A DNA stretch of 64,000 bases from a virus. Positions 1 to 64,000 of the stretch are shown here, piece after piece (position 1 is the stretch's first letter; every line of letters begins with the position of its first letter). The notes below the pieces were generated by a model. That model was not told the DNA's origin and did not search any database. It saw nothing but the letters and a program-made list of their open reading frames with translations. The stretch lies in IMG/VR virus record IMGVR_UViG_3300020122_000665, positions 1 through 64,000 of that record. The stretch is one strand, 5' to 3'. The translations under genes and the position numbers were made by a program.

Positions 1-387
1 CGCGCCGCTCGCCCCGGTGCCGCCGGCGCCGCCGGCGAAGCCGCCCTTGAGCGATCCCGCCGGGCCCGCCGTGCCGGCCGCCGCCGAGCCGCCGCCGCCC
101 GCCGCGCCGTTGCCGCCGCTGTTGTCGATGATGGCGGTGGCGATGAGCTTGAGGCTGACGTTGGCGAAGATGCGGAAGCCGGCGGTCTGGATCGTGACGC
201 CGGCGTTGACCACCATCGTCGACGCGAAGATGTCGCGCGTGAGCGTGTAGATGCTCGACGACGGGGCCATGCCGAGAATCGTCGTGGTGCCGTCGTAGAC
301 GAGCGCGCCGTCGCTGCCGTCGCCGAAGACGCCCGGGTCGCCGTTGCTGCCGACGAAATCGGAAAGGGACTGCGATCCACCCGCCAT
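1..387 (-). CDS. Glycine-rich virion/tail protein, C-terminus off the window
   Basis: The ATG at 387 is preceded by an AGGAG ribosome site and the frame stays open to the left window edge. The visible 129 residues start MAGGSQSLSDFVGSNGDPG. After about residue 90 they become a Gly/Ala-rich tract (GGGGSAAAGTAG and similar). Such N-terminal beta-rich regions followed by poly-Gly tracts are common in phage tail or fibre proteins with collagen-like or polyglycine-helix domains. It is the last visible gene of the leftward late operon, downstream of portal and deformylase genes. The function is inferred from context and composition only. Confidence 0.6.
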   Translation of the reverse strand, partial: MAGGSQSLSDFVGSNGDPGVFGDGSDGALVYDGTTTILGMAPSSSIYTLTRDIFASTMVVNAGVTIQTAGFRIFANVSLKLIATAIIDNSGGNGAAGGGGSAAAGTAGPAGSLKGGFAGGAGGTGASGA

Positions 388-458
388 GGGAGGCTCCTGA
401 TGCAAGGGGTTGTCGGGGGAGCCGTCCCGTCGGTGGGGAGCGGCCAGAGATCGGAAAG

Positions 459-483
459 GGCCGCGCTCCGAGCGGAGGCGGCC
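459..483. repeat. Strong inverted repeat between deformylase and glycine-rich gene (possible terminator or processing site)
   Basis: GGCCGC and GCGGCC flank a CTCCG/CGGAG inner stem with a two-base loop, giving an almost continuous 11-bp hairpin. It lies in the 126-bp gap between the two genes. There is no clear T-run on either side, so intrinsic termination is only a possibility. Confidence 0.4.
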
Positions 484-513
484 CCTATTGCGAGGAGAAC
501 TGGTGCTACAGCT

Positions 514-1068
514 TCAGACGATGAGGCCGTCCCCGTCGTCGGACGCCGTCGCCGACGGGAGCCGAACGAAGGTGTTGCGGCGGTGCTCCATCTTGCGGTC
601 GACGAGCTCGCGCTTCCACGCGTCGGCGTGGTCGAGGATCGTCTTGCCCGAGAGGTGGTCCATTTCGTGGAGCACGGCGCGCGCCTCGAGCCCCTCGACG
701 CGGAACTCGCGCTGCTCGCCCTGCCCGTTCCAGCAGCGCAGCCAGATCGCCGGCGGCCGCTTCACCTTGATGCGCGTGCCCGGCAGCGACAGGCAGGTCT
801 CGCCGAACTCCGTCGGCTCGCCCTCGGTGCGCACCACCTCGGGGTTGATGATGAGCGCCGGCCCCTTCTTGGTCATCACCTGAAACATCGCCACGCACAC
901 GCCGACCTGGCAGGCGGAGAGCCCCGTCGCTCCCGTGAGCTTCATCGTGTCGAGCAGGCCGCGCGAGAGGACGCGCAGCTCGTCGGACATCCCGGGGACG
1001 CGCTTCGCCGTGCGGCGCAGCTCCTCGTTGGGGTAGCAGAGAACCTGCATGATCATCGGCTGCGACAT
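514..1068 (-). CDS. def: Peptide deformylase
   Basis: This 184-residue protein has all three deformylase signatures: GLSACQVG (residues 49-56, family GxGLAAxQ), ETCLS (90-94, metal-ligand Cys92) and HEMDH (134-138, metal-ligand histidines and catalytic Glu). Deformylase removes the formyl group from nascent N-terminal fMet in the cytoplasm. The start at 1068 is chosen because GGAGGAGGG lies 6 nt upstream; a start 45 nt further up would overlap the preceding small gene. The C-terminus is basic and slightly extended after residue 150. Phage-encoded deformylases are known from other phages and are usually compact. Here the gene sits inside the structural operon, which suggests it acts while virion proteins are being made. 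Confidence 0.93.
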   Translation of the reverse strand: MSQPMIMQVLCYPNEELRRTAKRVPGMSDELRVLSRGLLDTMKLTGATGLSACQVGVCVAMFQVMTKKGPALIINPEVVRTEGEPTEFGETCLSLPGTRIKVKRPPAIWLRCWNGQGEQREFRVEGLEARAVLHEMDHLSGKTILDHADAWKRELVDRKMEHRRNTFVRLPSATASDDGDGLIV

Positions 1069-1091
1069 GGCGTGCCCTCCTCCAAGGGCGA

Positions 1092-1250
1092 TCAGTCGGA
1101 CCATCCGCGCCACACGAGCCGCGGCACACCATCGGGTATCAGCCTGGCCGCGCGCCGCCGCGCCTTCGCCGCCGCGCGCTTCATCCAGCGACGGAAGCCT
1201 CGTCCATACTTCCTGCGCCAGCGACCGCCGAGCTGCTCGACGGTGTGCAC
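1092..1250 (-). CDS. Small Arg-rich basic protein
   Basis: This 52-codon frame starts with GTG at 1250, 4 nt after the stop of the preceding gene, and ends 23 nt before the deformylase start. It encodes a highly basic peptide (for example RRWMKRAAAKARRRAAR). No family is recognised. The tight fit between two good genes is the main support. There is no clear ribosome site, so it may depend on translational coupling. Confidence 0.5.
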   Translation of the reverse strand: MHTVEQLGGRWRRKYGRGFRRWMKRAAAKARRRAARLIPDGVPRLVWRGWSD

Positions 1251-1254
1251 CGCG

Positions 1255-1725
1255 CTACGAGACGATGATCCGCGCGCTCGCGGAGTCGATGCCCTGGCCC
1301 GCGCCGCCGACCGTCTTCACCTGCAGCACGAGGTTCTCGAAGCCGATCATCTCGTGCTGCAGCGTGTAGAAGCTCTTCTCGACGGTCTTCGAGGCGCCAC
1401 CCGTCGCCCACGTGTGGTCCCACTTGAGCGCCCCGGCGAGGTCGTCGCCGTCGCGACCGAGGAACTCCGTCCCCGGCTGGTTCGCCACCGGGTTGCTCAG
1501 GAACGAGCTGAAGCCGAGCAGGCGCCAGGTGAACGACGTGATCGCCGACGCGGGGTCGGTGACCATGTGGCAGAGCACGCGCACGCCGCGCGCTCCGCTG
1601 CAGGGAATGACCTTCGACGTCGCGCCGCCGCCCGCGAGCGCGGTCCACCCCGTGGCGTCGTAGCTGGTCTTCAGCGCGGCACCCACGATCGCGGGGACGT
1701 CGAACGTGACGGGCTGGAACTTCAT
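1255..1725 (-). CDS. Hypothetical phage structural protein
   Basis: This 156-residue protein starts MKFQPVTFDVPAIVGAALK. The ATG at 1725 follows GGAGG at a good distance and overlaps the stop of the upstream gene (ATGA). The sequence is rich in beta-formers, Gly and aromatic residues, with no membrane segment. Its place right after the portal and a small coiled-coil gene suggests a head, neck or decoration protein. No domain is recognised. Confidence 0.7.
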   Translation of the reverse strand: MKFQPVTFDVPAIVGAALKTSYDATGWTALAGGGATSKVIPCSGARGVRVLCHMVTDPASAITSFTWRLLGFSSFLSNPVANQPGTEFLGRDGDDLAGALKWDHTWATGGASKTVEKSFYTLQHEMIGFENLVLQVKTVGGAGQGIDSASARIIVS

Positions 1726-1895
1726 GCGTCCTCCGGCTCTGCCACAGCCGCGCACTGGAGGGCGTTCTTCGCCGACTCGAGCTCGCGCATGGCCGCTGCG
1801 ATTTCATCGTTTGCGGCGTCGCGCGCCTTCTCGGCCGCCTTGTACCTCTTGTTCGCGACGCGCACCCGCGCGGCCGCCTCGGCGAGCTTGCTCAT
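1722..1895 (-). CDS. Small coiled-coil protein between portal and structural gene
   Basis: This 57-residue protein is almost entirely helical by composition (Ala, Glu, Lys, Arg heptads such as RVRVANKRYKAAEKARDAA). Its ATG overlaps the portal stop codon (ATGA) and its own stop overlaps the next start (ATGA), so all three genes are translationally coupled. No family is recognised. A scaffold or head-completion helper would fit the position, but that is inference. Confidence 0.7.
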   Translation of the reverse strand: MSKLAEAAARVRVANKRYKAAEKARDAANDEIAAAMRELESAKNALQCAAVAEPEDA

Positions 1896-3433
1896 GGCGC
1901 GCCCTTGTCGGCCTTCGCCTTGGCATCGGTCACCGCAGCCGCCTCGGCGCCGCCGACGTCGCCCGGCTTGCCGATCTCGACGGGAGGCGGCGGGATCGCC
2001 GCCTGCGTGATCTGCTTGTCGGAGGGAGCGTTCTTCTCGATGTCGCCGTCGATCTCCTGCCGCGCGTCCTCGGGGAGGTCGGGCATCTCGGCGCGATACA
2101 TCCGCTTCCGCTTCTCGATGTAGTAGCGGCGCGAGGGGATCTTCATGCCCTCGGTGACGAGCGCCGTCTCGGCGATCGCGTTCGCGTCGACGAGGTGGTA
2201 GGAGTCGCGGCCGCCGACGTGGAAGGTGATGTCGTCGCCGCGGCCCTTCGCGACCTTCTGCAGCGTGCGCTCCTCGGCGGCGGTCTCGATGCGGCCGTAC
2301 TCGCGGAGCACCACCTCGGTCGCGGCGGCGTCCTGCTCCTTCGACTCACCCGAGCGGCCGATCGCCGCGGCGTTGTTGTCGATGCCGCGCGCCATTTGCT
2401 GCGCGACGCGGTGCGCCTCGTCCTTCAGCCGGTCGAGCTCCTTCGTGATGATGTCGAACGGCGTCTGGCTCGGTCCCGGCCAGTCGAGCTTCTCGCCCTC
2501 GGCGAGCATCAGGTAGCGCCCGGTGCCGAGCTTCGGCGCCTTCCGCTTGTCCTTCATGCCGGAGAACACCGGCATCGTGAACGCCGAGCGCTTGAGCGCC
2601 CACGAGAGCGCGTTCTGCTGACGGAAGTGCTCGACCTGCGGCTCGCCGACGTGCTGCATCAGCCAGAGGTGAGGCGGCAGGCGCAGCTCGACGATGGGGC
2701 ACTCGCCCTGGATGTCCGCCGGAGCGTCCACCTCGGGGATGTCGTCGTCGTCGCCGATCTTCTTGGTGCCGGTGAAGACGACCTCCCACCGCTTGGGCGG
2801 CTCGTCGCGATGCCAGCGCGTCCACCGCAGGGTCGTCGTGGGCTCGTCGTCCTCGAAGTCCACCAGCTCGACGATGTGCTCGTGCTCGACGAGCCACAGG
2901 AAGGGCGCATCCTCGGGCGGCCCGTCGGTGGTATCGCGCTTCCAGTGAACGATGTTCTCCGTCGGGATCGCGACCAGCGTCGGCAGGCCGAGGCCGGCGG
3001 CGTCGCGATCACCGATGGTCATCCCCGGAGTCAGCCCGTCGGGGAAGTTCACCCGCCAGTACGCCGCACCCTTCGTGAGCGCCTCGGCGAAGCGCTTCGA
3101 CATGAAGGAGTCGAAGTCGGAGCCGTCCGCGTCGCAGCTCTCCTTGAACGTCTGGTAGACCTTGTCGAGCGGCGCTCCGCCCTTGAGCGAGATCTTTGAC
3201 GGCGACGTGAAGAGGTAGCCCTTGAAGTAGCCGACCATCGGGCCGGCGTAGTTCGTATAGTAGGCCTCGCGGCAGCGCCGCTCGTAGACCTCTTTGGGCT
3301 CGAACTCGTTTTGGACGAGGAACGTCTTGATGAGCTTGCGCACCGCGCGCCCGCCGGCGGCGAGGGCGGCGTACTCCTCGAGCACCTCGGGATCGAAGTC
3401 GGGGTGCTGCCGCTTGAGCGCGCGATACTTCAT
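1892..3433 (-). CDS. Phage portal protein (DUF4055-like)
   Basis: This 513-residue protein starts MKYRALKRQHPDFDPEVLEE. The start at 3433 is set by GAGGAG upstream. The N-terminal part (about residues 20-100, with YYTNYAGPMVGYFKGYLF) and the long helical C-terminal half resemble portal proteins of the DUF4055 type. Portal forms the dodecameric DNA channel at the head vertex. The acidic, Lys- and Ala-rich tail is typical. Terminases lie upstream in the same operon, although some 4 kb of small genes separate them, which is unusual because terminase and portal are normally adjacent. Confidence 0.75.
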   Translation of the reverse strand: MKYRALKRQHPDFDPEVLEEYAALAAGGRAVRKLIKTFLVQNEFEPKEVYERRCREAYYTNYAGPMVGYFKGYLFTSPSKISLKGGAPLDKVYQTFKESCDADGSDFDSFMSKRFAEALTKGAAYWRVNFPDGLTPGMTIGDRDAAGLGLPTLVAIPTENIVHWKRDTTDGPPEDAPFLWLVEHEHIVELVDFEDDEPTTTLRWTRWHRDEPPKRWEVVFTGTKKIGDDDDIPEVDAPADIQGECPIVELRLPPHLWLMQHVGEPQVEHFRQQNALSWALKRSAFTMPVFSGMKDKRKAPKLGTGRYLMLAEGEKLDWPGPSQTPFDIITKELDRLKDEAHRVAQQMARGIDNNAAAIGRSGESKEQDAAATEVVLREYGRIETAAEERTLQKVAKGRGDDITFHVGGRDSYHLVDANAIAETALVTEGMKIPSRRYYIEKRKRMYRAEMPDLPEDARQEIDGDIEKNAPSDKQITQAAIPPPPVEIGKPGDVGGAEAAAVTDAKAKADKGAP

Positions 3434-3461
3434 CGAACGCTCCTCGAAGAGTTGTGCTCGG

Positions 3462-3517
3462 GCCGGCGGGAGCCTCACGCGCGGGGAGGAGGGACCGCTT
3501 GTGCGGTTCCCGCCGGC
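3462..3517. repeat. Nested RNA hairpin upstream of the portal start
   Basis: A perfect 10-bp stem (GCCGGCGGGA at 3462-3471 with TCCCGCCGGC at 3508-3517) encloses a second small hairpin (ACCGC/GCGGT). It fills the gap between the secreted-protein gene and the portal start and could stabilise or attenuate the portal transcript. Confidence 0.45.
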
Positions 3518-3541
3518 TCCAGTTCCTGGCGCTCGCGCTCT

Positions 3542-3913
3542 TCAGCGCGGGCAAATGATGTTGCGGTCGTTGTCGACGGTGCAGACCGTCGCCTCGCCGG
3601 ACTCGATGAGCTCCCGCCAGTTGCACGGGCCCCACGGGCAGAGGTCATCGTCGTCGAACGCGTGGTGCGCGGTCGCCGGCTCGTCGTCGAGCGGCGCGCC
3701 GGCGTCGCGGACCGTGTCGCCGATCTCGTCGAGAAACGCGCCCGCGGCGTAGCAGAGCGCCGCGTCGATCGTAACCTGCTCGACGGCCGGAACCGGCTGC
3801 GGCCACGGGTCGTCGCAGGCCTTCACGCCCACCATCGCGGCCGCGGCGAGGAGCAGCGTGCGCAGCGAAGGAAGGAACGGGTGCGGCGGTGCGGCAACCG
3901 GGATCATGGTCAT
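3542..3913 (-). CDS. Small secreted or membrane-anchored Cys-rich protein
   Basis: This 123-residue protein has a hydrophobic N-terminal segment (about residues 15-30, TLLLAAAAMVGVKAC) followed by an acidic domain with further cysteines (CPWGPC near residue 91, and CTVD and ICPR at the end). This looks like an exported protein with disulphides, or possibly a lipoprotein with a poor lipobox. The start ATGACCATG at 3913 overlaps the stop of the upstream gene. The function is unknown; lysis or surface modification would be guesses. Confidence 0.65.
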   Translation of the reverse strand: MTMIPVAAPPHPFLPSLRTLLLAAAAMVGVKACDDPWPQPVPAVEQVTIDAALCYAAGAFLDEIGDTVRDAGAPLDDEPATAHHAFDDDDLCPWGPCNWRELIESGEATVCTVDNDRNIICPR

Positions 3914-4104
3914 TTCCCGAAGAGCGTCACGTCGCCGTCGAGCGCCTCGAGCGAGGGCGACGGCCGGACGCGCCCGGTGGCGGTGCGGTCCCACGGGTCG
4001 GCGGTGTCGTCCGTCTCGCGGAGCGCTCGGAACTCGTGCTGCTCCGCACTCGCGTCGGCGAGCCGCTGGCGAGGATGACCACGCTCCGCGGAGTAGACGA
4101 TCAC
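3910..4104 (-). CDS. Hypothetical protein sharing its N-terminus with the gene at 4539-5702
   Basis: This 64-residue protein has a GTG start at 4104 that overlaps the upstream stop (GTGA). Its first 18 residues (MIVYSAERGHPRQRLADA) are nearly the same as those of the large gene at 5702 (MILYSAERGGPRQRLSDA), and the DNA is also similar over 44 bp. The remainder is charged and unlike the paralogue. The function is unknown. Confidence 0.65.
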   Translation of the reverse strand: MIVYSAERGHPRQRLADASAEQHEFRALRETDDTADPWDRTATGRVRPSPSLEALDGDVTLFGK

Positions 4105-4436
4105 GGGCGTCCGACCATCGACGCGAAGGCCTCGCGCGTGATCGGGGCGATATCCCGCATACGCCGAAGCACGCTATCGAACAGCGCTCGGCGACCGAGC
4201 GTCTCGGCGCGGCGCGCGCGCTTCGCCTCGGCCGCCTCGATTGCGAGCGAGGAGAAGTAGTCGCCCGCGCCGCCGCGCGCGCAGTGCGTCGCGCTGTCGG
4301 TGCCGATCGCCCCCGCCAGGTACGGCGATGGGAGCGGGGCGCGCTCGTTGAACGCTTCGAGCAGCGACCGCGTGGGGTGGTCGATGGCGACCGGGCCTCG
4401 CTTCGCCTTCCCGGCGCTGCGGTGGTGGTGCAGCAT
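4101..4436 (-). CDS. Hypothetical protein
   Basis: This 111-residue protein starts at an ATG preceded by a strong TTGGAGGAGG site. It is Ala/Arg-rich and helical in its second half. A GCTGTACCTC element lies 64 nt upstream of the start. No family is recognised. Confidence 0.65.
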   Translation of the reverse strand: MLHHHRSAGKAKRGPVAIDHPTRSLLEAFNERAPLPSPYLAGAIGTDSATHCARGGAGDYFSSLAIEAAEAKRARRAETLGRRALFDSVLRRMRDIAPITREAFASMVGRP

Positions 4437-4499
4437 GGTGAGCCTCCTCCAAGGCGCACGACAGAGGGCGCCCGCACTGGCGCACCCGTTGGCATTGGG

Positions 4500-4509
4500 G
4501 AGGTACAGC
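4500..4509 (-). promoter_or_regulatory. GCTGTACCTC element, copy 1
   Basis: An exact copy on the minus strand, between the gene ending at 4539 and the start at 4436, in the sense direction. It is one of seven copies in the window; the function is unknown. Confidence 0.6.
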
Positions 4510-4538
4510 AGCGAACGCCGCGAGAGAGGGGGGAGGGG

Positions 4539-5702
4539 CTAGTCGTCGAAGCCGGCGGTGAGCAGCCGGAAGAACTCGCTCCGTCGCACGACGGCGTAGA
4601 CGCTGTCTAGCGCATAGCGGATGCGGCGCGCCGTGAACGATCCGAGCGCTGCGACCAGATCGCCGGCGAGCGGCGGCGCTGCGGCGCGCGCGGCCTGGCG
4701 CAACAGGCGGCGCGCATCGTGCGGGATGTCGAGCCGCGCCTCCGTCTCGAACTCGATTCCAGCAACCATCTGCCCCGGCAGTTGCACCGTCTCCCCGTTG
4801 AGCAGCGCCGCGTATTGCTCGTAGGTGCCAATGAATGGCTTCTCGCCGATCACAACTACGTGGTCGGGCAGCAACTCACCGCCGCCCGGGAGTCGCGGCG
4901 ACGTCTGCCGCTCGCGCTCGTCGCGCGCCGGATCCAGGTGAGCCAGCGTCACGCTCTCCTCCTCGGATACCCCACCGAACGCGATAGGAATCCTTCGGGG
5001 GTGACCGTTCCGGTTCCACTGCGGGCGCTCGATCACCGTCGCCTCGCGCAACCAGCGCTCGCCGAGGCGCGTCCACACGCCCGACGTCATCGTGACGTGC
5101 TTCTTGCAGCCGTCGCCGCCAGAGACGCGCTTCTCCTTGCACGTGCCGCTCGACGTCGGAGCGTAGCAGATGTCGTGCACCGCGCAGTTCCACTCGCCGT
5201 TGATGCGTGGCTTCTGGCAGAGCCCGCCTCCGGTGACGCCGGCGAAGCAGCGACCCGGCTTCCACTCCTCCTTCGACCGGCTCGTCACGAGCAGCTCGCG
5301 CACGTGCACCGTCCGCTCGTAGACCTGCGTGCCGATCGGCGTGTTGGTGATGAGCACGAGCGCGGCACCGAGCGGTGCCTGCTCCTCGGCTTCCATCCAC
5401 GCTTTGATGAAGAGCGCCTTGCGGATGTGCTCGCGATCGGCGGCCATCGCGCGCGCCCACTCCTGCGCGTCGCGGTTGTGGTTCGAGATCAACCCTTGCG
5501 AGAGCGCCTCGAGCATCCCGGCCTGGGCGCTGCGCGCGTGCGGGTCCTCGCGCTGCATCGCGTGCGCCTCGAGCAGCACGCGGCGGTAGGCGCTGGCCGT
5601 CTGGCGCCGCGCCGGCAGCTCGGCGCGCTGCGCGGGAGAGACCTTCGCGGCGTCGCTGAGCCGCTGGCGAGGACCGCCGCGCTCCGCGGAGTAGAGGATC
5701 AT
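4539..5702 (-). CDS. Large hypothetical protein with a central Cys cluster
   Basis: This 387-residue protein starts MILYSAERGGPRQRLSDA. The ATG at 5702 overlaps the upstream stop (ATGA). The middle third has a dense set of cysteines (CFAGV, GLCQKP, WNCAVHDICY, GTCKEK, DGCKKH), which suggests a zinc-binding module that may bind nucleic acid. Flanking parts are helical and charged. No known family is recognised. Its N-terminal 18 residues are repeated in the small gene at 4104. Confidence 0.7.
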   Translation of the reverse strand: MILYSAERGGPRQRLSDAAKVSPAQRAELPARRQTASAYRRVLLEAHAMQREDPHARSAQAGMLEALSQGLISNHNRDAQEWARAMAADREHIRKALFIKAWMEAEEQAPLGAALVLITNTPIGTQVYERTVHVRELLVTSRSKEEWKPGRCFAGVTGGGLCQKPRINGEWNCAVHDICYAPTSSGTCKEKRVSGGDGCKKHVTMTSGVWTRLGERWLREATVIERPQWNRNGHPRRIPIAFGGVSEEESVTLAHLDPARDERERQTSPRLPGGGELLPDHVVVIGEKPFIGTYEQYAALLNGETVQLPGQMVAGIEFETEARLDIPHDARRLLRQAARAAAPPLAGDLVAALGSFTARRIRYALDSVYAVVRRSEFFRLLTAGFDD

Positions 5703-5965
5703 CGGAGCGCCTCCGCCTCGTCGAGGGCGACGTAGTGGTCGAAGATGCTGCGCGCCTTCACGACGTCGTTCCCCTTGTAGACGGGAGCGCCGTCGAGCAC
5801 CACGATCGCCCTGGCGTCGTCTGGCTCGTATCCGGGCGAGGTCCACGAAATCACAATCCGGTGCGGCGTCCGAGGGCACGCGGGGACGACCTGCGCCACC
5901 ATCGCAGCCTCGATGCCCGTCTCCCCGGCATCCGGGTTCAGATCTCCGGTCTGCGGCTTTTCCAT
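5699..5965 (-). CDS. Hypothetical protein
   Basis: This 88-residue protein starts MEKPQTGDLNPDAGE at an ATG with GGAGGAGG upstream. The larger open frame before it is not used, because a GCTGTACCTC element and the ribosome site lie there. The C-terminal half, with RIVISWTSPGYEPDD and ARAIVVLDGAPVYKG, looks like a small beta domain. The function is unknown. Confidence 0.65.
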   Translation of the reverse strand: MEKPQTGDLNPDAGETGIEAAMVAQVVPACPRTPHRIVISWTSPGYEPDDARAIVVLDGAPVYKGNDVVKARSIFDHYVALDEAEALR

Positions 5966-5991
5966 GCAGCACCTCCTCCAGGTGTGGCAGG

Positions 5992-6001
5992 GAGGTACAG
6001 C
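5992..6001 (-). promoter_or_regulatory. GCTGTACCTC element, copy 2
   Basis: An exact minus-strand copy 27 nt upstream of the ATG at 5965. It shares extra upstream bases (CGTCGCT or CGTTCGCT) with copy 1. Confidence 0.6.
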
Positions 6002-6020
6002 AGCGACGATCTCGCGCGAG

Positions 6021-6467
6021 CTATTGGTTCCAGGGGTCCGTGTCGACCATCGCGCGCGCCATGTCGTCGAGCGCGCGACGCCAACGCTCGACATCAGTCG
6101 CCGCGCCCCGACCGAGCGACCGCCACCGGCGGTACAGGCGCCGCCAGATGGGGAGCATGAGGAAGACGCCGCACCCGACGAGCGCCGGGTAGCTGCGCGT
6201 CGCTAGGAAGTAGACGACCCACAGCGTCTCTTTGGCGAGGAGGTAGCGCGCGAGCCAGCGGTAGCAGTGGACAAGCTCCCCGTCGGTGCGCGCGCTGAAG
6301 TGAAGCTGGCGCTGCCTCTCGGCGAGCCGGTCAGCGACGCTCGCGTGGCCGAAGCTGAGCAGCACCGCCGCGGCGCCGACCCAGGCGATCGCCGTCGCGC
6401 GCGTGGCGACATTCACCGCGACGAGGATCGCGGCGACGACGGCCCACTCGAAGTGCCACGTCTTCAT
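6021..6467 (-). CDS. Polytopic membrane protein
   Basis: This 148-residue protein starts MKTWHFEWAVVAAILVAV. It has two hydrophobic segments in residues 8-42 and another pair around residues 78-108 (LWVVYFLATRSYPALVGCGV), then a basic cytoplasmic-type tail. The ATG overlaps the stop of the EAD-like gene (ATGA), so the two are probably made together. Possible roles are a holin-like protein, an exclusion protein, or an effector membrane partner of the EAD-like protein. None is shown by the sequence. Confidence 0.7.
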   Translation of the reverse strand: MKTWHFEWAVVAAILVAVNVATRATAIAWVGAAAVLLSFGHASVADRLAERQRQLHFSARTDGELVHCYRWLARYLLAKETLWVVYFLATRSYPALVGCGVFLMLPIWRRLYRRWRSLGRGAATDVERWRRALDDMARAMVDTDPWNQ

Positions 6468-6718
6468 CGCGCGGAGGCCCTCTCCACCGCCTTCGCGTTG
6501 ACGGCGTCGGCGAGCGCCGCGACCTTCCCCGCGCCGCACCGATACGCCTCCTCGATGACGTTGAACGCAGCGCCGAGCGGCGACGCGTTCCAGTTGATCT
6601 GCGCGCGCTGAAGGCCGGCGGAACCGGCGACCATCGCGATTCGATCGACCCACGAAGAACTTCGCTCGGGGTCGTCGGTGACGTGCAGCAGGAGTTCACA
6701 CAGCCGGCTTCGGTCCAT
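6464..6718 (-). CDS. Small protein resembling an effector-associated domain (EAD1-like)
   Basis: This 84-residue protein has the pattern of EAD1 death-fold-like adaptor domains: a run ending RIAMVAGSAGL, then a polar stretch with INWNASP, then a helix AFNVIEEAYRCG, then a final helix ALADAVNA. EAD domains normally sit at the N-terminus of effectors in bacterial conflict systems and pair with a matching EAD elsewhere. Here the domain stands alone and overlaps the start of a membrane protein. The start at 6718 follows GGAGGAGG. The assignment rests on remembered family consensus and is moderate. Confidence 0.5.
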   Translation of the reverse strand: MDRSRLCELLLHVTDDPERSSSWVDRIAMVAGSAGLQRAQINWNASPLGAAFNVIEEAYRCGAGKVAALADAVNAKAVERASAR

Positions 6719-7034
6719 CGGGCACACCTCCTCCAATCACCGGAGGTACAGCCGCGGTCACCTCCTCACGACAGTCGAGGCAGAATCGCGTCCAGCGTCG
6801 GCGCGCGCCCGCGTCGAACCGGCGACCCGAGAATCGGAGCCGCGCGTGGTCGCAGTACGCGGGGTGGATCTGCACCATGCGCGCGCGCATCGCGCCGCAG
6901 CGCGCGCACTCCATTTGGTTGGTGTCGATGCCACGCGGCGCGACGAACACGTAGCGGTGGCCGCACGCCGCGCAGTGCGCACGCCCGGCGAACCACTTCG
7001 CCCGCCGATCGTCGAGGCTCGCGACGTCACTCAT
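6696..7034 (-). CDS. Zinc-ribbon protein
   Basis: This 112-residue protein has cysteine pairs CAAC (about 20-23), CARC (about 42-45), a single CDH and CLDC (about 87-90), typical of treble-clef or zinc-ribbon proteins that bind DNA or RNA. The start MSDVASLDD at 7034 lies about 34 nt after a TCGACA -35-like box and has no ribosome site, so the message may be leaderless. The 3' end overlaps the EAD-like gene by 23 nt. Confidence 0.65.
   Translation of the reverse strand: MSDVASLDDRRAKWFAGRAHCAACGHRYVFVAPRGIDTNQMECARCGAMRARMVQIHPAYCDHARLRFSGRRFDAGARRRWTRFCLDCREEVTAAVPPVIGGGVPDGPKPAV
6743..6752 (-). promoter_or_regulatory. GCTGTACCTC element, copy 3
   Basis: An exact minus-strand copy inside the 3' end of the zinc-ribbon gene and 25 nt upstream of the ATG at 6718. 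The DNA element is kept even where it overlaps coding sequence. Confidence 0.55.
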
Positions 7035-7038
7035 GGAG

Positions 7039-7068
7039 CTATGCAATAGTGCAAGAGTGCATTGTCGA
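7039..7068 (-). promoter_or_regulatory. Candidate promoter with a degenerate operator
   Basis: On the minus strand, TCGACA (7068-7063) is followed after 17 nt by TGCATA, and the spacer contains GCACTATTGC (7052-7043), 9 of 10 bases of the GCACTAGTGC operator. The predicted start of transcription falls on the ATG at 7034. The palindrome is 10 nt from the -35 rather than the usual 3, so operator function is uncertain. Confidence 0.35.
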
Positions 7069-7086
7069 GCCGCCGATCCCGCGAGT

Positions 7087-7230
7087 TCACCCGAGGAGCG
7101 CCGACGCCACGAAGAGCGCCGCGGCGATGAGCAGCGCTACTCCGAGTCGCCGCGCCGCGCGGGCCGACGCGCGGTCGGGCTTCCCTTCGTCGATGAGCCG
7201 CAGTTTCGCCGTCGGAGAATCGTCGCTCAT
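7087..7230 (-). CDS. Small single-span membrane protein
   Basis: This 47-residue protein (MSDDSPTAKLRLIDEGK and so on) has one C-terminal membrane segment (LGVALLIAAALFVASALLG). AGGAGCG lies upstream of the ATG at 7230, and the gene follows the large-terminase stop by 12 nt. It may be a small lysis or membrane-anchoring protein. Confidence 0.65.
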   Translation of the reverse strand: MSDDSPTAKLRLIDEGKPDRASARAARRLGVALLIAAALFVASALLG

Positions 7231-7242
7231 GATTCGCTCCTA

Positions 7243-8604
7243 TCAGACCCACCCGATGGGGTCTGTGCTGACGCCGCGCACGAGCGGCGGATCGCCGGCG
7301 CCGGTCATCGCGAGCGCGTGCGACCACAGGCGGTCGCCGTGGCCCGCAGCGGTGCGCGGCACCTCGAACACGATGTTTCCGGCCTTGGTGATGATGCGGC
7401 GGAGGGAGATCGTCTCGGCGCGCAGCGCCTCGCCCTCCTTGCCACGCGGCAGGCGGACGCGGCCGTCGCGATACCAGCGCATCAGGCGCGTCGCCATCTG
7501 CTCCTTCAGCTCGTTCGTGAACTTCATTGGGACGACCTCTTCGCCCCAGTCCTCGACGAGTTCCTGTCCGAGCTGCGTGCCCATTCCGGTGACGTCGGGG
7601 TAGAAGCGGTCCCACCCGAATTGCGCCCGCGCCTGGTCGAGAAACCTACGCTGCGCGCGGAAGGCGGTGCGCGGCCACACCATTGGCGGCAGCGTCCACG
7701 CGACGCCGCGGTAGATGACGACCACCGTGAGAGAGGACAGGTCGACCTCGTAGCCGACGTCGTAGCCGGCATAGACCTCCACGCCTTCCGGCCGGGCGGC
7801 GGGGTTGCCGATCCACTCGTAGACCTCGCGCGGCATCTCGCCCCGCCAGGAGCTGGCGCGGTTGACCATCGACGTCGGCAGGTACTGCAGGTTCGCGTCG
7901 AGCCAGGCGCAGCGATACCACTGGTCGAAGATGCGAGGGTCGCCGCCGGCGAGCGTCATGAGGTGGTCGAAGTCCACCGTCATGCCGTCGGCGATCATGT
8001 CGTCGATGGTGACGTGGTGCATCGACCAGCCGGCCGGGCCGATGCCGCGCTGAGCGTCCTTCGCCCACTCGTAGAAGACGCCCTGCGCGCCGTTCGGCGT
8101 CGAGAGAACGCGCAGCCGGTAATTGCTGCGCGTCGTCATCGCGAACGCGCCGTCGCGGATGCCCTCGGGGTCCTGATGGTAGTGGTACTCGTCGAGCCAC
8201 GTGTCGCCGTGCATCGAGCGCGCGGTGCGCGCGTTCGCGGCGAGCGCCACCACCTTCCCGCCGCGCCGCCACGCGACCTCCGACGTGTTGTTGGTGACGT
8301 AGTCGATCATCTCGACCATGCCGTAGGCGGCCAGCGTCTGGCAGTGGAGCCGCACCTGCTCGAGCACCTCGCTCGAGCGCTTCTCGTTCACCGAGAGCAC
8401 GAGCTGCGGCCGCTTCTCCATCGCGCCGAGGAGCGCGCCGGCGGCCGTCCCGTCAGAGAATCCTCCCTGCCGCGTCTTCACGAGGCAGGCGATGCGCGCG
8501 GGGTCGAGGATCCACCGCCGCTGCTTCGGCAGGAAGCAGCGCTGCAGCCAGCGACCGATGGGCGAGTACCCGCCCGGCGTGTCAGTGGGGCTGACCGGAA
8601 CCAT
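7243..8604 (-). CDS. terL: Terminase large subunit (Mu gp28-like)
   Basis: This 453-residue protein begins with an ATPase domain in which KTRQGGFSDGT (about residues 43-53) takes the place of the Walker A/adenine-binding region, as in the KSRQxGFS of Mu gp28-type terminases. Walker B is TWLDEYHYH (about 135). The C-terminal RNase-H-like nuclease shows AGYDVGYEVDLSSL (about 281) and DVTGMGTQLG (about 343) as acidic metal-binding sites. It cuts and packages concatemeric DNA into the prohead. The start overlaps the small terminase by 23 nt. Confidence 0.85.
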   Translation of the reverse strand: MVPVSPTDTPGGYSPIGRWLQRCFLPKQRRWILDPARIACLVKTRQGGFSDGTAAGALLGAMEKRPQLVLSVNEKRSSEVLEQVRLHCQTLAAYGMVEMIDYVTNNTSEVAWRRGGKVVALAANARTARSMHGDTWLDEYHYHQDPEGIRDGAFAMTTRSNYRLRVLSTPNGAQGVFYEWAKDAQRGIGPAGWSMHHVTIDDMIADGMTVDFDHLMTLAGGDPRIFDQWYRCAWLDANLQYLPTSMVNRASSWRGEMPREVYEWIGNPAARPEGVEVYAGYDVGYEVDLSSLTVVVIYRGVAWTLPPMVWPRTAFRAQRRFLDQARAQFGWDRFYPDVTGMGTQLGQELVEDWGEEVVPMKFTNELKEQMATRLMRWYRDGRVRLPRGKEGEALRAETISLRRIITKAGNIVFEVPRTAAGHGDRLWSHALAMTGAGDPPLVRGVSTDPIGWV

Positions 8605-9412
8605 CTTCGGTCTTCGCGCCCGCCGGCGCCGAGTGGTCGCCGTCGCGGTCGAAGCCCCACACCTGCACGAGCCGCTCGCGCTCCTTCGTGACGAAGTCGG
8701 GGTCCGTCGGGAGCAGGAACACGCCCGGCCCCTCGGCGATCTTCCCGCTCGCCTTGTTCTCGGCGAGGAGCGCCTCCGCCTCGAGCTTGCGGCGCTGGAG
8801 CTCTGCCTGCGCGTCCAGCGTCAGCTCGCCCTTCAGCAGCCGCAGCGTCATCATCGCCTGCGCGTGGAAGCGCGACGCGGCGTTCACCATCTGGACGGCC
8901 TGGCCCTCGACAAGCACCACCACCTCGCCGTCCTCCTCGATCTGCTTGATGCGGCTGGCCGACAGCAGCTTGTTTGCCCACACCTCCAGGGCGTAGGCCG
9001 ACGCCGCCCCCGACTCCTCGATGTCGGCTAGGAGAGCCGACTGCTTCAGCCGGCGCGCCGCCGCCGCCGCCATCTCGGGGGCGAGCTTCTCCATCTCCGG
9101 CGCGAGTTTCTCGGCGAGTTTCTCGGCGACCTTCTCAGCGACCTTGGCGGAGACCTCGGGGTCGGTTGCACCCTTCGCACTTGCCTGCAAGAGCACTGCA
9201 CCAGCCGCTGCACTGACAGGGTCGACACCGCGCTTAATGTCGCGCTTATACTTGGCTCTTGCGGCGTGCCATTTCTCGTCGGCGCAGCGGTGCTTAAGGC
9301 TGCTCAGGCTGCACCCGGGCTGCCCCCTCATGCGCTCATGCAGCTCGGGAATCGTCATCTCGCCGGTGACGAAGACGTTCCTCGGGTCGGAGTACGAAGG
9401 CGGGTCGATCAC
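8582..9412 (-). CDS. terS: Terminase small subunit-like protein
   Basis: This 276-residue protein lies directly upstream of and overlapping the large terminase. The N-terminal HTH-like region (TIPELHERM...CSLSSLKHRCADEKW) resembles DNA-binding domains of small terminases. A repeated coiled-coil (KVAEKVAEKLAEKLAPEME) follows around residues 95-125. The GTG at 9412 is chosen because GAGG lies just upstream and because the GCTGTACCTC element would otherwise be inside the gene. The C-terminal TDPDFVTKERERLVQVWGF is charged and would contact the large subunit. Confidence 0.7.
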   Translation of the reverse strand: MIDPPSYSDPRNVFVTGEMTIPELHERMRGQPGCSLSSLKHRCADEKWHAARAKYKRDIKRGVDPVSAAAGAVLLQASAKGATDPEVSAKVAEKVAEKLAEKLAPEMEKLAPEMAAAAARRLKQSALLADIEESGAASAYALEVWANKLLSASRIKQIEEDGEVVVLVEGQAVQMVNAASRFHAQAMMTLRLLKGELTLDAQAELQRRKLEAEALLAENKASGKIAEGPGVFLLPTDPDFVTKERERLVQVWGFDRDGDHSAPAGAKTEDGSGQPH

Positions 9413-9418
9413 GCCTCG

Positions 9419-9428
9419 GAGGTACAGC
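9419..9428 (-). promoter_or_regulatory. GCTGTACCTC element, copy 4
   Basis: An exact minus-strand copy only 7 nt upstream of the GTG start of the small terminase. If it were a -10 element, the mRNA would be close to leaderless. Confidence 0.55.
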
Positions 9429-9473
9429 GGGGCCCCCAGCCGCACGAGGCGGGCCGACCTATTACAGGGGGTG

Positions 9474-9629
9474 CTACGGCTTCTCTATTGGTGCCAGGTT
9501 CGCGGCGACAAGGACGAGAACCAGCAGCATCGTTGCGTTGAGGCCTACCGAAACAGCGCGCAGACCTGGCGCCGCGAGCGCCACGTTGCCGGCGAGGAAC
9601 GCGAGAAACAGAATGACGATCGCCCACAT
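9474..9629 (-). CDS. Small two-span membrane protein (holin-like)
   Basis: This 51-residue protein has two hydrophobic segments (WAIVILFLAFLAGNVALAA and MLLVLVLVAANLA) joined by a short loop with one Arg. Size and topology fit a class II or III holin, but small membrane proteins of other roles look alike. The ATG overlaps the upstream stop (TGATG). Confidence 0.6.
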   Translation of the reverse strand: MWAIVILFLAFLAGNVALAAPGLRAVSVGLNATMLLVLVLVAANLAPIEKP

Positions 9630-10081
9630 CAGGACAACCTCTTCGGCGGGCCGTCATCAGACCAGAGCCAGGAGGCACCGCGGGCCCCACCGGACATGAT
9701 CGCGATCATGCCCGCGACGTTCAGTTTCACGTCGACGATGATCTGCGCGCCATCGAACCGTGTTTTCTCCCATTCGTCGCCGAGGTGCCGGTAAACCTCG
9801 AAGAATCCGGCTCGCTGTGGCCACTGCTCGTCGAGAAGCTCGACCTTGAGCGCTCGACACAACATCACGTGCGTCATCGCGGAGCCGCAGTGGATTTTGA
9901 AGTCCGCGCTCGCCCTCCCCGTCTGGACCTCAGCCTTCTTCAGCGCGGCGTGGAGACGCGCCGACCAGCACGAGGCGTCGTTGATATTCTTGTCGGCGAG
10001 CGCCAGGGCGATTCCACGCTCCGTCTCGAGGTAGATGCGGTCGGGGTCGTTCGCCTCTCCCACGTGCTGCGCGAGCCGCAC
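9629..10081 (-). CDS. Hypothetical protein
   Basis: This 150-residue mixed alpha/beta protein starts at GTG 10081, the only start available in this frame. It contains IYLETERGIALALADK and WEKTRFDGAQIIVDVKLN. It is tightly packed between two genes. The function is unknown. Confidence 0.65.
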   Translation of the reverse strand: MRLAQHVGEANDPDRIYLETERGIALALADKNINDASCWSARLHAALKKAEVQTGRASADFKIHCGSAMTHVMLCRALKVELLDEQWPQRAGFFEVYRHLGDEWEKTRFDGAQIIVDVKLNVAGMIAIMSGGARGASWLWSDDGPPKRLS

Positions 10082-10112
10082 CGTCGTCGCTCGGAGCGGG
10101 TCGAGATCCGCG

Positions 10113-10445
10113 TCAGCCCCATCGCAGCCGACCGGGCAAGTCGGCCGGCGTGTGCAGCACGTAGCAGCTCGGGCACTTCTTCATCGGCGACTCCTGGCGA
10201 ATAGGGAGAACGGAGAAGATGGCTTCGCGGCGGGAGAGCTTTCGCAGCGGCCTCGCGAGAAAGTCCGACGGCGAGAATCCCCTCGGCAGCGCGATGTCCA
10301 TCACGCGGCGCGCCTCTTCGACAGAGCCAGCCTCTTTGATCAAGAGACGGCACTCGGCGTAGCCCATCGTCGACACCTTGGAGAGCGCCTCCGCCCCCTC
10401 GTGCAGTGCGTGCTCCTCGATGACGGCGCGGTCCTCGTCGATCAC
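10113..10445 (-). CDS. Hypothetical protein with a C-terminal Cys pair
   Basis: This 110-residue protein has a GTG at 10445 overlapping the upstream stop (GTGA). The helical N-terminal two thirds (SKVSTMGYAECRLLIKEAGS) are followed by MKKCPSCYVLH. An internal ATG with AGGAG at 10184 could also yield a separate 23-residue peptide. The function is unknown. Confidence 0.6.
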   Translation of the reverse strand: MIDEDRAVIEEHALHEGAEALSKVSTMGYAECRLLIKEAGSVEEARRVMDIALPRGFSPSDFLARPLRKLSRREAIFSVLPIRQESPMKKCPSCYVLHTPADLPGRLRWG

Positions 10446-11707
10446 GGGCTCCTCGCTTCCTCGGCGGCGACCTCGCGCGGCGGATCGATTCCCGGCCGCA
10501 TGTTCGTCTTTCCGAGCCTCGACGCGTGCCAGTTGCACGCCGCGGCGGCGACGGTGACGATGCGGTGCAGGCGCTTCTCCTCGCTGCCGCCCGGGTTGTG
10601 GAGCGCCTTGCTGGCGAGGAATCCGATCAGCCAGAGCCAATCGGCGTCCGTCTTGCCGACGTCGTGGTCGCTGCCCCACCGCTCGCGCTGGTGCGCGGCT
10701 TCGATCTCGACGGCGTGCGCGAAGTGGATGATCTCCGGCGCGTTGATCGTGGCCAGCAGCTCGCGGACGCGACTGCTCAGCCGCTCGCGCTCGTCCTCCG
10801 AGGCGGAGAGCATCTTCGCCGCGGCCTCTTCGCGCGCTATCGCGTCCGCCTCGCGCGTCACCATCCGCGCGGCGACGGCCGGCAGGTCGCTCCAATCGTG
10901 CATCGTGAGCTCGGCCGGCTCGCCTTTGAGGGCGGCCGCCGTCTTCGTCAGCAGCTCGTCCATGCGCTCGCGCAGATGGTCGGCCTCGTCGATGTGCAGC
11001 CGCGCCTCCGCCAGGTCGCGCTCGGCGGCGCGCGCTCGAGCTCGCCAATCGGCCGGCTTGCAGTCGGCCTCCGCCTTCGTCAGTGCATCGCCGACGACGT
11101 GCGCGTTCGCGGGAACGTGCGGCCGCGCCTCCTCGGGGCTCGCGCCGGCGTCGCGGGACGCGTGCCACGGCGCCCACGCGGCGGCGTGCGCCGCGGCCGC
11201 CGCGATGCGCTGACAGCCGGACTCGTCGCACCGCTCCGGCTCGGGGTGGGCGTCCGCCGCGCGCTCGTGCTCGACCACGCCATCGCGGTCGGGCTCGGCC
11301 CACTTGCGCGCCTTGTTCTTGGCGAGCTTCAGACGGAGGGCCACGAGGGGGTTGAGACCGAGGCGGTCGACGATGTAGAGCGCGAGCATCATCGTGTCCG
11401 CGCACTCCTCGGCGACGGACTCGGCGGTGTCGCCGATGCTGATGGCGCGCAGCACTTCGCGGGCCTCGCGCATCAGGTGGCGTGCCGCCGCCGCGGTGCG
11501 CTCTCCGGGGAAGGTCGCGCGGGCCCACTCGATGTGCTCCGTGACGAACGCTTCCCACTCGCCGCCGCGCTGCGCGCCGGCGGCGGTTGCGAAGGCGGCC
11601 GTTGCGCAGTCGCGACCGCAGTACAACTTGCCTTCGTGCGCGGCGCCAAAAAGACACAGCCCGTGGCCAGGCTCTATTTTGACAGAGCAGCGACTACACG
11701 TTCTCAC
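10442..11707 (-). CDS. Two-domain protein: DUF550/MazG-like dNTP pyrophosphohydrolase fused to a conserved phage domain
   Basis: This 421-residue protein opens with a Cys-rich segment (CSRC, CLFG, YCGRDC). A DUF550-type all-alpha pyrophosphohydrolase domain follows at about residues 55-145, with MREAREVL and EECADTMML supplying the acidic metal ligands (family ExxE...ExxD). A long coiled linker leads to a C-terminal domain with HQRERWGSDHDVGKTDADW and ASKALHNPGG, a set often seen in phage proteins. DUF550/MazZ-like enzymes hydrolyse dATP/dGTP. The GTG at 11707 has GAGGAGGACGTC upstream, which decides the start. Confidence 0.7.
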   Translation of the reverse strand: MRTCSRCSVKIEPGHGLCLFGAAHEGKLYCGRDCATAAFATAAGAQRGGEWEAFVTEHIEWARATFPGERTAAAARHLMREAREVLRAISIGDTAESVAEECADTMMLALYIVDRLGLNPLVALRLKLAKNKARKWAEPDRDGVVEHERAADAHPEPERCDESGCQRIAAAAAHAAAWAPWHASRDAGASPEEARPHVPANAHVVGDALTKAEADCKPADWRARARAAERDLAEARLHIDEADHLRERMDELLTKTAAALKGEPAELTMHDWSDLPAVAARMVTREADAIAREEAAAKMLSASEDERERLSSRVRELLATINAPEIIHFAHAVEIEAAHQRERWGSDHDVGKTDADWLWLIGFLASKALHNPGGSEEKRLHRIVTVAAAACNWHASRLGKTNMRPGIDPPREVAAEEARSP

Positions 11708-11750
11708 GACGTCCTCCTCGATGCGTTCGCATTGCGAGCGCACATGCAGT

Positions 11751-11770
11751 TGCATTGCCCGCGCAATGCA
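11751..11770. repeat. Perfect inverted repeat TGCATTGC/GCAATGCA
   Basis: Two 8-bp arms with a 4-nt spacer (CCGC) lie in the gap before the GTG at 11707. Related words (GCAATGCGAACGCAT) follow at 11711-11735, and similar ones occur near 21400 and 57811. It could be a regulator site. Confidence 0.4.
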
Positions 11771-11776
11771 GGCGCA

Positions 11777-12319
11777 TCACTTCGCCGACTGCTCTTCCTT
11801 CAGCGCGGCGTACTCCCGCTTTAACAACGCGATCTCCGCCTTCAGCTCCGCCACGAGCTCGCCGGGAGGCAGACCGCCCGGCTTCTCGACCGTCACGACG
11901 TAGCGGCCTTCGGGCGTGCCGACGCGAACGGCGGAGACGAAGTTCGGCGCGTGCTTGCAACTCTTCGCCAGGCTCTCCGCGATGGAGCGCATCGCCCAGT
12001 GCGACGGCTTCACTTCGAGGTCGGGGCCATTCTGCGACGTGGTCGTCTTCGGGTGGACGCCCTCGAGCAGCTCGGCGAGCATCTCGCGGAGCGGCGTCGT
12101 CAGCTCGTCGACGAAGCTGTCGCTGGTGGTGATGGCGAGAATCGGGAAGACGCGGCGCACCTCGCGGCCGATGGCGACCGCCGCGTCGCGGCTCTCGTCG
12201 CAGAACTCCTGCGCCCACAGTAGCGCGTGCGCCAAACCGACGGCCTCGTCGTCGCCGCGCGCTTTCGCCTCGTCGTGAATCTTGCGCAGCCGCTCCTCGG
12301 TGTACTGGTCAGATCCCAC
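11777..12319 (-). CDS. Hypothetical helical protein
   Basis: This 180-residue protein has a GTG start at 12319 with TTGAGGAGG upstream. Acidic helical segments are followed by a C-terminal coiled-coil (ELVAELKAEIALLKREYAA). No domain is recognised. Confidence 0.65.
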   Translation of the reverse strand: MGSDQYTEERLRKIHDEAKARGDDEAVGLAHALLWAQEFCDESRDAAVAIGREVRRVFPILAITTSDSFVDELTTPLREMLAELLEGVHPKTTTSQNGPDLEVKPSHWAMRSIAESLAKSCKHAPNFVSAVRVGTPEGRYVVTVEKPGGLPPGELVAELKAEIALLKREYAALKEEQSAK

Positions 12320-13016
12320 GTCTCGCCTCCTCAACGCTCGGCACCGGGAAGAGCCGAATCGCTCCGCCGTCCCGCTCGAGCCGCACGCCTTCGATCTTCC
12401 CCGCCTCCGCCCAGTGAGCGATGCTCGCGCGCGCCGACGCCGCGTTCGCGTAGTGCGTCTTCAGCCCGCCGTCGAGCAGTTGCTTCAGCGTCTGCCCGGG
12501 TGCCGCGCGCACCGCACGGGCGAGCCGCTCGCACGTGGCGCGCCACGGCGTCCAGCGGCCGCGCCCGGTCGGCGCGCCGGCGACGGCGGTTTTCTGGCGC
12601 TCATGGAGCCGAGAGCGCAGCAGCGCATCGATTCGCCGGCGCATCGCCGGGTGCGCGCGCTCCTCGATGCGCTCGGCGACGTGCTGCTCCGTCTCGTAGC
12701 GCGTCGGGGGTCTCACCTCGAGAACGCCGACTCCGAGCATCTCAGCGACGCGGAATACGCCGTGCCGATACGACTTCGCGCGCGGCACGGCCGCCCACGC
12801 GAAGTGGGCGCTCTTCCGCCACGCCTCCGCCTGCAGCAGCACGTCGAGCGAGAGGGCGCGCTTCAGCTCGACGACCACCAGCAGCGCGCCGCGCACGGCG
12901 ACGATGTCGGCGACGGCGCCGGCGTCGACCTCCTGGTAGACGTCCTCGAAGCCCTGGTCGCGCAGCCACGCGATCACCGGCGGACCGAGCTCCTCCTCGC
13001 GCGTTGGCCAGGTCAC
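12309..13016 (-). CDS. Putative PD-(D/E)XK nuclease
   Basis: This 235-residue protein has its GTG start overlapping the upstream stop (GTGA). Residues 30-60 show the nuclease core ADIVAVRGALLVVVELKRA, that is, D...ExK on adjacent strands, followed by VLLQAEAWRKSAHFAW, a pattern of restriction-endonuclease-fold proteins. The C-terminal half is Arg-rich with a winged-helix look (QTLKQLLDGGLKTHYANAA). It could act in DNA processing or host-DNA degradation. Confidence 0.6.
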   Translation of the reverse strand: MTWPTREEELGPPVIAWLRDQGFEDVYQEVDAGAVADIVAVRGALLVVVELKRALSLDVLLQAEAWRKSAHFAWAAVPRAKSYRHGVFRVAEMLGVGVLEVRPPTRYETEQHVAERIEERAHPAMRRRIDALLRSRLHERQKTAVAGAPTGRGRWTPWRATCERLARAVRAAPGQTLKQLLDGGLKTHYANAASARASIAHWAEAGKIEGVRLERDGGAIRLFPVPSVEEARRGI

Positions 13017-13210
13017 GGCTTCACGACCTTCCGAGGCCGCTTCCGGCGCGTGAGGTTGAACTTGCAGAGCAGGATGTCGCTGAATCGATTCCCGTCGACG
13101 ACGGGAGCGAGCTGCGAGTCCCACGATCGAATCCACTCAGCGGCGGCCTTCACCCCATACCAGAAGGTTTGGCGCTCGGCTTCATTCCTCGGTGCGCTGG
13201 GCCGCCTCAA
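13013..13210 (-). CDS. Hypothetical basic protein
   Basis: This 65-residue protein has a TTG start overlapping the preceding stop (TTGA), a junction also seen at 18530. It contains FWYGVKAAAEWIRSWDSQL and a basic end KFNLTRRKRPRKVVKP. The function is unknown. Confidence 0.55.
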   Translation of the reverse strand: MRRPSAPRNEAERQTFWYGVKAAAEWIRSWDSQLAPVVDGNRFSDILLCKFNLTRRKRPRKVVKP

Positions 13211-13443
13211 TTCGGCACCGCCAGGATGTGGGCCGCCACCTCTGGATCGTCGCGCCGCAGCAGCCGATAGAATCTCAGCCCCGTCGTGGGCATCAAAAAG
13301 CCGCCGGCAATCAGTTCGTTCACCGTCTCTGCTGCAACGTCGGTGAGGTCGAACGACTCGCCGGCCCTGGCGGCGCCCTTGCGCCATAGCGCGAAGTAGA
13401 GCGCCGTCGCGCGGAGCGACAGGCTGGCGAGGGTGATGCTCAC
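13207..13443 (-). CDS. Small winged-helix-like protein
   Basis: This 78-residue protein starts with GTG overlapping the upstream stop (GTGA). The order of helices, DLTDVAAETVNELIAGGFLM and then LRFYRLLRRDDPEV, is that of a winged-helix domain. It might be a DNA-binding regulator; no family is recognised. Confidence 0.6.
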   Translation of the reverse strand: MSITLASLSLRATALYFALWRKGAARAGESFDLTDVAAETVNELIAGGFLMPTTGLRFYRLLRRDDPEVAAHILAVPN

Positions 13444-13571
13444 TCCCCACCGATGGTGTCGAGGTACATCTCGTCGTGCTCCCGCAGCGCTGCGGCGTGG
13501 TCTACGCCGACGAGCTCCGCCGGGAGAGCGACGTCCGGCGTCTCGTGGACCACTTCAATCTCATTCAGCAT
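13440..13571 (-). CDS. Small acidic protein
   Basis: This 43-residue acidic peptide has an ATG overlapping the upstream stop (TGATG) and a stop overlapping the next start (GTGA). The function is unknown; coupled overlaps on both sides support it. Confidence 0.55.
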   Translation of the reverse strand: MLNEIEVVHETPDVALPAELVGVDHAAALREHDEMYLDTIGGE

Positions 13572-14011
13572 CACTTCTTCTCCGGTGTGGCGACCGCGTC
13601 GTCGTCGTGCTCGACGGCGTAGGCGCACTCGATGAGCGCGAGGCCGAGGCTCCGCGCGTCGTCGGGCGTTAGCCCGATTCCTTTCAGCGAGGCAGGGTCG
13701 AGAATGACGAAGACCTTCCCGTCGGCGTAGCCGATGGAATCGTCTTCGGGGACGAACATGCGGAACGCGAACGACTCGCAGCCGGCGTTCGACGCTTCGC
13801 CCTCCTTCTGCTTGCGACGGTGGCGCACGGCGGCGAGGTCGACGACCGGAGCCACCGGTTTCGGGCAATCTCCTTCGTGCCACGCCTCGCCGCAGAGGCC
13901 GCACGGCGCTCCGACGATCTCGCGGCTGCAGTCGAGACAGCGGTGCAGGTCTCCGAATCGGATCATCACCGATCCGCAGCAGTCGCAGAGCGGATCCTTG
14001 ATGAGAATCAC
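13571..14011 (-). CDS. Protein with two N-terminal zinc ribbons
   Basis: This 146-residue protein starts with GTG at 14011 overlapping the upstream stop. CDCC, CLDC and CGLCGEAWHEGDC lie in the first 50 residues. The C-terminal half (SIGYADGKVFVILDP) is a small alpha/beta domain. The zinc sites suggest nucleic-acid or protein contact. The exact role is unknown. Confidence 0.65.
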   Translation of the reverse strand: MILIKDPLCDCCGSVMIRFGDLHRCLDCSREIVGAPCGLCGEAWHEGDCPKPVAPVVDLAAVRHRRKQKEGEASNAGCESFAFRMFVPEDDSIGYADGKVFVILDPASLKGIGLTPDDARSLGLALIECAYAVEHDDDAVATPEKK

Positions 14012-14364
14012 CAGAGCCTCGCCGGCGCAAAGACGTAGAATGCCTTCTCGTCGTCGAGGCCGTGGAGGCGTCGCGCCTCCCAATCACAATCGCCGGCCTG
14101 AACGCAGCGGCGCCCGACGCGCTCCGCGGTATCCCTCCACGATGGGCGCTCGTCGCGCTCACGACATGCGTCGTAGTTGCGCGCCCACCGATCCGAGAGC
14201 TCCTGCCAGAACGCCGACGTGCCCTTCCAGTAGCGCGCCTCGTCCTCCGCCTCACTCTCGCGGTCCACCTCGATGCTGCAGGTCAGCGCGTCGACCACGC
14301 GGAGCGCCCCGCCGCCGCACGTGAGGCAGAACAGCAGCACCAGCACCCACTTGTTCACGTACAT
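14008..14364 (-). CDS. Exported or membrane-anchored small protein
   Basis: This 118-residue protein starts MYVNKWVLVLLFCLTCGGG, a signal peptide or N-terminal anchor, followed by a charged helical domain with several Trp and Cys residues. GGGAGGAG precedes the ATG at 14364. It may be a lysis accessory protein; no family is recognised. Confidence 0.65.
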   Translation of the reverse strand: MYVNKWVLVLLFCLTCGGGALRVVDALTCSIEVDRESEAEDEARYWKGTSAFWQELSDRWARNYDACRERDERPSWRDTAERVGRRCVQAGDCDWEARRLHGLDDEKAFYVFAPARLW

Positions 14365-14375
14365 GGTCTCCTCCC

Positions 14376-15251
14376 TCAGCCGTTCTTCGCGGCGTGCCGC
14401 GGCGGCGGTAGCGCGCGACGCGCCCCTCGCGCGCGACGCGATCGCTCGATAGGGCTCACTGGCCGCTCCGCCGGCGTCGGCTTCGAGATCCTCACCGCGG
14501 TCGTGAGCCTCTTGGGCGCGCGCCGATCCTCCTCCGCCATCCATCGCTGAAGCCGCTCCTTGAGCCTTGCGATCGAGCGCACCTCGATCTGGCGCACGCG
14601 CTCGCGTGATAGGTCGAGCTCGGTCGCGATCTCGTCGAGGAGTCGCCCTTCGGCGCGCTGAAGCAGGACGCGGCGCGCGCGGGGCTCCAAGGTGGCAAGA
14701 AGCCGCCGAAGGAGCGCCCGATTGTCGCTGGATTCGACTGCGGCGTCGGGCAGCGGCTGCGCGTCGTCCGCGAGCGTATCGGCGAGGATGAGCGGGGTAT
14801 CTCCCTTCCGCCACGCCCTCGCCGGGCCGCACAGGTCGCGCAGCATGTCGTCGCCGACGAGCCGCGCTACGCGATTCGCGGTCTTGAAGTCCTGCGCCTC
14901 GCCAGCGCCCCTGAGAATCGCACCGCGCCGGTCGATCAGGTGGGAGGGGACGCGAATCATCGCTCCCATGTCCTGCACATGGCGGCGCATCGCGTGGGTG
15001 ACCCAGTGCTGCGCGTACGTGAAGAACTTCACGCCGCGCGCCTCGTCGAATCGGCGCGCCGCCTCGCGCACTCCGAGGTTGCCCTCGGACACGAGGTCAT
15101 CGAACCCGATCGCGGCGCCGGAGCGCGGAAGCCAGTAGCGCGCCATCCTCATGACGAAGATCCGCATCTCCTTGATTCGCGCCGTCAGCTCCTCGTTCGA
15201 CACGTCGTGCTGCGGGCAGCGATCGTCGTCGAGCGCCGTCTCGTCGCTCAT
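14376..15251 (-). CDS. Phage sigma-70-family RNA polymerase sigma factor
   Basis: This 291-residue protein has region 2 (about 50-125: FDDLVSEGNLGVREAARRFD, KFFTYAQHWVTHAMRR and then IRVPSHL, the core-binding and -10-reading segment) and region 4 (about 210-255: LLDEIATELDLSRERVRQIE, the -35-reading HTH). This is RpoD/RpoS/RpoH-like architecture without region 1.1. It should redirect host RNA polymerase to phage promoters, and the repeated GCTGTACCTC element is a candidate target (inference). The start at 15251 overlaps the upstream stop. Confidence 0.85.
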   Translation of the reverse strand: MSDETALDDDRCPQHDVSNEELTARIKEMRIFVMRMARYWLPRSGAAIGFDDLVSEGNLGVREAARRFDEARGVKFFTYAQHWVTHAMRRHVQDMGAMIRVPSHLIDRRGAILRGAGEAQDFKTANRVARLVGDDMLRDLCGPARAWRKGDTPLILADTLADDAQPLPDAAVESSDNRALLRRLLATLEPRARRVLLQRAEGRLLDEIATELDLSRERVRQIEVRSIARLKERLQRWMAEEDRRAPKRLTTAVRISKPTPAERPVSPIERSRRARGARRALPPPRHAAKNG

Positions 15252-15397
15252 GCGAGCGCGCGGCGGCGCGCGGGCCGCTCCTCTTTCACGGGCTCCTCGT
15301 CTGGAACGTCCACGGTCGGTGGCGTTGCGTCGAAGTCGTCGTCAAAGACGCCTTCACGCTCCGGCGCCGAGCCTTCGCTGTCGACGAGAACGATCAT
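15248..15397 (-). CDS. Small acidic protein
   Basis: This 49-residue peptide (MIVLVDSEGSAPEREG and so on) is very acidic in the middle and ends in ARRRALA. Its ATG and stop overlap both neighbours (ATGA). As the gene just before the sigma factor it could be a regulator of it, but nothing shows this. Confidence 0.55.
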   Translation of the reverse strand: MIVLVDSEGSAPEREGVFDDDFDATPPTVDVPDEEPVKEERPARRRALA

Positions 15398-15849
15398 CCG
15401 CGCACTGCCGCTGCTGCGGGCGCCTGCTCGATCATTCCGCGCAGACGAGCGACCTCGGCGTCGAGCTTCGCGATGCGCGCCTGGTTGCGCGCGATCTCGG
15501 CGCGCTGCTGGTCCTTCCGCTTCAGCGCGTTCTTGAGCCCTTCCCCGTCGCGGAATCCGAACGAGGACGCGACGCGGTGGAACTCGTCGCGGTCCTCCAT
15601 GCGCGCCAGCGCGGCTGCGCGGCGCATCGCGTGCGCTTCCGCGGCGCGCCCGCGCCACTTCTTCTCGGCCCGCTCGGCGGCGACGCACTTGTTTCGCCAC
15701 CGGATGCAGTCCCGCTGCACCTCGAGCAGCACCGACGAGAGCGCTCCGATCTCCGCCTCGGCCAGATCGTCCCGCGGCGCGCTCCGCGTGTCGCCGGTCC
15801 CGATGGAGCGCAGCAGGTCTTCCACCCAACGGCCGATCGCGCCGAGCAT
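15394..15849 (-). CDS. Coiled-coil protein
   Basis: This 151-residue protein is helical throughout. The last 50 residues form a long coiled coil (DQQRAEIARNQARIAKLDAE). The start directly abuts the preceding stop codon. The function is unknown. Confidence 0.65.
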   Translation of the reverse strand: MLGAIGRWVEDLLRSIGTGDTRSAPRDDLAEAEIGALSSVLLEVQRDCIRWRNKCVAAERAEKKWRGRAAEAHAMRRAAALARMEDRDEFHRVASSFGFRDGEGLKNALKRKDQQRAEIARNQARIAKLDAEVARLRGMIEQAPAAAAVRG

Positions 15850-17028
15850 CTACGCCACCACCGCGCGCATCGGCGCGGTGCCGATGTTCCACAGCCACCG
15901 AGCCAACTCCCGCCCGGAACTTTGCTGCAGACGCACGCAGTCTCTGGCCGACGGACGATAGACGAGCGGGCAACCTTCGATGTGGCAGAACCCCGGCTGG
16001 TCGAGGAGCGAATCGGCGACGTCGAGCAGGCGATACATCACCGACTCCGATTCGCAGACGAGCTCGAGCGGACCTGCGACGCCGAGGTCCCGTGCGTTGG
16101 CGATGGCCTCCTTCAACTCGATTTGCCAGCGGATCGCCGGCCACACCGCTTTCGACGAACCACTCGGCCATGACGCCGGAGCACCACCCGGTGTCTTGCT
16201 GCGGTGCCAGTGCGTGGTGTGGCCCTCGTCGTCATTGCACCAGATCACCGTGTTCGAATCGAAGTGGTAGCCCCACCTGCACTTCCCCTGGCGGAGCGCC
16301 TGCTGGATCTCCTGCGCCCGCTCGAAGACGATTCCGTCGATGATCCCGTCGACGGTGGTCTTCCGCCGGCGCGCCTCGTCGAGCTCGCGGCGGGCTTTCT
16401 CCAACTCGCCATTGAGCCGCCCGATCTGCTCTCGCGCTTCGTCGCGCTCCTTCCGCATCTCGTCGAACCCTTCGACGGCCGTCTTGTGGTCGTCGTAGAG
16501 CGCGGTGGCGATGCGGACGATATCCGCCACCGAGGCTCCCTTCGAGTGGAGCGCATCGCGAACACGATTGAGGGCATTGTGGAACGTGTCTGCGCGCTCG
16601 CACGCCTCGCGGCGCTCGTCGCGCACGCGCTGCAACTCCTCCATTCGGCGCTTCGCGCACTCGAGGAGCGACTCGGGCGGATTCGCTCCGAGCACCGCCA
16701 TCGCGGCGGGGTAGATTTTGGCGAGCGCCGGCGGCGTCGCCGGCCTCGTCTCGCCATCGGCGTAGACCTCGACGCCGAGCGCGCGGCACGCCTTCGCCTC
16801 CGCGACGGCCTGGGGCGACCCGTAGCCGCCGGTGAAATAGGCGGCGGCGTGGAAGTTGAATCGGGCCTTCGCCCGCTCGTGCGATTCGTTCATCGGTTCC
16901 TCCAGCGGTGGACGTTTCAGAAGCAGCCGCTCGTGGCGGCGGCGCCACTGCTCGAAAAGCGGCAGCATCGCAGCGGAGATCTCTTGCATCCTCTCGGCGA
17001 AGACCCGCAGTTCTTCTTCGAAGGCCAT
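15850..17028 (-). CDS. Hypothetical protein with central coiled coil
   Basis: This 392-residue protein starts MAFEEELRVFAERMQ. A long coiled coil (about 120-235) is followed by a compact domain with His/Cys/Trp (KCRWGYHFDSNTVIWC, EGHTTHWH) and a C-terminal domain. The ATG lies 3 nt after the preceding stop, with GGAGCGG upstream. No family is recognised. Confidence 0.65.
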   Translation of the reverse strand: MAFEEELRVFAERMQEISAAMLPLFEQWRRRHERLLLKRPPLEEPMNESHERAKARFNFHAAAYFTGGYGSPQAVAEAKACRALGVEVYADGETRPATPPALAKIYPAAMAVLGANPPESLLECAKRRMEELQRVRDERREACERADTFHNALNRVRDALHSKGASVADIVRIATALYDDHKTAVEGFDEMRKERDEAREQIGRLNGELEKARRELDEARRRKTTVDGIIDGIVFERAQEIQQALRQGKCRWGYHFDSNTVIWCNDDEGHTTHWHRSKTPGGAPASWPSGSSKAVWPAIRWQIELKEAIANARDLGVAGPLELVCESESVMYRLLDVADSLLDQPGFCHIEGCPLVYRPSARDCVRLQQSSGRELARWLWNIGTAPMRAVVA

Positions 17029-17031
17029 CAG

Positions 17032-17196
17032 TCACCGCTCCGAATGCTGGTCCGAACCAGCGGCTGCGCGACGACCACACGAATCGGAGTGAATCTCGAT
17101 GGCGTGGCGCTTGAGCGCGCCCCTCACCGAAAACTCCAAACGCTCTAGAAGCACCGTTTCGATTGAAATGTCCGGCGCCAGGTCATCGATTCGCAT
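17032..17196 (-). CDS. Hypothetical small protein
   Basis: This 54-residue protein (MRIDDLAPDISIETVLLERL and so on) has an ATG overlapping the SspB-like stop (TGATG). It is charged and mostly helical. The function is unknown. Confidence 0.6.
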   Translation of the reverse strand: MRIDDLAPDISIETVLLERLEFSVRGALKRHAIEIHSDSCGRRAAAGSDQHSER

Positions 17197-17558
17197 CAGA
17201 CGCTCCTCAGCCGCCGCGGGGCCGGCACGGGCGGCGCCGGCGCTTCGCCCGCCGGATGCTCCCAACTGAAGCAGGCGAACCCGCTCTCGGCGTCCCGCCC
17301 CGTGATCGCGATGACGGCGGCCCACGGCACCTCGACTAGCGTCGGCGTGCGAGCGAACGAGAAGACACCGCGGAAGCCGCGCTCGTCGATGACGAAGTCG
17401 CCAATGGGGACCGGCAGATTGAGCCCGACGTCGAGGTGAACGTGCACCGCGCTGCGAAGCTCCTCCGGCATGACGACGCCGGGCAGCGGTGCGAACACGA
17501 CGCGGACGAGTGGCTCGTGTTGCAGGATGAACTCGAGCGCGGCCTGCTTGGCAACCAT
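17196..17558 (-). CDS. SspB-like protein (ClpXP adaptor family)
   Basis: The roughly 120-residue core resembles the SspB-type fold: PEELRSAVHVHLDVGLNLPV, then a short beta strand with DFVIDERGFRGVFSF, then VEVPWAAVIAI, then a Pro/Ala-rich flexible tail. SspB binds ssrA-tagged or other substrates and ClpX, steering proteolysis. The tail here (APAPPVPAPRRLRSV) is the part that would contact ClpX in known SspB. A GTG 9 nt upstream is an alternative start; the ATG lies about 40 nt after a TTGACA box and has no ribosome site. It is the first gene after an operator-bearing promoter, so it is likely off in lysogens and early in lytic growth. Confidence 0.65.
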   Translation of the reverse strand: MVAKQAALEFILQHEPLVRVVFAPLPGVVMPEELRSAVHVHLDVGLNLPVPIGDFVIDERGFRGVFSFARTPTLVEVPWAAVIAITGRDAESGFACFSWEHPAGEAPAPPVPAPRRLRSV

Positions 17559-17568
17559 CGTTGGCACA

Positions 17569-17598
17569 GTGGTAACACCGCACTAGTGCAACTGTCAA
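17569..17598 (-). promoter_or_regulatory. Operator-bearing promoter for the SspB-like/late operon
   Basis: On the minus strand, TTGACA (17598-17593) is followed after GTT by the perfect palindrome GCACTAGTGC (17589-17580). A weak -10 (TACCAC) lies 18 nt from the -35. The arrangement matches three other sites in the window. Confidence 0.7.
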
Positions 17599-17639
17599 CA
17601 ACTATCTGCGCATCGATTGCAGCGCCGCGGGACCATTTG

Positions 17640-18530
17640 TCAATCGAGCGCCTTCCGGTGATCGGAAACGGTGTGCACCGCGAGCGCGAGGAGCGCGTCT
17701 TCGTCGACGCCGAGTTCCTTCGCCTCACGCCAGACCTGCAGGAACCTGTCCGCCTGCACCTTCCCGCGGAAGGAATCCATCAGATCGCGCAGTTCGCGCG
17801 ATTGCTCGACGGTGAGCAGGAACGGGCCGACGCTGACGCGCACCGCCGCCTGCTTCTGCGCGCGCCGCTCCGCCAGCAGGGCCTCGACAGGCTTCGGCGC
17901 GTCGCGGCCGGCGGCGTCGCGCGCAGCGCGCTCCTTCTCGAGCGTCTGCTTCACCTGCTCGCGGCGGATGGCCGCGAGCCGCAGCACCGCGTCCTCCTTC
18001 TCGCCGTGATCTTCGATGAGCTGGCGCACGAGCTCTTGCGCCATTCCCTCGTCGTACTTGGCGCGCGAGCGGTCGAAGGTGAGGACGAACTTCTTGATCG
18101 CGGCTGGCGAAACGAGCAGTGGATTGCAGACCGCCGTCGCGATCTTCTCGCCGCCGGCGACCGCCGTGGCGTACTCCGCGAGGGTCGCCGTCGCCGCCGG
18201 GCCACCAGCGAGCACAGACTCGTAGTCGAGGCCGACAAACTTTCCGTCGACGATCTTGCCGGGGAAGACGATCGCGCGGCGGAATCCGTTCTCGACCAGC
18301 CGCTCGAGGCGCGTGTTGCCGTCGGCGACGACGTGCTTCCCGTCAGCGCCATAGGAGTAGGCGAGCGCCTGGTGCTCGTCGTCGCACCGAGGCGTCACCA
18401 CCATGGCCGCGGTCATGCCGAACTCGTCGAGCGACGCGTCGAGCGCGTGCTGGTACGCCGCGCCCATCTTCGCCTTCGGATTGTGGTCGAGCGGCTTGAA
18501 CGCTTCCGCGATGGCGACGAGCTGGATCAA
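17640..18530 (-). CDS. ParB/Srx-like domain protein
   Basis: This 296-residue protein's N-terminal domain has the spacing and motif of the ParB/sulfiredoxin-like fold: DHNPKAKMG, then GKHVVADGNTRLERLVENG (the DGNxRL nucleotide-binding motif, about residues 60-75). A helical region and a C-terminal HTH-like part (VEQSRELRDLMDSFR) follow. In phages such proteins serve in partition, DNA binding or nuclease roles. No ParA is visible here. The TTG start overlaps the upstream stop (TTGA). Confidence 0.65.
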   Translation of the reverse strand: MIQLVAIAEAFKPLDHNPKAKMGAAYQHALDASLDEFGMTAAMVVTPRCDDEHQALAYSYGADGKHVVADGNTRLERLVENGFRRAIVFPGKIVDGKFVGLDYESVLAGGPAATATLAEYATAVAGGEKIATAVCNPLLVSPAAIKKFVLTFDRSRAKYDEGMAQELVRQLIEDHGEKEDAVLRLAAIRREQVKQTLEKERAARDAAGRDAPKPVEALLAERRAQKQAAVRVSVGPFLLTVEQSRELRDLMDSFRGKVQADRFLQVWREAKELGVDEDALLALAVHTVSDHRKALD

Positions 18531-18718
18531 TGCAGGTACGGCGGCATCGCGTGGATGCGCTCGTCCTCCGCTGCCATGCCGTCGACGACCATGTAGGCGA
18601 TGACCAACCACTCCTCGCGCGTGAGGGGACGCCCGAGAGCTTCAGCCGTGCCGCGCGTGGCCTCCTCAATCGGTCCGATGACCGAGAGCCAGCACCAGGG
18701 GTCGTCGTCGGGGTTCAC
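18527..18718 (-). CDS. Hypothetical small protein
   Basis: This 63-residue protein has a GTG start at 18718 with GGCGGAG upstream. It contains LTREEWLVIAYMVVDGMAAE, a helical segment. Its stop overlaps the ParB-like start. The function is unknown. Confidence 0.6.
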   Translation of the reverse strand: MNPDDDPWCWLSVIGPIEEATRGTAEALGRPLTREEWLVIAYMVVDGMAAEDERIHAMPPYLH

Positions 18719-18756
18719 TGCGCGCTCCGCCGAACGGCGAGCGCTGGACGCACGAC

Positions 18757-18784
18757 CGCCGTGCTACGCGACGGCAGCACGGCG
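18757..18784. repeat. Perfect 9-bp inverted repeat (possible terminator)
   Basis: CGCCGTGCT and AGCACGGCG flank a 10-nt loop in the gap downstream of the small basic gene (18830-18964). No T-run follows on the minus strand. A T-rich stretch (CTTTTC) lies on the plus side about 15 nt away. Confidence 0.4.
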
Positions 18785-18829
18785 GGGGGTGCGACTGCTT
18801 TTCCCTCCTCCAAGGGGTCAGCCCGAGAG

Positions 18830-18964
18830 CTACCCGGCCTTCGCGGCGAGCTTCGGCACCGCCTTGCGGGCCGCCTTCACCTGCGCCTTGCTCGGGCGCT
18901 GGATGCCGTTGCCCGCCTTCGTCTTCGCCGCCTTCTTCGCGCCCTTCGATCCGCCTGCGACCAT
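18830..18964 (-). CDS. Small histone-like basic protein
   Basis: This 44-residue protein is very rich in Lys and Ala (GGSKGAKKAAKTKAGNG, VKAARKAVPKLAAKAG). It resembles the basic tails of nucleoid proteins. GGGAGA precedes the ATG, and a GCTGTACCTC element lies 37 nt upstream. It may bind DNA non-specifically. Confidence 0.6.
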   Translation of the reverse strand: MVAGGSKGAKKAAKTKAGNGIQRPSKAQVKAARKAVPKLAAKAG

Positions 18965-19000
18965 GTGCGTTCTCCCGTGTGAGGTGTTGCGTCTACGGGA

Positions 19001-19010
19001 GAGGTACAGC
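19001..19010 (-). promoter_or_regulatory. GCTGTACCTC element, copy 5
   Basis: An exact minus-strand copy in the 73-nt gap between the radical-SAM-like gene and the small basic gene. Confidence 0.6.
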
Positions 19011-19037
19011 CGCGCGCGCTGTGCGGTGAGGGTCGCT

Positions 19038-20354
19038 CTATTCAAGCGTCGGGGGCGCCAGGTACTCGACGTCGTCGGGCAGCTCGTCCTCGTACGCGAA
19101 CTCCTCGCCGTCGTCGACGTAGCAGGCGATCAAGTCGCCGCCGTCCTCCGCCGACGCATAGCAGTATCCGCCGTCGGTGGTCTTGGTGAGCACCGGCTTG
19201 AAGTTCGCGCCGCCCCACACCGCCATGACCTCCACGTCGGGGCGGTTCCAGAGCAACCGCAGCACTTCGCGCAGCGTCAGCGCTTCGGGCAGCGCCTTGC
19301 GATTCTCGACGCCGAAGGTCTGCTTGGTGTTCAACCAGGACCAGGCATCGCCGCGCGAGAGCACCATCTCGGGGATGCCGACGTGCGCGGCCCACGTGTC
19401 GAAGGTCACCAGCACCGGCACGCCGTCGAGCGCCCCCGCCTTCTCCTGGCACGCGGCGATCGCCTTGTGGTGCGTCACGAACGGGCGCGGGTAGAGTTCG
19501 AAGACGCTCGCGACACCGTCGCCGACGTTGAACGAGTAGCGCTTCCACTGCTTCTCGTCGACAGCGCCTCGCAGCTCCTCCATCCACGTCTCGTCGTACT
19601 CCGGCCCGCCGCGCGCCGAGGCGGCCAGCGTGGGCGCCAGCTCGGCGAGCTCGAGCCCGCGCGGCCGCGCGGTCATGTTCGCCAGCTGTTTCCGCGAGAG
19701 GTGCATGATCTCGATCCACGTCCCGTCGATCGCGCCAACGCCCGCGAGCGATTCCATCCGCTCGACATAGGCGTAGGGGTCGCCGATCCACTCCTGCACC
19801 GCCGGGTTGATCCCGGCCACCGTCCTGAAGCCGGCGGCGTGCGCCATCGCGAGCATCTCGAGGCGCTCCTCGTTCCTCGGGCAGCCCCGCTCCCACTGCT
19901 TGTGCACCGCCTCGTCGAAGGTGGTGATGCTCATGTAAACGATCGAGCCGCGCGGCAGCATCGCCAGGTACTCCGCGAAGTCGGCGGGCTTCATCGTCCC
20001 TCGGGTCTGGAACACGACGGGGACGCCGAGCTTCTTCAGCAGCGGGAGCACCGCTCTCGTCGAAGCGATGTTCGGGTGGAACAGCGGGTCGACGGCATTC
20101 GAGAAGACAATTGGGTGCCGCGCGAGGAGAAGCTGGTCGGCGAAGCTCTTCGGGCTGCCGCCGGTCGAAAACACGTTCGCAATGTGCTTCAGCGTGCCGC
20201 TCGCCTTCGCATCGACGTCCCGGCCGTTGTTCGCGGCGAAGCAGTACTCGCAGCGAGTGCACGTCGAGAAGCTCAGCTCGAGCGGCGCCGGCGAGACGAA
20301 CAGCTCGCCCCCGAAGACGCGCAGTCGGTTTGATCCGTCGGCTCCATCGGACAT
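19038..20354 (-). CDS. Radical-SAM-like enzyme with a compact Cys motif
   Basis: This 438-residue protein carries STCTRCEYCFAANNG (about residues 30-44), a Cys triplet close to the radical SAM [4Fe-4S] motif but with spacing CxxCxxC, one residue shorter than the usual CxxxCxxC. The regions that follow read as a TIM-barrel-like series of strands (HPIVFSNAVDPLFHP, LGVPVVFQTRGTM, GSIVYMSITTFDE, GFRTVAGINPAV), as in spore photoproduct lyase-like and other radical SAM proteins. The C-terminal 150 residues are unique and acidic. AGGAGG precedes the ATG at 20354. It is the first gene of the leftward operon. The substrate is unknown. Confidence 0.65.
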   Translation of the reverse strand: MSDGADGSNRLRVFGGELFVSPAPLELSFSTCTRCEYCFAANNGRDVDAKASGTLKHIANVFSTGGSPKSFADQLLLARHPIVFSNAVDPLFHPNIASTRAVLPLLKKLGVPVVFQTRGTMKPADFAEYLAMLPRGSIVYMSITTFDEAVHKQWERGCPRNEERLEMLAMAHAAGFRTVAGINPAVQEWIGDPYAYVERMESLAGVGAIDGTWIEIMHLSRKQLANMTARPRGLELAELAPTLAASARGGPEYDETWMEELRGAVDEKQWKRYSFNVGDGVASVFELYPRPFVTHHKAIAACQEKAGALDGVPVLVTFDTWAAHVGIPEMVLSRGDAWSWLNTKQTFGVENRKALPEALTLREVLRLLWNRPDVEVMAVWGGANFKPVLTKTTDGGYCYASAEDGGDLIACYVDDGEEFAYEDELPDDVEYLAPPTLE

Positions 20355-20372
20355 CGGCCCCTCCTGGCGAAT

Positions 20373-20382
20373 GAGGTACAGC
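20373..20382 (-). promoter_or_regulatory. GCTGTACCTC element, copy 6
   Basis: An exact minus-strand copy 19 nt upstream of the ATG at 20354, at the very start of the leftward operon. This placement makes a promoter role plausible. Confidence 0.6.
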
Positions 20383-20425
20383 GCGAGCGGACGTGCGATG
20401 ATGGGCGCCACAAGGGAGGTGCCGC

Positions 20426-20611
20426 ATGTTGGGACTGCCGATCGAGATCGCGATACCAGCGCTGCTCTTCTGGTTCTTCCTCACCGTGCTCCCGGTGGTC
20501 CTGCTGGCGAGGATCAGCCATTGGGCGTTCCACACGCAGCAGAAGCTCGACAGGGTGAATGCCACCCTAGCGATGGTGGTCGCGCAGCTCAAAGAAAACG
20601 GGCGAGGGTAG
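20426..20611 (+). CDS. Small membrane-anchored protein
   Basis: This 61-residue protein has an N-terminal membrane segment (IAIPALLFWFFLTVLPVVLL) followed by a coiled-coil-like stretch (TQQKLDRVNATLAMVVAQLK). It has a strong AAGGGAGG site that sits in a small hairpin (20404-20423, stem GGCGCC/GGTGCC). It is divergent from the leftward operon. The function is unknown. Confidence 0.65.
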   Translation: MLGLPIEIAIPALLFWFFLTVLPVVLLARISHWAFHTQQKLDRVNATLAMVVAQLKENGRG

Positions 20612-20633
20612 CGGCACGCGATTCGCAGGTGCG

Positions 20634-20663
20634 TTGCGGACATGACCAGCTCCGCAGTACACT
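20634..20663 (+). promoter_or_regulatory. Candidate promoter for the Fis-type HTH gene
   Basis: TTGCGG (20634-20639) and TACACT (20658-20663) are 18 nt apart. The predicted start of transcription is at the ATG at 20672, so the mRNA may be leaderless. Confidence 0.4.
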
Positions 20664-20671
20664 CGCGTCAG

Positions 20672-21136
20672 ATGGACGACGACCCGCAGCATCTTCTTGC
20701 CGAAGCGGTCAAGGCGAAGGAGAAGGCCGACGACGACGAGCGGAAGGCGATCATCGCCGCGCTCGAGCAAGCCAAGGGCAATGTGCTGCGCGCCGCGGAG
20801 CTCCTCGGCATCACCGGAACGCGAGCGGACGGGACTCCGACCGCGACCACCTTGCACAAGAAGATCGCCCGCTTCGGACTGCGCGACCTGGCGCGCGACC
20901 TGCGGCGGAAGTTGGATGGTTGGGACCGTGGGCACCCTCCCGAAACGGAGTACGACCCTGCGGCTCTGGCGCGTGCCTGGAGTGACTCGGGCCGTAGTCT
21001 GCCCGCTACCGCCGTTGCCATCGGACTGCGTGCGACGCAACGGAACGTGGTCCGTGACCTGCTGCACCGCTACGGCATACCGGACCCCCCTACGCCCCGC
21101 TCGCCGCGCCCGCCGCGCCGAAAGGGCCCCAAGTAG
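20672..21136 (+). CDS. Fis-type HTH DNA-binding protein
   Basis: This 154-residue protein has a Fis/NtrC-type HTH at residues 17-65: AIIAALEQAKGNVLRAAELL, then TTLHKKIARFGLR, in which the family's usual short turn is replaced by a longer TGTRADGTPTA insert. A second HTH-like stretch (LPATAVAIGLRATQRNVVRD) lies at about 105-125. A start 30 nt upstream exists but lies inside the predicted promoter. It faces a 1-kb gene-free region and could be a regulator or organise that DNA. Confidence 0.6.
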   Translation: MDDDPQHLLAEAVKAKEKADDDERKAIIAALEQAKGNVLRAAELLGITGTRADGTPTATTLHKKIARFGLRDLARDLRRKLDGWDRGHPPETEYDPAALARAWSDSGRSLPATAVAIGLRATQRNVVRDLLHRYGIPDPPTPRSPRPPRRKGPK

Positions 21137-21377
21137 TCCGTAGGCCCATCCGCGCGCGTGGGCCGCGCGCCATGCACCGCGCACGGCCCGTGTAAACAAC
21201 CGTTCACAGATGCTTCGCAAAGTGGGTTGGAAAACGCCCCACTCTCGGGCCAATCCGCCCCACTGTCCGCAATGCACCCTAATACCGCAGAGTTGCGGCG
21301 TGCGTTGCGGACGTTCTCAGTGTCAGTCAAGTGGCGTTTCGCCACACCGGTCGCACCGCGTCAATCGCTAAGTCCGT

Positions 21378-21399
21378 AACGCACGCCCTGGCGTGCGTT
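21378..21399. repeat. Near-perfect 22-bp palindrome
   Basis: AACGCACGCC and GGCGTGCGTT are exact reverse complements separated by CT. As DNA it is a strong dyad (protein site); as RNA it is a 10-bp hairpin with a loop too small for a stable closing turn, which favours a DNA role. Confidence 0.5.
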
Positions 21400-22026
21400 G
21401 GCATTCGCACTGCAATGCCCCGGTACGTCGGAACGCTGCAACGGTCGAAATTGACCCGCGCCGCGAAACGATAGTCGCGGCAAGGGCCGCGCGCGGTGCA
21501 GGGCCCACGTTGGGCACGCTTCACCCGGAAGTGATCCGCGGGGCGGACGCAACCGGCCGCAGTGGACCGAACGCAACCGGGCGCGCGCCGTCGGGCGCGC
21601 CTCAGTGGAAACGCCCTTGACCGGCGCAATGGCCGGAGAGAATGCGGGCCACGGTTGCACTCTGCCACGTCATCCGGGCGCTTGTGAGGCGCTCTCGTGC
21701 GTGGGTCCGTCACTGCGGTCGAAGGCGACAAGATCGGCTAGTCCCCTGTATGGGGTGCGCGGGGCGCCAAAGAAATGGGCGCCGACAACCGCGATGCATG
21801 GGTCCGAAACCATGCTCATCCGATCTGCCCAAACGAAAACGCGGACACGACCACTGCTCTTTCGTGACAACCGAATATCGCCGCCCCGTCGGTCGCGTCG
21901 CTGCGACGTCGGACGGGACCGGTAAATCGAACATCGATTCAACAGTGCGTCCGACGATACAAGGCCGTCGGGCGCACGATTGAGACGGTGTTTCAAACTA
22001 GGCGCGCGACGGGCCCACCGTCGCCG

Positions 22027-22131
22027 CCTCCGCGCATTCTCCCACGTCCATCCGTTTGTCGGCGCCCCCGGATCCCCCCCGTTCCGGCGCGCGCGCTGCG
22101 GATGGAGCGGACGTGGGGGAATGCGCGGAGG
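22027..22131 (+). promoter_or_regulatory. Long leader hairpin H1 that pairs with the ribosome site
   Basis: Bases 22027-22049 pair with 22109-22131 over 23 consecutive positions (22 Watson-Crick and one G-U). A further 5-bp stem (ATCCG/CGGAT) continues inside. The 3' arm ends in GGAGG, the Shine-Dalgarno of the ORF at 22140, so the ribosome site is closed in this fold. Confidence 0.65.
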
Positions 22132-22139
22132 TGACCACT

Positions 22140-22250
22140 ATGTCGACGACCCTGCCCGACGGTCGCAAGATCCACGCGATCGACCTCTCCGAGAGCTCCA
22201 CCGCGAAGGAGGTGATCGCCCGCCGCGCGGCCGCGCGCGGCACGAAGTAG
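22140..22250 (+). CDS. Small ORF with ribosome site inside hairpin H1
   Basis: This 36-residue peptide (MSTTLPDGRKIHAIDLSESS and so on, ending RRAAARGTK) has an excellent GGAGGTGACC site 4 nt before the ATG. The site is the 3' arm of a 23-bp hairpin. It resembles a small regulatory or leader peptide. The function is unknown. Confidence 0.55.
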   Translation: MSTTLPDGRKIHAIDLSESSTAKEVIARRAAARGTK

Positions 22251-22284
22251 GCACGTCGGGGCTGCGACGGCCCGCCCGTCGCCG

Positions 22285-22324
22285 CCCCCCACGAGCGCCC
22301 CCGGTGTGGGGCGTTGGTGGGAGG
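22285..22324 (+). promoter_or_regulatory. Leader hairpin H2 that pairs with the ribosome site
   Basis: Bases 22285-22301 pair with 22308-22324 (14 Watson-Crick, one G-U, two mismatches) around a 6-nt loop. The 3' end GGGAGG is the ribosome site of the ORF at 22332, which shares GGAGGTGACCTGATG with the gene at 25506. Confidence 0.6.
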
Positions 22325-22331
22325 TGACCTG

Positions 22332-22418
22332 ATGCTCACCGTCGGAATGCGCCTCTGGCGCGCGCTCTTTGCGTGGATGGACGACGACATCGACCGCGAG
22401 TCGATGCGCTTCCTCTAG
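22332..22418 (+). CDS. Very small ORF after hairpin H2
   Basis: This 28-residue peptide ([19 protein letters not shown] and so on) is amphipathic with an acidic end. It is supported mainly by the ribosome site GGAGGTGACCTG and its position between two structured leaders. It may be a leader peptide. Confidence 0.45.
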
Positions 22419-22483
22419 CGCGCAGTTCTCCGCAAATCGCTCCAGGGCGAGCGCACCGCTCGCCCCCTCCCCTGCATTTTCTA

Positions 22484-22512
22484 TTGACGGCCGCACTAGT
22501 GCGAGGCACAGT
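22484..22512 (+). promoter_or_regulatory. Operator-bearing promoter for the accessory operon
   Basis: TTGACG (22484-22489), then GCC, then the palindrome GCACTAGTGC (22493-22502), then a weak -10 CACAGT 17 nt from the -35. This has the same layout as the sites at 17598, 43765 and 44822. Confidence 0.7.
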
Positions 22513-22549
22513 GTTTCATACGCAATACAAAAAGAAGGGGAGGATCGTC

Positions 22550-23302
22550 ATGAAGAAGAAGGAACCGGCCAAGAAAAAATCGCCGAAGCGCCCGCTGGCT
22601 CCGGCGGCTGCGCCGCCGAAGCTCACCGTGCCGCTCACGTCGCGCTACGACGGCCGCGTGTTGTACGCCGCAGAAATCGACGCCGACGTCGACGAGCTGC
22701 TCCGCACGCGCGTCGCCGTCGAGAAGGCCGTCGCCGCCGGGGCCAACCTCGCCGGGGCCAACCTCGACGGGGCCAACCTCGCCGGGGCCAACCTCGACGG
22801 GGCCAACCTCGCCGGGGCCAACCTCGCCCGGGCCAACCTCGCCGGGGCCTACCTCGCCCGGGCCAACCTCGCCGGGGCCAAGTCGCTGCCCCCGCCGTCG
22901 GTGATTCTGTCGGGGCACTGGGGAGAGGTTCCGGACGATCTCTGCACGGATCTGATGCGGTGGGATGCCGCGAACCACCCGGATCCGTCGGCCTTCGACC
23001 GATGGGCGAAGGGCGGCGCGTGCCCCTACGCCGGCATCGCGTTCGCGCGGGCGGCGAACTTCCACGAGCGGCGCGACCTCTGGTCCCCTGGCGCTCCGCC
23101 GCGCCCGTATGACCTCGCCATCCGCCTGATGGCCTGGGCCGCGGAGAACGCGAAGAAGGCTGGCATGGTCACCGTCCAGGCGGGAGACGAGAAGCTGCTG
23201 CCCGACGAGGCCCCGCCGTGCACCGACTGGCTCACCAGCGACCTGTACGCCGCTGTGACCTTCCGCGGCCGCGTCTGGCTCGCCAAGACGCGGGCGAAGT
23301 AG
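22550..23302 (+). CDS. Pentapeptide-repeat protein
   Basis: This 250-residue protein has a Lys/Pro-rich N-terminus (about 1-25). Residues 64-108 are nine tandem pentapeptides of the type [10 protein letters not shown], with RANLA and GAYLA variants. A 140-residue C-terminal domain with Trp and Cys follows. Pentapeptide stretches form a right-handed beta helix; some members mimic DNA and bind gyrase, but nine repeats is short for that. GGGGAGG precedes the ATG, and an operator-bearing promoter lies just upstream, so it is the first gene of its unit. Confidence 0.75.
22739..22873 (+). repeat. Nine tandem 15-bp repeats
   Basis: The unit GGGGCCAACCTCGCC is repeated nine times with one- or two-base changes (GAC for GCC, CGG for GGG, TAC for AAC). 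Each unit encodes one pentapeptide. The near-identity at silent positions suggests recent expansion by slippage or recombination. Confidence 0.9.
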
Positions 23303-23314
23303 TCCGACCGGAGC

Positions 23315-23333
23315 GGGCGACATCGTGTCGCCC
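23315..23333 (+). terminator. Perfect 8-bp hairpin after the pentapeptide gene
   Basis: GGGCGACA and TGTCGCCC flank a TCG loop, 13 nt after the stop codon. No T-run follows; the hairpin leads straight into the H3 leader hairpin. It may terminate or stabilise the upstream mRNA. Confidence 0.4.
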
Positions 23334-23380
23334 CCTCCCCTCATGCGCCGTCTGTCGCACCGACGGCGTTTGAGGGGAGG
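23334..23380 (+). promoter_or_regulatory. Leader hairpin H3 that pairs with the ribosome site
   Basis: Bases 23334-23352 pair with 23362-23380 (17 Watson-Crick, one G-U, one mismatch) around a 9-nt loop. The 3' arm ends GGGGAGG, the ribosome site of the ATG at 23387, so it is fully within the stem. Confidence 0.65.
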
Positions 23381-23386
23381 CACGTC

Positions 23387-25345
23387 ATGTCTGCAACCAG
23401 CGAAGCCGCTTCGCCGGTTGCGCTCGATACCGAGCGCATCGGCGACGCGACCTACGATCCCGAGGACAACAAGCTGCGCATCCGCCCGTTCGCGCGCCTT
23501 CCCCGCGATCTCTACGATCGCGTGAAGGCCGCGGGCTTCTCGTGGGCTCCCAAACAGGAGCTCTTCGTGGCGCCGATGTGGACGCCGGAGCGCGCCGATC
23601 TCCTCGCGGAGTTGTGCGGCGAGATCGGCGACGAGGATACCTCGCTCGTCGACCGCGCGGAGGAGCGCGCCGATCGCTTCGGCGACTACTCCGACAAGCG
23701 GAAGGACGACGCCGAGACCGCGCGCCAGGCAATCGCCGCCATCGCGGATCACATTCCGCTCGGGCAGCCGATTCTCGTCGGACATCACAGCGAGAAGCAC
23801 GCCCGGAAGGACGCGGAGCGCATCGAGAACGGGATGCGCAAGGCCGTCAAAATGTGGGAGACCTCCCAATACTGGCAGAGGCGCGCCGCGGGCGCGCTCC
23901 GGCACGCGAAGTACAAGGAGCTGCCCGCGGTCCGCGCGCGCCGGATCAAGACCATCGAAGCCGACAAGCGCAAGCGCCAGCGGGAGACCGCCGACGCCGC
24001 GAGGCTGCTCAGGCTGTGGGGCTCGATCGAAGATCCCAAGTCGATCACCCGCAACGGCGAGCTCGTGTCGCTCAAAGAGCGGGCGATGTTCGTCGCGAAC
24101 CACGACCATATCCATCGGTCGTTTCCGCTGGCCGAGTATCCGCGGCAACCCCCGGCGTCGCAGTACGAGGGTCAGATGGGGCTCTGGTCGGCGCTCGACG
24201 GCGACGTGATCACGCCGGAGCAGGCGCGGGACATCGCGGTTCCGATCCACGAGCGCGGCAACGCGCGCCGGGCGCGCTGGATCGCCCACTACGATCTCCG
24301 CATCGCCTACGAGCGGGCGATGCTCGCCGACGCCGGCGGCACCGTCACCGACAAGAAGGGCCCCGAGAAGGGCGGCGCCTGTCGGTGTTGGGCGTCGCCG
24401 CGCGGCGGCTGGTCCTACATCCAGAAGGTCAACAGGGTGTCGGTCACCATCCTCGACAATTGGGACCGCGGCGATCCCTGTTTCAACCGCACCATCAAGT
24501 TCGAAGAAATCACTTCGATCATGACCGCGGCGGAGGTGAAGGCCGCGCGCGAGGACGGTCGGATCGCCGAGATCGACGATCGCGGATTCGCCCTGGCGGC
24601 GGAAGCTGCGCCGCGTCTGTCGGACGCGCCCGTGGCGCCCATCGACCACGCCTACGTCAACGACGGCACCGGCGACAACTGCGCGGAGCTGGTCGCCCAC
24701 CCCGCAAAGGAGTGGGTTCCGTGTGGGCATCCGAGGAGCGTCCACCGCTCGGTCACGCTCGACCCCACGCCGTTCGAAGCGATGAAAGCGTCGCTGAAAT
24801 CCGGCGTCAGAGTGGTTGCGGTCGATCAGCTGTTCGAGACGCCCGCCGACCTGGCGCGGCTCGTCGTCGAACGCGCCAACGTGCGCGGCCATTTCGTGCT
24901 CGAGCCGAGCGCCGGTCTCGGCGCGCTGGCCGGTGAGTGCTACCGCCAGGGCGCCGACGGCGTCATCTGCATCGAGAGGGCGCCCGCCTGCGCGGCGGCG
25001 CTGCGGCGCGGCCCCTTCGCGAAGGTGTGCGAGGCGGACTTTCTCCAGCTGCCCGTGCCCCCCTCCCCAGGGTGGTCGAAGTTCTACCGGATCGTGATGA
25101 ATCCGCCGTTTGCCGACGGGGCGGACGTGGCGCACGTGACGCGCGCCTACGAGTGGCTCGCGTCGGGCGGCCGGCTCGTCGCCATCATGTCCGCGTCGGT
25201 CAAGACCCGGCAGGACAAGCGCACCGCCGCCTTCCGGGCGATCGTCGACGGCTGCGGCGGCGAGATCGAAGACCTGCCGGAGGGCAGCTTCAAGGCGAGC
25301 GGCACGGGCGTCAACACGGTGCTCGTCACGCTCTATCGCGAGTAG
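23387..25345 (+). CDS. DUF3560-domain protein fused to an N6-adenine-type DNA methyltransferase
   Basis: This 652-residue protein's N-terminal domain (about 20-160, with DLYDRVKAAGFSWAPKQELF and GHHSEKHARKDAERIENGM) matches the DUF3560 pattern. Its C-terminal domain is a Rossmann methyltransferase with motif I LEPSAGLGALAG (about 503) and motif IV NPPF (about 571), the catalytic motif of adenine N6 or exocyclic-amine methylation. The order (motif I before NPPF) is that of the gamma class. DUF3560-methyltransferases occur on phages and plasmids and may protect DNA from restriction. The ribosome site is inside hairpin H3. Confidence 0.75.
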   Translation: MSATSEAASPVALDTERIGDATYDPEDNKLRIRPFARLPRDLYDRVKAAGFSWAPKQELFVAPMWTPERADLLAELCGEIGDEDTSLVDRAEERADRFGDYSDKRKDDAETARQAIAAIADHIPLGQPILVGHHSEKHARKDAERIENGMRKAVKMWETSQYWQRRAAGALRHAKYKELPAVRARRIKTIEADKRKRQRETADAARLLRLWGSIEDPKSITRNGELVSLKERAMFVANHDHIHRSFPLAEYPRQPPASQYEGQMGLWSALDGDVITPEQARDIAVPIHERGNARRARWIAHYDLRIAYERAMLADAGGTVTDKKGPEKGGACRCWASPRGGWSYIQKVNRVSVTILDNWDRGDPCFNRTIKFEEITSIMTAAEVKAAREDGRIAEIDDRGFALAAEAAPRLSDAPVAPIDHAYVNDGTGDNCAELVAHPAKEWVPCGHPRSVHRSVTLDPTPFEAMKASLKSGVRVVAVDQLFETPADLARLVVERANVRGHFVLEPSAGLGALAGECYRQGADGVICIERAPACAAALRRGPFAKVCEADFLQLPVPPSPGWSKFYRIVMNPPFADGADVAHVTRAYEWLASGGRLVAIMSASVKTRQDKRTAAFRAIVDGCGGEIEDLPEGSFKASGTGVNTVLVTLYRE

Positions 25346-25460
25346 AAGCCGCCATCCGGCGGGGCCACAAGGAGGTGCCCCCATAGCCGCGGGGCGTGTA
25401 ACGCGCCCGCCGTCGGTCGCAGCAGCCGGACCGTCGGACGCGGGAATAGGCCAACTGCAT

Positions 25461-25497
25461 GGCGCCCCGGAGGACAGACCTCGGGGGCGCCCTGGAG
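25461..25497 (+). promoter_or_regulatory. Leader hairpin H4 directly before the ribosome site
   Basis: Bases 25461-25473 pair with 25479-25491 (12 of 13) around the loop ACAGA. GGAGGTGACCTGATG starts 2 nt after the stem, so here the ribosome site abuts rather than enters the stem. About 80 nt upstream is a second structured ribosome-like site (AAGGAGGTG, 25370-25377). Confidence 0.55.
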
Positions 25498-25505
25498 GTG
25501 ACCTG

Positions 25506-25796
25506 ATGAAGTTCCGCGCGAGGATCGCGAACGTCGCGATCACCTATTCAACCATCGAGATTCCCGCCTACTGCGGAGTGTGCGGATCTGACCTGTGCGG
25601 GCCGCGCGCTCTCGAAGAGCAGCGCGTCTGCACGACGATGGCGTTCTCGCACTTCGAGAGCAATCCGGCCGTCGGAGACGACATCGCCACCGACACGCCC
25701 GACGATGACGCGGACGCCACGGCGACGCTGTCGGTGGGCTGCGCCAACTGCGGCGCGCGACTCGCCGTCGGCAATATCTCGGGGACCGAGTCGTGA
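25506..25796 (+). CDS. Zinc-ribbon protein
   Basis: This 96-residue protein has CGVCGSDLC (about 23-31) and CANC (about 79-82), the two halves of a zinc ribbon, separated by an acidic spacer. It has an excellent ribosome site, GGAGGTGACCTG. The frame is also open for 41 codons upstream to an ATA codon with a good ribosome site, perhaps a former start. The function is unknown. Confidence 0.7.
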   Translation: MKFRARIANVAITYSTIEIPAYCGVCGSDLCGPRALEEQRVCTTMAFSHFESNPAVGDDIATDTPDDDADATATLSVGCANCGARLAVGNISGTES

Positions 25797-26895
25797 GCCG
25801 CGCCGCCGCCGGCGCGCAGCGTGGACGAACGAGCGCCTCGTCGAGAGCGCGCTCGGGCGCATCGGGTGCCGGGACCGCGCGACCTTCGACGCGGTGAACG
25901 AGAAGTACGGCACCGACGTCGAGACCTTCACCGAAGCGTTCGCGGTGTGCGCGCGCAGCTACTCGAGGCGAGGCCACCGCCGTTGGGGCGACTTCGACCT
26001 CGAGTCGCTGCGCGAGTGCATCGGGCTCGACGGGCTCCGCCTGCCGGGCTGGCTGTACGAGCAGGGAGCCGACGACGCATATGCCGCGCACATCGCGCGA
26101 TGGGAGAACGACGTGACACCGACGGACGAAGAGCTCGAAGAATACTACCGCTCGCTCGAGGAGGGTGACGCGGACAAGACCGTCGCCGAGGCCACGCGCG
26201 AAGCGGTCGCCGACATGATCGCTGGCGAGAGCCCCAAGCCCAACTTCGACGCCTGGAAGGCGAAGAGGGACGCCGCGCGCGCCTCGAACCTCGAGAGCAC
26301 CCGCGACAAGGCGGCGAAGGCCGGCGCGCCGGCCGGAGCGATCCGCCACATCGAGAGCAAGATCCGTGAGGCGCGGACGGAGTCGGCCCCGCCCGCCCGC
26401 AACCGGGCCAAGGACGACGCCGCGGCGCGGGCGATGGAGCGGCTCAGGAACGAGGGCGACGTGCGCGTCGAGGTGGCCCCCGACAAGGCGCTCGTCAAGG
26501 CGGCGCCGCGCGCGCTCGACGGTGCGCAGGGCGGCGCGGTCCAGCTCAACGAGGCGGCGATCGGCACCATCGTCGGCGCCGTGGTCGATCGCCTCATCGC
26601 CTCCGCGTACTCGGCGCCCGAGAGGCGCCGCGCCGAGTGGGTCTCGTGGATGAGCAAGGCCCGTCTCTGGCACTGCCCGGCGTGCGACGTCGACTCCCAC
26701 AAGGTCGTCTGCTCGCGGTGCGGCGATATCGACGGGCTCGAGGGGCACTACCGCGGCACCGAGGGGTGGAAGGAGATCGCGCGTCGGAAGGCGGAGGATC
26801 TGCTCTCCTCGCCCGAGGAGACGAAGAAGGCGGCGGCGCCGCTCAAGGCGCTCCCCGCCGCGCGTCCGCGCCACCTGTCGATCGTGCGGTCGTGA
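25705..26895 (+). CDS. Hypothetical protein with C-terminal zinc ribbon (start uncertain)
   Basis: The frame is open from an ATG at 25705, but the first 40 residues are Arg/Pro-rich and overlap the preceding gene by 92 nt, so they are doubtful. From about residue 41 (WTNERLVESALGRIG) the protein looks real. It has a helical charged domain, a Lys/Ala-rich linker and a C-terminal ribbon with CPAC and CSRC. No good start with a ribosome site exists near 25796; a GTG at 25895 is another choice. The function is unknown. Confidence 0.6.
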   Translation: MTRTPRRRCRWAAPTAARDSPSAISRGPSREPRRRRRAAWTNERLVESALGRIGCRDRATFDAVNEKYGTDVETFTEAFAVCARSYSRRGHRRWGDFDLESLRECIGLDGLRLPGWLYEQGADDAYAAHIARWENDVTPTDEELEEYYRSLEEGDADKTVAEATREAVADMIAGESPKPNFDAWKAKRDAARASNLESTRDKAAKAGAPAGAIRHIESKIREARTESAPPARNRAKDDAAARAMERLRNEGDVRVEVAPDKALVKAAPRALDGAQGGAVQLNEAAIGTIVGAVVDRLIASAYSAPERRRAEWVSWMSKARLWHCPACDVDSHKVVCSRCGDIDGLEGHYRGTEGWKEIARRKAEDLLSSPEETKKAAAPLKALPAARPRHLSIVRS

Positions 26896-27179
26896 CCGAA
26901 CTCGACCTGTGGGTCACACGCGCGCCGCGGCCCAACGACGGAGACCCCGACGAGGATCACAGCTACGACCTGGCGCGCCTCGCCTGCAAAGGCAACGTGC
27001 TCGAGCTCGACGATCCCGACGAGCCGGGCGGCAAGGTCGAGGTGTCCGCCACGGACTTCCTCTACGACAACCGCGAGGACAGCGACGTGATCGCCGCCGT
27101 GGTGGCGCTCGACGTCGGCGAGGAGGCCCGCCTCGGCGGCGGGGCGCAGCCGGTCACCGTCATTCGGAGGGTCCAATGA
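26892..27179 (+). CDS. Hypothetical acidic protein
   Basis: This 95-residue protein has a GTG start overlapping the preceding stop (GTGA). It is very acidic, with a predicted beta-rich core (LACKGNVLELDDPDE, ARLGGGAQPVTVIRR). It could be a nucleic-acid mimic, but this is speculation. Confidence 0.6.
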   Translation: MTELDLWVTRAPRPNDGDPDEDHSYDLARLACKGNVLELDDPDEPGGKVEVSATDFLYDNREDSDVIAAVVALDVGEEARLGGGAQPVTVIRRVQ

Positions 27180-27400
27180 CGTTCGACCTCGAAGTGGTGA
27201 GAGCCGTGGTCGACGCCTACGGCGACGTCATGTGCGAGGCCGTCGCCTCCGCCGTCCAGAAGGTCTACGGCGACGACGGCGACGGAAGCGCCGCGCGCGT
27301 CGTGCGCGCCGCCTGGAAGGTGGCCCACCCGGGAATCGTCGACGAGCTCGTGTTGAACCTCTCGAAGGCGAAGACGGGCAAGCCGCGGAGGAAGCCATGA
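27176..27400 (+). CDS. Hypothetical small protein
   Basis: This 74-residue protein has an ATG overlapping the preceding stop and GGAGGG upstream. It is helical with a basic end (KAKTGKPRRKP). The function is unknown. Confidence 0.6.
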   Translation: MTFDLEVVRAVVDAYGDVMCEAVASAVQKVYGDDGDGSAARVVRAAWKVAHPGIVDELVLNLSKAKTGKPRRKP

Positions 27401-27792
27401 GCGCGCACTGCTATCGCATCAGGAAGACCGTCGAGTGCCACTCGCCCGACGCCATCGCGCCGCTCGACCGCGACGGCAATCCGAACGTGGAGCAGCAGCG
27501 GCACCGTCACACCTGGCCGACGATGGCCTTCACCTGCTCCATCTGCAAGCGCCACGTGTGCGGCTGGTGCGAGGGCAGCAGCTTCGAGATGGAGCTGTCG
27601 CAGCTGCTCTCCGACGACGAGAGCGAAATGCAGTTCTGCGACGAATGCATGGTCGCGCTCGAGGAGGCAATCGAGGCTCACGAGCGCTTCCCGTCGATGA
27701 CCGCCCCGACATACAGCGACGGCGGATACGTCTCCAGGGCCATGCACCGGATCATCCGCGCCGCGGTGGCGTCGGGAGAGCTCCGGCAATGA
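27397..27792 (+). CDS. Zinc-finger protein
   Basis: This 131-residue protein contains CSICKRHVCGWC and CDEC, with HRHTW between, resembling a RING- or treble-clef-type zinc site. The ATG overlaps the preceding stop (ATGA). The function is unknown. Confidence 0.65.
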   Translation: MSAHCYRIRKTVECHSPDAIAPLDRDGNPNVEQQRHRHTWPTMAFTCSICKRHVCGWCEGSSFEMELSQLLSDDESEMQFCDECMVALEEAIEAHERFPSMTAPTYSDGGYVSRAMHRIIRAAVASGELRQ

Positions 27793-28337
27793 ACAAGGAG
27801 CCGACCATGGTCTGCACCGTCTGCAACGACACGCACCGGATGGCACGCCACGACGGCAGCGACGTGCCGTGCACGAGCTGCCCGACACCGTGCGGGAGGT
27901 GCCGCGCCAACAGAAACGGCGCCTATTGCACCGCGACGCCGTGCGCCTGCGAGTGCCACGCGAGCGCGCGCGTCGCCGCGAAGAAGGCGGAGATCGCCCA
28001 CCTCATCGGAGCCGCGCACAAGGCGCTCCGCTCCGCGCTCCACCTCTCCTCTTGCGCGGACGGCGACGTCGAGGGCGAGGCGATCTCGGACGCGCTCCAC
28101 AACGCCTACCCGCGCACGCTGCCCATGTCCGACCACGGGAGCACCGACATCGGCAAGCTCGTCGACGAGCTGGCCGTGTGGCGGTATCGCTTCTCGGCGG
28201 GCGAGTCGTCGCCGCCGCGCCTCGGCGCGCTCGAGGAGCTGGCGCGCAAGGTCGCCGCGCTCGAATTGCGCTCCGACCGCGTCGACGATCGCCTCAGCAA
28301 GATCGAGGAGCATGTCGACTGGCGGATCGAGCGATGA
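27789..28337 (+). CDS. Cys-rich zinc protein with C-terminal coiled coil
   Basis: This 182-residue protein has about 11 cysteines in the first 60 residues (CTVC, CTSCPTPCGRC, CTATPCACEC). A helical domain and a coiled-coil end (RSDRVDDRLSKIEEHV) follow. The zinc-rich head resembles DnaJ-type or ribbon clusters. The function is unknown. Confidence 0.65.
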   Translation: MNKEPTMVCTVCNDTHRMARHDGSDVPCTSCPTPCGRCRANRNGAYCTATPCACECHASARVAAKKAEIAHLIGAAHKALRSALHLSSCADGDVEGEAISDALHNAYPRTLPMSDHGSTDIGKLVDELAVWRYRFSAGESSPPRLGALEELARKVAALELRSDRVDDRLSKIEEHVDWRIER

Positions 28338-28591
28338 TCCCGGCCCGCACGCGCCCGGCCCGCACGCGCTGCATCGCGAAGCTCGATCGCGCCGCGCCTC
28401 GCCCGACGGAGGTGACGCTCGACCGCGCCGCCGGGCTCTTCGTCGTCCGCCACGTCGGGCGGCGCCGTCGCTTCGAGCTCGAGATCGAGGTGGTCGCGCA
28501 GATGGTCGCCGAGCGCGTCGTGCACGCCGACCTCAAGAAAGCGCGCCGGGAGAAGGCGCTCGCCCGCGCCGCGCGGCGGAAGGGATCCTGA
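28334..28591 (+). CDS. Hypothetical basic protein
   Basis: This 85-residue Arg/Ala-rich protein has a small beta segment (DRAAGLFVVRHVGRRRRFEL) followed by a basic helix. It overlaps both neighbours. The function is unknown. Confidence 0.55.
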   Translation: MIPARTRPARTRCIAKLDRAAPRPTEVTLDRAAGLFVVRHVGRRRRFELEIEVVAQMVAERVVHADLKKARREKALARAARRKGS

Positions 28592-28785
28592 TGCGCGCCC
28601 TGGTGCGTTGCCTCGCTCGCCTTGCCGGCGCGGCGTTGCTGCGCTCCGCGGGAGCGCCTGATCCGATACCGCTCCGTCTGGAGATCGTGCCGCGCGCGCG
28701 CCGCGCGCCCCGGATCCGGGCGGAGCAGCTCTCCCTCGATCTGGCTGTACCTCGAATCGACCGCTTGGAGGAGCGCTCCCGATGA
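28591..28785 (+). CDS. Hypothetical basic protein
   Basis: This 64-residue Arg/Leu-rich protein starts at an ATG overlapping the preceding stop (TGATG). Its 3' end contains the GCTGTACCTC element and the ribosome site for the next gene. Confidence 0.5.
   Translation: MRALVRCLARLAGAALLRSAGAPDPIPLRLEIVPRARRAPRIRAEQLSLDLAVPRIDRLEERSR
28744..28753 (+). promoter_or_regulatory. GCTGTACCTC element, copy 7 (the only plus-strand copy)
   Basis: An exact copy on the plus strand, 29 nt upstream of the Mom-like gene's ATG and inside the end of the preceding gene. GGAGGAG follows it, as at copies 1-3. Confidence 0.55.
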
Positions 28786-29495
28786 TCTTCGAACTCGACT
28801 CCGACCTATCACGTCGAGATACGACGTGGGAGAAGGCGCGCTACCTCGAGCAGCTCCCGCTCGGCGCCGCGCCCGGATCGCGCGGGTGGGTCCACCGCTC
28901 GCTCCGCCTCCGCATCGCGGAGTCTCGCGCCGACTGCGCGCTCGCCGCCGACATCGTGAAGCACCGCCACTACCACCGAAAGTGGCCCTGCCCGCCGAAG
29001 ACGCTGATGATGAGCTACCTCTCCAGCCTCGACGGCGTCGGCGGGCTCGACGCCGCGGGCCTCGTGTCCGTGGCGCTGCTGCCCAACCGCTACCACGTGC
29101 GCGAGGCGCTCGGACTCTCGCAGCTCGAGTGCCTGACGCTGGTTCGCATGTGGCGCGCCGACGACCTCGTGCCGACGATCGCGCCCGATCTCACGCCGGA
29201 GACGCTCCGCCGCGTCGTGCGCGGCGAGAGAAACCGCGGCCCGCTGCGCGGGGTGCGCGACGAGTGGATCGCGCGCAAGTGCCGCGCGGACGGGCTGCGC
29301 GCCGCGCCTCGCCTGCTCGCCACCTACGCCGATCCGGCGCTCGGGCACGACGGCGCGACCTACGTCGCCGCTGGCGCCGTCGACTGCGGCCGCGCGCGCT
29401 GCGGGAAGCTGCTCTTCGCGTGGGGGCTCGACGAGGAGACCCGCAACAACCTGGCCGCGCTCGGGCGCGCCGTCGCCGAAAGGACCGCCGCATGA
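28782..29495 (+). CDS. Mom-like/GNAT-fold DNA-modification enzyme
   Basis: The C-terminal half of this 237-residue protein has LLATYADPALGHDGATYVAA (about 186-205), matching the SxADxxxGHxGxIYxA motif of the phage Mom family and related GNAT-fold proteins. Upstream, CALAADIVKHRHYHRKWP would be the usual substrate-side segment. Mu Mom adds a methylcarbamoyl group to adenine in DNA to resist restriction. The gene directly precedes a C5-cytosine methyltransferase, which supports a DNA-modification role. A general acetyltransferase cannot be excluded. Confidence 0.55.
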   Translation: MIFELDSDLSRRDTTWEKARYLEQLPLGAAPGSRGWVHRSLRLRIAESRADCALAADIVKHRHYHRKWPCPPKTLMMSYLSSLDGVGGLDAAGLVSVALLPNRYHVREALGLSQLECLTLVRMWRADDLVPTIAPDLTPETLRRVVRGERNRGPLRGVRDEWIARKCRADGLRAAPRLLATYADPALGHDGATYVAAGAVDCGRARCGKLLFAWGLDEETRNNLAALGRAVAERTAA

Positions 29496-29710
29496 GACCG
29501 ATCTACTTCAGCGCATCGATCTCCATCCCCTGGTGGAAGCACAAGCGGAAACCGCTGTTTCACCACGAGCCGGCGAACGTCCTCCGCAGCGGGCTCACGA
29601 TGTCGCAGCCCTCGTCGCACATCCACGTCGGCCCCCTTCACATCGGAATCGTGTGGCGCGAGTCCGACGAGGCGAAGGCGAAGCGCCTCGTCGAGGCGGA
29701 AAGCCGATGA
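29492..29710 (+). CDS. Hypothetical small protein
   Basis: This 72-residue protein starts MRPIYFSASISIPWWKHKRK and overlaps both neighbours (ATGA). It has a beta-rich, His-containing middle. The function is unknown; it lies between two DNA-modification genes. Confidence 0.55.
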   Translation: MRPIYFSASISIPWWKHKRKPLFHHEPANVLRSGLTMSQPSSHIHVGPLHIGIVWRESDEAKAKRLVEAESR

Positions 29711-31746
29711 AGTCGAAACCGAAGCGCGCGACGCGTCGGCCGCCGATGCTACGCCTGCACACCGAAGATCTGGTGATCGACAACTTCGCCGGCGGCGGCG
29801 GCGCCAGCCTCGGTATCGAGTGGGCGCTCGGCCGCTCGCCGGACATCGCGGTCAACCACGATCCCGAGGCGCTCGCGATGCACGCCGCCAACCACCCCGA
29901 CACGAAGCACCTCTGCGAGTCGGTGTGGGATGTCGACCCGCGGAAGGTGTGCGGCGACAAGCAAGTCGAGCTCGCGTGGTTCTCGCCAGATTGCACATAC
30001 CATTCAAAAGCCCGAGGCGGAAAGCCCTTCCGCGATCGCAACAAGGCGCGCCGCCGGCGCGGCCTCGCCTGGGTCGTCGTTCGATGGGCCGAGGCGAGGA
30101 AACCCCGGCTAATCATGCTCGAGAACGTCGAGGAGTTCGAGGATTGGGGGCCGCTCCTCGACGACGGCACGCCCGACAAGACTCGCGCCGGGTTCACCTT
30201 CCGTCGGTGGGTCGCGCGCCTCCGCAACCTCGGCTACGACGTCGACTGGCGCCAGCTCCGCGCGTGCGACTACGGCGCGCCGACGACGCGCAAGCGGCTC
30301 TTCCTGATCGCGCGCTGCGACGGGCTTCCGATCGTGTGGCCCGAGGCGACGCACGCCCCGCCGGCGGTCGCCGCGGCGAAGGGCCTCAAGCCCTACCGCA
30401 CCGCCGCCGAGTGCATCGACTGGTCGATCCCCTGCCCGTCGATCTTCCTCACCAACGCCGAGGGCAAGAAGATCGGCGTGAAGCGGCCGCTCTCCGACAA
30501 CACGCTGCGGCGCATCGCGCGAGGCATCAAGAAGTTCGTCCTCGACGCCAAGGACCCATTCATCGTCCCCGATGCCGACCGCCGGCCGAAAGCGATGGTT
30601 CCATTCATCGCGCCTGTTTCGCACACCGGCGTCCGACCGAGCGGCACCAGCGTCGACGCTCGCGTGCATTCGATCAACGAGCCACTCCCGACGGTCACCG
30701 GAGCGCGCCGCGGCGAGAAGGCGCTCGTGCAGCCATTCCTCACGCCGGTCAAGACGTGGGGCGGCGGCGGCAACGAGCCGCGCTCCATCAACGAGCCGAT
30801 GCGGACCACGACCACGTCGAAGCGTGGAGAGCACGCCATCGTCGCGCCGCTCCTCGCGCGCATCGGGCAAACCGGCGGAAACGGCGACTACTCGAACGAC
30901 GCGCGCACCCCGCTCACCACCGTCACCACAAAGGCGGAGCACCTCCTCATCGCGCCGACGCTGATCCAGACCTCCTACGGCGAGCGCAAGGGCCAGAAGC
31001 CGCGCACGCTCGACCTGCACGCGCCGCTCGGCACCGTCGTCGGGCAGGGAGTGAAGCACTCGGTCGTCTCCGCATTCCTGGCGAAGCACTACGGCGGCCC
31101 GGGCGTGGAGCGCATCACCAAGCAGCCGGCCGGGACGTCGATGGATGCGCCGGTCGACACCATCACACAGCGCGACCACCACACGGTCATCGAGGCGCAG
31201 CTCGAGCCCTGGCTCGACGACCACGACAACACGGACCCCGACGGGGCCGAATACGAGGGTGGATTCTTCGGGCCCACCATCGAAGCCTCGCATTTGGTCC
31301 ACCTGCGCGGTGGCGTCGACGACCACCCCAACACCGCGCAGGCCGTCGAGGAGCCGCTGCCGACGGTCACGGCGAACGGGAACCACATCGCCGAGGTCCG
31401 CGCGCTGCTGATCAAATACTACGGCACCGACCAGGACCCGCAGCTCGGCGAGCCGCTCCACACCGTCACCACCAAGGACCGCTTCGCGCTGATCGTGACG
31501 ATCCACGGCGTCGACTACGAGATCGTCGACATCGGAATGCGGATGCTCTCGCCGCGCGAGCTCTTCCGCGCGCAGGGCTTCCCCGACTCCTACGACATCG
31601 AGTCGGAGTGGGAAGGCGTGAAGCTCACCAAGACCTCGCAGGTCCGCATGTGCGGCAACGCGGTAAGCCCCGTCATGTCGGAGGCGCTGGCGAAGGCGAA
31701 CTACGTCCGTCGGATGGGCGATCTCGCCGCCGGATGCGTGTCCTGA
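29707..31746 (+). CDS. DNA (cytosine-5)-methyltransferase with an internal repeat domain
   Basis: This 679-residue protein has motif I (VIDNFAGGGGASLGIEWAL, about 23-41), the catalytic Cys in FSPDCTYHS (about 93, SPDC in place of PPC), ENVEEF (about 138), a QLRACDYGAPTTRKRLF segment (motif VIII, about 190) and a C-terminal motif IX/X part (GMRMLSPRELFRAQGFP, RMCGNAVSPVM). Between them, residues 310-600 hold about seven degenerate repeats of the form I-x-EP-L-x-TVT...L..PFL. Such repeats sit in the target-recognition region of many phage enzymes. It methylates phage DNA against host restriction. Confidence 0.85.
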   Translation: MKSKPKRATRRPPMLRLHTEDLVIDNFAGGGGASLGIEWALGRSPDIAVNHDPEALAMHAANHPDTKHLCESVWDVDPRKVCGDKQVELAWFSPDCTYHSKARGGKPFRDRNKARRRRGLAWVVVRWAEARKPRLIMLENVEEFEDWGPLLDDGTPDKTRAGFTFRRWVARLRNLGYDVDWRQLRACDYGAPTTRKRLFLIARCDGLPIVWPEATHAPPAVAAAKGLKPYRTAAECIDWSIPCPSIFLTNAEGKKIGVKRPLSDNTLRRIARGIKKFVLDAKDPFIVPDADRRPKAMVPFIAPVSHTGVRPSGTSVDARVHSINEPLPTVTGARRGEKALVQPFLTPVKTWGGGGNEPRSINEPMRTTTTSKRGEHAIVAPLLARIGQTGGNGDYSNDARTPLTTVTTKAEHLLIAPTLIQTSYGERKGQKPRTLDLHAPLGTVVGQGVKHSVVSAFLAKHYGGPGVERITKQPAGTSMDAPVDTITQRDHHTVIEAQLEPWLDDHDNTDPDGAEYEGGFFGPTIEASHLVHLRGGVDDHPNTAQAVEEPLPTVTANGNHIAEVRALLIKYYGTDQDPQLGEPLHTVTTKDRFALIVTIHGVDYEIVDIGMRMLSPRELFRAQGFPDSYDIESEWEGVKLTKTSQVRMCGNAVSPVMSEALAKANYVRRMGDLAAGCVS

Positions 31747-31973
31747 TGGCGAAGCTCAGCGAAGAGGAACGATTGGCGGCCACGACGCGTCGGATCCTCC
31801 GGGATAAGCGGCGTGCCGACAAAGTCCCCGATCGATCTGCGCAGTGCGGAATCTCCTACTACAGCCAGAGCCCTCGGCAGCGCGAGGAAGGGACGTATTG
31901 GAAGGAGTGCCATCGCTGCAAGAAGCCGCTCGACTATCAACCCGTGGCGACCAGAAGGGAGTGCATCCCATGA
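31746..31973 (+). CDS. Small zinc-knuckle protein
   Basis: This 75-residue protein has a CHRCKKPL pair near the end and a charged helical start (SEEERLAATTRRILRDKRRA). The ATG overlaps the methyltransferase stop (TGATG) and the stop overlaps the next start (ATGA). The function is unknown. Confidence 0.6.
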   Translation: MAKLSEEERLAATTRRILRDKRRADKVPDRSAQCGISYYSQSPRQREEGTYWKECHRCKKPLDYQPVATRRECIP

Positions 31974-33367
31974 GGCAGGAAGCCCTATTCGGCGGCGCGC
32001 GGCTTCAGATGAGCGATTCCATCCGCTTGACGATCGAATCTCTGTTCACCTACGGGTCGACCCATCAGCATTGGGCGATCGCGTGGTCGGGAGGGAAGGA
32101 CTCGACGGTCCTGCTGACGATGGTCGTATGGATCCTGCTCTCAGCCAGGGAAGCGCGCCGCGGGGCGTTCATCATCAACGCCGAAATCACGGCTCTGTTG
32201 CGCCTGCTCCGCGCCCCGAAGTCTCTGACAGTGCTTTACGCGGACACGCGCATGGAGATCCCCCCGCTGTGGCAGGCGGCCTGCTCGATTCGCGACGAGC
32301 TGACCGACAAGGCCGCTGATCTCGCCGAGAACGGCTGCACGCTCGTCGTGCGCACTGTGATGGCGCCGATCGATCATCGATTCTTCGTCTACATGCTCGG
32401 GCGCGGCGTTCCGCCTCCGTCGACTAGATTTCGGTGGTGCACCGATAAGCTGAAGATCCAGCCGATGGCCGAGGAGCTGCGACGCCTCGTCGAGGCGGAG
32501 CGCCAGACTCCGCCGCCTCCCTCGGAAGCGATCGCCGCCGTGGCTGATGATCTTCGCCAGAAGCTCGGCGACGACTACGAGGTCATTGGTCCGAGGAAGC
32601 TATCCGATAAGATCCTCCTGCTCACCGGGCTCCGCGTCGGTGAGAGCGCTGCGCGCGATGACCGGATCGCGATCGCGTGCGGCCGCGACGGCGGTGAGTG
32701 CGGCCAGGGCTGGTATCAAGAGTCGCTCGACTCGTCATTCTGCGACACGCTGGCGCCCATTCTTCACATGCGCGTCTGCCACGTGTGGGAGTGGCTGAAG
32801 CATTGGGCCGAGCGGATCGAGTTCGGAGACTGGTCGACCGCGCTTCTCGCGGATGCGTACGGCGGCGACGAGGCGGAGGAGAAAAACGCGCGCACCGGCT
32901 GCGTCGACTGCAATCTCGTCGAGGAGGATCGGGCGCTCAAATACAGCAGTCGCCTTGATGGATGGACGCATCTTCAGCTCCTGGTCGGAGCCCTCAAAGC
33001 GATCTACGCGGAGATGAAGAAGCCGCAACACCGGCTACGACAGCCCGGAGGCGAGCGCCGGAAGGATGGAAAGCTGGCGCTCAACCAGCAGCGACTCGGC
33101 CCACTGCTGCTCACGTCGAGGATCCAGTTCCTCGACCAGATCCTCGAAGTGCAGGCGCGCGTGAACGCCGAGGCCGATCGCATCGGAGCCCCGCGCCTCA
33201 ACATCCTCAACGCAGAGGAGGAAGCGCGAATCCGCGAACTGGTGGCGGCGAACACCTGGCCCGACGGATGGAATGGCGACGAGCCGGAGGGCGATGTCAT
33301 GCTCGACAGAATGTTCGCGGACGGGACCATCCAGCCTTTGCTCCGTGGCTTCGGAGAAGGCACATGA
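31970..33367 (+). CDS. PAPS reductase/DndC-like PP-loop enzyme
   Basis: This 465-residue protein shows the PP-loop SGGKDSTVLL (about 39-48). FRWCTDKLKIQPM (about 155) and LTGLRVGESAARDDR (about 220) follow, as in phage PAPS-reductase-family and DndC-like proteins. GCVDCNLV (about 310) supplies a Cys pair. PP-loop enzymes adenylate substrates; DndC does so for DNA phosphorothioation. DndB, D and E-like partners are not seen here, so a complete Dnd system is not supported. The neighbouring methyltransferase and Mom-like genes make a role in DNA modification plausible. Confidence 0.75.
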   Translation: MRQEALFGGARLQMSDSIRLTIESLFTYGSTHQHWAIAWSGGKDSTVLLTMVVWILLSAREARRGAFIINAEITALLRLLRAPKSLTVLYADTRMEIPPLWQAACSIRDELTDKAADLAENGCTLVVRTVMAPIDHRFFVYMLGRGVPPPSTRFRWCTDKLKIQPMAEELRRLVEAERQTPPPPSEAIAAVADDLRQKLGDDYEVIGPRKLSDKILLLTGLRVGESAARDDRIAIACGRDGGECGQGWYQESLDSSFCDTLAPILHMRVCHVWEWLKHWAERIEFGDWSTALLADAYGGDEAEEKNARTGCVDCNLVEEDRALKYSSRLDGWTHLQLLVGALKAIYAEMKKPQHRLRQPGGERRKDGKLALNQQRLGPLLLTSRIQFLDQILEVQARVNAEADRIGAPRLNILNAEEEARIRELVAANTWPDGWNGDEPEGDVMLDRMFADGTIQPLLRGFGEGT

Positions 33368-33426
33368 TCGCCCTCATCGTCGGCGCGTTCCTCTGCGTCT
33401 CGCCGCCCGTCGAGCACGAACAATGA
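33364..33426 (+). CDS. Very small secreted-type peptide
   Basis: This 20-residue peptide (MIALIVGAFLCVSPPVEHEQ) has an ATG overlapping the preceding stop and its own stop overlapping the next start. It closely resembles the first 18 residues of the protein at 33662 (MIVLALLLCIPPAIEHEH), so it looks like a truncated paralogue. It may be a relic. Confidence 0.4.
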   Translation: MIALIVGAFLCVSPPVEHEQ

Positions 33427-33665
33427 GCAGGCCTCGCAATGTCCGCTGTCCTCGGTGCGGAGGCGTCGAACTGCGGATAAGAGAGAGTTCGATTGCGTAC
33501 ACCTTTTTTGAGCAGGAAGCTGGCGGTATCGTATTCGACGACGGGATACATGAGCACGGATTGATTACGGGCGTGGAGTGCAAGTGCCGTCGCTGCAAGC
33601 ACGAATGGAAGCCGCGCGGTATCACTCAGATCACTGGGTTCGCCGGTTTGAAGGAGAAGCCATGA
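33423..33665 (+). CDS. Zinc-ribbon protein
   Basis: This 80-residue protein has CPRCGGVEL (about 9-12) and CKCRRCKHEW (about 59-64), a classic zinc ribbon. The ATG overlaps the stop of the tiny upstream gene. The function is unknown. Confidence 0.65.
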   Translation: MSRPRNVRCPRCGGVELRIRESSIAYTFFEQEAGGIVFDDGIHEHGLITGVECKCRRCKHEWKPRGITQITGFAGLKEKP

Positions 33666-34408
33666 TCGTCCTCGCCCTCCTCCTATGCATCCCGCCCGCG
33701 ATCGAGCACGAGCACCGGGGCCTCCTCAAGCACCGCGCCGCGTCCGAGCAGCCGCCCGTGCGCGTGACCGTCGCCGAGATGCTGGCGTGGCCCGATCCCG
33801 CTGGCGCCTCGGACAAGCGCGTGCGCGCGAGCCAGGAGCCGATCGACGAGCACGAGCGCACGGTGTACGTGCTCGAAGGCGTGGTGGAGCTGGTGCGGCG
33901 GGAGAAGGACTGCGACCTGCACATCGAACTGAGCGAAGGAGCGAGCGATGGATTACGAGAAAGCGCCAGCCGCGACGTGCGAACACGGCATCACAGCGCC
34001 GAACTGGTGCCTACGGTGCGCGGCCGGTGCGGAGCGACGAATCCGATGCAAGCGCGGCCAGTGCGCGCACTGCGGGGGCGATCTACTGGGCAGGAGTTGC
34101 CGTCAGTGCGGCATTCTGAACGATGCTTGCGGAGAGTGCGAGCGCTGCCGCAAACCATAATCGTCGAAATCCCCGGCGAGCTGCACCTCCCTCGCGTGCG
34201 CCGTGGCGATCGCGTGCGCGTCGTCGGGTGGGGGTTCTTCGACGGGGCGCATACGTGGCAGGGGAGGGCCACGCCGTGGGAGCTGCATCCGGTTTGGTCG
34301 GTGAAGAAGCTATCGGATCCGCTTCTTCCCCATCGCTGGCGTCATTCGTGGAGCGCTCGCAAGAAGGTCGCCACCAGGCGACGCGTAGCGCTTCCGCCGT
34401 CCCTCTGA
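33662..34408 (+). CDS. Exported OB/nuclease-like protein interrupted by a nested gene
   Basis: This 248-residue protein has a signal-like N-terminus (MIVLALLLCIPPAIEHEH). A domain with VYVLEGVVELVRREKDCDLHI (about 60-90) follows. A Pro/Arg/Ser-rich stretch (about 97-165) comes next, then IIVEIPGELHLPRVRRG and GWGFFDGAHTWQG with ELHPVWS. These ends match a family of small secreted proteins with the ELHPV motif, but in those the parts before and after the middle stretch are close together. The middle coincides with the 213-bp ORF at 33948-34160 in another frame. The last 99 nt overlap the convergent sigma gene. Confidence 0.55.
   Translation: MIVLALLLCIPPAIEHEHRGLLKHRAASEQPPVRVTVAEMLAWPDPAGASDKRVRASQEPIDEHERTVYVLEGVVELVRREKDCDLHIELSEGASDGLRESASRDVRTRHHSAELVPTVRGRCGATNPMQARPVRALRGRSTGQELPSVRHSERCLRRVRALPQTIIVEIPGELHLPRVRRGDRVRVVGWGFFDGAHTWQGRATPWELHPVWSVKKLSDPLLPHRWRHSWSARKKVATRRRVALPPSL
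33948..34160 (+). CDS. Cys-rich zinc protein nested in another gene
   Basis: This 70-residue protein has eleven cysteines (CEHG, CLRC, CAHCGG, CRQCG, CGECERC), a clear multi-zinc pattern. It has a good AAGGAGCGAGCG start region. It lies wholly inside the gene at 33662-34408 in a different frame. Its length is a multiple of three, so the host frame stays open. Confidence 0.6.
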   Translation: MDYEKAPAATCEHGITAPNWCLRCAAGAERRIRCKRGQCAHCGGDLLGRSCRQCGILNDACGECERCRKP

Positions 34409-35419
34409 TTCTTGCTCCACAAGAATCGGACGTTCTGCGGCGAGCCGGATCCGGTAGCAGTTGCCCTCCTTCCGCTCCGCCGGCGACTTGACCTCCTCGA
34501 CGGGAATCCCTTCGGTCCTCATCGTCGCCAGCCACTGATAGACCTGCGGCCGGCTACGCCCGACGAGGCGCGCGAGCGAACGCACGGTCTTCGGCCCGGC
34601 GAGGAGCGCGACGATCACCTGCGACATCGCCGCCGCCGCGCTCTTGCGCCGCTTCTCCTCCTTCGCCGCCGTCGGGTCGGGCTTCGCCCACGGCAACAGC
34701 TCGCGCAGGCGCTCCTTGCCCTTCATCTCGATCTGGCGCACGCGCGTCGGGTGCAATCGATCGCCGGCCGCCGACGTCACGCCGACCGCCTTCAGGTCGA
34801 CGCCGTCCGCGCGCTCGAGCAGCACCTGGCGCTCGCGCGCCGGAAGGCGGTCTACCGCGCGACGCACGAGCACACCCTCTTGCGCGCGCACCGCCGCCGT
34901 CTCCGAGCTCTCCGCATCGTCGGCGATCGTGTCCCCGAGGGGTCGCCCATCGGCGCCGTGCACCGGGGCGTCCATCGCCGCGTCCGACGCCATGCGCAGC
35001 CGTGCCGCCGTGTTCGCGCCATCCGCCGTCGCCGGATCCGCGCGCCGCAGGGCCTTCTCGACCCGCTGCGGCGACGACAGGATGTCGATCGGCAGCTTCA
35101 TCGCGCGCGCGTTCTCGGTGACCCACCGCTGCATCGCCCGCAGGACAGGCTTCGAGAAGTAGCTCAGCGGCGACACGCCGCGCGCCGGGTCGAACGTGGG
35201 CGCCGCCTCCATGATCGCGATCGCTCCCTCGGAGTCGAGGTCGTCGATCGCCGCGTCGGGGAGGCCGAGCTTCAGGAACTGCCGCGCGCGCCGGCGGCGG
35301 AACCCCTGCGTCGCCGCCAGCACCGCGCCCATCGCGTCCTTGTCTCCCTCGCGGAGCCGCGCGAGGATGGCGACGAGGCGCTCCGACAGCTCGCCGCCCG
35401 CCTGCTGCTGCTGCGTCAC
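34310..35419 (-). CDS. Second phage sigma-factor-like protein with a C-terminal winged HTH
   Basis: This 369-residue protein's N-terminal region 2-like part (about 45-110: FLKLGLPDAAIDDLDSEGAI, SPLSYFSKPVLRAMQRWV) and region 4-like part (about 180-240: VDRLPARERQVLLERADGVD, LHPTRVRQIEMKGKERLRE) mark it as sigma-70 family. A further winged-helix HTH follows (VRSLARLVGRSRPQVYQWLA, about 285-305). A second sigma with an extra DNA-binding domain is unusual. The GTG start overlaps the upstream stop (GTGA). The 3' end overlaps a convergent gene by 99 nt. Confidence 0.7.
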   Translation of the reverse strand: MTQQQQAGGELSERLVAILARLREGDKDAMGAVLAATQGFRRRRARQFLKLGLPDAAIDDLDSEGAIAIMEAAPTFDPARGVSPLSYFSKPVLRAMQRWVTENARAMKLPIDILSSPQRVEKALRRADPATADGANTAARLRMASDAAMDAPVHGADGRPLGDTIADDAESSETAAVRAQEGVLVRRAVDRLPARERQVLLERADGVDLKAVGVTSAAGDRLHPTRVRQIEMKGKERLRELLPWAKPDPTAAKEEKRRKSAAAAMSQVIVALLAGPKTVRSLARLVGRSRPQVYQWLATMRTEGIPVEEVKSPAERKEGNCYRIRLAAERPILVEQESEGRRKRYASPGGDLLASAPRMTPAMGKKRIR

Positions 35420-35631
35420 CGTCGCGCGGCGCGCCGCGCGCGCTCGCCAGCGTTCATCTCGGTGCGAACCCGGTCCGCGGCTCCATCGAGCAGGTCAATC
35501 ACCTGGCGGTCGGTGAGACGATGCACGAACCGCTGCTTCCGGCACACCTCGTCGATCGCCGCGCGCGCGGCGCGCAGCCCTGCCAGATCTGGCGGCTCGA
35601 TGTGACCCTTCCTCGGCGGCTTCGTTTTCAT
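35416..35631 (-). CDS. Hypothetical small protein
   Basis: This 71-residue basic helical protein has AAGGAGCG upstream of the ATG at 35631. It overlaps both neighbours. The sequence RLTDRQVIDLLDGAADRVR could be an HTH-like helix pair. The function is unknown. Confidence 0.55.
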   Translation of the reverse strand: MKTKPPRKGHIEPPDLAGLRAARAAIDEVCRKQRFVHRLTDRQVIDLLDGAADRVRTEMNAGERARRAARR

Positions 35632-36329
35632 GGCGCTCCTTCGATTAGCGAGAGTTGCGGCTGCTTCGGTGGGAGGAGGTACTTCTCGAGTTCCGACGCC
35701 GGCGCGAGATGGCCGAGGACACGCTCCTCCTTCGGGAATCGACGGAGGAGCCGATACTGGCCGACGGTGCGCGAGCGCGACGCGGGCGGGCCCCACACGA
35801 ACCATGAGTAGGGCGTGCTGTCGCCGCTCTTCTTTTCGCCGGGCTTCGGCTTGATGAACTTCACCCGGCCAACCCGATCGTCGTCGGGCATCATCGGCGA
35901 GAATAGCTTCTGCCGCTCCTCGCTGTCGCCGACCCACTGCGTGCGCTCGAGGCAGACCACCCAGTCGGCGATCGCCAGTGCGAGGAGCACGAACGCGACC
36001 GCGGCGGGGAACGGAGGGTTGAACATCGCCACGTCGAAGTGCGGCATCCGCCTCAGATCGGCGGCGCGCTCCTCCAGCGCGCCGATGATCGTGCGCGCGC
36101 CGAGCGCTTCAAGGCGCGGCCGGCACTCGTCGCGCAGCTCGAGCGCCGTCCACTCGATGTCGCGGCGCACGGCGTTGACCGCTCGGATGATGTCGCCATC
36201 GCCGGCGCCGAGCTCAACCCAACGGCCGCCGGGCAGCGAGCGCGCTTCCAACTCCGCGCGCACGACATACGACGGAGTCGGGTAGAAGTCGGCGATTGAG
36301 CGCTCGCCGCCGCGGTTGGTGCTGCTCAC
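35628..36329 (-). CDS. N6-adenine DNA methyltransferase
   Basis: This 233-residue protein has FYPTP (about 15), motif I WVELGAGDGDIIRAV (about 37-51) and motif IV FNPPF (about 102-106), the catalytic core of adenine N6-methyltransferases often found in phage replication operons. The GTG start overlaps the upstream stop. It probably protects phage DNA or regulates by methylation. Confidence 0.8.
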   Translation of the reverse strand: MSSTNRGGERSIADFYPTPSYVVRAELEARSLPGGRWVELGAGDGDIIRAVNAVRRDIEWTALELRDECRPRLEALGARTIIGALEERAADLRRMPHFDVAMFNPPFPAAVAFVLLALAIADWVVCLERTQWVGDSEERQKLFSPMMPDDDRVGRVKFIKPKPGEKKSGDSTPYSWFVWGPPASRSRTVGQYRLLRRFPKEERVLGHLAPASELEKYLLPPKQPQLSLIEGAP

Positions 36330-36631
36330 GCCCTCCGACTCCTTGTCTCGTCGTCGAGGATGAACAGCAGGCAGCAGATCGCGTGCGCCAGGTGCGGCAG
36401 GCCCGAGTCGGGATCGTTCGCCTCACCGGCCCACCACGCGATGACGTGGCGGAGCGTGGCCGCGTAGTAACGGCGGCGGAGGCTCTTCACGCGCCTCCAG
36501 TTGTCGTCGCCGTAGATCGACGCTCCGAAGCCGAGCGCCTTCACGACGAGGCGCGCCGCGCGCGGCGGAAGAAGATCCCACCGATCTTTTTCGGCGTCGA
36601 GCTTGAGCCCAATCTTTCGCGTCGCTACCAC
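36326..36631 (-). CDS. dATP/dGTP pyrophosphohydrolase-type (DUF5664-like) protein
   Basis: This 101-residue protein shows the family pattern KLDAEKDRWDLLP, LGFGASIYGDDNW, YYAATLRHVIAWWAGEAND and SGLPHLAHAICCLLF, as in the short dNTP pyrophosphohydrolase N-terminal/DUF5664 domain of phages. It is small, so it may be a stand-alone domain. The GTG at 36631 overlaps the upstream stop. It would shape nucleotide pools during replication. Confidence 0.7.
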   Translation of the reverse strand: MVATRKIGLKLDAEKDRWDLLPPRAARLVVKALGFGASIYGDDNWRRVKSLRRRYYAATLRHVIAWWAGEANDPDSGLPHLAHAICCLLFILDDETRSRRA

Positions 36632-37029
36632 TGCGGCCCCCGCAGCTCCACCGGGATCGCCGGCACGGCCCGGCCGCGCGGTCTCCCCGTGCCCGGCGGT
36701 GGCGGCGGCGCCGCGGCTCGCTCGCGCGCCACCTGCTGCGGCGTCACCCGACGCACGCCGACGCTCCCCGCGGCCGCCCTCGCTCGCTCGAGGATCGCCG
36801 CCTTCGGAAGCGGCGGCGCGGGCCTCGCGGGCGACGGCGCCTGCCGCGCCGGCGCGAGGTGGCGCGACTGCTCGATCCCAGGAGCGACGCCGATCACCGC
36901 GGCGAGCGCGCGCTCCGTGATATCCGACATCGACTCGCCGTGGTCGAGCCCGTACTCGCGGAGCCTGGCGTAGGTCGTGCCGCGAATGGAGATCGACTTC
37001 CGGGTCTGCTTCTTCGCCATCTTCGTCAT
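36625..37029 (-). CDS. Ribbon-helix-helix-like protein with a Pro-rich tail
   Basis: Residues 10-45 of this 134-residue protein (KSISIRGTTYARLREYGLDH, then GESMSDITERAL) fit a ribbon-helix-helix DNA-binding domain. The rest is Pro/Ala/Arg-rich and likely disordered. The ATG overlaps the preceding stop (ATGA). Confidence 0.6.
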   Translation of the reverse strand: MTKMAKKQTRKSISIRGTTYARLREYGLDHGESMSDITERALAAVIGVAPGIEQSRHLAPARQAPSPARPAPPLPKAAILERARAAAGSVGVRRVTPQQVARERAAAPPPPPGTGRPRGRAVPAIPVELRGPQW

Positions 37030-37487
37030 GCCTCCTTCGTCGCCGCGGCAGCGTCGGCCGCGCGCTGCGGGCAGTTCGTCTGGTCGTGGTCGGACACCAG
37101 CTTTCGGCAGTAGCCGCAGCGACGGCGGTACTTGTGATCCGGGTCTTGGCGCAGCTCGCGAAGGTGCGGCTCGCAGCGCGTCTTACCGGGCGCCAGTGGC
37201 TCCTTGCAGCCGCCCACCATGCACTCGCCGTTCTTCTTCTTCGCGGCGCGCCACTGCTCGTTGGTTTTCCGCCGGTGCTCCTTGTGGCACTGAGCGCAGC
37301 GATCCGAGCGCTGCCCGGGGCGGCGCTCGAATGACTTGTGGCACTCGACGCACTCTGACGACCCGCTCGTCGCGGTGGCGAACTTCGGCGCACCGAGCAT
37401 CGCGCGGTCGACGAGGAAGCGGTAGCGGCGCAACTCCTCGTCGCGCTCGGCAAGCTGCTTCGTGAGCTGCTCTTCGAGATCGGTCAC
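37026..37487 (-). CDS. Protein with several zinc sites
   Basis: This 153-residue protein has CVEC/CAQC (about 47-70), CMVGGC...C and CGYC...C pairs, about nine cysteines and several histidines, after a short N-terminal coiled coil. The GTG overlaps the upstream stop (GTGA). It lies in the replication operon and could bind DNA. Confidence 0.6.
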   Translation of the reverse strand: MTDLEEQLTKQLAERDEELRRYRFLVDRAMLGAPKFATATSGSSECVECHKSFERRPGQRSDRCAQCHKEHRRKTNEQWRAAKKKNGECMVGGCKEPLAPGKTRCEPHLRELRQDPDHKYRRRCGYCRKLVSDHDQTNCPQRAADAAAATKEA

Positions 37488-38017
37488 TCGACCGGCCCCC
37501 GCACGCCGCGCGCGGCGAGCATGGCATCGGCGATGACGTAGGCGCGCTCCGCCACGAACGCGATGACCGCAGCAAGGCGCTCCTGCGGGGTGGGCGGTGT
37601 TGCGGCAAGGCTCTCGGCCATTGTGGACAGCGCCGCCATCGCGAACTCGTCGCGCAGCGTCTTCACCGCGGGAGCCTGCCCGACTTCACCCGCCTCCTCG
37701 AGCGAGCGCACGATGATTCCGGCGAGATGCTCGTCGGGGATCGGTGCGCCTGCCACGCTCTCGGCGTAGGCGCGCAGCGGCGCGATGATCTCCTCGTTGC
37801 GCCTCCGCTCCTGCTCGAGCGCGCGCGCCGGCGCCGCGAACTCCTCGCCCTTCTCCTGCCACTGCATGCAGATTCCGACGGCGAAGAGGCGCATCCGCTC
37901 GCTCACCGGGAACGACTGGTCGCGAAAGCAGAGGTCGGGGCGCCTGAAAATTGGCCCGCCGGCCAGGTCTTCGGCGGATCCCTTCGGTCGGTGACAGATG
38001 CTGCACTCTGGTCGCAT
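37484..38017 (-). CDS. Hypothetical protein
   Basis: This 177-residue protein begins MRPECSICHRPKG (one CxxC pair) and is helical after that, with an Ala-rich C-terminus. The ATG at 38017 lies 9 nt after the DnaB stop. The function is unknown. Confidence 0.6.
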   Translation of the reverse strand: MRPECSICHRPKGSAEDLAGGPIFRRPDLCFRDQSFPVSERMRLFAVGICMQWQEKGEEFAAPARALEQERRRNEEIIAPLRAYAESVAGAPIPDEHLAGIIVRSLEEAGEVGQAPAVKTLRDEFAMAALSTMAESLAATPPTPQERLAAVIAFVAERAYVIADAMLAARGVRGPVE

Positions 38018-38026
38018 GAGCGTCTC

Positions 38027-39415
38027 CTACTGCAGGTGCGGCGGCGGCTCACCGCCGGCGAGGTTCTCGAATCGCGTGTACGCGTTCAGGAAGGCGAGCT
38101 TCACCGTCCCCGTCGGGCCGTTGCGCTGCTTGCCGATGATGATCTCGGCGACGCCCTTGTCCGGCGACTCCTTGTCGTAGACCTCGTCGCGGTAGATGAA
38201 GGCGATCACGTCGGCGTCCTGCTCGATCGCACCGCTCTCGCGCAGGTCCGACAGCTGCGGCCGTTTGTCGGCGCGCGACTCGACGCCGCGGTTGAGCTGC
38301 GACAGCGCGAGGATCGGCACGCGCAACTCCTTCGCGAGCGCCTTCAGGCCGCGGCTGATCTCGGAGATCTCGCGCTCGCGGTTCTGCTCGCGCTTCCCCT
38401 CCGCCTGGCGACCGTGAATGAGCTGCAGGTAGTCGACGACGATCATTCCCTGCTGACGGTCGACGGTGAAAATATCCGGGTCAGAGCGCCACCGACGGGA
38501 CCTCGCGCGGATCTCGAGTAGCGTCGGAGAACCAGAGTCGTCGATCCAGATCGGCGCCTCGGAGATTCGGCTCGCCGCCCTGGTGATGTTGATCCAGTCG
38601 CGCTGCTCGAGCATCCCGCAGCGCAGGCGCGTCGCGTCGACGCGCGCCTCGCAGCACACCATTCGCTCGACGAGCGACTCCTTCGACATCTCGAGCGAGA
38701 AGACCAGCACCGGCACGCCGAACTCGATGGCGGCATTCTGCGCCGTGTTCATCACCAGCGAGGTCTTCCCCATCGACGGGCGCGCGGCGATGATCACGAG
38801 ATCGGCGGGCTGGAACCCGGCGGTGAGCGCGTCGAGCTTGTGGTAGCCCGACGGCACGCCCGTAATCGCCTGCTTGCGGTCGTAGCGCGACTCGAGCGCC
38901 TTCACCGTGCTGCCGAGGATCTTCTTGACGGGGTGGTAGGAGCTTCTCTGCGCGCGCTGCGCGATCTCGAACACCGCGCGCTCCGCCTCGTCGACGAACT
39001 CGTCGACGTCGCCGTAGTCGCCGTAGCCCTTAGCGGCGATCTCCTGCGACGCCTCGATGAGGCGGCGCGCCGTCGCCTTGCCCTGCACGATGCGCGCATG
39101 GAAGGCGATGTTCTCGACAGTGACGACGGCGCTCGTCAGCTCGGAGAAGTAGGCCTCGCCGTTGAACGCCTTCAGCTCCGTGTACGAGTCGTTGGCGCGC
39201 ATCTGCTCGGCGACGGTGATCTGATCGATCGGCTTCGACGCCGCGTCGAGCTCGATGAACGCTTTGTAAATCGCCCGGTGGAGCGGGTGGTGGAAGTCCT
39301 CTGGAACGACCACGTCGGAGACCTGGCTGAAGGCCTTCGCGTAGAGCAGCACACCGCCGAGGACGGAGACCTCGGACTCGTGGCTGTAGGGGAGCACTCG
39401 TCGAGTGGGATTCAT
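38027..39415 (-). CDS. dnaB: Replicative DNA helicase (DnaB family)
   Basis: This 462-residue protein has an N-terminal domain (about 1-150) with SHESEVSVLGGVLLYAKAF. RecA-type motifs follow: Walker A ARPSMGKTSL (about 213-222), Walker B GMIVVDYLQLI (about 320-330), then LSQLNRGVESR and the final INKQRNGPTG-type arginine-finger region (IGKQRNGPTGTVKLAF). This is full-length DnaB with no intein or fusion. The start follows GGAGAAG. Helicase loader functions probably come from the DUF1376-type gene just upstream. Confidence 0.9.
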   Translation of the reverse strand: MNPTRRVLPYSHESEVSVLGGVLLYAKAFSQVSDVVVPEDFHHPLHRAIYKAFIELDAASKPIDQITVAEQMRANDSYTELKAFNGEAYFSELTSAVVTVENIAFHARIVQGKATARRLIEASQEIAAKGYGDYGDVDEFVDEAERAVFEIAQRAQRSSYHPVKKILGSTVKALESRYDRKQAITGVPSGYHKLDALTAGFQPADLVIIAARPSMGKTSLVMNTAQNAAIEFGVPVLVFSLEMSKESLVERMVCCEARVDATRLRCGMLEQRDWINITRAASRISEAPIWIDDSGSPTLLEIRARSRRWRSDPDIFTVDRQQGMIVVDYLQLIHGRQAEGKREQNREREISEISRGLKALAKELRVPILALSQLNRGVESRADKRPQLSDLRESGAIEQDADVIAFIYRDEVYDKESPDKGVAEIIIGKQRNGPTGTVKLAFLNAYTRFENLAGGEPPPHLQ

Positions 39416-40308
39416 TTCTTCTCCTGCTTCAGGCCGCTGGACTTGCGCAAGTTCGCGAGGATCTCCTCCGCCGGTGGAACCGGCTTCACGGGACGCGCGT
39501 CGGCGCGCTCGCGCTCCGTCTCCTCGTGCGTCTTGTGAGCGCGCGCCGGAGCGACGGTGGTAGCGGCGGCGGCCGGGATGACGTCGAGGTAGTCGCGCCA
39601 GCAGCCCATGAACGTTGCAAAGTGCTTGATGAACTTCACCTCGACGCCGCGCATCCCGGCGGCATAGTTCGCCACCGCCTTCCGCAGCGACTGGTAGTCC
39701 GCCTCCTTCGAGATCTGCTCTCGACAGAGCTTCATCCCGCGCGTCTTGCCCTCCTTGCGCGGGTAGAGCGAGTAGACCGCATCGAAGTCGAACTTCGGCG
39801 CTCGAGTCTGTCCTGAGAGCAGCGCAGCTTGAGGACTCGCGCTCTCTGTGTTTGTAGAAGAAGCTGCAACAGCAACTGCAACAGCAACTGCAGGGGAATG
39901 CGTTTCCGATGCAGGAGCACTGCGCCCGCTTTGATCCTGCACATGCGAAACTGATGCGTTCGCATGAGCGTCCCACCGGACCTTTGCGGCTCTCGTGTTC
40001 TTTTCCCGCTTATCCTCCTGCCGTTTTCTCTCAGCCTCCATCCGCGCCGAGACGAGACGATTCGTCGAGGAATCGTGGACGAAACGGTCGCCAATCTTCT
40101 TCCAAACGGGCCGGAAACGGTTGAGGTGCAGCCGACAAATCTCCGCCAAAGACACCTCGTCTGTCGGCAACCCGCCCTCGCGCCAGGCGAAGCAGAGGAG
40201 GTCGACGAACACCCCTTTCGCCTCGTGCCCGGCGAGGCTCATCTTCAGGTCGGCGAGCCAGTCGGCGGCGTAGAACGGGAACGCCGGCGCCTTTCCTTCG
40301 CGCGCCAC
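39412..40308 (-). CDS. DUF1376-type replication protein
   Basis: This 298-residue protein's N-terminal domain has FYAADWLADLKMSLAGHEAK and the pattern of DUF1376 proteins (about 10-95, with RLVSARMEAERKR). An Ala/Ser-rich linker leads to a C-terminal domain (FDAVYSLYPRKEGKTRGMKL) found in phage primosome or helicase-loading proteins. It lies just upstream of dnaB, overlapping its start. The GTG start at 40308 is not preceded by a strong ribosome site. Confidence 0.75.
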   Translation of the reverse strand: MAREGKAPAFPFYAADWLADLKMSLAGHEAKGVFVDLLCFAWREGGLPTDEVSLAEICRLHLNRFRPVWKKIGDRFVHDSSTNRLVSARMEAERKRQEDKREKNTRAAKVRWDAHANASVSHVQDQSGRSAPASETHSPAVAVAVAVAASSTNTESASPQAALLSGQTRAPKFDFDAVYSLYPRKEGKTRGMKLCREQISKEADYQSLRKAVANYAAGMRGVEVKFIKHFATFMGCWRDYLDVIPAAAATTVAPARAHKTHEETERERADARPVKPVPPAEEILANLRKSSGLKQEKK

Positions 40309-40539
40309 CTATCGCGCCCTCGACCCGAGCCACATCAGGAACCCGAGCAGCAGCAGCGCGAACGGCGCCGCAACCGCAATCACCATGCGCGGGCGCCAGA
40401 TCTTCCGGGGATGCATCCCGGCAATCGGCAGCGACTCCCACTGCCCCGCGACGCTCCTCGAGCGGATCCCGTCCGCTAGGACGTAGGACGCCGGACGCAG
40501 AGCACCGGCGTTGTCGCAGAAACGCACGTCGTCGTGCAT
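40309..40539 (-). CDS. Tail-anchored small membrane protein
   Basis: This 76-residue protein has one C-terminal membrane segment (VIAVAAPFALLLLGFLMWLG). The ATG at 40539 has GGAGGG upstream. Its stop directly abuts the next start. The function is unknown. Confidence 0.6.
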   Translation of the reverse strand: MHDDVRFCDNAGALRPASYVLADGIRSRSVAGQWESLPIAGMHPRKIWRPRMVIAVAAPFALLLLGFLMWLGSRAR

Positions 40540-40691
40540 CGAGCCCTCCGCGCGCCACGGTGACGCGCTCAACCTGCTTCAGTCCCTGTCGCCGGTCTTG
40601 CTCCGGCTCGTGGCTCAGGGCGTCGCTTCTTGCCGATGTCGATCGGCGGTCCGCTTCGGGACCAGAGCTTTCGGTGACTCCGTCACCCGCT

Positions 40692-40895
40692 CTACGTGTT
40701 CGCGTCGCCGTTCACCGAAGACAGGGGAACCAGCGTGTCGCCCTCTCCGACACGGTTCTCCGTCTGCACCCCCATTGCGGGCGCGTTGGATCGCGGGGGA
40801 GCGCGCGCTCGCCGCCGCTTCGTCGCGACCTCTCCCTCGGTCTTCATCTCACCAAGGGAGAGGCCAAAGACGACGCTGTAGAAGAGGAAGATCAT
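40692..40895 (-). CDS. Hypothetical small protein with signal-like N-terminus
   Basis: This 67-residue protein starts MIFLFYSVVFGLSLGEM, followed by a basic and then acidic stretch. A start at the Met at 40847 with GGTGAG is also possible. The function is unknown. The 152-nt gap after it (40540-40691) holds only a doubtful 23-codon frame. Confidence 0.45.
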   Translation of the reverse strand: MIFLFYSVVFGLSLGEMKTEGEVATKRRRARAPPRSNAPAMGVQTENRVGEGDTLVPLSSVNGDANT

Positions 40896-40907
40896 CTGCG
40901 ACGTCGA

Positions 40908-41795
40908 CTACTCGTCGTCGCTGCTGTCGAAGCCGCCCGCGAGCAGCGTCGGCTCCGGGTGACCGGCGAGCACCTCGAGGCCCGTCTTCGAGATCACCTC
41001 CTGGCGCACCGCCTGGAAGGCGTCCTTCACGATGAGGTGCGGCGTGACGAGCTCGTAGGCGAACTGCGGGCGGCCGCTGTTCAGGTTGAAGCGGAAGCGC
41101 GCCTCGACGCGGTAGAGCACGCCCGCCTCGAACACCGGGATGCCGAGGAGGAACGTCTTCGGGATCGGCGTCGAGGTCGTCTCGTGCTCGGTCTTGTTGA
41201 CGACGGAGAACTCGCCGGTCGACGGGTTGATCGAGCGCGAGAACTCGCCCTTGCTGCGGATGATGAGGTTGCGCGTCGTCTCGAGCAGCTTCGCGGGCGA
41301 CACGACGCCCACGTCCGCCGGCGTCGGCGCGGCGAGGTCGGCCATGTTGTCCTCGATGTGCTGGCCGATGTCGTCCTGCGACATCCACTTCCCGCTCTGG
41401 TCCTTCCACGTCTTCCACTGCACCGACAGCGGGCAGACGTAGATGGCGCGGTGGTCGCCCCACCGGGGATCCGCGGCGGCGCCCGCCTTGTGGTAGTTGA
41501 GGACCGCGGTGAGCTCGATCTGCTCGCTGTCGGCGTAGACGATGGATCCGTCGTCCTTGAAGCGCTGCACGTGCTTCACGAAGCTCTCGAGCTCGTGCAG
41601 GACGGCCGTGCCCGTGCGGCGCGACGGCTTCGTGGCGCGCTTCTCCTGCTCGTCGAGGAGGCCCTCGAGCGTCTTCAGCGTCATCCCGGCCGGCACGAGC
41701 GCGACGGGGATGTCGGCGATCACGCCGTGGCGACCTTCGAGGATCGCGAGTTGCGCGCCGGCGTCGAGCGCGACCTTGGTGTTCGGATTCTCCAT
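40908..41795 (-). CDS. DUF2303 family phage protein
   Basis: This 295-residue protein has VALVPAGMTLKTLEGLLDE (about 31-49), GTAVLHELESFVKHVQRF and ELTAVLNYHKAGAAADP, matching DUF2303 proteins common in phages near recombination genes. CAGGAGGG precedes the ATG at 41795. Biochemical function is not established. Confidence 0.75.
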   Translation of the reverse strand: MENPNTKVALDAGAQLAILEGRHGVIADIPVALVPAGMTLKTLEGLLDEQEKRATKPSRRTGTAVLHELESFVKHVQRFKDDGSIVYADSEQIELTAVLNYHKAGAAADPRWGDHRAIYVCPLSVQWKTWKDQSGKWMSQDDIGQHIEDNMADLAAPTPADVGVVSPAKLLETTRNLIIRSKGEFSRSINPSTGEFSVVNKTEHETTSTPIPKTFLLGIPVFEAGVLYRVEARFRFNLNSGRPQFAYELVTPHLIVKDAFQAVRQEVISKTGLEVLAGHPEPTLLAGGFDSSDDE

Positions 41796-41872
41796 GGATC
41801 AGCCCTCCTGGGCAGTGGTGGTGGTGGTGCGTGTTCCTTCGCGCGCCCGAGGCGCGCGGCGGCGTCTCGGAG

Positions 41873-42244
41873 CTACTCGGAGCGCGCCGGGCCGACGGCG
41901 CGCAGCGGCACCGGCTCGGCGGGCTTGTTGATGTCCTTCATCTCCTGCTGGCGGGGGTCGCTGCGCAGCAGGGCGCCGTTCTCGGCGGCGAAGTACATCG
42001 ACGCGTCGTTGACCGGCTGCGGCATCTTCACGCCGACCTTCGACTTGAGGACGATCATCGAACCCTCCTGGGTCAGATTGATCGTCAGCGTCAAGGCGCC
42101 GGACTTCTTCGTCTCCCGCACGCCGCGGACGACGGTGGCGAGCTGGTGCGTCAGCTGCGCGTTGAGGCGCCCCTCGTCGAGGTCGGCGAGGAACTTGTTG
42201 AAGTCGACGGGCGGCGGGGGAGCGGGCTTCGTCTTCTCGGTCAT
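41873..42244 (-). CDS. Conserved phage hypothetical protein
   Basis: This 123-residue protein (MTEKTKPAPPPPVDFNKFLA) has a beta-rich core (ALTLTINLTQEGSMIVLKSK). AAGGAG precedes the ATG at 42244. It lies just upstream of the DUF2303 gene, where such proteins are often paired. The function is unknown. Confidence 0.65.
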   Translation of the reverse strand: MTEKTKPAPPPPVDFNKFLADLDEGRLNAQLTHQLATVVRGVRETKKSGALTLTINLTQEGSMIVLKSKVGVKMPQPVNDASMYFAAENGALLRSDPRQQEMKDINKPAEPVPLRAVGPARSE

Positions 42245-42269
42245 CGTGCTCTCCTTGGTTGAAAGCGGT

Positions 42270-42473
42270 TCAGGCGGCGCGCGCCGCGGTGGTCTTCATC
42301 GTCGACAGGCGCCGGCCGCGCTCGCGCGCGGTCATGCGCGCCAGGTCGTCCCGCTCCTTGCGGTGGAGCGCGAGGCGTCGCGACAGCTCGTCGGTGGTGG
42401 GCTTCTTCGGATTCGCGGAGGGCACCGACTTCAGCACCCACCGACGGAGAATCTTCGCGGTCTTCTCGTTCAC
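42270..42473 (-). CDS. Small basic protein
   Basis: This 67-residue Arg-rich protein (MNEKTAKILRRWVLKSV and so on) starts at GTG 42473, with GGAGGAG upstream and overlap with the preceding stop. The function is unknown. Confidence 0.6.
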   Translation of the reverse strand: MNEKTAKILRRWVLKSVPSANPKKPTTDELSRRLALHRKERDDLARMTARERGRRLSTMKTTAARAA

Positions 42474-42706
42474 GTGGCTCCTCCTTGGCGGACCCTTCGT
42501 TTGTCGTCGGCGAGCTGCTTCCGGTAGCGGTGCACGAGCTTCTCGACGACAGCGGCCTGCTTCACGCTGAGTGGACCGACGAGGCCTCTCACGTCGCGAA
42601 CGAAGCGCTTGGTGAACGTCGCCGGCGCGAAGGTGCATCCCGCGAGCGCGCGCACCGCATCCTGGTGCGTCGTGAAACCGCGCTCGCCCATCGCATTCGC
42701 GATCAC
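42470..42706 (-). CDS. Hypothetical basic protein
   Basis: This 78-residue helical, basic protein has a GTG start overlapping the RusA-like stop (GTGA). It contains VKQAAVVEKLVHRYRKQL. The function is unknown. Confidence 0.6.
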   Translation of the reverse strand: MIANAMGERGFTTHQDAVRALAGCTFAPATFTKRFVRDVRGLVGPLSVKQAAVVEKLVHRYRKQLADDKRRVRQGGAT

Positions 42707-43206
42707 GCCGCGGCCTCGACTTCGACGAGTATTCGCGGGCGCTCCCTGTCAAGCTCGAGGCGCGACCCGTCCCATCCTCGAATCAGCGAATCGTTGACGA
42801 TGAACCCGGCGCGCTGCAGGTAGTCGCCAAGCCCCTTCAGATAGTTGTCGAGGTCCGCCTTGACGGCGCGCGAGCGGTAGAACGTCGCCTTGACGATCAC
42901 CGGCACCTGCACCGTGCCGAAAATGGCGCGGCGGATCTCGGGAACCTGCTCCATCGCAGCGTGAAACCACCGACGGTAAGTTGCGCTCGGGACCGTGCCG
43001 CTACCCGACCGACTGTTGCCCTTCGTCCTCGGAGCGCCTTCGATGGTGAAGATCCACCCGAGGTTCGCGGGCTCGAGCGCGGCGACGGGCGGCTGCGCGC
43101 GCTTCACGGGGCGCCGCTTCGGCGCCGCGACGCCGGCAACGCGCGGGTCTCCCTTCGCCCGCAGCGAGGCGATCAAGGCGTTGCCCCACTGGCCGCGATT
43201 GGCCAC
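42703..43206 (-). CDS. rusA: RusA-like Holliday-junction resolvase
   Basis: The C-terminal half of this 167-residue protein has DLDNYLKGLGDYLQRAGFIV and DSLIRGWDGSRLEL, matching RusA family motifs (D-x-DN-x-K...L...G-hyd-hyd-x-DD). The family's last acidic pair reads ND-x-x-I here. RusA is a metal-dependent nuclease that resolves Holliday junctions during phage recombination. An N-terminal extension of about 45 residues is basic and Pro-rich. The GTG at 43206 follows TGAGGA. Confidence 0.75.
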   Translation of the reverse strand: MANRGQWGNALIASLRAKGDPRVAGVAAPKRRPVKRAQPPVAALEPANLGWIFTIEGAPRTKGNSRSGSGTVPSATYRRWFHAAMEQVPEIRRAIFGTVQVPVIVKATFYRSRAVKADLDNYLKGLGDYLQRAGFIVNDSLIRGWDGSRLELDRERPRILVEVEAAA

Positions 43207-43209
43207 TCC

Positions 43210-43467
43210 TCAGACCTCTCCGCGGGGCCGGCGCGAATCGTGGCGCTTGGGACACCACGTCGGCGATCGGTCGTCGTCGTGAGCTACTGCGCGCCTGCTC
43301 AGGTTGCGCGCACTCGTGCGAGCACCTACGTTCACGAGATGCGCGTTCGGTTCACTACCGAAAGACGAGTCGCTCTCCGAGGCGAGGTGCGGGCGGTCGT
43401 CAGCGCGCGCGACAACGAGGTCCGCACGACGATCAAGACGCCACCAGCCAGAAAAGACTTGCCGCAC
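43210..43467 (-). CDS. Doubtful hypothetical protein after the Cro-like gene
   Basis: This 85-residue frame starts with GTG 1 nt after the Cro-like stop and ends just before RusA. It is Arg/Asp/Ser-rich with no domain. Position supports it and composition does not. Otherwise this 260-nt stretch would hold no gene. Confidence 0.35.
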   Translation of the reverse strand: MRQVFSGWWRLDRRADLVVARADDRPHLASESDSSFGSEPNAHLVNVGARTSARNLSRRAVAHDDDRSPTWCPKRHDSRRPRGEV

Positions 43468-43468
43468 G

Positions 43469-43729
43469 CTAAGCCGCCGCGCGCGCCGCGACGAGCTGAT
43501 CGATCACGTCGTCGAGCTCCGGGTGAGCTTTCGTGACGGGGACCGCACCGTCGGTAACGAGGTGGATGCGGACGGCGATCCGGATGCTCGGGATGCGCCC
43601 GCCGCCAGCCTCGGGGCCGCGCGTGTACTTCGAGACCTCGGGCTGCTCGACGCCGATCAACCGAGCGAACTCGGTTTGGGTGACGTCGTTCTTCTTCAGC
43701 CAGCCGTCCAGCAGGGCAGCGTAGTTCAT
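43469..43729 (-). CDS. Cro-like HTH regulator
   Basis: This 86-residue protein has an XRE/Cro-type HTH in residues 12-45 (LKKNDVTQTEFARLIGVEQP, EVSKYTRG), followed by the segment RIAVRIHLVTDGAVPVTKAH typical of Cro/YdaS-type phage regulators. The ATG at 43729 is about 36 nt from the -35 of the operator promoter with no ribosome site, so the mRNA may be leaderless. It is divergent from the CI-like gene, as in lambdoid switch regions. Confidence 0.7.
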   Translation of the reverse strand: MNYAALLDGWLKKNDVTQTEFARLIGVEQPEVSKYTRGPEAGGGRIPSIRIAVRIHLVTDGAVPVTKAHPELDDVIDQLVAARAAA

Positions 43730-43736
43730 GCCTACG

Positions 43737-43765
43737 CAGTTAGCCTGCACTAGTGCAGCGGTCAA
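43737..43765 (-). promoter_or_regulatory. Operator-bearing promoter of the Cro-like/replication operon
   Basis: On the minus strand, TTGACC (43765-43760), then GCT, then GCACTAGTGC (43756-43747, extending to the 12-bp palindrome TGCACTAGTGCA), then TAACTG 17 nt from the -35. It lies between the two divergent regulators. Confidence 0.75.
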
Positions 43766-43816
43766 TCTTATTTTTGAAGTTGCATCGTGAACATGACCTA
43801 TGGCACGGTGTACTAC

Positions 43817-44311
43817 ATGAGTCGCGAAGCGGGTTTAACCGCCGATGAGCGGGAGAGAGAAATCGTGCAGAAAAACTGCATTCGCTTCCGGCACGAGCTC
43901 GGCGAAGCGCTCGGCATCGACGTGTCGCAGCAGATGGTTGCAGACATGTCCGGCCTGTCGCTCGACGCCGTGCGAGGATTCGAGCAGGGGCGCCGCGTTC
44001 CCGAGCGGAAGTCGATCATCAAGCTCAGCGCGGTCTTCGGTCGCCCGTTCGAGCACTTCCTCGACGCGGACCCACCTCCGCCCGATCCGGCGAAGCGCAA
44101 GGCGTGGTTCGTCCATCGGAAGGTGCTCGGGAAGGCCCCGGCCGGGCTCGAGGAAGCGATCGACGGAATCATTGCCCGCTATCGGGCCATCTCCGACGTG
44201 ATCCCGGGAACGACGGTGCGGGGCTCGGTCTCCGCGCGCGGAGCCGAGAAGCTCCGCCAGGCGGCTGCTAGTGGTGCGCGCGGGACGCGGTCGCCACGAA
44301 AGAAGAAGTGA
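43817..44311 (+). CDS. CI-like HTH repressor
   Basis: This 164-residue protein has an XRE HTH in about residues 20-80 (RFRHELGEALGIDVSQQMVA, SLDAVRGFEQGRRVPERKS). The C-terminal half carries no LexA-type protease, unlike lambda CI. A GTG at 43787 and an ATG at 43793 are possible upstream starts; 43817 is chosen because TTGAAG (43774) and CCTATG are placed about 40 nt upstream. It is divergent from the Cro-like gene across a GCACTAGTGC site, so it is the likely repressor of that site and of the other three. Confidence 0.65.
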   Translation: MSREAGLTADEREREIVQKNCIRFRHELGEALGIDVSQQMVADMSGLSLDAVRGFEQGRRVPERKSIIKLSAVFGRPFEHFLDADPPPPDPAKRKAWFVHRKVLGKAPAGLEEAIDGIIARYRAISDVIPGTTVRGSVSARGAEKLRQAAASGARGTRSPRKKK

Positions 44312-44663
44312 CGCTCTGCCGCGCGGCGAGCGCCATCGCCGCCAGGACGTCGTTGTCGCCCTTCTCGACGTAGCCGAACACCTTCGCCCGCTCTGCCCTC
44401 TTCTGGTCGGCCTCGTCGTAGTGGCCGGTCATGATCACGATCTCCGCGCGCGGGCAGACCTTGCGGAAGCTCTCGATCGCGTCAATTCCTGTCCCCATTG
44501 ACGAGCCACGAAACCAGACGTCAAGGAGGATCACCGACGGCTGCCAATCCTCGGCAGCTCTCAGTCCTTCCTCGATGCAGCGCGCGGTGCGCGTCTCACC
44601 GTCGAGACATCGTTGCAGGCGAGCGCGGAATGCGTCGTCGTCGTCCACGATAAGGGTCGTCAT
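44268..44663 (-). CDS. Stand-alone response-regulator receiver domain
   Basis: This 131-residue CheY-like domain has the acidic pocket LIVDDDDAFRARL (about 4-16), the phospho-acceptor in ILLDVWF (about 53), the conserved Thr in IVIMTGHYDEAD (about 83) and the Lys in VFGYVEKGD (about 105). It has no output domain. The ATG at 44663 follows GGAGATGG. Its 3' end overlaps the CI-like gene by 44 nt on the other strand, so the two mRNAs are complementary there. It might link phage regulation to host two-component signals. Confidence 0.75.
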   Translation of the reverse strand: MTTLIVDDDDAFRARLQRCLDGETRTARCIEEGLRAAEDWQPSVILLDVWFRGSSMGTGIDAIESFRKVCPRAEIVIMTGHYDEADQKRAERAKVFGYVEKGDNDVLAAMALAARQSVTSSFVATASRAHH

Positions 44664-44821
44664 CCCGCCATCTCCCCGCAGATGAATCAAAAGTAATCGA
44701 TAGTCCCACACCCGCGTCGCTTCCGTCGGTCAGCCCCCATACACATCACATAAACGAAGCCGAAGCACGTCCTACGTGTGATGCCGTTTGGATCTTTCTT
44801 GGCTAGCTCGAACGATTCTTA

Positions 44822-44850
44822 TTGACTGCTGCACTAGTACGAGTTAGCTT
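44822..44850 (+). promoter_or_regulatory. Operator-bearing promoter of the recombination/integration operon
   Basis: TTGACT (44822-44827), then GCT, then GCACTAGTAC (44831-44840, one base off), then TAGCTT 17 nt from the -35. Unlike the others, it has a normal leader with GGAGGAAGCA before the ATG at 44892. Confidence 0.7.
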
Positions 44851-44891
44851 AGCTCCATCGTCCTAGATCGGGACGAAGGAGGAAGCAGGCA

Positions 44892-46109
44892 ATGGATGGA
44901 GAGTCGCCGTTCGCTCTCGTGAAGAGCGAATATCAGGGTCTCACGATGACGTGCTCGCCGGCCGAGGCGAAGCGCCGGATGCAGGAGCTCCAGGGCTTCG
45001 TGCAACAGGCAATGGTCGAAGGCGTCGACTTCGGCGTCATCCCGGGCACGAGGGAGAAATCGCTCTGGCAGTCCGGCGCGCAGAAGCTCTGCGAGATGTA
45101 CGGGCTCGCGGTCGACTTCGTCATCGAGGAGAAGAGCGAGGACTGGGAGCGCGGCTTTTTCCACTACCGCGTCAAGTGCGTGCTCCGCGACCGCCGGAGC
45201 AACGTCCTCGTCGGCGTCGGATACGGCTCCTGCAACAGCAAGGAGAAGAAGTACGCGGGTCGGTGGGTGCCCGAGGCCGACGTCGGGTCGTGGTTCGACA
45301 AGACGAAACTCCGCCAGCGCGAGGGGACCTCGTGGCTGTGGAAGAGCAAGGTCCCGGCGGGCATCGACATCGCGAAGCTGCCGACCGAGGAGAGAGACGG
45401 CCGGGAAGGCAGCAAGTACACCGTCTACGGGGTGACGATGAAGCAGTTCTTCGTCCCCAACGAGGACGTGTGCGACCTCGTCAACACCTTCCTCAAGATG
45501 GCGTGCAAGCGCTCGCACGTGCACGCGACGCTCGCCGTCACCCGCTCGGGCGGCGTCTTCGGCCAGGATCTCGAAGACCTGCCGCCGGAGGTCATCGGAG
45601 CGGCGGCGGGGCGGCGCTCGTGGGAAGTCCTCGAGGTCGATGTGACGGAGGAGACGACCGGGTCCTCGTCGCCCCCGGCGGCGAGCGTGGTGACGACGCC
45701 GTCGAAGGAGCCGGCTCCCAAGGTCGACCTCGCGGCGAAGCTCAACGAGATCCTGGCTGCGCTCAAGGCCTCGACGACCGAGGAGGAGATGAGGGAGAAC
45801 GCGAAGCAGGCTGGCGCCGCCTTCGCTGAAGGCTCGAAAGAGCGGAATCAGTACGGCGCCGCGTTCAGGGCGCACCGCGACGGGCTCGTCGATGTGAAGG
45901 CGCGGGACGCCGCGGCGGAAGAGGCCCGCGACGTCCTGCAGCGCTTCTGGACCGACAAGCTCGAAGCCTGCAAGACGCAGGAGGCCGTGACGCAGCTCGA
46001 GAAGGAGACGCCCGACAACCTCGGGCGCCAGGACGCGGAGTGGATCGCCCACGCCTTCTCGGAGCGTCGCAAGGCGATCACCAGGGCCGCGACGACGGCG
46101 GCCGCCTGA
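44892..46109 (+). CDS. Conserved phage protein, possible ssDNA-annealing factor
   Basis: This 405-residue protein has a region (about 40-125) with DFGVIPGTREKSLWQSGAQK, LCEMYGLAVDF and GVGYGSCNSKEKKYAGRWV, a conserved block found in phage and mobile-element proteins next to exonucleases. The C-terminal 180 residues are Ala/Glu-rich and helical. It directly precedes the PD-(D/E)XK exonuclease (TGATG), the arrangement of annealase plus exonuclease pairs. A Rad52-like role is inferred from context only. Confidence 0.55.
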   Translation: MDGESPFALVKSEYQGLTMTCSPAEAKRRMQELQGFVQQAMVEGVDFGVIPGTREKSLWQSGAQKLCEMYGLAVDFVIEEKSEDWERGFFHYRVKCVLRDRRSNVLVGVGYGSCNSKEKKYAGRWVPEADVGSWFDKTKLRQREGTSWLWKSKVPAGIDIAKLPTEERDGREGSKYTVYGVTMKQFFVPNEDVCDLVNTFLKMACKRSHVHATLAVTRSGGVFGQDLEDLPPEVIGAAAGRRSWEVLEVDVTEETTGSSSPPAASVVTTPSKEPAPKVDLAAKLNEILAALKASTTEEEMRENAKQAGAAFAEGSKERNQYGAAFRAHRDGLVDVKARDAAAEEARDVLQRFWTDKLEACKTQEAVTQLEKETPDNLGRQDAEWIAHAFSERRKAITRAATTAAA

Positions 46110-47425
46110 TGTGCGGCCGGCGACAGGGCGCTCCTCTCCCGCTGCTGCCCACGGCGAGCGCGCTCCCGCGAGCGATGCTGTGTCCACCGTCGGTGTTTCT
46201 GCCCCGCGTCGACGACGTGGTCGACAGCGAGTGGGCGGCCTACGGCAACGGCGCGCACGCGTTCATGGTGCGCGCCGAGGAGGTCGGCCGCGAAGCGGCG
46301 CTCGAGGAGATTCCTGCGGACGCGTCGTGGCGCAACCTCTGCGAGCAGATCCCGCTCGAGAAGCTGCCAAAGGGCGGCCGATACGAGGTGTCTCTCAGGT
46401 GGAACCACCGCACCGGGAAGGCGCGCATCCTCGGCTACGACCTCAAGCCGCACGCGGGAGGCACCTACCCGCCGAGGGAGGATGCCGCGGACTACGACGG
46501 GACGGCGGACCTCGTCGCGACGGTCATGCTGCCCGACGGCACGAAGGCGGTGCTGGTAATCGACTTCAAGAGCGGCTACCGGCGCATCGGCCTGGCGGTC
46601 GATCACAAGCAGGTCAGGTTCCTGGCGCTCGCCGCGGCGCGCGCCCTCGGCGTCGACCACGCGATCGTCGCGCTGGTCTATCTGCGCGACGACGGGTCGC
46701 TGCCGTGGAACGAGGCGCAGCTCGACTTCATTTCGCTCCTGCAGGTCGAGGAGGAGATGGTCGCGCTCGCCAACGAGATCGAGCGGTCGTGGCTGCGCTA
46801 CGAGGCGGGCCTCGGCGTCGACGTCAAGAAAGGGAAGTGCACCTACTGCCCCGCCTACGACTCGTGCCCGGCGAACGTGAAGCTCGCGGGAGCGATCGTC
46901 GCCGAGACGCAGGCGATCGTGAAGCTCGTCGCCGAGAACGCGACGGTCTTCGTCGACGAGGGAAAGGGACTCGTCGAGCGGATGTCGGACGAGAGCGTGT
47001 TCTCCAACGAGGCGGCGGGAGTCGCGCTCTCGCGCGTGCTCCTGGTCGAAGAGCTGCTCAAGCGTGTCAAGCCGGTCCTGAAGGATCGCGCGCGCCGCGC
47101 CCCGCTGCCGCATCCCGACGGCGAGCACGAGTGGCGCGAGGTCGAGGTGCCGGATACCGCGCTCGATGCGGCCGTCGTGCAGAAGGTCGTCACGGAGAAG
47201 CACGGCGAGAAGGCCGGAGCGGAGGTGGTCCAGCTGACGACGTCGCAGAAGGCAATCGAGAACGTGCTGCGACCGATCGCCAAGAAGGGAAAGCTCGCGG
47301 CCATGAAGCGCGACGTGCTCTCCGCCGTCGAGGTGGCAGGCGGCCTCACCAAGACGATCGGGACCGAGGTGAAGCTCGTACCGATCGCCGCGACGCAAAA
47401 AGCCCTCAAGCGGGCCGCGAAGTAG
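46109..47425 (+). CDS. PD-(D/E)XK exonuclease with Fe-S-type Cys cluster (Cas4/RecB-like)
   Basis: This 438-residue protein has nuclease-core residues in YDGTADLVATV (about 129, catalytic Asp) and VLVIDFKSGYRR (about 148-159, D-x-K), followed by QVRFLALAAARAL. Four cysteines (AMLCPP near the N-terminus and CTYCPAYDSCPA near 245) match the C...CxxC...C cluster of Cas4/AddB-type nucleases. It probably makes 3' overhangs for recombination with the preceding protein. The C-terminal 130 residues are helical and lack the motif. Confidence 0.75.
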   Translation: MCGRRQGAPLPLLPTASALPRAMLCPPSVFLPRVDDVVDSEWAAYGNGAHAFMVRAEEVGREAALEEIPADASWRNLCEQIPLEKLPKGGRYEVSLRWNHRTGKARILGYDLKPHAGGTYPPREDAADYDGTADLVATVMLPDGTKAVLVIDFKSGYRRIGLAVDHKQVRFLALAAARALGVDHAIVALVYLRDDGSLPWNEAQLDFISLLQVEEEMVALANEIERSWLRYEAGLGVDVKKGKCTYCPAYDSCPANVKLAGAIVAETQAIVKLVAENATVFVDEGKGLVERMSDESVFSNEAAGVALSRVLLVEELLKRVKPVLKDRARRAPLPHPDGEHEWREVEVPDTALDAAVVQKVVTEKHGEKAGAEVVQLTTSQKAIENVLRPIAKKGKLAAMKRDVLSAVEVAGGLTKTIGTEVKLVPIAATQKALKRAAK

Positions 47426-47433
47426 GAGGCGTG

Positions 47434-47571
47434 GTGGAGAAGGAACGGATCAGAGAGCTCGCCGAAGAGGCAGCTCAGAGTATCGAGGGGACGGCGATCC
47501 GCGGCGACGCGCTCGCGCGCTTCCTCGAAGCGTTCATCGCCGAGGTGCTCGTCGAAGCGTGCACCAAGTGA
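47434..47571 (+). CDS. Small acidic helical protein
   Basis: This 45-residue protein has AGGAGG upstream and overlaps the next start (GTGA). A GTG 3 nt upstream is an alternative start. The function is unknown. Confidence 0.5.
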   Translation: MEKERIRELAEEAAQSIEGTAIRGDALARFLEAFIAEVLVEACTK

Positions 47572-48032
47572 AGCGCACGTCGCTCAACAGGAAGACGGGG
47601 CTGCGCTCGCGCCCGAAGGAGCGGCGGCTCAGCAAAGACGCGGTCTCGGTCGGCGTCCGCTCCGACGTAGGGCCGGTCATTCCGCGCCTCGTATCGTCGG
47701 CGCGCACGACGGGCGCCGCGGCGCCGAAGACCGGAGAGATGCACTCGCCGACGCTGCGCGCGTTCGTCAAGGCGGAGGCGATGTGCCGGCTCGGCGAGGG
47801 GACGCACAAGGCGGACGAGCTCCACCACTGGCCGGCGAGCGGCCACGCGCCGGTGATCGACCTGCTGGCGTTCCCCGTCTGCCGTCGCCACCACGGCGAA
47901 TGCCACTCAGGGAACTTCAGCGCCTGGAGCGACGAGCGACAGAGCGCCGAGGTGAGTCGATTCTGGCGGTTCCTCATCACGCGGCGGCCCGACGTCGCGC
48001 GCGCCGCGCTCAAGGAGATGGCCGATGGATAG
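47568..48032 (+). CDS. HNH-type nuclease-like protein
   Basis: This 154-residue protein has a basic N-terminus (KRTSLNRKTGLRSRPKERR). Residues 86-120 show HHWPASGHAPVIDL and CRRHHGECHSGNFSAW, a His/Asn-rich HNH-like motif with a Cys pair. Such proteins serve as phage recombination or packaging nucleases. The GTG overlaps the preceding stop. Confidence 0.6.
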   Translation: MKRTSLNRKTGLRSRPKERRLSKDAVSVGVRSDVGPVIPRLVSSARTTGAAAPKTGEMHSPTLRAFVKAEAMCRLGEGTHKADELHHWPASGHAPVIDLLAFPVCRRHHGECHSGNFSAWSDERQSAEVSRFWRFLITRRPDVARAALKEMADG

Positions 48033-49101
48033 CCCCCGCAGGCATCTGGTCGTCGAAGTGCCCTCGATTCGCCAGCCCATCACGAAGTCGCCCGGGTTCG
48101 CGAAGAAGGAGCTTTCGACATGGAAGCTCGACCTGATGGCGCTCTGCGGCTTCGGCTGCAGCTACTGCTCGAGCAACACCGGGAACTACCTCCGCATCAA
48201 CCGAGAGAAGTTCGCCGACGCTACCGAGGAGCAGCTCGGCGAGCGCATCTATCCGAGCGACGAGCCCGACCTCGCGATGGTGTGGCCCGACGTGCTCGAG
48301 AAGATCGAGCGCCAGATCGCCAGCCACAAGCCGGGATGGGGCGGCGGCGAGACGCTCGTCTTCTCCATGCTCACCGACGCCTTCAGCGGTCCTCCGCTGC
48401 GCGCCGGCACGACGGAGAAGGCGCTGCGAATGCTGCTCAACGGGACCTCCTTCCGCATCCGCGTGCTCACCAAGAACAGCGTCGTCGGCACGTCGCAGAA
48501 GTGGCGGGATCTCTTCTTCGAGCACCGCGATCGCGTGGTCGTCGGCCTATCGACGGGGAGCCTCGATAGCGACTGGGCGCGGCGAGTGGAGATCGGGTGC
48601 CCTCCGCCGACCGCGAGAATCGAGGCGACGCGCCGACTGCAAGGTGCAGCAGTTCCCACCTTCGGCATGTTGTGCCCGATCTTTCCCGACGTTCTCGCCG
48701 GCGATTCGCTCGATCTCCTGATCGACGGGATTCGCCCGGAGCTCTGCGAGACGGTGTGGGCCGAGCCCTACAACGACCGCTCGAACTGGCAGAAGGTGCG
48801 CGCGGGCTACGAGTTGGGGAGCCCCGGGTTCCGGTGGTTCACCGACGTCTACGAGCACGGCGGGCGCTCCGAGTGGAGCCGCTACGCGACCGACCTCTAC
48901 CTGCGGCTGCGCGAGAAGGCGCTCGCCGAGGGGTGGATGTCGAAGCTCCGCTACCTGCTCTACGAGAACGACATCACCGTGGAGGACGCGCGGCGCTTCC
49001 CCAACCTGAGCGGGGTCCTGCTGCAGAGTCCGACCCGAAACGACGGCACGAGCTTGCATCCGATCTTCGGCGAGATGCAGAGAGCCTCGGCCGCGGGATG
49101 A
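48025..49101 (+). CDS. Radical SAM enzyme (SPL-like)
   Basis: This 358-residue protein has LCGFGCSYCSSNTGNYLR (about 40-57), the canonical CxxxCxxC [4Fe-4S] motif. GGGETLVFSMLTDAFSGPPL (about 108) and FRIRVLTKNSVV are regions typical of spore photoproduct lyase-like proteins. It is in the recombination operon next to nucleases, which suggests DNA repair or base modification; the substrate is unknown. The ATG overlaps the preceding gene by 8 nt. Confidence 0.75.
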   Translation: MDSPRRHLVVEVPSIRQPITKSPGFAKKELSTWKLDLMALCGFGCSYCSSNTGNYLRINREKFADATEEQLGERIYPSDEPDLAMVWPDVLEKIERQIASHKPGWGGGETLVFSMLTDAFSGPPLRAGTTEKALRMLLNGTSFRIRVLTKNSVVGTSQKWRDLFFEHRDRVVVGLSTGSLDSDWARRVEIGCPPPTARIEATRRLQGAAVPTFGMLCPIFPDVLAGDSLDLLIDGIRPELCETVWAEPYNDRSNWQKVRAGYELGSPGFRWFTDVYEHGGRSEWSRYATDLYLRLREKALAEGWMSKLRYLLYENDITVEDARRFPNLSGVLLQSPTRNDGTSLHPIFGEMQRASAAG

Positions 49102-49298
49102 GGATCCACTTCATCGCCGGCGGCTGGTTCCGGCACACCGACGGGACCGAGAAGGACATGGCCGAAGGATTCACGTGGTGTACGGCGCGGCTTCCCGAGC
49201 GCGGCACGAAGACGCGCAGCCTCACGACGTGCGGCAACTGCCGGCGAGCGGTCAAGGGGTGGGAGCCGATTCCACCCAAGGAGAGCACGGCACAATGA
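49098..49298 (+). CDS. Small zinc-type protein
   Basis: This 66-residue protein has CGNC (about 46-49) and a single earlier Cys. The sequence HFIAGGWFRHTDGTEKDMAE suggests a small beta domain. The ATG overlaps the radical SAM stop (ATGA). The function is unknown. Confidence 0.6.
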   Translation: MRIHFIAGGWFRHTDGTEKDMAEGFTWCTARLPERGTKTRSLTTCGNCRRAVKGWEPIPPKESTAQ

Positions 49299-49567
49299 GC
49301 GAGAAGCCCGTCCCGAATATCACAGCGACGGTGAATTGGCCGCGCGACGAGGTGCGCCACGTCCTCGCCGAGAAGAAGCCCTGCGTCCCGACGCCGGTCG
49401 TGCTCATCGTCGGCAACCGCGTGGTCTTCACCGGAAGCGCGTCGGCGATCGTCGTCGCGGAGGGAGACGCCGGCCTCGAGCTGCGCGTCACGGCCATCGA
49501 TCACGACGTGGTGCACGAGAACGCGAAGATTCGCGCCGCGACGGCGGCCGCCATGGAGAAGCGATGA
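49295..49567 (+). CDS. Hypothetical protein
   Basis: This 90-residue beta-rich protein (VLIVGNRVVFTGSASAIVVA) has a C-terminal helix. AAGGAGAG precedes the ATG, which overlaps the upstream stop. The function is unknown. Confidence 0.6.
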   Translation: MSEKPVPNITATVNWPRDEVRHVLAEKKPCVPTPVVLIVGNRVVFTGSASAIVVAEGDAGLELRVTAIDHDVVHENAKIRAATAAAMEKR

Positions 49568-49947
49568 CGACCGACGAGAGACTCGACGAGATCAACCGCA
49601 AGCTCGACCTGCTGCTGAAGGGGTCCACGTCGGCGCCGCGCGCGCCGGCGGCGGCGCCCGGCGGCGGCATGGTCTTCCCGCCCTACGGACGCAGCAAAGG
49701 CGCGCCGATCTCCGGCGCGAGCGAGCGCGACCTCACCTACTACCGCAACGGCAGCATCCGCACGCTGACGGACCCGTCGAAGTCGCGCTGGCACGACAAG
49801 GAGCGCGTGATGCTCGCCGCCATCGAGGCGGAAATGAAGAAGCAGGGGATCCCGCTGCCCGAGTCCGAAGGCGAGCCGGCGGTCGACCCGCCGCCGCCCG
49901 ATTTCGGCGACGGGCCGGGCGCGGGCGACGACGACATCCCCTTCTAG
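49564..49947 (+). CDS. Protein with an SSB-like acidic C-terminal tip
   Basis: This 127-residue protein ends GAGDDDIPF, the acidic tip that bacterial SSB uses to bind replication and repair partners. There is no OB fold. The middle (VFPPYGRSKGAPISGASERD, then DLTYYRNG and WHDKERVMLAAIEAEM) resembles a phage domain of the type YGxxKGxP...DLxYY. It could recruit SSB-binding proteins such as host primase, RecO or exonuclease I. The ATG overlaps the preceding stop. Confidence 0.65.
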   Translation: MTTDERLDEINRKLDLLLKGSTSAPRAPAAAPGGGMVFPPYGRSKGAPISGASERDLTYYRNGSIRTLTDPSKSRWHDKERVMLAAIEAEMKKQGIPLPESEGEPAVDPPPPDFGDGPGAGDDDIPF

Positions 49948-49956
49948 CCGACGCCG

Positions 49957-50832
49957 ATGATTCCCGCCGCCAACAAGTATCAGACGTTCGCCGAAGCGTT
50001 CCACGCCGTGCGCGTGTCGCGCGCGCTCTCCTTCAGGGAGATCGCCGACCAGGCCGGCGTGAGCCGCTCGGAGGTGAAGGACTGGGAGGACGGGAAGGCG
50101 CTCCCGTCGACGGTCCAGTTCAAGCGGATCGCCGGCGTGATGCGCGCGCTCATCCCTTACGCGTACCTGCTCCCGAGGGAGGCGCCGCGGCACCACCTTG
50201 CGTTCGGCGAGACCGAGCATTCGTCAGCACCGCTTGAGCTTCTCATCGATGCGGTGGAGCCCGCGGCCGCTGTCGCGGACGCCGGCCCGCCGGAGGAGAT
50301 CGTCGAGGCGGCGAAGCCGACTTCCTTCGGCGAGGCACTGCGCGCCGCGCGCATCGCCGAGGGGCTCTCGCAGTTCGAGCTCGGGGAGCTGCTCAGCGTC
50401 GCCGACCAGGCGGTGAGCAGTTGGGAGTGCGGCCACCACGCCCCGATCCTCTCCCACCTCGAGCAGCTCGACATTCTCTTTCCCGCGCTGAAGGACGGTC
50501 CGCGTCCGCCATCGCGTGATCAGGACAAACCGATTCCGGGGCCGCGCGGCGATGGCCCGGTCAATCCAGGCGGCGGGGCCGGGCGCGCCAACAGCGTCGA
50601 AGTGGCGCTCACCGCGCCGCGGCTCTCGGCGGCGCCGCCGCCGGCGAAGACGATCGCCGACCTCGGCGCCGAGTACGCCGGAGCGCTCGCCGCGCACCGC
50701 CGCGCCGACCTTGCCGTCGAGGCCGCTGAGGAACAGGTGCGCGAATCGAAGCGACTGCAGCAGGAAGCTGCCGCCGCGGCGGAGCGCGCGCGCGTCGCTC
50801 TCGATCAATTCATTCTCACGGAGGTTCGATAG
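49957..50832 (+). CDS. Regulator with two XRE-type HTH domains
   Basis: This 291-residue protein has a first HTH at about 10-58 (FREIADQAGVSRSEVKDWED) and a second at about 122-172 (LSQFELGELLSVADQAVSSW). An Ala/Pro-rich linker and a C-terminal coiled coil follow. It may bind two sites or act as a scaffold. The role is unknown. Confidence 0.65.
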   Translation: MIPAANKYQTFAEAFHAVRVSRALSFREIADQAGVSRSEVKDWEDGKALPSTVQFKRIAGVMRALIPYAYLLPREAPRHHLAFGETEHSSAPLELLIDAVEPAAAVADAGPPEEIVEAAKPTSFGEALRAARIAEGLSQFELGELLSVADQAVSSWECGHHAPILSHLEQLDILFPALKDGPRPPSRDQDKPIPGPRGDGPVNPGGGAGRANSVEVALTAPRLSAAPPPAKTIADLGAEYAGALAAHRRADLAVEAAEEQVRESKRLQQEAAAAAERARVALDQFILTEVR

Positions 50833-51012
50833 ATGACTACCGTCGACCGGGCTCGGAAGGTGGCAGCGGCCGTCGTCAACTTGCAGGAGCAGGCGAAGAA
50901 GTTCGCCGAGCCCGATGCGCGCAACCCCATCTACAGGACGGGCGACCTCGTCGAGGCGGCCGTCGCCTTCACGCAGGCGATCGTCGCCCTCGGCAAGAGC
51001 CGCGATCGATGA
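50833..51012 (+). CDS. Small helical protein
   Basis: This 59-residue protein has GGAGG just before the ATG. The ATG abuts the preceding stop. The function is unknown. Confidence 0.55.
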   Translation: MTTVDRARKVAAAVVNLQEQAKKFAEPDARNPIYRTGDLVEAAVAFTQAIVALGKSRDR

Positions 51013-51269
51013 GGGGCGAGCCGGTCACGATGAATGCGCGGGACCGCGTCGAGAAGCTGTTCGACGAGAACCACGGCGCGCTGTTCAACGGACAACGCGC
51101 CGAGGTCGAGCGCGTGATCCTCGACGCCGAGCGCGAGGCCATGGCGCAGGGAATGGATCGGGCGGCGGCGATGTTGCGTGACGCGCGCGAGCCCGGGCAC
51201 CGCTACAAGCTCGATCGAATCGCTGGCGACATTGACACCGAGGCCGCCCGCATTCGGAGCGGCAAATGA
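51009..51269 (+). CDS. Hypothetical helical protein
   Basis: This 86-residue charged helical protein has an ATG overlapping the preceding stop (ATGA). A Met at residue 8 is a second choice. The function is unknown. Confidence 0.55.
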   Translation: MRGEPVTMNARDRVEKLFDENHGALFNGQRAEVERVILDAEREAMAQGMDRAAAMLRDAREPGHRYKLDRIAGDIDTEAARIRSGK

Positions 51270-51676
51270 GCGCCACCGAGATCGAGCGCGTCGAATCGGC
51301 CATCCGGGCTGGCGTCGTGAAGGCGCGCGCCGCTGGAAGTCGGATCACGCGGGGCGTTTGGGGGATCCGATTCGACGGCAACGGCACGATCCGCCTCGAA
51401 GGAGGCTGCTGCCTCCTCGCCCCGCTCCTCGAAGGGAAGAACGTCATTGGGTTCGACGAGCCATCGGACTCCGAACTCGTGATCGACGAGGACCAGGCGA
51501 TCGACGAGGACCACGCCGCCGCGGTCGCGCTCGACATCGACGAGCCGCTCGTGTGGGCGATCGTCAACGGATTCGACCGCGAGCCAAAGACGGACCGCGA
51601 CGACTCGGACTACTACGCCCTTGGTGCCCGCCTCGGTCGCGAGTTCGTCGACGGCAAGGAGGGCGTCAATGGATAA
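51266..51676 (+). CDS. Hypothetical acidic protein
   Basis: This 136-residue protein has a beta-rich core around RFDGNGTIRLEGGCCLLAP, then an acidic stretch (DEDQAIDEDHAAAVALDIDE). The function is unknown. Confidence 0.6.
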   Translation: MSATEIERVESAIRAGVVKARAAGSRITRGVWGIRFDGNGTIRLEGGCCLLAPLLEGKNVIGFDEPSDSELVIDEDQAIDEDHAAAVALDIDEPLVWAIVNGFDREPKTDRDDSDYYALGARLGREFVDGKEGVNG

Positions 51677-52340
51677 TCCCGAGCGGTGCCCACGGTGCGA
51701 CAGGGCGGAGTGCTCCGCGTTTCTCCATTGCGGGAAGCACCACGGTCAGAGCTCGTGCGAGTGCTGCGTCGATTGCGACGCCCACGCGATCGCCGCCGAC
51801 CAGTGGCGAGCCCGTGCGCTCGTGGCGGAGGCGGGACGCGAGGAGAACAGTAGGCGAGCGTTCGCCGCCGAAACGCGCGAGATGCTGCTCCGAGAGCAGC
51901 GCGCCGAGCGACTGGCGGAATTTCAGGCGCTGCAATCCGAGCGCGACTCCGCCATCGCCTCCGCCGCCCAAGAGCGTGCCCGTGCGGCGGCGATGCGGGG
52001 GGCGCTCGGCGAACTGCTCGACGACTACAACACCGTCGCAGTCAATCCGACAAAGCATCAGCATCACGCGTCCCGGGTTCGTAATCTCCTCGCCTCTCCC
52101 GCCCCCGACCCGTACACCGTGCTGAGAAAGGCGGCGGAGGCGCTCAAGCGGCTCATCGTGCGGCCGTGCCTCGCGGGTGCGCGCTTCAGCAAGGACCACG
52201 GCAAGGTGATCTACGACGGCGTGATGTGCCTGTCGTGCTCAGGAGAGGGCGCGACCGATGAGACGATCGCCCACGGCGACGATTGCAACGATGCGCGTGC
52301 GAGGCGCGCTCTTTCCGAAATCGAAAAGGTGATGCCGTGA
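51669..52340 (+). CDS. Zinc-site and coiled-coil protein
   Basis: This 223-residue protein has a Cys-rich N-terminus (CPRCDRAEC, CECCVDC) followed by a helical segment (MLLREQRAERLAEFQALQSE) and a small C-terminal Cys-pair region (CLSCSG). The ATG at 51669 overlaps the previous gene by 8 nt. The function is unknown. Confidence 0.6.
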   Translation: MDNPERCPRCDRAECSAFLHCGKHHGQSSCECCVDCDAHAIAADQWRARALVAEAGREENSRRAFAAETREMLLREQRAERLAEFQALQSERDSAIASAAQERARAAAMRGALGELLDDYNTVAVNPTKHQHHASRVRNLLASPAPDPYTVLRKAAEALKRLIVRPCLAGARFSKDHGKVIYDGVMCLSCSGEGATDETIAHGDDCNDARARRALSEIEKVMP

Positions 52341-52567
52341 CGCGCGGTCTGCTAACCGACCGGGAGATCATCGACGCTCTCGCGCGCGTCCACTGGCGGA
52401 ACGGCGCTTACGAGGAGCGTCGGGAATCGATCGTCGACCTGACGCGCCGCGCCGTGGCCGGTGAAATGACCAAGTTCGAGGTCGACTCGCTCGACCTGCA
52501 CCGTCTCCGCGATGCGGCGGCGCAACTCGGGGTGCAGGTTCACCCGCTGAAGCCGGAGGGGCGCTGA
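52337..52567 (+). CDS. Hypothetical small protein
   Basis: This 76-residue helical protein has a GTG overlapping the preceding stop and a stop overlapping the next ATG (TGATG). The function is unknown. Confidence 0.55.
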   Translation: MTRGLLTDREIIDALARVHWRNGAYEERRESIVDLTRRAVAGEMTKFEVDSLDLHRLRDAAAQLGVQVHPLKPEGR

Positions 52568-53328
52568 TGGGGGTCTTCTTCGACAAACGCGCCGCCGATG
52601 CGCTCGCCGACGAGGTGGCAGTTCTGGTGCGAGTCGGCACCATCGACGCGCGCAGCCCCGCCGGCGACGCGCTTCTCGACTACCGCAACGACGAGGCTCC
52701 TTTCACGGAGCGGTCCGAGCGCATTGCCGAGCTGACGGAGCGCGCGTCCATGCTCGAATCGTCGCTCGGCGCGGTGCGCGCGAGCCTCGATAGCACGCTC
52801 ACCGACCTTCAATCGTTGCAGAGGGAGCGCGACTACTGGAAGGAGCGCTGCGACGACCATGCAGCCAACCGCAACCGGGACCTCGCAGCCTACGCGGTGA
52901 CGTTGAAGGAGCGCGACGAGGACCGCGCCGCCAGGAAGCGGGCCGAGGCGGCGTGCGCGGCGAAAGACGAGGCGATGGTTGCCGCCGTCGAGTACGTCGA
53001 CGCCGCGCGCGTCCATCTGGAGACTCCACGATACAAGCCCACCGATGGGATGGCGCTCGTGCGGTTGGTGGAGATTCGTGGGCAACGAGCATGGGACTCC
53101 AAGTGCCGATGGCTGAAACTGCGCAATTCCGCCTTCGCCATCGACTGCGGCAAAGCGATCGCCGACGAACTTGCGGCGCTGCGGGAGGTGGAGCAGGCCG
53201 CCGGTTCCTACCTCAATACCGTCGGCGCCGATGGAATGACGGAAGCGGACAATCAGGAGCGCGCTCGCCGCCTGTCGGCGCTCAATCGCGCCCTCGCCGC
53301 CGCCGAGAAGGTGCGCCGTGGCTCGTAG
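52567..53328 (+). CDS. Coiled-coil protein
   Basis: This 253-residue protein has a long heptad region at about 50-125. A C-terminal helical domain (AREVEQAAGSYLN-type) follows. The function is unknown. Confidence 0.6.
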   Translation: MGVFFDKRAADALADEVAVLVRVGTIDARSPAGDALLDYRNDEAPFTERSERIAELTERASMLESSLGAVRASLDSTLTDLQSLQRERDYWKERCDDHAANRNRDLAAYAVTLKERDEDRAARKRAEAACAAKDEAMVAAVEYVDAARVHLETPRYKPTDGMALVRLVEIRGQRAWDSKCRWLKLRNSAFAIDCGKAIADELAALREVEQAAGSYLNTVGADGMTEADNQERARRLSALNRALAAAEKVRRGS

Positions 53329-53500
53329 CCGGCTCGCATCCCCACCGGCTCACTCGGAGCTCCTCGCGCTCTACAAGCAGGTTCGCTCCTACTGCCTCCG
53401 CGAGCGTCGCGAGGTGAGGTGCGATTCTCCGAAGATGGTGAAGGACTGGCGGGCGATCTGCGTGGCAGTAGGGGCGGAGAAAGCGACGGCGGGCCGATGA
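53318..53500 (+). CDS. Hypothetical basic protein
   Basis: This 60-residue protein starts with GTG inside the end of the preceding gene. It has Cys/Arg and a helical end. The function is unknown. Confidence 0.5.
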   Translation: MARSRLASPPAHSELLALYKQVRSYCLRERREVRCDSPKMVKDWRAICVAVGAEKATAGR

Positions 53501-54167
53501 CCGAGCACCCGATCCTCTTCAGCGGCGCGATGGTGCGCGCGCTGCTCGACGGCACCAAGACGCAGACGCGGAGGCTCGTCGATCATAAAGGCCTCACCAG
53601 GCCGGATAGCATCGCGCACATCGACGGCGCTCTCTGGTCCGCTCAACGATCGACGCAGGGGCCGGAGTTGATTCGTTGCCGATACGGCGTCGCCGGCGAT
53701 CGGCTGTGGGTCAAGGAGACGTGGGCGGCCGGAGCGTGCGCCGACGGGCTCTCGCCTTCGCAGCTCGATCCGCACTTCTGGAAGAACTACAACGGCGGCC
53801 TCTGGTATCCCGCCGACGATGCGAAGCCGCTTCACCCGGTGACGCCGCGCGGGAAGACGCGCGTCTCGATTCACATGGTCCGGTGGGCCTCGCGCATCAG
53901 CCTCGACGTGGAGAGCATCCGCATCGAGCAGCTCGAGGACATCACCGAGGAGGACGCGCGCGCCGAGGGCGTGAAGCTGACGCCGTGCGCGCACCCGGAT
54001 TGCGGCCACGGCGACGGGCGCTGCGCCGCCGACAGCTACCGCGGCGCCTACGCGCTGCTCTGGAACCAGATCAACGGCGAGCGCGCAACGTGGGGGAGCC
54101 GCCCGTGGGTGTGGGTGATCTCCTTCCCGTCGCCGGGCGTTCCGAAATCAGCATGGAGGGGGAGCCG

Positions 54168-54171
<4 letters not shown>
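53497..54171 (+). CDS. ASCH/PUA-like phage protein
   Basis: This 224-residue protein starts MTEHPILFSGAMVRALLDG and continues TKTQTRRLV, the start pattern of phage proteins with an ASCH-type domain (bind RNA or nucleotides). GDRLWVKETWAAG is the next family block. A Cys/His insert (CAHPDCGHGDGRC) follows. The ATG overlaps the preceding stop. It is the direct neighbour of rtcB, which fits an RNA-related role. Confidence 0.7.
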
Positions 54172-55370
<1,199 letters not shown>

Positions 55371-55375
55371 CGGCG

Positions 55376-55831
55376 ATGACGTTCCGCCAGTGGTTGGGCA
55401 AGGTGGGGCAGCCGGGGGCGATGAAGTCCTTCGCCCTCGAGTGGATCTTCGATCGAAGCCGGCCGCGCGCGGTGAAGTCTCTCTCCGAGATCGTCGACCA
55501 CCTCACCGCGCGCGGGGCCAGCGAGGCGATCATCGCCGGCGCGCGCCAGGCGTGGGCAGCATGGGCAGACGACTGCGCCGCCACCGACGGCTTGATCATC
55601 TGCGACGAACTGGTCGGCCCATCGATGGGGCTGCGGATGCGCGCCATCGGTGAGCACGACCTCGCCTTCCTGACCGTGCCCGGCGGCGCGTCGGCCTGGT
55701 CTCCGTGTCGCCGTCCCAATCTGACGCCGCCGGCGCCGCGCGTGCCGCGGTTCGGCATCGTCGACGAGGCGCGCGCTCACGCCGCGATCGCCGCGTCGAT
55801 GGTCGCGCGTCGGGTGAGGCGAGCGCGGTAG
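55376..55831 (+). CDS. Hypothetical protein
   Basis: This 151-residue protein is helical, with an Arg-rich C-terminus (MVARRVRRAR). The ATG is 5 nt after the RtcB stop, with weak ribosome-site support. The function is unknown. Confidence 0.6.
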   Translation: MTFRQWLGKVGQPGAMKSFALEWIFDRSRPRAVKSLSEIVDHLTARGASEAIIAGARQAWAAWADDCAATDGLIICDELVGPSMGLRMRAIGEHDLAFLTVPGGASAWSPCRRPNLTPPAPRVPRFGIVDEARAHAAIAASMVARRVRRAR

Positions 55832-56041
55832 ATGGGCTGGTCGAAACACGGCGATCCGATGCCGTCGCTGCGCGCCGCTCCGAAAGGGCCAGAGCATCAC
55901 AGCGTCGTCGAGGCGCGCGAGATGGTGGTCGATCGCGCGCGCGGCCTTCTCAGCGCGCTCGATGCCGGGGGATTCTGCCTCTCCGAAGGCGAGGCGCTGC
56001 GCGACGCGCTCGCGATGTACGACCAGAAAAGGACTCCGTGA
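55832..56041 (+). CDS. Hypothetical small protein
   Basis: This 69-residue protein has an ATG that abuts the preceding stop. It is helical with a Cys. The function is unknown. Confidence 0.55.
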   Translation: MGWSKHGDPMPSLRAAPKGPEHHSVVEAREMVVDRARGLLSALDAGGFCLSEGEALRDALAMYDQKRTP

Positions 56042-56352
56042 GCGTCTACCTCGACCCGATGATCGATTGGGGGAAGTGCATCGGCCGCGCCGGACCGGCG
56101 TGGTGCCACATGATGGCGGACACCATCGACGAACTGCACGCGATGGCCGATCGAATCGGGATGAAGCGCCGCTGGTTTCAGAACCACGCGAGCATGGCGC
56201 ACTACGACCTCGGAACGCACGGAATGCGGGCGCGCGCCGTCGCTGCAGGAGCGATCGAGTGCGACCGGAACACCTTCGTCGGGCACATGCGACGACTTCG
56301 CACGGCCCCGCAGAGGAGAACCTTATGGGAGACTTCAACGACCAGCACATAG
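56038..56352 (+). CDS. DUF4031-type protein
   Basis: The sequence of this 104-residue protein, with WCHMMADTIDELHAMADRIG, RRWFQNHASMAHYDL and RARAVAAGAIEC, fits the DUF4031 pattern (W-x-HL-x-AD...ELH-x-FA...HYDLT...R-x-x-A). It may be a small nucleic-acid binder. The GTG overlaps the preceding stop. Confidence 0.7.
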   Translation: MSVYLDPMIDWGKCIGRAGPAWCHMMADTIDELHAMADRIGMKRRWFQNHASMAHYDLGTHGMRARAVAAGAIECDRNTFVGHMRRLRTAPQRRTLWETSTTST

Positions 56353-56630
56353 AGGCGCTCCGTCGCGGCGAGACGGTGAAACTGCGGCCGCACGGCAACT
56401 CGATGACGCCGAAGATCAAGAGCGGGCAGCTCTGCACGATCGCGCCCGTGCGCGCCGATGAGATCTCCGTCGGAGACGCTGTGCTCGTGAAGGTCCACGG
56501 CAACCGCTACCTGCACCTCGTGAAGGCGATCCAGGGCCAGCGGGTGCAGATCGGAAACAACCACGGCCGAATCAACGGATGGACGACGCTCGATCACGTC
56601 TATGGGCGGCTGGTGAGCGTCGAGCCGTAG
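56325..56630 (+). CDS. S24/S26-like protease domain protein
   Basis: This 101-residue protein begins with an acidic stretch, then LRPHGNSMTPKIKSGQLC (GxSM serine motif of LexA/signal-peptidase-like proteases, Ser about 28) and VGDAVLVKVHGN-type later sequence (Lys candidate). It is short and lacks a DNA-binding domain, so it may process or regulate a repressor. It is placed before the excisionase/integrase genes. Confidence 0.65.
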   Translation: MGDFNDQHIEALRRGETVKLRPHGNSMTPKIKSGQLCTIAPVRADEISVGDAVLVKVHGNRYLHLVKAIQGQRVQIGNNHGRINGWTTLDHVYGRLVSVEP

Positions 56631-56978
56631 ATGGGCCTCCCCTGCTACCTCGACGCGCACGAGGTCGCCGAGCGGCTCAAGGTGAGCTACTCGTCGGCGC
56701 GGCGCGTGATGCAGCGGGTTGGCGAGGTGCGCGTTGGTTCGCTTGCGCGGGTATGTGAGGATGACCTAGTCTCCTATCTCGCTTCATGCCGCGCCCCCGC
56801 AAAGGCCCACACATTTATCGCCGCAGCGACGGGCGCCCAGGCTGGTACGCCTACGTCGACCGCGACGACAAGAGCCACGCCCTGGACACCGAAGACGAGA
56901 CGGAAGCAGCCCGCCGCCTCGCCGACCTTCTTCAGCGCCGAGGAGTTCGCGCAACGGGCGCGCGCGCGACGCCGCTGA
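56631..56978 (+). CDS. xis: Excisionase-like HTH protein
   Basis: The first 55 residues of this 115-residue protein (LDAHEVAERLKVSYSSARRV, then GEVRVGSLARVCEDDLVSYL) match HTH_17/excisionase-type DNA-binding domains. The rest is Ala/Thr-rich and overlaps the integrase start by 193 nt in another frame, so the C-terminal half may not be conserved. It probably directs excision with the integrase. Confidence 0.65.
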   Translation: MGLPCYLDAHEVAERLKVSYSSARRVMQRVGEVRVGSLARVCEDDLVSYLASCRAPAKAHTFIAAATGAQAGTPTSTATTRATPWTPKTRRKQPAASPTFFSAEEFAQRARARRR

Positions 56979-57799
56979 GCATCGCCTTTGACACCTGCCA
57001 CGCGCGCGCCGTCACGAACCACACCGAGAAGACCGCCTACGAGCTCTCGCTCAACCTCCGGCGCGTGCTCGCGTGGCTCGAGCGGCACGACCCGCCGACA
57101 CTTCTCGCCGAAGATCTCACGAAGGCGATCGTCGAGGAGTACAAGGCGACGCGCGCGGCGACGGTGAGCGAGGCGAGGATCAACCGCGAGCTCGACTCCT
57201 GGCGCAAGGCGACGAAGGTCGCCGTCGAGAACGGCGCGCCCGCCGACCTGCTCGACCTCTTCGAGAAGATGCGCGAGCCGCGCCCCAAGCCTCACCAGCG
57301 GCGCCTATCGAAGCGCGAGCTCGCCTGCTTCTTCAAGCACGTCGACCCCCGCTACCGCGACATGCTGCGCACCGTGCTCGGATCGGGGATCCGCGACGAG
57401 GAGATGCGCCACCTCGAGATCGACGACCTCGTCGAGGAGCGCCGCGCGCGCTGGCTCACCGTGACGCCGAAGGATGGGTGGTCCACGAAGAGCTACCACT
57501 ACCGCAGGATCCCGATCACGGAGGCCACGCTGCGCGCCGCGCGCGCGTTCCTCGCGGCGAAGCCGCCGATGGACAAGCGATGGGTGTGGGAGGTCATCCA
57601 GCGCGCGTGCGCCGCCGCGGAGCTCGAGGCCTTCTCGATGCACGACCTGCGGAAGGCGTGGGCGACCGGCATGATCGACGCCGGCAACTCGCTCCAGGCG
57701 GTCAGCCGGTGGCTCGGCCACCGCGACATCATCACGACGATGCGCTACCTCGGGATCACCGACGAGCGGATGCCGCCGGCTAGGCGGCTGCCGTGGTAG
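56786..57799 (+). CDS. int: Tyrosine-recombinase integrase
   Basis: This 337-residue protein's C-terminal catalytic domain has GSGIRDEEM (Arg about 203), HDLRKAWATG (His-x-x-Arg about 285-288), GHRDIITTMRY (His about 311, Tyr about 320). The N-terminal half has the arm- and core-binding domain features (RRSDGRPGWYAYVDRDDKSH, a common N-terminal beta motif). It uses the tRNA-Thr attP 130-180 nt downstream. The gene start lies inside the excisionase-like gene. Confidence 0.88.
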   Translation: MPRPRKGPHIYRRSDGRPGWYAYVDRDDKSHALDTEDETEAARRLADLLQRRGVRATGARATPLSIAFDTCHARAVTNHTEKTAYELSLNLRRVLAWLERHDPPTLLAEDLTKAIVEEYKATRAATVSEARINRELDSWRKATKVAVENGAPADLLDLFEKMREPRPKPHQRRLSKRELACFFKHVDPRYRDMLRTVLGSGIRDEEMRHLEIDDLVEERRARWLTVTPKDGWSTKSYHYRRIPITEATLRAARAFLAAKPPMDKRWVWEVIQRACAAAELEAFSMHDLRKAWATGMIDAGNSLQAVSRWLGHRDIITTMRYLGITDERMPPARRLPW

Positions 57800-57814
57800 T
57801 GCGCCAGCATTGCA

Positions 57815-57828
57815 TTCGCATATGCGAA
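57815..57828. repeat. Perfect 14-bp palindrome after the integrase gene
   Basis: TTCGCATATGCGAA, flanked by GCA and CGC. It could be a site for excisionase or a regulator, and with its flanks it recalls the repeat at 11711-11770. Confidence 0.45.
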
Positions 57829-57838
57829 CGCACGGCCC

Positions 57839-57860
57839 GGGGCGCAAACGGGGCGCAAAC
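57839..57860 (+). promoter_or_regulatory. Tandem candidate integrase arm sites
   Basis: Two exact head-to-tail copies of GGGGCGCAAAC (57839-57849 and 57850-57860) lie on the P side of the att core. A variant, GGGCCGCAAAC, is at 58002-58012 on the other side. This is the layout expected for arm-type sites. Confidence 0.5.
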
Positions 57861-57924
57861 GGTGGTGCCCCCGAGGAGCGCTGACGACGCCTTCGTCGGC
57901 AAAGCCCGCAGCCGCCATGAGACA

Positions 57925-57975
57925 GAGCGGTTTCGTAAACCGTAGGTCTCGGGTTCAAATCCCGACATCGGCTCA
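57925..57975 (+). other. attP: attP core: 3' half of a tRNA-Thr(CGT) gene
   Basis: From 57927 the sequence folds as an anticodon stem-loop (GCGGT-TTCGTAA-ACCGT, anticodon CGT), variable loop, T-arm (TCGGG-TTCAAAT-CCCGA) and 3' acceptor (CATCGGC-T). No matching 5' half (acceptor GCCGATG and D-arm) precedes it. A 3'-half tRNA next to an integrase is the classical sign of a phage attachment site; integration would restore an intact host tRNA gene. Confidence 0.8.
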
Positions 57976-58188
57976 ACTTTTCGATTCCAGGGTCGCATTC
58001 AGGGCCGCAAACAATCCGCAGGAGCACGCGGGATATGGCTCGCCGGCGCCCGGTTCCTCGTGGACCGCGCACATGGGCAGGTGCTGTCCATCGCGGCGGC
58101 AGGGGACGCAGACGCAGGGGCGCTCGACGTCGTCGGGCGCCGTCGAGGCGAGCGCGACGTAGACGTCGCCTACTCCCCGCGTTGCCAC
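57973..58188 (-). CDS. Cys-rich small protein ending at the att core
   Basis: This 71-residue protein has CVCVPCRRDGQHLPMCAVH and CSCG, a zinc-like pattern. The GTG start overlaps the preceding gene by 19 nt and the stop lies at the edge of the att core. If real, it would be the last gene of the late operon. The overlap with attP makes it moderate. Confidence 0.45.
   Translation of the reverse strand: MATRGVGDVYVALASTAPDDVERPCVCVPCRRDGQHLPMCAVHEEPGAGEPYPACSCGLFAALNATLESKS
58002..58012 (+). promoter_or_regulatory. Candidate third integrase arm site
   Basis: GGGCCGCAAAC, one base different from the tandem sites at 57839-57860 and on the opposite side of the core. Confidence 0.4.
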
Positions 58189-58514
58189 TCGAGCCAGCCT
58201 TTCATCTTGTCGCGCTCCTCGTGGAGGAGCAGTTTACCGTAGCGCCGCGCCGCGCTCGCGTGACACAGCGGCGCCAGGTCGTCGGCCAGTTCCGGGCAGA
58301 GGTCGGCGACCATCCGGCGCGCGATGTCGCCCGCACGTGGATCGTCGAACGCGGGCCACGGCTGGAGCGCTCGGTCGGCGCGCATGAGCTTGCGCACGAC
58401 GCGCTCGGCCCACAGCTCGCCGCGGCGCTCGGCGGCGCCGCCGAGCGCGCCGAAGAGGCGTCGGCGACACGCCGCGCACCTGCGCTCGCCGCAGTCGGGA
58501 CAGAGAATGGACAC
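58170..58514 (-). CDS. Zinc-type hypothetical protein
   Basis: This 114-residue protein has CPDCGERRCAAC at the N-terminus and is then helical. It starts with GTG at 58514. The function is unknown. Confidence 0.6.
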   Translation of the reverse strand: MSILCPDCGERRCAACRRRLFGALGGAAERRGELWAERVVRKLMRADRALQPWPAFDDPRAGDIARRMVADLCPELADDLAPLCHASAARRYGKLLLHEERDKMKGWLEWQRGE

Positions 58515-58554
58515 TAGGGGGAGGATGGCGCGGACGGGCGCGCGAGGGAAGCGG

Positions 58555-58698
58555 CTAGCGCTTCGGCGGATCGGGTGTGCGGTCGGTGGTGTAGTCGCCA
58601 GGACGCGGCGAAGGAGCTGCGGGAGGGGAGAGGCGGCGGCGCGGGCGCGGTGGGACGCGGCGAGAGGAGATCGGTAGGAGCGGGCGGTCCTTCTTCAC
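58555..58698 (-). CDS. Small Pro/Arg-rich protein
   Basis: This 47-residue protein (MKKDRPLLPISSRRVPPRP and so on) is Pro-rich. The GTG overlaps the preceding stop (GTGA), supporting translation. The function is unknown. Confidence 0.5.
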   Translation of the reverse strand: MKKDRPLLPISSRRVPPRPRRRLSPPAAPSPRPGDYTTDRTPDPPKR

Positions 58699-59411
58699 GG
58701 CGCGCCGCGCAGCGCGGCGACGTCGACGCCGTGCTTCACGAGGGCGCCTTGCGAGAACGCGAGCGCGGCGCGGTGATCACCGAACACCGTCTTCGCGCTC
58801 GTCGTCGTGTCGTTGATGATGGTGTAGCCGCCGGGCGCGATGTCGCGCGGGTGCTTCAGCTGGCCGACCCAGTCGAACTTCGTCCCGGCCGGCGCGTCAT
58901 CGTTGAAGGCCTCGGGGAGCAGGAAGTTGCTCACGGCGATCTGGATCGTGCTGCCGTCGGATCGGTGGAGCGTCTTGATGTAGCGGCCGCCCTGAACTCG
59001 GTCCACCACCTCGCGCGGCTCCTCGGTGCCGTCGCCGCGGTTGCTCCACAGGTCGCAGAAGGCGTCGCCCAGGCACTCCATGAGCTCGTGCCCGAGCGCG
59101 CACGAGACGTCGTCGAGCGCCGCTCCCGGCTGCGCGAGGATGCGATCGACGAGCACGTGGATCGCCGGCGCGCCGCCCTCGACGGTGTGGAACGCGAGCG
59201 CCTGCAGCGGATCGTCGGCACGCGCGTCGCGCAGGTGGCAGGCGATCTCGCTCGCCGCGCCGATCGCCAGCACCACCACCGCTGCCGGCGCCGCACTCCA
59301 TGCGGGGCAGAAGTCGTCAACGAGCTGCGCGTGGTTCGCCTCGACCATGACGGCCAGATCGGCGTCGGTGATCTTGGCGGTCTCCCGCGCGCAGCCGAAG
59401 ACGACGGGCAC
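58695..59411 (-). CDS. Putative zinc-metalloprotease-like phage protein
   Basis: This 238-residue protein has ALGHELMECLGDAFCDLW (about 121-138, an HE-x-x-E motif), followed by DRVQGGRY and a region VSNFLLPEAF and GGYTIIN, a combination common to a group of phage/bacterial hypothetical proteins with SHEVLE-type motifs. The His-Glu pair may bind zinc. It lies between membrane/lysis-type genes in the late operon. The GTG at 59411 is chosen because it lies just after the upstream stop. Confidence 0.6.
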   Translation of the reverse strand: MPVVFGCARETAKITDADLAVMVEANHAQLVDDFCPAWSAAPAAVVVLAIGAASEIACHLRDARADDPLQALAFHTVEGGAPAIHVLVDRILAQPGAALDDVSCALGHELMECLGDAFCDLWSNRGDGTEEPREVVDRVQGGRYIKTLHRSDGSTIQIAVSNFLLPEAFNDDAPAGTKFDWVGQLKHPRDIAPGGYTIINDTTTSAKTVFGDHRAALAFSQGALVKHGVDVAALRGAP

Positions 59412-59413
59412 GG

Positions 59414-60214
59414 CTACTTGATCCCGTGCGCGGCGAGGTAGACCTGGCCGCGGTCGAGCCACACGCGCGCCTCGGGGGTCATCGCGGTGTGCGGGGCGCT
59501 GAGCGACGCGACGACGGCCTCGACGCTGCAGATCGCGAAGTCGATGCCCTGCGACTCGAGCTTCACGAGCTCCCCCGACCAGTCGGCGGCGGTGCCGGTG
59601 ATCGCCGTCTGCACCTCGGGGAGCACCGAAGCGACCGCCTTCGGGATCTCCCCGATGGCGCACGCGCCGATGTTGATGCCGGCCACCTTCGCGGTGGACG
59701 CGTTGCAGTTGGCGCCGAGGAGCGCCGGGGCCGAGAGGGCGAGCAGCAGGATCGCTGCGGCGGACTTGACGGCGGCGCTCGCGCCGCTGAGCTTGCCGAT
59801 CATCTTCTCGAGGATCGGCTTCACGATCGAGTAGCCGCCGGCGGCCACGAAGGCGACGATGAGGCCGTTGAGGATCGATCGCAGGTCGACCTTGTGCGCG
59901 AGCATCGAGGTGGAGAGCGAGGCCGCCTCGGAACAGAAGAGCACGACGAGGCCCTTGCCGACCGGCCCGTTGACGCTCTCGCCGAGCTTGCCGTGGAGCT
60001 TCGGAGCCAGCCAGCGCACGAAGGCGACGAGGCCGACGAGCAGGATCCCGACGACGGCGATGTAGTCGTGGCTCTGCGCGGCGGAGATCAGCCAGTTCGC
60101 GACGGAGATGATGTGGTCGGCGCTCGACGGATCGGGCGCGGGCGCGGACTGGGCGAGGGCGAGGCAGGGCACGAGCAGGAACGCCGCGACGAGCGCGGCC
60201 ACGAGATGGCGCAT
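59414..60214 (-). CDS. Polytopic membrane protein with signal peptide
   Basis: This 266-residue protein has a signal peptide (MRHLVAALVAAFLLVPCLAL and then AQ), then membrane segments near 50-70 (IAVVGILLVGLVAFVRWL), 87-100, 115-132 and 150-168 (AAAILLLALSAPALLGA), then a soluble C-terminal domain with three cysteines. CAGGAGG precedes the ATG. It may be a holin or membrane-lysis protein in the late operon. Confidence 0.65.
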   Translation of the reverse strand: MRHLVAALVAAFLLVPCLALAQSAPAPDPSSADHIISVANWLISAAQSHDYIAVVGILLVGLVAFVRWLAPKLHGKLGESVNGPVGKGLVVLFCSEAASLSTSMLAHKVDLRSILNGLIVAFVAAGGYSIVKPILEKMIGKLSGASAAVKSAAAILLLALSAPALLGANCNASTAKVAGINIGACAIGEIPKAVASVLPEVQTAITGTAADWSGELVKLESQGIDFAICSVEAVVASLSAPHTAMTPEARVWLDRGQVYLAAHGIK

Positions 60215-60257
60215 CTTGAATCCTCCTGGTTGTGGGGAATGAAGCGACGCGGTGGGG

Positions 60258-60680
60258 CTACTGGCGGTGCGTGAGCACCCTCAACAGCGCATCGACCTTG
60301 CCGTTGAGGTTGTCGACCTTTCCGTTCGTGGTGTTGACCGCCTCTTCGACGCGTCGAAGGCGCGCGCGATCGTCGTCTTGCTGGCGGAGCTCGAGCGCGT
60401 GACCAGGCTCGGCGGCGTGCGCGGCGATCGCGGCTCTGACCTTCGCGTCGACGTCGCCCTGCGTGGCGAGGTCGCTGAGCTGCGACTTCTTCGCGAGGCT
60501 GTAGTAGACGCTCGCGCCGGCACCGCCGGCGCTGAGCAGCGCCGCGCAGATGAGGAGGAGCCGCCAGAACGAAGAGATCGGTTTCTCGACGCGCTCCGGG
60601 TCCTCGATGACGGTGCGGATCGATGGGGGACGAATCGGAGCGCCATTGCCAGCGCGCAGCTCTTCGGCGGCGTCGACCAT
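60258..60680 (-). CDS. Membrane-anchored coiled-coil protein (spanin-like)
   Basis: This 140-residue protein has an N-terminal cytoplasmic part, a membrane segment at about 38-58 (FWRLLLICAALLSAGGAGAS) and a long periplasmic coiled coil ending LNGKVDALLRVLTHRQ. The topology fits an i-spanin, but an o-spanin partner is not evident. A tail-adaptor role is also possible. Confidence 0.6.
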   Translation of the reverse strand: MVDAAEELRAGNGAPIRPPSIRTVIEDPERVEKPISSFWRLLLICAALLSAGGAGASVYYSLAKKSQLSDLATQGDVDAKVRAAIAAHAAEPGHALELRQQDDDRARLRRVEEAVNTTNGKVDNLNGKVDALLRVLTHRQ

Positions 60681-60691
60681 TCTGTTGTCCC

Positions 60692-62407
60692 TCACGTGCC
60701 CGGGGTTGGAGTCGTCGAGAGCGTCGTGGTCGCCGGCGCCGTCGCCGCGACGTTGCCCGCCTGAGACCAGTGCCCGCCCGTGCCGTCGCCGCTGTCGTAC
60801 GCGGAGAGGAGGTGCGCGTGGTCCGCCGGGTCGCGCAGCGCGAGATCGAAGTCGATTGCTCCGGCCGCCCCGTAGGGAAGCTGCTTGATCCACGCGTTCC
60901 AGATGTTGCGATTCGTCTCCGTCTGCCCCGAATAGAAGGGGTTGGTGGGACCGCTCGGCGTGAGCGTGACGAGGTAGACGTGGCGCGCGCCGTGCGCCTT
61001 GACCTGCGTGACGAGCTGGCCGAGCTTGCGTCGAGAGACGTCGAGCGTCTCGCTGCCGGTGCGGACGTTGTTGGTGCCGAGCGCGAGGACGACGTCGGTG
61101 CCGACGAAGTTGCAGCCCTCCGTCTTGTTGGGCGCGCCGCTCGCTTCGAGGAAGTCGTCGATCGTCGAGCCGGAGACGGCACGGTTGTCGACGCTGATCC
61201 CGAGCTGCGATCCGACGGCGCGCCAGACCTGAACCGCGTAGTCGGCGTAGCCGCCGGCGCTCAGCGAGTCGCCGAGGACAACTACGCGGCGCGCCGACGT
61301 GAGGTATTCGATCGTCCACGTCGGAACGGAGAGATAGGTGTCGGCGAGCGCCGGCAGTGGATACGCCGTAGTCTGCGCGGCCGTCTTCGACCAGTGGGCA
61401 CCGGCGATCGCAGCGCTAGAGAACGCGACCGCGCTCGCCGCGGGGATGCCGACAGCGACGAGGATCTTCCCGTCGCTGCCCCGCGTAATCGGAATCCACG
61501 GGGATAGGTAGTCGATCCCGGCGGCGGGGATGTTGAAGCTCGCGTGGTAGGCCGGCGCGCCGGCGAAGCCGAAGTTTCCGTCGTGCATGCCGACGGCGAG
61601 GTCACATCCGGTCGTCGCTGCGTTGTCCTGCCCTGAATCGAGCGAGGTGCCGCGCGTCGAGATGCGGATGCGGACCTGCGTGACATCGGCAGGAACCGAA
61701 TCGGCTTGAACGGTGAGCCACGGACCAAAGCTGCCGTTGAAGCTGGTGGCGAGGATGGAGCCCGTCTGCCCCGGCCGCGCCGGATTCGACCACGTCGCCA
61801 GACCGCCGACGGTCTGCAGAACCTGCCCGTCGGGAATCGAAGTGGGGTCGGGGGTGCGCTCGTTCGACCACGTTGCCAAGCTCGAGACGCGGCGGACGAT
61901 CTGCCCGTCGATGCCGCCCGACGGCTGAGGACCAGGCGGCCCTTGTGCGAGCGGCAGCTGCGACGGCGGAACCGTGATCGACTGCCCAGGCTGCGAGAGC
62001 GAGGGCTGAATGACGAACGCCGATGCCGGAACGACGGTGACCTGATTTCCAGAGCCGTCGACGATGACGACATCGTATTGGTAGTAGCCGGGATAGGCGG
62101 TGAGCGTGTCGCCCGGGACGATCGGGAACTTGATCTTCCCGTTGGCGGAGTCGGTGATCGTTCCCTGTCGAGCGACGACGGGAACCAAGTCCGACGGCAG
62201 GTGCCGGACGGTCAGCAGCGGCGTGTAGCCGGAGAGGCTGAATGGAGCGCCCGCGCTGTTGACCACCGCGACGTCGATCTCGCCGGTGTCGAATCGGGGG
62301 ACCACGATCGGCTGCGACAGGACACGCGCCGTCGTCGGAGTCGAGCCGTCGGGGTAGACGCCCTGCAGCGCCCCGAGAATCGCGAGGAATGGGAGGAGAA
62401 ATTGCAT
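60692..62407 (-). CDS. SGNH-hydrolase tail-fibre or baseplate protein
   Basis: This 571-residue protein has an N-terminal hydrophobic start (MQFLLPFLAILGALQGVYP), then a BppU-like N-terminal domain (about 30-130, with GEIDVAVVNSAGAPFSLSG). Two repeats follow with LATWSN (about 185-215), where the first reads RRVSSLATWSNERTPDP. The SGNH domain shows VVLGDSLSAGGYAD (about 380-393, catalytic Ser), LALGTNNVR (about 450) and GGHWSQAGN (His near 555). It could deacylate or cleave host surface polysaccharide during attachment. Confidence 0.75.
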   Translation of the reverse strand: MQFLLPFLAILGALQGVYPDGSTPTTARVLSQPIVVPRFDTGEIDVAVVNSAGAPFSLSGYTPLLTVRHLPSDLVPVVARQGTITDSANGKIKFPIVPGDTLTAYPGYYQYDVVIVDGSGNQVTVVPASAFVIQPSLSQPGQSITVPPSQLPLAQGPPGPQPSGGIDGQIVRRVSSLATWSNERTPDPTSIPDGQVLQTVGGLATWSNPARPGQTGSILATSFNGSFGPWLTVQADSVPADVTQVRIRISTRGTSLDSGQDNAATTGCDLAVGMHDGNFGFAGAPAYHASFNIPAAGIDYLSPWIPITRGSDGKILVAVGIPAASAVAFSSAAIAGAHWSKTAAQTTAYPLPALADTYLSVPTWTIEYLTSARRVVVLGDSLSAGGYADYAVQVWRAVGSQLGISVDNRAVSGSTIDDFLEASGAPNKTEGCNFVGTDVVLALGTNNVRTGSETLDVSRRKLGQLVTQVKAHGARHVYLVTLTPSGPTNPFYSGQTETNRNIWNAWIKQLPYGAAGAIDFDLALRDPADHAHLLSAYDSGDGTGGHWSQAGNVAATAPATTTLSTTPTPGT

Positions 62408-62409
62408 TG

Positions 62410-63570
62410 TCAGCCTCCGGTGCACTCGTAGGAGAACGTGTACGTGTGCGCGCCAGGGGTTCCGTGGTAGGTGATCGTGCCGACGGTGGCGGACGTCGCG
62501 ATCGTCACGGGATTGGCGAGCGTGCAATCGACCGTCGTACACGAGCCGGCGAGGCCACCCTGAAACCCGGTGGCGTCATTCGTCGCCTCGAACTTGACGC
62601 GACACCAAGGAGCGTTGGTCCACGTGCCGTCCTTCCACGTAATCGCGATCGTGGGGTCGGCGCTGTAGGTTCCTCCGGCGCCGGTGACGACGAAGCTGCC
62701 GTGGTTGTCGTCGCCCGACACGCTGCTGACGCACGCGCTGTTTCCCGAGCATGTGGCGCCCCACCCGGCGCTCGTGACGATGTTGGTGGAGATCTGCGAG
62801 ACGCCGCGAAGGATGAGTCGAAGCCATCCCGCGGTCGCGGCCCCGAGTGGCGTGTTCTTGTCGCCCGCCGGATTCAGCGCGCCGCCGATCGACACAGACG
62901 AGGAGCCGATCGAGACGTAGGACGTCCCCCCGGCCTGCTCGAGGTTGAGCCCACCGACGCCGGATACGGTCGGCACGCCGACGTTGAGATAGCTGTGGAT
63001 GTACATCAGGTCCGTCGGGGAGCCATTGACGACCGATGCGATGGTGAGGCGCGGATCGGGCGCGGCGGCCTGCTGCGGCGCCACTCGGAGCGCCATGCAG
63101 GTTTGCTGCGAGGTGCCGCCGCCGGTGCCCCACCCGCGTCCGCAAAGCTGCATTGCCGGGCTGTTCTGCTGCGCTCCGTTCGCGGCGGCGGTCGTGTTCT
63201 CCAAGGTCCAGTAGACCGTTTGCGCGGTTGCGAGGGCGAGCGGCTGCGAGAGCAGATAGGTCGGCGTGCCGCCAAGCGTGTACGGCCCGAGCTGCGTTCC
63301 GCTGAAGGTGATCGGCCCCGTCATGGTGCCGCCCGACAGTGGAAGAGCACCACCACCGCCGCTCACCGAAAGCTGGTAGTCGCTGCCCGCGGCGTTGCGA
63401 AAGTAGAGATTCCCGTCGCTGGTCTTCACCCACACGCCCGGGATGCTCGAGCCGAAAGGCGACGCCGTGACCGGCGAGAATCGCGCGCCGCGCTGGTAGG
63501 AGATCGGCTGCGCGTGCGCGACGCCCGCGAGCGCGAGCAGCGCCGCCGCGGCGAGAAGGACTCGGTTCAT
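62410..63570 (-). CDS. Phage tail-fibre protein with signal peptide
   Basis: This 386-residue protein has a clear signal peptide (MNRVLLAAAALLALAGVAHA then Q). After it come regions such as VWVKTSDGNLYFRNAAG and LPLSGGTMTGPITFSG, a tail-fibre beta-helix repeat type seen in phage fibres. The C-terminus has paired cysteines. GAGGAG precedes the ATG at 63570. A signal peptide on a fibre is unusual because virions assemble in the cytoplasm. It overlaps no neighbour; the SGNH gene follows 2 nt downstream. Confidence 0.75.
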   Translation of the reverse strand: MNRVLLAAAALLALAGVAHAQPISYQRGARFSPVTASPFGSSIPGVWVKTSDGNLYFRNAAGSDYQLSVSGGGGALPLSGGTMTGPITFSGTQLGPYTLGGTPTYLLSQPLALATAQTVYWTLENTTAAANGAQQNSPAMQLCGRGWGTGGGTSQQTCMALRVAPQQAAAPDPRLTIASVVNGSPTDLMYIHSYLNVGVPTVSGVGGLNLEQAGGTSYVSIGSSSVSIGGALNPAGDKNTPLGAATAGWLRLILRGVSQISTNIVTSAGWGATCSGNSACVSSVSGDDNHGSFVVTGAGGTYSADPTIAITWKDGTWTNAPWCRVKFEATNDATGFQGGLAGSCTTVDCTLANPVTIATSATVGTITYHGTPGAHTYTFSYECTGG

Positions 63571-63593
63571 GGCGCTCCTCGGTCTGGTGGGGA

Positions 63594-63622
63594 TTGACAG
63601 GACGGCGATCGGTGCTCAAGCT
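63594..63622 (+). promoter_or_regulatory. Stand-alone promoter of the lipoprotein gene
   Basis: A perfect TTGACA (63594-63599) is followed after 17 nt by CAAGCT, a weak -10. Transcription would start about at the ATG at 63629, with no ribosome site, so the mRNA may be leaderless. There is no GCACTAGTGC here. Confidence 0.45.
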
Positions 63623-63628
63623 GCAGTG

Positions 63629-63928
63629 ATGCGAGTTGTTACTGCCCTAGTGCTGTGTTGCATAGTAACGGCGTGCCGCACGCAGCTCTACGAAGATCCA
63701 ATCGCCGCGGCGCCCGACCAAGACTCCGTCGCCGCTGACCTCGGGACTGCTCCCGACCTGGCAGCGGTCGACCAGGCACCCTCACCCGATCTGACTCCGG
63801 CCTGCGGCGGTGAAGGCCAGGTGTGCTGCCCCGGATACGTCTGCTCTTCCCCGAAGCTGTCGTGCTGCGCCAGCCCTCCGCCATCGGCCTGCTTGACTGA
63901 AGAGGCCTGCGTGGGTGGTAGCGGTTAG
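63629..63928 (+). CDS. Lipoprotein with Asp/Pro linker and C-rich tail (lysogenic-conversion candidate)
   Basis: This 99-residue protein has a signal with lipobox (MRVVTALVLCCIVTACRT; Cys after VTA). A linker with repeating DL/PDL units (DLGTAPDLAAVDQAPSPDLT) follows, then a Cys-rich end (CGGEGQVCCPGYVC and more, about ten Cys). This domain order (DLA/PDL linker, then CGG..QxCC..G..C) is typical of Myxococcota lipoproteins. The gene lies opposite to the late operon inside the tail-fibre cluster with its own promoter, the usual form of a moron expressed from a prophage. Confidence 0.7.
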   Translation: MRVVTALVLCCIVTACRTQLYEDPIAAAPDQDSVAADLGTAPDLAAVDQAPSPDLTPACGGEGQVCCPGYVCSSPKLSCCASPPPSACLTEEACVGGSG

Positions 63929-64000
63929 AAGCTGTACTGACCCCCGAAGAGGGTGGCGGTGCACGACCAGTTGTCGCCGTTCGCCGCGTCGAGCGGGTTG
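63925..64000 (-). CDS. C-terminus of a tail or structural protein, rest off the window
   Basis: The visible 24 residues before the TAA at 63927 read NPLDAANGDNWSCTATLFGG and QYSF. The open frame continues past the window edge. It overlaps the lipoprotein stop by 4 nt on the opposite strand. This aromatic end resembles phage structural or fibre proteins. Confidence 0.5.
   Translation of the reverse strand, partial: NPLDAANGDNWSCTATLFGGQYSF

Follow-up and report, generated by a model that had tools for sequence, protein, structure and literature searches.

Four consecutive cistrons at the front of a rightward accessory operon in this phage are each preceded by the same two-part leader. In units U1 to U4 a stop codon is followed by a short GC hairpin (h1), a long hairpin (H2), and AUG. 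h1 ends exactly where H2 begins (a tandem with a gap of 0), and a strong Shine-Dalgarno sequence (SD) is found in the 3' arm of H2. An earlier note on this DNA, which missed h1 and the leader before 22550, had described leader hairpins of one family heading the operon. The observation is confirmed and is larger than first described. That it represents a real leader module at the RNA level is highly likely, and translational control is likely. In the reading that we prefer (probability roughly 0.45), the module would shield the operon's front cistrons, each separately, from read-through translation and would be opened by a 5' end inside H2. The first interpretation is partly supported, and a translational switch or an RNA-processing system is plausible.

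The DNA analyzed (the window) is positions 1-64000 of a phage record of 85,475 bases, and its GC content is 68.5%. The contig carries genes for a terminase, a DnaB helicase, and a methyltransferase. A leftward gene block stops at 20354 and a rightward block begins from 20426. The rightward genes are interrupted by about 1 kb of non-coding DNA and resume at 22140 with these ORFs:

22140..22250, + strand, 36-aa ORF without family match
22332..22418, + strand, 28-aa ORF without family match
22550..23302, + strand, pentapeptide-repeat protein of 250 aa (PF00805, E 1.2e-12)
23387..25345, + strand, DUF3560 and methyltransferase-like protein of 652 aa
25506..25796, + strand, 96-aa ORF

No Rfam 15 family matches the leaders at gathering score; the sole matches are two tRNAs elsewhere on the contig. 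These two tRNA genes are on the minus strand at 18912-19069 of L003 (about 82.9-83.1 kb of the contig), outside the window. A 465-aa protein encoded at 31970-33367 of the window has a partial, below cut-off match to DndC-like proteins of the phosphorothioation sulfurtransferase family. The palindrome GTCCGCAAtGCAC / GTGCGTTGCGGAC is repeated several times, in both orientations, at 21265-21405 of the non-coding control region, and these copies could be operators or more RNA hairpins.

The hairpin units are as follows:

21929..21993, + strand, U0, a 25-bp hairpin (by folding) inside the 1-kb non-coding leader
22006..22024, + strand, h1 hairpin of U1, GCGACGGgcccaCCGTCGC (by folding)
22025..22133, + strand, H2 of U1, arms 22025-22049 / 22109-22133 (25 positions), 59-nt loop, SD GGAGG at 22127-22131 within the 3' arm
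22264..22282, + strand, h1 hairpin of U2, GCGACGGcccgcCCGTCGC
22283..22326, + strand, H2 of U2, arms 22283-22301 / 22308-22326 (17 pairs in 19 positions), SD at 22320-22324 within the 3' arm
22445..22465, + strand, h1 hairpin of U3, GGGCGAGCgcaccGCTCGCCC (by folding)
22466..22543, + strand, H2 of U3, arms CCTCCCCTGCATTTTCTATTG 22466-22486 / CAATACAAAAAGAAGGGGAGG 22523-22543, 36-nt loop, SD at 22539-22543 within the 3' arm (leader of 22550)
23315..23333, + strand, h1 hairpin of U4, GGGCGACatcgtGTCGCCC (by folding)
23334..23380, + strand, H2 of U4, arms 23334-23355 / 23359-23380 (20 pairs in 22 positions), SD at 23376-23380 within the 3' arm
25448..25504, + strand, U5 hairpin, arms 25448-25473 / 25479-25504, core of 13 positions, SD at 25494-25498, partly paired and immediately below the core

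The hairpins that the earlier note had placed before 22140, 22332, 23387, and 25506 all fold there. Its account of GGAGG, which is part of the 3' arm in the first three and follows 2 nt past the core before 25506, also stands. U0 has a GC hairpin ahead of it at about 21884-21918, and neither SD nor start codon is found downstream. In U2, the 5' arm of H2 is contested by a longer form of h1. The 26-nt stretch with the h1 of U1 has 85% identity to the U2 copy. GGAGGTGACC is common to U1, U2, and U5, and we take it to extend the complementarity to the 3' end of 16S rRNA. U3 and U4 have AGGGGAGG-NN-CGTCATG in common. A motif found in both U0 and U3, ACRGTGTTTCAWAC, was dropped because its occurrence was estimated to be at chance level for a region of this size.

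Chance does not account for the long stems. The 110 bases upstream of each of 100 predicted gene starts were folded and scored against dinucleotide shuffles. Four consecutive starts have the lowest z-scores: 22140 (-7.2), 22550 (-5.1), 23387 (-5.0), and 22332 (-4.6); 25506 is weaker (z -2.3). A fold scan along one strand of all 85 kb places its two most extreme windows in the leaders of 22140 and 23387, and U0 has a z-score of -6.2 in the window 21891-22000. A second test held the SD fixed and used 1000 dinucleotide shuffles per leader. The folding energy was matched or beaten by none of the shuffles for U1, U3, and U4, by 10 for U2, and by 13 for U5, so that U2 and U5 are singly only about 1% events. 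Opening the SD is unusually costly in U1 and U3 alone (1/1000 each); in U2, U4, and U5 the cost is at the level of GC-rich shuffles (174-269/1000). Therefore, SD burial in each of these last three, taken alone, could be chance.

The earlier note had also claimed that the arms differ while the pairing is kept, and the comparison of units agrees with this. With leaders anchored on both flanks and compared in register, U1 and U2 have 9 pairs that are the same, 1 changed on one side, 6 changed on both sides, and 2 broken. The corresponding numbers for U3 and U4 are 8, 0, 7, and 3; the changes are mostly two-sided in both comparisons. Among 40,320 permutations of the arms of eight modules anchored on h1 and SD, the one that joins each arm to its own partner pairs best, a result that is partly circular because the arms were found by pairing. 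It does show that the arms are copy-specific and not a shared repeat. No close relatives of the phage were found in IMG/VR with the terminase, phrog_210, and 28782 proteins as queries.

The module recurs in another phage. About 4 Mb of fetched DNA was screened for an h1 joined directly to an H2 with an SD-start behind it; U1-U4, with gap 0, and L144 rank among the strongest matches. A wider screen gave 14 candidates compared with 5 in reversed sequence, and copies from G000 and G001 are among the best. L144 is part of G001, a phage contig of 54,124 bases with 62% GC. It has two clear modules, with h1 GGGCGACC..GGTCGCCC:

G001 (L144) module 1: GGGCGACCttgattgaggGGTCGCCC, H2 arms GCAAGCTACCCACGAGA / TCTCGTGGGTAGCTTGC, GGAGG, ATG at 7199
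G001 (L144) module 2: GGGCGACCCgccgaaGGGTCGCCC, H2 arms GTCCCAACCGACCTGCGAGC / GCTCGCGGGTCGATTGGGAC, GGAGG, ATG at 8993

In one of these modules the SD is just outside the stem. A third hairpin leader is found in G001 after its DUF3560 gene. The DUF3560 proteins of the two phages have 44% identity; there are three weak matches besides, and no terminase match was found between them. The G001 phage is distantly related and has mainly the gene for DUF3560-methyltransferase in common with this one. One module copy also comes from a third contig, G004; it is not an unbiased find because this contig was fetched with an SD-palindrome pattern. In h1, the spacer from GGGCGA to TCGCCC varies (7, 9, 12, or 14 nt), and the loops of H2 range from 3 to about 130 nt. 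Variation of both kinds favors an RNA structure over a DNA operator of fixed spacing.

A DNA pattern derived from the U3 and U4 leaders gave unrelated matches only. A second pattern, designed to pick up palindromes with an extended SD, matched many pairs of divergent genes and, in other DNA, a few single SD hairpins. G002 (L154), picked in an SD-hairpin screen, was rejected when a fuller reading gave no such module before a good start. In L296, the same SD hairpin (CGCTCCTTTAGTGGGATAAT...AAAGGAGGTGA) is found twice, at 6098-6161 and 6639-6702, before small ORFs of 88 and 93 aa.

The leaders of homologues of the 23387 gene are mostly without such a hairpin (mean z of -0.9 for 117 non-redundant leaders). 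The earlier note had named homologues that keep the ribosome site and lose the pairing as the finding that would count against its proposal. Most homologues of this gene are indeed of that kind. The feature therefore goes with the phage lineage and not with the gene, and to that extent the objection holds. One of them, before the DUF3560-gene homologue in an Acidobacteriaceae genome (L066, 2820-2929), has a comparable long SD hairpin of its own (z -5.5).

In the proposed mechanism, RNA reading through from upstream would expose the 5' arm first. Because this arm is transcribed before the SD, H2 would close over the SD first, and the cistron would be transcribed yet silent on long messages. Translation would occur only from RNA whose 5' end falls inside H2. 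The stems look too stable for spontaneous opening. An RNA thermometer was discarded on theoretical grounds, since the predicted hairpin energies of about -31 to -81 kcal/mol are too low for melting in a useful range. A promoter within the hairpin could provide the 5' end, and U3 has a candidate:

22484..22512, + strand, promoter-like TTGACG-17-CACAGT (8/12), inside the U3 hairpin

Its predicted start is near 22518, between the arms, and the transcript would omit the 5' arm. It is the only + strand promoter match at threshold in 21.1-25.5 kb; two further TTGAC-17 matches, at 44822 and 63594, are in intergenic stretches. No promoter-like sequence was found in the hairpins of U1, U2, U4, U5, or G001. 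Since it is seen in none but U3, cutting would remain for the other units. H2 may be opened by a double-strand-specific cut, most likely by host RNase III, after which h1 would stay behind at the 3' end of the upstream piece and protect it. A host enzyme would be needed because no RNase III gene was found in the present phage or in G001. Folding in vivo, the silencing of translation, and opening by internal initiation or cutting are all steps that we infer.

It is possible, though doubtful, that the hairpins serve mainly mRNA processing and stability: RNase III-type sites, as in the T7 early region, would divide the message of the operon into pieces the size of a cistron, each capped at its 3' end by h1 and beginning anew close to the SD, and SD burial would be a by-product. 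H2 stems of 17-25 bp that directly adjoin h1 are what such sites would look like, and an SD just outside the stem (U5 and one G001 module) or hairpins without any start (U0) would be expected more readily. RNase III is known to cut T7, T3, and lambda RNAs and can leave stabilizing hairpins (PMC5371410). However, processing alone does not need the SD inside the stem, where it is found in U1-U4, and neither phage has a gene for the enzyme. A model of read-through silencing alone, in which every hairpin would contain its own promoter (the arrangement of T4 gene e and I-TevI) and no processing would take place, is unlikely. The U3 candidate, with its predicted start between the arms, speaks for it, and accessory and mobile genes of T-even phages use this device (PMC2988022). 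A clean example is also found in an unrelated contig (L377, 700-830), where a TnpB-like ORF has its SD in a perfect 17-bp hairpin and a 12/12 consensus promoter with its -10 inside that hairpin; by its sequence this is clearly a clean read-through lock of the same logic. In U2, U4, and U5, however, the loops are only 3-6 nt, and no promoter-like match is found in the U1 loop or the G001 modules, although an unrecognized phage or host sigma factor could hide them.

Palindromes acting at the DNA level, as operators, cruciforms, or recombination or origin-related sites of a control region, would account for the dense ones that also exist in the 1-kb non-coding region before U1. This is very improbable, given that the H2 arms have no common sequence, that loops (3 to about 130 nt) and h1 spacers vary, and that every unit stands in the same order and sense, with a stop codon before it and an SD-start after it. 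Integron attC sites were set aside by eye. Still less probable are ordinary GC-rich intergenic hairpins of the terminator type that overlap the SD by chance. Strong stems are easy at 68.5% GC, and U2 and U5 by themselves are events of about 1%, but the lowest four z-scores of 100 belong to consecutive starts and the zero-gap tandem is found again in a second phage. There is no U-tract after h1 or H2 either. Intrinsic terminators as such were rejected, as a scan gave no + strand site in 20-30 kb and no U-runs exist past h1 or H2.

Single SD-burying hairpins are known in phages and are usually described gene by gene. If the front cistrons are insulated from read-through translation as proposed, this arrangement of two hairpins before each of a series of consecutive cistrons, common to two phages of distant relationship, would offer a simple, modular means of silencing accessory genes on read-through RNA. 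A wider reading, which we offer tentatively and consider unlikely, is that h1-H2 is a transferable leader, a standard part between cistrons that cuts or isolates a polycistronic message into separately controlled units. If it is true, translation within the operon is set by RNA hairpins together with a host double-strand nuclease or internal starts, and not by separate operons.

The likeness to the start-associated sequences (SAS/ESAS) of cluster K mycobacteriophages that the earlier note had drawn is limited to inverted repeats just upstream of several gene starts. The 17-bp inverted repeats of ESAS share a consensus without RNA covariation; departures in the two repeats do not support RNA pairing, and DNA-binding sites are favored by the authors (PMC3203893). 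Here, in contrast, every copy has its own arm sequences, and the arms pair best within the copy. The 13-bp SAS, GGGATAGGAGCCC, is absent before these start codons, and its single match with 2 mismatches, at 46128, is at chance level.

In IS200, an additional upstream terminator hairpin exists ahead of the SD stem-loop of tnpA. The leaders described here are similar in having an SD-sequestering stem-loop and a separate hairpin in front of it, but there is no transposase, and they are iterated before unrelated phage genes. Sequestration of the SD by the tnpA leader stem-loop is described in PMC12594629.

RNase III opens the ribosome sites of E. coli adhE and lambda cIII, and some other RNase III hairpins contain promoters (PMC5371410). 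Like these sites and those of T7 early RNA, the present leaders have the SD occluded in a long (predicted) double-stranded stem and belong to a phage polycistronic operon. They differ in the tandem h1-H2 layout and in the lack of a phage-coded RNase III, and their cutting is putative. Another relative is seg43 of Aeromonas phage 25, in which the base of a very stable hairpin directly abuts the RBS (PMC2988022), as the hairpin base adjoins the RBS in U5 and the G001 modules. seg43 is a single gene, and no h1 is mentioned for it.

Also among the closest parallels are the T4-type RBS-sequestering leader hairpins: those of T4 e, soc, 49, and I-TevI (PMC3014915), and those of T-even homing endonuclease genes, of segB, and of Aeh1 mobE (PMC2988022). 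Similar to these, U1-U4 have a long leader hairpin with the SD in its predicted 3' arm, the genes are accessory or mobile ones read through from upstream, and U3 has a candidate promoter (8/12) inside the hairpin. Unlike in the T4-type leaders, most units here are without a visible internal promoter, and consecutive cistrons are involved, each with an abutting first hairpin.
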